Source: an uncultured Alphaproteobacteria bacterium
Lineage (GTDB): Bacteria > Pseudomonadota > Alphaproteobacteria > Caulobacterales > Hyphomonadaceae
Reading direction: 5' to 3'
NCBI GenBank assembly: GCA_903831485.1
Contig: CAIKXW010000378.1
Span: 1-6,341, forward strand
DNA: 6,341 nt
Shown here: one piece after another, positions 1 through 6,341 of the stretch
Position numbering within the stretch: the stretch's first letter is position 1
Layout: every line of letters begins with the position of its first letter
Notes under the pieces: generated by a model
What the model saw: the letters and a program-made list of their open reading frames with translations, nothing else
The model's database searches: none
Told to the model about the DNA's origin: nothing
Program-made: the position numbers and the translations under genes

Positions 1-1491
1 AGTGACGTACTCGCTTCACTCGCCGCCAGCAACCCCGCGTACGGCCTCTCCATGTCCGACGTGAAGACGGATCTCAACGATCACGTCACGAACTTCCGCG
101 ATCTTCTCGCCGCCAACGTCGAACTCACCGCCAAAAACGAGTTGGGTCCTGTGATCGCCGCCGTTGCGCCCGCGCTGGAAGATTACATCGCGACAGCAAC
201 GAAGCTGGTCGAGACCGCAGCGATCGATGAGCCGGCCGCCCTCGCGATGCTGTCGGGATTCTTCGACGACTTCCGCGCCCTGGAGGGCGCCATGGAGCAG
301 GCGTCGGACGAGATTTCAGCTTTGTCGGATTCCGCTGTCGCGCAGGCCTCGATGATCGGCACGATTTCACAAATTGCCATCCTGATCGCCTCGCTCATGG
401 CGATCGGCGCGGTCATCGCCATCATGCTCGGCGCGCGCAGCCGGGTCGTGGGCCCCATTGTCGATCTCACCAACGCCATGGACAAGCTGGCCGCAGGCGA
501 CACCAGCGTTCAAGCGCCGCACCGCGACCGCGAGGACGAGGTGGGCCGCATGGCCGCCGCTCTCACCAAGTTCCGGGAAAATGCGATCAACCGCGTGGCG
601 CTGGAAGCAGCCCAACGCACCCAGGAACAGGAGCGCACCGAGCGAAGCCGCCGCGTCGAAGCCCTGGCTTCGGGCTTTGCAGACCAGCTGGCCGCCACGC
701 TGTCCACGCTCCGCGAGTCCTCGGGCCGCCTGATGAAGGACGCCACGTCTCTCGAGCACGTCTGCGACGAAGCCAACCGTAGCGCGTCGAAAGCGACCAA
801 CGCCACCGACGGCGCCAACTCGAATGTTCAGACCATCGCGGCTGCAACGACCGAGCTCAGCGCCTCGATCCAGGAAATCGCAACGCGCATGTCCGAATCT
901 GCCCGCTCGGCAGAGCAGGCCGTCACTCAGGGCAACGCCGCAGGCGTCACCGCCCGGGAGTTGGCCGATGCGGCCCGCAACATCGACGAGATCGTCTCGG
1001 TGATTGGGAGCGTCGCTGAACAGACCAACCTGCTCGCGCTGAACGCCACCATCGAGGCGGCCCGCGCCGGCGAGATGGGCCGCGGTTTCGCCGTAGTCGC
1101 CGCCGAGGTGAAGGCGTTGGCCAGCCAGACCTCGCGCGCCACCGAAGACGTTTCGCGGCGCATCGTGGAAATTCAGGGCATCAGCGCGCGCTCGACGGAT
1201 CAGCTGCGCGACGTCGTCGCCCTGATCGATCAGATGAAGCAGTTCAGCGTCGCCGTAGCCGCCGCAGCGGAAGAACAAAGCGCCGCTACCAACAGCATCG
1301 CCCAAAACGTCAACTCTGCCGCCGGTCTTTCGGACGAGGCGCGCGACAGTGTCGCTGCGATGAGCAGCGTGACCGCCCAGGCGCGCGCAGCCACGTCCTC
1401 CGTCCAGGACAGCGCGCGCTCGGTTGAAGATCTATCAGTGCGCCTCAACGCGGTCGCCCGTGAATTCCTCGATAAGCTGAAGGCGGCTTAG
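1..1491 (+). CDS. Methyl-accepting chemotaxis protein (5'-truncated by window edge)
   Basis: This is a membrane chemoreceptor that should pass a periplasmic signal to CheA/CheW and so to the flagellar motor. The frame is open from base 1, so 496 codons are visible and the true start is upstream; the ATG at 52 is internal. Bases 1-350 encode a helical, Ala/Glu/Asp-rich stretch, probably the periplasmic sensor. A hydrophobic segment at about 352-429 ([20 protein letters not shown] and onward) is the second membrane span. A HAMP domain follows at about 430-590, with the typical P-I, GD and DEVGRMA residues. A long coiled coil leads to the conserved signalling hairpin at about 1018-1122, with [19 protein letters not shown] and then [15 protein letters not shown]. 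That motif is diagnostic of the MCP family. The C-terminus ([11 protein letters not shown]) has no NWETF-type CheR/CheB tether. The ligand cannot be read from the sequence. Confidence 0.95.
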
Positions 1492-1496
1492 CCGTC
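1482..1496 (+). terminator. Weak hairpin across the MCP stop codon
   Basis: GGCGGC (1482-1487), a TTA loop and GCCGTC (1491-1496) can pair as a 6-bp stem with one G-U pair, overlapping the TAG stop. Only three T residues follow (GCGTTTGC), so it is a poor intrinsic terminator by the usual criteria. It is listed because it is the only hairpin at the gene end; it may be chance in GC-rich DNA. Confidence 0.2.
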
Positions 1497-1621
1497 GCGT
1501 TTGCAATCCGGTAACCACGGCTTCACAACGGTTAAGCTTGTCCGGCGATTTACCCTAACAGGATGGCCCGGCAAATTAGGTTTGCTCTGATAGCACTCTT
1601 TCATTGCTCCTCGAAGCTGAT

Positions 1622-1626
1622 GGAAG
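1622..1626 (+). promoter_or_regulatory. Possible ribosome binding site for the porin-like gene
   Basis: GGAAG lies 4 nt before the GTG at 1631. The spacing is short, but this is the best purine-rich match before any of the three possible starts (TTG 1604, GTG 1631, ATG 1661), and it favours GTG 1631. Confidence 0.4.
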
Positions 1627-1630
1627 TGTC

Positions 1631-2689
1631 GTGCACCTCAGAGCCCCGAACCGGACGTTTATGTTCCTCGCAACGCTTGCGGCGATTGCCGCTGCGCCTG
1701 CTGCTCTCGCGCAGGATACTGACGCCGAAGATATCAGCCAGCAAGGCGCGGTGGAGCTGACGCTTGATCACGCCGATACCGGCGAGGACGTGCTTGCGGC
1801 GACGATCAACTATGGCCTCGCCGTCCGCTTTGCCGAAGGCTGGACGGTTCAGCTGGACGCTGTTCTGGAGCCAGTGGTCGATCCGGCGGGCGATGAGGCC
1901 TTCGAGGGCGAAGACGCCTTCATTGAAACGCTGTCGCTTCAATATGCGGGGGAGGCATTCACCGTCTATGGCGGCAAGATCAATCCCGTCTTCGGCAGCG
2001 CGGCGGACGTCGCGCCCGGCCTCTACGGCGTCGAAGCGGGCGAATCCTACCAGATCACCGAGGCGCTCGGCGTCGGCGGCGACATCTCGCTGACCTCGAT
2101 GCTGAACCTTGACGGCGAACATGTTCTGTCCGCTGCGCTCTTCTCCGCTGACCGCTCCGCTTTGTCAGGTTCGCTGGGCGGATTGCGCGAGGAACTGGAA
2201 CTCGCCGATGGCGGCCTTGCCAACACGGAAGGCCTGAAGTCAGTCGCGCTCAGCATCGATGGCGTGCTGGCGAACGGCGTTGGCTACACCCTTGGCCATC
2301 GCCGCCTCGCAACGGACACGCCGGGCGAAACTGATGAAAACACCACCGTGCTCGGCGTCAACTATGCCTGGCCAGAGGACAGCGGCCTCGACCTGGCGGT
2401 GATGGCCGAGGTGGCCGCGTCGCGCAATGCCGATGGCGTCGACGGCGCGAACCGCGACTTCTACACGGCCGGCGGCACGCTCGGTCTCGGCGACTGGTTC
2501 GTCAACGCGATTGCCTCAGGCTGGAACGAGAATGCGACAGCGGGCGATCTCGACGTCCGCAAGCTCGAACTCTCGGTTGGCCGCGCGCTGGCCGAAACCC
2601 TCGTGCTGGAAGTTGGTGTTCAGGACGTGCGCGAATCCGGCGCGTCGGCCACCGTGATTGGCGCTCGCCTCTGCTGGGAATTTGGTTGA
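1631..2689 (+). CDS. Porin-like outer-membrane beta-barrel protein
   Basis: This is probably an outer-membrane protein of 352 residues. From GTG 1631 the N-terminus is MHLRAPNRTF followed by a hydrophobic run ending APAALA before QDTDAED. That is a signal peptide with a basic n-region and a likely cleavage after residue 27. ATG 1661 is an alternative start but would leave the signal without positive charge; TTG 1604 has no ribosome binding site. The mature part is acidic and Gly-rich, with many alternating polar/hydrophobic stretches such as GWTVQLDAVLEPVV, AFTVYGGKINPVFG, GVGYTLGHRRL and LVLEVGVQDVRE, as expected for strands of a transmembrane barrel. It ends in RLCWEFG, with aromatic residues near the terminus as in many outer-membrane barrels. 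The substrate is unknown and no specific porin family could be named. It lies 139 bp after the MCP gene and converges with the small gene that follows. Confidence 0.8.
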   Translation: MHLRAPNRTFMFLATLAAIAAAPAALAQDTDAEDISQQGAVELTLDHADTGEDVLAATINYGLAVRFAEGWTVQLDAVLEPVVDPAGDEAFEGEDAFIETLSLQYAGEAFTVYGGKINPVFGSAADVAPGLYGVEAGESYQITEALGVGGDISLTSMLNLDGEHVLSAALFSADRSALSGSLGGLREELELADGGLANTEGLKSVALSIDGVLANGVGYTLGHRRLATDTPGETDENTTVLGVNYAWPEDSGLDLAVMAEVAASRNADGVDGANRDFYTAGGTLGLGDWFVNAIASGWNENATAGDLDVRKLELSVGRALAETLVLEVGVQDVRESGASATVIGARLCWEFG

Positions 2690-2695
2690 GAGTTT

Positions 2696-3013
2696 CTATC
2701 GAACCGTGACGATAATCGCGCTGGCGCCTGCGAGAGCGGGCGTCAGTCGCGTTCTGGCATAGGTGATCCGGCGCGACACCGTGGTGGTCGTCTCGGCGAT
2801 CACCTTGCCCGAAGCGTCATGTCCGAGCATCACAATGGTGCGGGGGGAAAGGCTGCGGGCCGAGCCCAGCACACCCTGGTCAAGCCTGACAACCACTTCG
2901 CCATCCGCGAGGCTGGCGCGGATCGCTGGCATCGAGGCCTTCACGACCGGGTCGGCAACAGCAGGGGCGGCCAGCATGGCCGAGGCGGCGAGGAAAGCGA
3001 AAACGGCGCGCAT
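2696..3013 (-). CDS. Small exported protein of unknown function
   Basis: A 105-residue protein on the minus strand. It starts MRAVFAFLAASAMLAAPAVA, a textbook signal peptide, with likely cleavage after AVA and before DPVV at residue 20/21. The mature part is about 85 residues, has no cysteine and no membrane span, and reads as alternating beta-type segments (GEVVVRLDQ, RTIVMLGHD, KVIAETTTTVSRR, SAIIVTVR), so a small beta-sandwich in the periplasm is plausible. The start is well supported: TTGGAGC precedes the ATG with about 8 nt spacing. Its stop is 6 bp from that of the porin-like gene (convergent), and it lies downstream of the giant repeat gene in the same direction with a 182-bp gap. I do not recognise the family. 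The signal peptide, start and ribosome binding site make it very likely a real gene; the plus-strand frames over it look like shadows. Confidence 0.8.
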   Translation of the reverse strand: MRAVFAFLAASAMLAAPAVADPVVKASMPAIRASLADGEVVVRLDQGVLGSARSLSPRTIVMLGHDASGKVIAETTTTVSRRITYARTRLTPALAGASAIIVTVR

Positions 3014-3021
3014 TTCGAAAG

Positions 3022-3025
3022 CTCC
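3022..3025 (-). promoter_or_regulatory. Ribosome binding site of the small exported gene
   Basis: On the minus strand GGAG, within TTGGAGC, lies 8 nt before the ATG that ends at 3013. Position and sequence fit a normal Shine-Dalgarno site and decide this start. Confidence 0.7.
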
Positions 3026-3080
3026 AAACGTACCACGCCCGAACGATGCCCGTGGCGTTCACATCCTGCACCGCAAGGAC

Positions 3081-3100
3081 GGGGCCAACAACCCGGCCCC
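3081..3100 (-). repeat. GC-rich inverted repeat in the leader of the small exported gene
   Basis: GGGGCC (3081-3086) and GGCCCC (3095-3100) form a perfect 6-bp stem around an 8-nt loop. It sits about 70 bp before the small gene's start and about 95 bp after the giant gene's stop. In the leftward direction of transcription it is followed by GTCCTTGCGG, not a T-run, so it is not a standard intrinsic terminator. It could be a leader hairpin, a protein site or chance in GC-rich DNA. Confidence 0.4.
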
Positions 3101-3104
3101 TGTT

Positions 3105-3130
3105 AAACAAAAAGGTAACCGTATTCACGG
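3105..3130 (-). terminator. Weak candidate terminator after the giant repeat gene
   Basis: On the minus strand CCGT-GAAT-ACGG (3119-3130) can form a 4-bp tetraloop hairpin, followed within 5 nt by TTTTTGTTT. The T-rich tract is the only one in this gap and lies on the correct strand and side of the giant gene's stop. The stem is short, so the call is tentative; the same T-rich tract could instead be part of the small gene's promoter. Confidence 0.2.
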
Positions 3131-3195
3131 GCGCTGGCTCTTCGGCTCCCACTGTCCCAGCTTAGGCCACATAAGCCCACTTTGCGCCGGTTCGG

Positions 3196-6100
3196 CTAGC
3201 TGATCGCGCGGATGATTGCGGCCTGCTGGTCAACTGTCAGGCTGTTGATCTGGTCCGGTGTGAACCCACTGATCTGCAGCGGCGTGAGCGCGTCAATCTG
3301 GTCGGCAGTCAGCGCGCCGATGGCCGTGGTCGTGATGCCCCCGATCTGCGTCGAGGTGAGGCCGCTCAACTGTGCGGGCGTGAACGACCCGATCCATGTG
3401 GGTAGGTTGCTCAGCTGGGAAGAGGTCAGAGCGGCGACATGCGAGGCGTTGAGCGCTGCGAACTGCGAAGACGAGAACGCTCCGAGACGTGTGGAGGACA
3501 GGCTACCCACCTGGTCCCCGGTGAAGGCCGCAACCTGCGAAGTGGTGAAGGCGGAAACCTGCGTGTCCGTCAACGAACGAAGCTGCACACGGACAAAGCC
3601 CGCCAGCTGGGTCACGCTCAGGGAGGATATGTCGTCGGTTCCAAGCTGGCCGATGTCGGTTGTCTCCAATGCGCCGATCTGTGTCGCCTTGAGGCCGGCG
3701 AGCTGCGTAAGCGTCAGCTGGTCGATCTGCGTGGTTGTGAGGCCGACGATCGCAGATGACGACAGCGCGGCGATCTGCGATGCGCCCAGCGCCGCAAACT
3801 GCGACGAATTCAGAACGCCGATCTGGTCAGCTGAAAGGCCGCTGACAAGCGTGGAGGACATCGCACCGATCTGTGTTGCGCTTAGTCTGTCGAGTTGGGT
3901 CGCCGTCAACGCCGACGCCCATGTCTCTGCAAAGTCGCTCGCAGCAAGTTGCGTCACCGTCAACGTCGGGATCGCATCAAGTGCAAGCGCGCCAACCGCG
4001 GTGGAGGATAAAGCAGCGAGCCTTGATGTCCCAAGTGCTGCGACCTGCGTCGACGACAGTGTGGCGGCTTGGCTCGCGGTCAGCCCGCGCATCGCGGAGG
4101 TGGACAATGCGGCAAGTCTTGTAGTGGAAAGTCCGGAGATTTGTGTCGTCGTGAGGCTGGGGAGTTGCGTTTCCGCGAGTCCGCCCAGCTGTGTTGTGCC
4201 GAGCGCGTTGAACTGCTGGCTCGACAGAGCAGCGACCTGGGTCGATGTCAGCGCAGAGATCTGAGTGGAAGCAAGGCTGGCGAACTGCGATGAGGTAAGA
4301 GCGCCGATCTCTGTCGTGTCCAGGCTCTGAACCGTGGTGGTCGACAAGGCGGAGATCTGCGCCGTCGTCAGCGACTGAATTTGCGTCGCATTCAGGTAGT
4401 CGATATTCGTCGCCGTGAAGCCGCTGGCGCCGTCTGCCGAGATGGCGCGCAGTTGTGTCGTGTTCAGCAGGCTTACATGGTTGGCGTCAAGATGCGCGAC
4501 CTGCGTAGTGTTGAAGCCCGCCAGCTGGGTCGTGGTCAGCGACAAGGCCTGGGTCAGCGTCAGCCCGGTTAGCGCAGTTGTGGAAAGTGCGCCGGCCTGC
4601 GCGCCGTTCAGCGCCGCCATTTGCGTCGGTGCGAGGCTGGCAAGCTGTGCGGAAGACAGGCCCGCGACGCCACCGATCGACAGTGCTGCAATATCAAGGT
4701 TCGACATGGCGGCAAGCTGCGAGATGCTGATAGCCGCGACCTGCGTCGCGTCGAAACCAGACATCGCAGAAGCCGGGAGGGCCTGTATCTGGGTCGTCGA
4801 TAGCGCCTGGATTTGCGCCGTCGAGAAACCCGACACCTGCGTGGCCGTCAGCCCTCTTACCTGCGTCGTCGTGAAGGCGGATACCGCGGTCGCGCCCAGC
4901 GCTGAGATTGCAGTGCTGGAGAACCGCGTTAGCTGCGCGCCAGTCAATGAAGCTATCTGCGTGGCGGAAAGAGCGCCGGCCTGCGTCTCCGACAGCGCGG
5001 CAAACTGTGTTGCTGTAAAGGCGCCAAGTTGCGACTGGCTCAACAGTGAAATGCTGGTTGTCGCAAGGCCGCCAACCGCGCCGGTAGACAGCGCGGCAAT
5101 CTGCGTCGACTTGAGCGCGGCCAGCTGCGTCGCTGCAAGCGCGCTGGCATGCGTGGCAAGGAGGCCCTGAATCTGTGTCGTGCTGAGCGCCGCAATCTGC
5201 GCGGTGCTGAATGCTGCGAGCTGCGTTTCCTCGATAGCGCTGACCTGCGTCGCAGTCAGGCCATGCAGGCGCGTGGTCGCCAGGCTCTGGATATCTTCGA
5301 GTTCCAGGCCCTGAACAGCCGAGGCGCCGAACATCCCAACCTGCGCGGCCGAGAGCCGGTTGAACTGGGTGGCCGTCAGCGCATTCACCTGGTCAGCCGT
5401 GAACCCTCGAAGCTGCGACAGAGTCAGCGCGGCCATTTGCGATGTGGTCATCGCGCCGATCTGGGCTTCGGAGAGGGCGCCAATGGTCGTGGCTGTGAGG
5501 CCCTTTACCTGCGTCGTGCTCAGGGTGGCAATCTGCGTCTCGTTCAGTTCGGCGACCTGCGCGGCGTCGAATCCGGAGATCGCCGTGGAAGTGATCGCAG
5601 CAAACTGCGATGTGCTCAGCGCTGCAAGCTGTTCGCCGGAAAGGGCTTGCGCCTGCGTCGCTGTGATGGCGGCCAGCTGGGTAGTCGTGAAGGCCTGCAG
5701 TTGCGTCGCGCCAAACGCACCAACCGCCTCGGCGCCCAGCGACCGCACCTGCGTCGCGGTGAGGGCTGCAAGTTGCGTGGTGGTGAGCGCCGCCGCCTGC
5801 ACTTGGTTCAAGACTCCAAGCTGCGCCGGCATCAGCCCGAGCACCTGCGTACGGGTAAGCCCGGCGATGTCCTCCGCGTCGAGGCCATCGAGCGCCGTCG
5901 TCGAGAGCGCGCCGATCTGCGTAGAGGCCAGCGCCGCCAGCTGATCGCTGGACAGCCCGCCGATCGCCCGTGATTCCAGCGCGCGCACCTGCACCGCGGA
6001 CAGCGCCGCCAACTGCGACGTCGACAGCCCCGAGGACTGCTCACCGGACAAGCCGCTGATGGCTGTCGGACTCATCCCTTTCAGTTGCGTCGTTGTCAGG

Positions 6101-6341
6101 CTTGCCAGCGCCTCCGCCCCAAGGGCTGCAACCTGCGCGGATGTGAAGCCGCCAATCGCGGTCGAGGTCAGGACAGGCAGTTGTGTTGTACTGAGCCCGG
6201 AAACCTGATCGGCGGTGAGCCCGCCGAGCTGCGTCGATGTGAGCGCCATCAACTGGCTTGTCGTTAAGGCGCCGATTTGGGTATCCGCGAGGAGGCCGAT
6301 CCCGCTTGACGTGAAGCCGCGCACCTGTGCTGTCGTGAGTG
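3196..6341 (-). CDS. Giant Gln/Thr/Ser-rich octapeptide-repeat protein (5'-truncated by window edge)
   Basis: A minus-strand frame stays open from the right edge to a TAG at 3196-3198, giving about 1047 visible residues. The GTG at 6322-6324 is only the Val of a repeat: the residues before it (LTTAQ) continue the pattern, so the real start lies outside. The whole visible protein is a tandem octad, [A/G/S]-[L/F/I/M]-[S/T/N/D/G]-x-[T/S]-Q-[L/I/V]-x, about 131 units. Position 2 is L, F, I or M in every regular unit, and position 6 is Gln in about 89. There is no cysteine, few charged residues and only two tryptophans. No signal peptide, membrane span, catalytic motif, RTX motif, sorting signal or barrel domain is visible; the last unit (AIIRAIS) ends at the stop. 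Similar ALTTxQ-type repeats occur, as I recall, in large proteobacterial proteins, but I cannot name a family. A secreted or surface protein is a guess. Plus-strand open frames here are shadows. Confidence 0.92.
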   Translation of the reverse strand, partial: LTTAQVRGFTSSGIGLLADTQIGALTTSQLMALTSTQLGGLTADQVSGLSTTQLPVLTSTAIGGFTSAQVAALGAEALASLTTTQLKGMSPTAISGLSGEQSSGLSTSQLAALSAVQVRALESRAIGGLSSDQLAALASTQIGALSTTALDGLDAEDIAGLTRTQVLGLMPAQLGVLNQVQAAALTTTQLAALTATQVRSLGAEAVGAFGATQLQAFTTTQLAAITATQAQALSGEQLAALSTSQFAAITSTAISGFDAAQVAELNETQIATLSTTQVKGLTATTIGALSEAQIGAMTTSQMAALTLSQLRGFTADQVNALTATQFNRLSAAQVGMFGASAVQGLELEDIQSLATTRLHGLTATQVSAIEETQLAAFSTAQIAALSTTQIQGLLATHASALAATQLAALKSTQIAALSTGAVGGLATTSISLLSQSQLGAFTATQFAALSETQAGALSATQIASLTGAQLTRFSSTAISALGATAVSAFTTTQVRGLTATQVSGFSTAQIQALSTTQIQALPASAMSGFDATQVAAISISQLAAMSNLDIAALSIGGVAGLSSAQLASLAPTQMAALNGAQAGALSTTALTGLTLTQALSLTTTQLAGFNTTQVAHLDANHVSLLNTTQLRAISADGASGFTATNIDYLNATQIQSLTTAQISALSTTTVQSLDTTEIGALTSSQFASLASTQISALTSTQVAALSSQQFNALGTTQLGGLAETQLPSLTTTQISGLSTTRLAALSTSAMRGLTASQAATLSSTQVAALGTSRLAALSSTAVGALALDAIPTLTVTQLAASDFAETWASALTATQLDRLSATQIGAMSSTLVSGLSADQIGVLNSSQFAALGASQIAALSSSAIVGLTTTQIDQLTLTQLAGLKATQIGALETTDIGQLGTDDISSLSVTQLAGFVRVQLRSLTDTQVSAFTTSQVAAFTGDQVGSLSSTRLGAFSSSQFAALNASHVAALTSSQLSNLPTWIGSFTPAQLSGLTSTQIGGITTTAIGALTADQIDALTPLQISGFTPDQINSLTVDQQAAIIRAIS
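3199..6341 (-). repeat. 24-bp imperfect tandem repeat array encoding the octapeptides
   Basis: The coding DNA is a tandem array with 24-bp period, about 131 copies, running to the window edge. On the plus strand the recurring core looks like CTGCGTCG or TTGCGTCG (antisense of T-Q). Copies are heavily diverged. All units are 24 bp except 3913-3942 (30 bp, ASDFAETWAS), 3388-3408 (21 bp, NLPTWIG) and the terminal 3199-3219 (21 bp, AIIRAIS). This is a coding repeat, not a CRISPR or satellite: every length change is a multiple of three, the minus-strand frame is never broken, and there are no unique spacers. Confidence 0.9.

Follow-up and report, generated by a model that had tools for sequence, protein, structure and literature searches.

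ALTTAQ octad-repeat proteins as candidate surface rods: a giant array gene in a Hyphomonadaceae genome and its GT41-linked relatives

The window, by which we mean the whole 6,341-nucleotide stretch of Hyphomonadaceae DNA analysed here, carries on its minus strand the C-terminal part of a giant protein composed of ALTTAQ octad repeats. The reading we favour, at a probability of about 0.5, is that this protein is an exported superhelical rod, glycosylated by a GT41-type enzyme in one group of relatives (group B) and without an adjacent enzyme in the group that includes the window (group A). After its synthesis in the cytoplasm, the rod would leave the cell independently of a Sec signal, likeliest by type I secretion, and would be displayed at the cell surface or released from it, acting as an adhesion fibre or a spacer. 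In group B and several distant relatives, the adjacent GT41-type enzyme would O-glycosylate the Thr/Ser-rich rod surface before export. We hold more tentatively, at somewhat under even odds, that these proteins form an undescribed class of surface rods with a 3.42-octad screw, a phase-locked stripe, cytoplasmic glycosylation by TPR-GT41 enzymes, type I export, and an unglycosylated paralogue that includes the window's protein.

The array gene is an open reading frame of 1047 codons plus a stop (3196..6339, minus strand; stop codon at 3196-3198) with an open 5' end in the ORF list. The octad array is real and its period is 8. Residue identity is 0.32 at lag 8 and 0.30–0.33 at lags 16, 24, 32, and 40, whereas across 200 residue shuffles no lag up to 40 gave more than 0.15. 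In register, the leading residues (in per cent) are L74/F17, T36/S31, T28/A27, and T53/S16 at positions 1–4, followed by Q68, I33/L27/V23, A32/G21/S18, and A47/G27 at positions 5–8. A preliminary description of the sequence had placed Gln at its position 6 (position 5 here) in two thirds of units, and the counts agree. It had also called the array uninterrupted, which is slightly too strong, since the octads fall out of register twice within it and again at the C terminus. One break (...VTQLAASDFAETWASA..., 3910..3957, minus strand) corresponds to a break in L001, L014, L018, and L021, and the other (...TSSQLSNLPTWIGSFT..., 3379..3426, minus strand) is common to L001. The end of the protein (...TVDQQAAIIRAIS, 3199..3237, minus strand) is off register and is predicted to form one longer terminal helix; L001, L014, L018, and L021 have similar ends. 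The units are strongly diverged at the DNA level, so that a single run of 2.2 copies is all that Tandem Repeats Finder detects.

A close relative, L001, has the whole gene, with an open frame of about 1778 aa in which the octads start at about residue 1. It exceeds the window frame by about 731 aa at the N terminus, octads there too, and a Pfam profile search found no credible second domain, in keeping with the earlier claims that the protein begins outside the window and holds nothing else. Taking the length from L001, the window contains the C-terminal 59 per cent of the protein, whose roughly 1778 aa consist solely of about 222 ALTTAQ octads. The 1047 codons align with L001 without gaps (876 identical residues), and the differences at codon positions 1/2/3 number 142/59/431 (dN 0.094, dS 0.81, dN/dS about 0.12). 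The array is thus coding and under purifying selection, which supports its translation.

The preliminary description could name no repeat family for the octads, and here it was mistaken. The window protein scores 398.6 bits with Pfam PF20080 (ALTTAQ repeat; cut-off 26.4), in thirty-eight stretches; the full-length relative scores 649.6 bits in fifty-five. NCBIfam and phage records gave no match. Among 7999 candidates scored, 350 were relatives at E ≤ 0.001. In many PF20080 members the repeat is fused with further domains; at least 37 of the 350 relatives, by a hand count over the 120 listed, carry the calpain-type protease PF00648. The window's protein, in contrast, is all repeat and of near-fixed length. 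The family thus has a name, and probably a structure as well. PDB chain 9ZEM ('HeliScrew4'), probably a designed construct going by its name, matches the window octads (E 2.8e-14 over 108 residues), and group B arrays match it too. This likeness rests on sequence, since 9ZEM is absent from the best 50 matches of each PDB fold search with the predicted models; the chain has 120 residues, compared with about 1778 for the window's protein. Membership in PF20080 and the local fold are well supported. ALTTAQ proteins are seen in Alphaproteobacteria, Pseudomonas, and metagenomes, and the library searched returned no paper for 'ALTTAQ', 'PF20080', or 'HeliScrew'.

Hints that related arrays are sugar-coated surface rods come from the genes beside them. 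Across 299 genomes of the order, PF13844 (GT41) was found in all 30 array-positive genomes and in 24 of the 269 others (Fisher 9e-27, uncorrected for relatedness). In twenty-nine of the thirty, the GT41 match lies on the strand of the array and starts 67–207 bp past its end, and the GT41 gene adjoins the array in all seven group B loci. No GT41 gene lies beside the array in the window (where only the 3' side is visible) or in L001, L014, L016, L018, or L021, and PF13844 is absent from the draft genomes G004 and G007, where a group A array is the only one seen. Glycosylation therefore cannot be general. Group A, to which the window's protein belongs, is a paralogue lacking an adjacent GT41 gene; it is therefore probably the unglycosylated sibling or, where both groups occur, a user of its partner's enzyme. 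The Thr fraction is 0.188 in thirty-eight GT41-linked frames and 0.146 in twelve unlinked ones; the latter set omits L087 and L088, contig pieces from G300, because the array end in that genome adjoins a GT41 gene (counting both gives 0.151 in fourteen). Unlinked arrays with high Thr also exist (L068, 0.182; L076, 0.199). On plasmids, a hand count placed the best GT41 match within 10 kb of the array in at least 25 of 57 array-bearing records, many of them near-identical Cereibacter plasmids, among the 60 listed of 99 GT41 records. GT41 was not annotated in the Shinella and Thioclava stretches opened.

Two known systems resemble group B, and only group B, in pairing a TPR or GT41 enzyme with one large structural protein of the surface. 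In the cytoplasm, FlmG, which has TPR and GT-B domains, glycosylates Ser/Thr residues of flagellin (PMC7591256, in excerpt), and HMW1C is a GT41 enzyme encoded beside its adhesin substrate (excerpt of PMC3983070). The group B array is unrelated to flagellin and, as far as tested, to TPS adhesins, and by analogy we infer that group B proteins are glycosylated. N-glycosylation of the GT41-linked arrays was considered and set aside. Of 898 octads with Asn at position 5, 378 have Ser/Thr at position 7 (for Gln, 523 of 5901). Octads with Ala, Ser, Gly, or Thr in place of the Asn behave likewise, however (34–42 per cent), so the pattern looks like structural covariation, not an Asn sequon; the sequon expected for an HMW1C-like enzyme is not specifically enriched. 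The close pairing of array and GT41 makes the array a candidate substrate that can be tested for a set of bacterial enzymes resembling O-GlcNAc transferase.

For the proposed export of the array protein, type I secretion would be the likeliest route. A Pseudomonas plasmid carries TolC, HlyD, and a PrtD-type ATPase (over cut-off) beside array and GT41, and Cereibacter has ABC transporter and HlyD genes in the same position; the laboratory strain C. sphaeroides 2.4.1 carries the array–GT41 pair plus type I genes on plasmid pA. Of the lineages opened, only these two have type I genes next to the array. Among near relatives, five of nine array-positive and two of eleven array-negative genomes have a PrtD-type ATPase scoring over cut-off, a split that favours neither reading. 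The preliminary description proposed to look for a signal peptide or secretion genes next to the 5' end. Inspection by eye showed no Sec signal peptide at the N termini of groups A and B, L001 included, and the scanned subset of neighbours of the window and group A loci held no type I exporter genes. A rod that remains in the cytoplasm as a scaffold or filament, with the GT41 protein of its relatives acting as regulator or chaperone and not building a surface coat, would account for these absences. It would also fit the lack of a complete exporter set among the scanned neighbours (a part of the total) of group A and B arrays, and GT41-type enzymes work in the cytoplasm in the excerpts cited above (PMC7591256, PMC3983070). 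We give this alternative about one chance in four. Besides the type I genes in two lineages, it has to contend with relatives fused to extracellular modules (TPS with ESPR, or RTX), a TolC-like gene that in L059 and L061 comes after the one for GT41, and genes with autotransporter domains close to several arrays; the absence of Cys from all twelve arrays counted and a charged fraction of 6–9 per cent would also suit a secreted surface protein.

Protein length is near-constant among orthologues. The four complete group A orthologues measure 1778, 1779, 1782, and 1782 aa at 43–62 per cent identity, and their MAFFT alignment has gaps of 1 and 3 residues only; L016, which has a masked stretch, was excluded from alignment and length comparison. 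All seven group B proteins are 1721 or 1722 aa with no internal gaps. That no octad was gained or lost depends on the alignment, since other gap costs open a 24-residue gap in one group A pair (L001, L021). Such constancy, together with frames of exactly 2160 codons stop-to-stop in four relatives, is what a length ruler or tape measure would produce, its octad number fixing the length of another structure. This reading is unlikely, at around one in ten. Groups within the one order range from 1721 aa to frames of 2722 codons, no partner was found whose length the array could set, and the close relative L002 manages without an array gene at the same locus, which makes the gene dispensable. Ancestral presence followed by loss in L002 is plausible, and only that, because in the more distant L018 a group A gene occupies the same interval in the opposite orientation, with an acyl-CoA dehydrogenase gene alongside. 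In compiling the arrays, a low-threshold repeat filter also caught antisense frames; a TQ-content filter removed these, along with L020, a 547-codon array from G010.

AlphaFold2 predicts one short helix in most octads of the window array (mean pLDDT 86.2), as does a second job (82.0), so that most octads would comprise one short helix and a turn. A beta-solenoid like those of ice-nucleation or LRR proteins is very improbable. In its favour, the octads are S/T/Q-rich, 'ICE nucleation protein' is the annotation given to some relatives in Cereibacter, LRR_EndoS exceeds its cut-off over the whole protein, and LRR chains match weakly by sequence. Against it, the LRR_EndoS match contains no stretch passing alone, the ice-nucleation family is absent among Pfam matches up to E 1, and both models (1047 aa and 301 aa) list helices only, with no predicted LRR-type strand per repeat.

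For the favoured superhelical rod, the Gln positions would give the number of octads per turn. Among forty-five array frames of at least 900 aa, forty-two show a period of 3.33–3.52 octads, a band covering 3.3 per cent of the frequencies tested, and thirty-nine both peak there and exceed their own 99 per cent shuffle level. The exceptions peak at 4.27 (L069), 4.72 (L076), and 3.31 (L078). In the window frame the power is 7.6, below its own 99 per cent level of 9.6; three of five other group A frames exceed theirs. From the periodicity of 3.42 octads (27.4 aa), we infer that successive short helices form an unbroken superhelical screw of about 3.4 octads per turn, which would give about sixty-five turns in the whole protein. 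Packed helices usually lie about 1 nm apart, and with an estimated rise of about 1 nm per turn, the roughly 220 octads would probably coil into a long stiff screw of about 60 nm. The 27.4-residue superperiod is a testable number for the array fold. In pairwise comparisons, gap lengths cluster at 24, 32, 56, 80, and 112 aa and, to a lesser degree, at 192. They would fit indels of whole turns, but this is a hint only, since gaps of 16 residues are also frequent, the pairs are interdependent, and aligners favour in-phase gaps.

Among solved folds, the models may come closest to solenoids such as mesothelin and the ARM/HEAT proteins. Mesothelin, a right-handed short-helix solenoid (PMC10035497, in excerpt), tops the Foldseek list for the 301-aa model with probability 1.00, and drops to rank 47 for the 1047-aa model, below various large solenoid chains. 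Importins, catenin, and further solenoids also came up as fold matches; these were not taken as signs of kinship.

The other genes described here are read simply as neighbours of the array. A methyl-accepting chemotaxis protein (1..1491, plus strand; PF00015, PF00672) is cut by the left end of the window, and of twenty-three plasmid records matching the flanks, the twenty listed are short matches inside this gene. What reads as a porin-like outer-membrane protein (1604..2689, plus strand) has no Pfam match over cut-off and served as an anchor for finding relatives (L001, 86 per cent; L002, 82 per cent). The neighbours of group A arrays (acyl-CoA dehydrogenase, TonB receptor, Usp protein, autotransporter) vary between genomes and were set aside. 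A small protein encoded downstream of the array (2696..3013, also minus strand), whose N terminus looks like a signal peptide by eye, is 84 per cent identical in L001; a related gene lies beside the array in L018 and is present in L002, where there is no array at all.

The repeat gene enters the window from beyond its right end on the minus strand and stays open for 1047 codons (6339 to 3196). Residue identity at a lag of eight was 0.32, and no lag up to 40 gave more than 0.15 in 200 shuffles, which bears out the octad array of the preliminary description. The in-register consensus is L/F - S/T - x - T/S - Q - I/L/V - A/G/S - A/G, and 68% of units have the Gln; register is lost at two internal places and over the last few residues. 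The array contains a single tandem run of 2.2 copies at the DNA level, so the repeats are old. Long open frames on the plus strand opposite the gene (3212-4264, 4415-5170 and 5149-5973) mirror the 24-base codon period of that gene and are in all likelihood not genes themselves.

The same description had found no nameable repeat family for the array, a claim that fails against the ALTTAQ repeat of Pfam (PF20080; 398.6 bits, cut-off 26.4, 38 stretches in the protein). Membership in this family is well supported. A protein search (7999 candidates scored) returned 350 relatives at E <= 0.001. A calpain-type protease domain was present in 37 of the 120 relatives listed from these 350 (hand count), and Ig-like, G8, RTX or TPS modules were found on others among the matches listed. 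The window array also matches PDB chain 9ZEM (HeliScrew4) by sequence over 108 residues (E = 2.8e-14). Our literature searches found no paper with the names ALTTAQ, PF20080 or HeliScrew, and the string 9ZEM returned only one, unrelated rice paper.

A search with the neighbouring porin-like gene (window 1604..2689, plus strand) identified two relatives, L001 and L002. In L001, from a Hyphomonadaceae MAG, the repeat gene is complete and flanked by the same neighbours as in the window. Its likely start, [MV]VSFI[AT]SY..., recurs in four further relatives (L014, L016, L018, L021), and its protein consists of octads from that point up to the C terminus; by eye, it shows no signal peptide. Because the window aligns with L001 without gaps over 1047 codons (876 identical; dN 0.094, dS 0.81), the repeat protein is, on this sequence comparison, constrained and very likely made. 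L002 has the same flanks without the repeat gene (gap between 11093-11548 and 11603-13135), and loss there is plausible. In the more distant L018 (66% identity in the porin-like protein, versus 88% between L001 and L002), a repeat gene of group A (described below) occupies this interval but runs the other way, with an acyl-CoA dehydrogenase gene adjoining. Beside the porin-like gene, L001 and L002 both keep a gene whose window copy (2696-3013, minus strand) encodes 105 aa, begins like a signal peptide and has no above-cut-off Pfam match.

Among 61 genomes (that of L001 and sixty relatives), PF20080 matched in ten, and in nine over the cut-off. These arrays fall into two groups of nearly fixed length. 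Group A, the window's kind, measures 1778-1782 aa when complete (L001, L014, L018, L021), and group B 1721-1722 aa (L013, L015, L017, L019, L022, L023, L024). L016 belongs to group A but is masked and was not counted as complete, and a short further array in genome G010 (L020) was left out. With MAFFT, internal gaps in group A were of one or three residues at 43-62% identity, and group B had none at 67-90%. A pairwise alignment of L001 and L021 with other gap costs gave one 24-residue gap; the statement that group A has neither gained nor lost an octad thus depends on the alignment, whereas the group A lengths do not. The two groups share 36% identity with gaps of up to 80 residues, and array frames elsewhere in the order reach 2722 codons. 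Arrays in four genomes (L074, L080, L083, L084) are split over two overlapping frames, for which assembly error, decay and frameshifting cannot be told apart.

AlphaFold2 models were made for the 1047-residue window array (mean pLDDT 86.2, pTM 0.47) and for a 301-residue piece (82.0 and 0.68, from two sequences only). Most octads are modelled as a short turn plus a helix four to six residues long; there are a few gaps, and one helix spans 14 residues. This predicted local fold is well supported; the modelled long-range shape is not to be trusted. A sign of a superhelix that is independent of the models comes from the sequences: the occurrence of Gln at octad position 5 rises and falls every 3.42 octads, a periodicity first seen in groups A and B. 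Across all 45 frames of at least 900 codons (44 stretches, 300 shuffles per frame), which are related and so not 45 independent tests, the peak fell at 3.33-3.52 octads in forty-two, and thirty-nine exceeded their own 99% shuffle level. L016, L018 and the window peak inside this range but under that level; L069, L076 and L078 peak outside it. Along the array of L013, the member of group B that was examined for this, the phase is kept. The top Foldseek match of the 301-residue model was mesothelin (TM-score 0.31-0.37), a right-handed solenoid of short helices (PMC10035497); the style is similar, and kinship is not implied.

All seven group B arrays are followed, on their own strand, by the gene first seen in L013 or by a relative of it; the L013 gene encodes TPR repeats with PF13844 (glycosyltransferase family 41, GT41). 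We called group-B-like arrays (E <= 1e-20) in 30 of 299 genomes sampled evenly across the order. PF13844 was found in 30/30 of these and 24/269 others (Fisher's P = 9e-27, which overstates independence as the genomes are related). In twenty-nine of the thirty, the GT41 match shares the array's strand and starts 67-207 bp behind the array; the array is in two frames in four of these and spread over contigs in G300. In the remaining genome, G280, the GT41 gene lies ~1.2 kb past the array's other end in the opposite direction, and its second array (L068) has none nearby. Among twenty near relatives, the PF13844 matches come from the seven genomes with group B arrays, plus one weak, fragmentary match in G012. 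Outside the order, plasmids of Rhizobium, Cereibacter, Rhodovastum and Pseudomonas carry the pair, some with the two genes divergent; by hand count, 25/57 array-bearing plasmid records have it. No GT41 gene adjoined the group A arrays examined, and PF13844 was absent from two draft genomes where only group A was seen. An FkbM-type methyltransferase gene, perhaps modifying the sugar, follows the pair in L067 and L075.

We take the ALTTAQ array proteins for exported superhelical rods and propose that the adjacent GT41 enzyme would, in many lineages, glycosylate the rod inside the cytoplasm. The branch that includes the window's protein lacks such an adjoining enzyme. Precedents are FlmG, which glycosylates flagellin in the cytoplasm (PMC7591256), and HMW1C, which glycosylates its adhesin (PMC3983070). 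The Thr fraction was 0.188 in 38 GT41-linked frames versus 0.146 in 12 unlinked ones, a difference that would agree with O-glycosylation, although common descent confounds it. The least secure step is export, with no signal visible and type I secretion genes adjoining the pair in two lineages only (Cereibacter sphaeroides 2.4.1 and one Pseudomonas plasmid), one of which has the full TolC-HlyD-ATPase set. In L059 and L061 a TolC-like gene comes after the GT41 gene. Several arrays have autotransporter-domain genes in their vicinity (L014 11848-15999; gene cluster 2 in L056, L057, L058, L064, L065, L066 and L068), as called from scanned members of L014 and L056. Literature searches at the level of listings found no report of the near-fixed length, the 3.42-octad period or the GT41 pairing, which make function testable.

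Cereibacter records H77-H83 annotate their ALTTAQ protein as 'ICE nucleation protein' or 'heme utilization protein'; we saw nothing to support either name. The 18.9-kb plasmid psAtri5 of a Spiroplasma endosymbiont of Drosophila encodes a protein (L098, 8722-12174) that shares 24% identity with that of the window and has a period-8 identity of 0.32.
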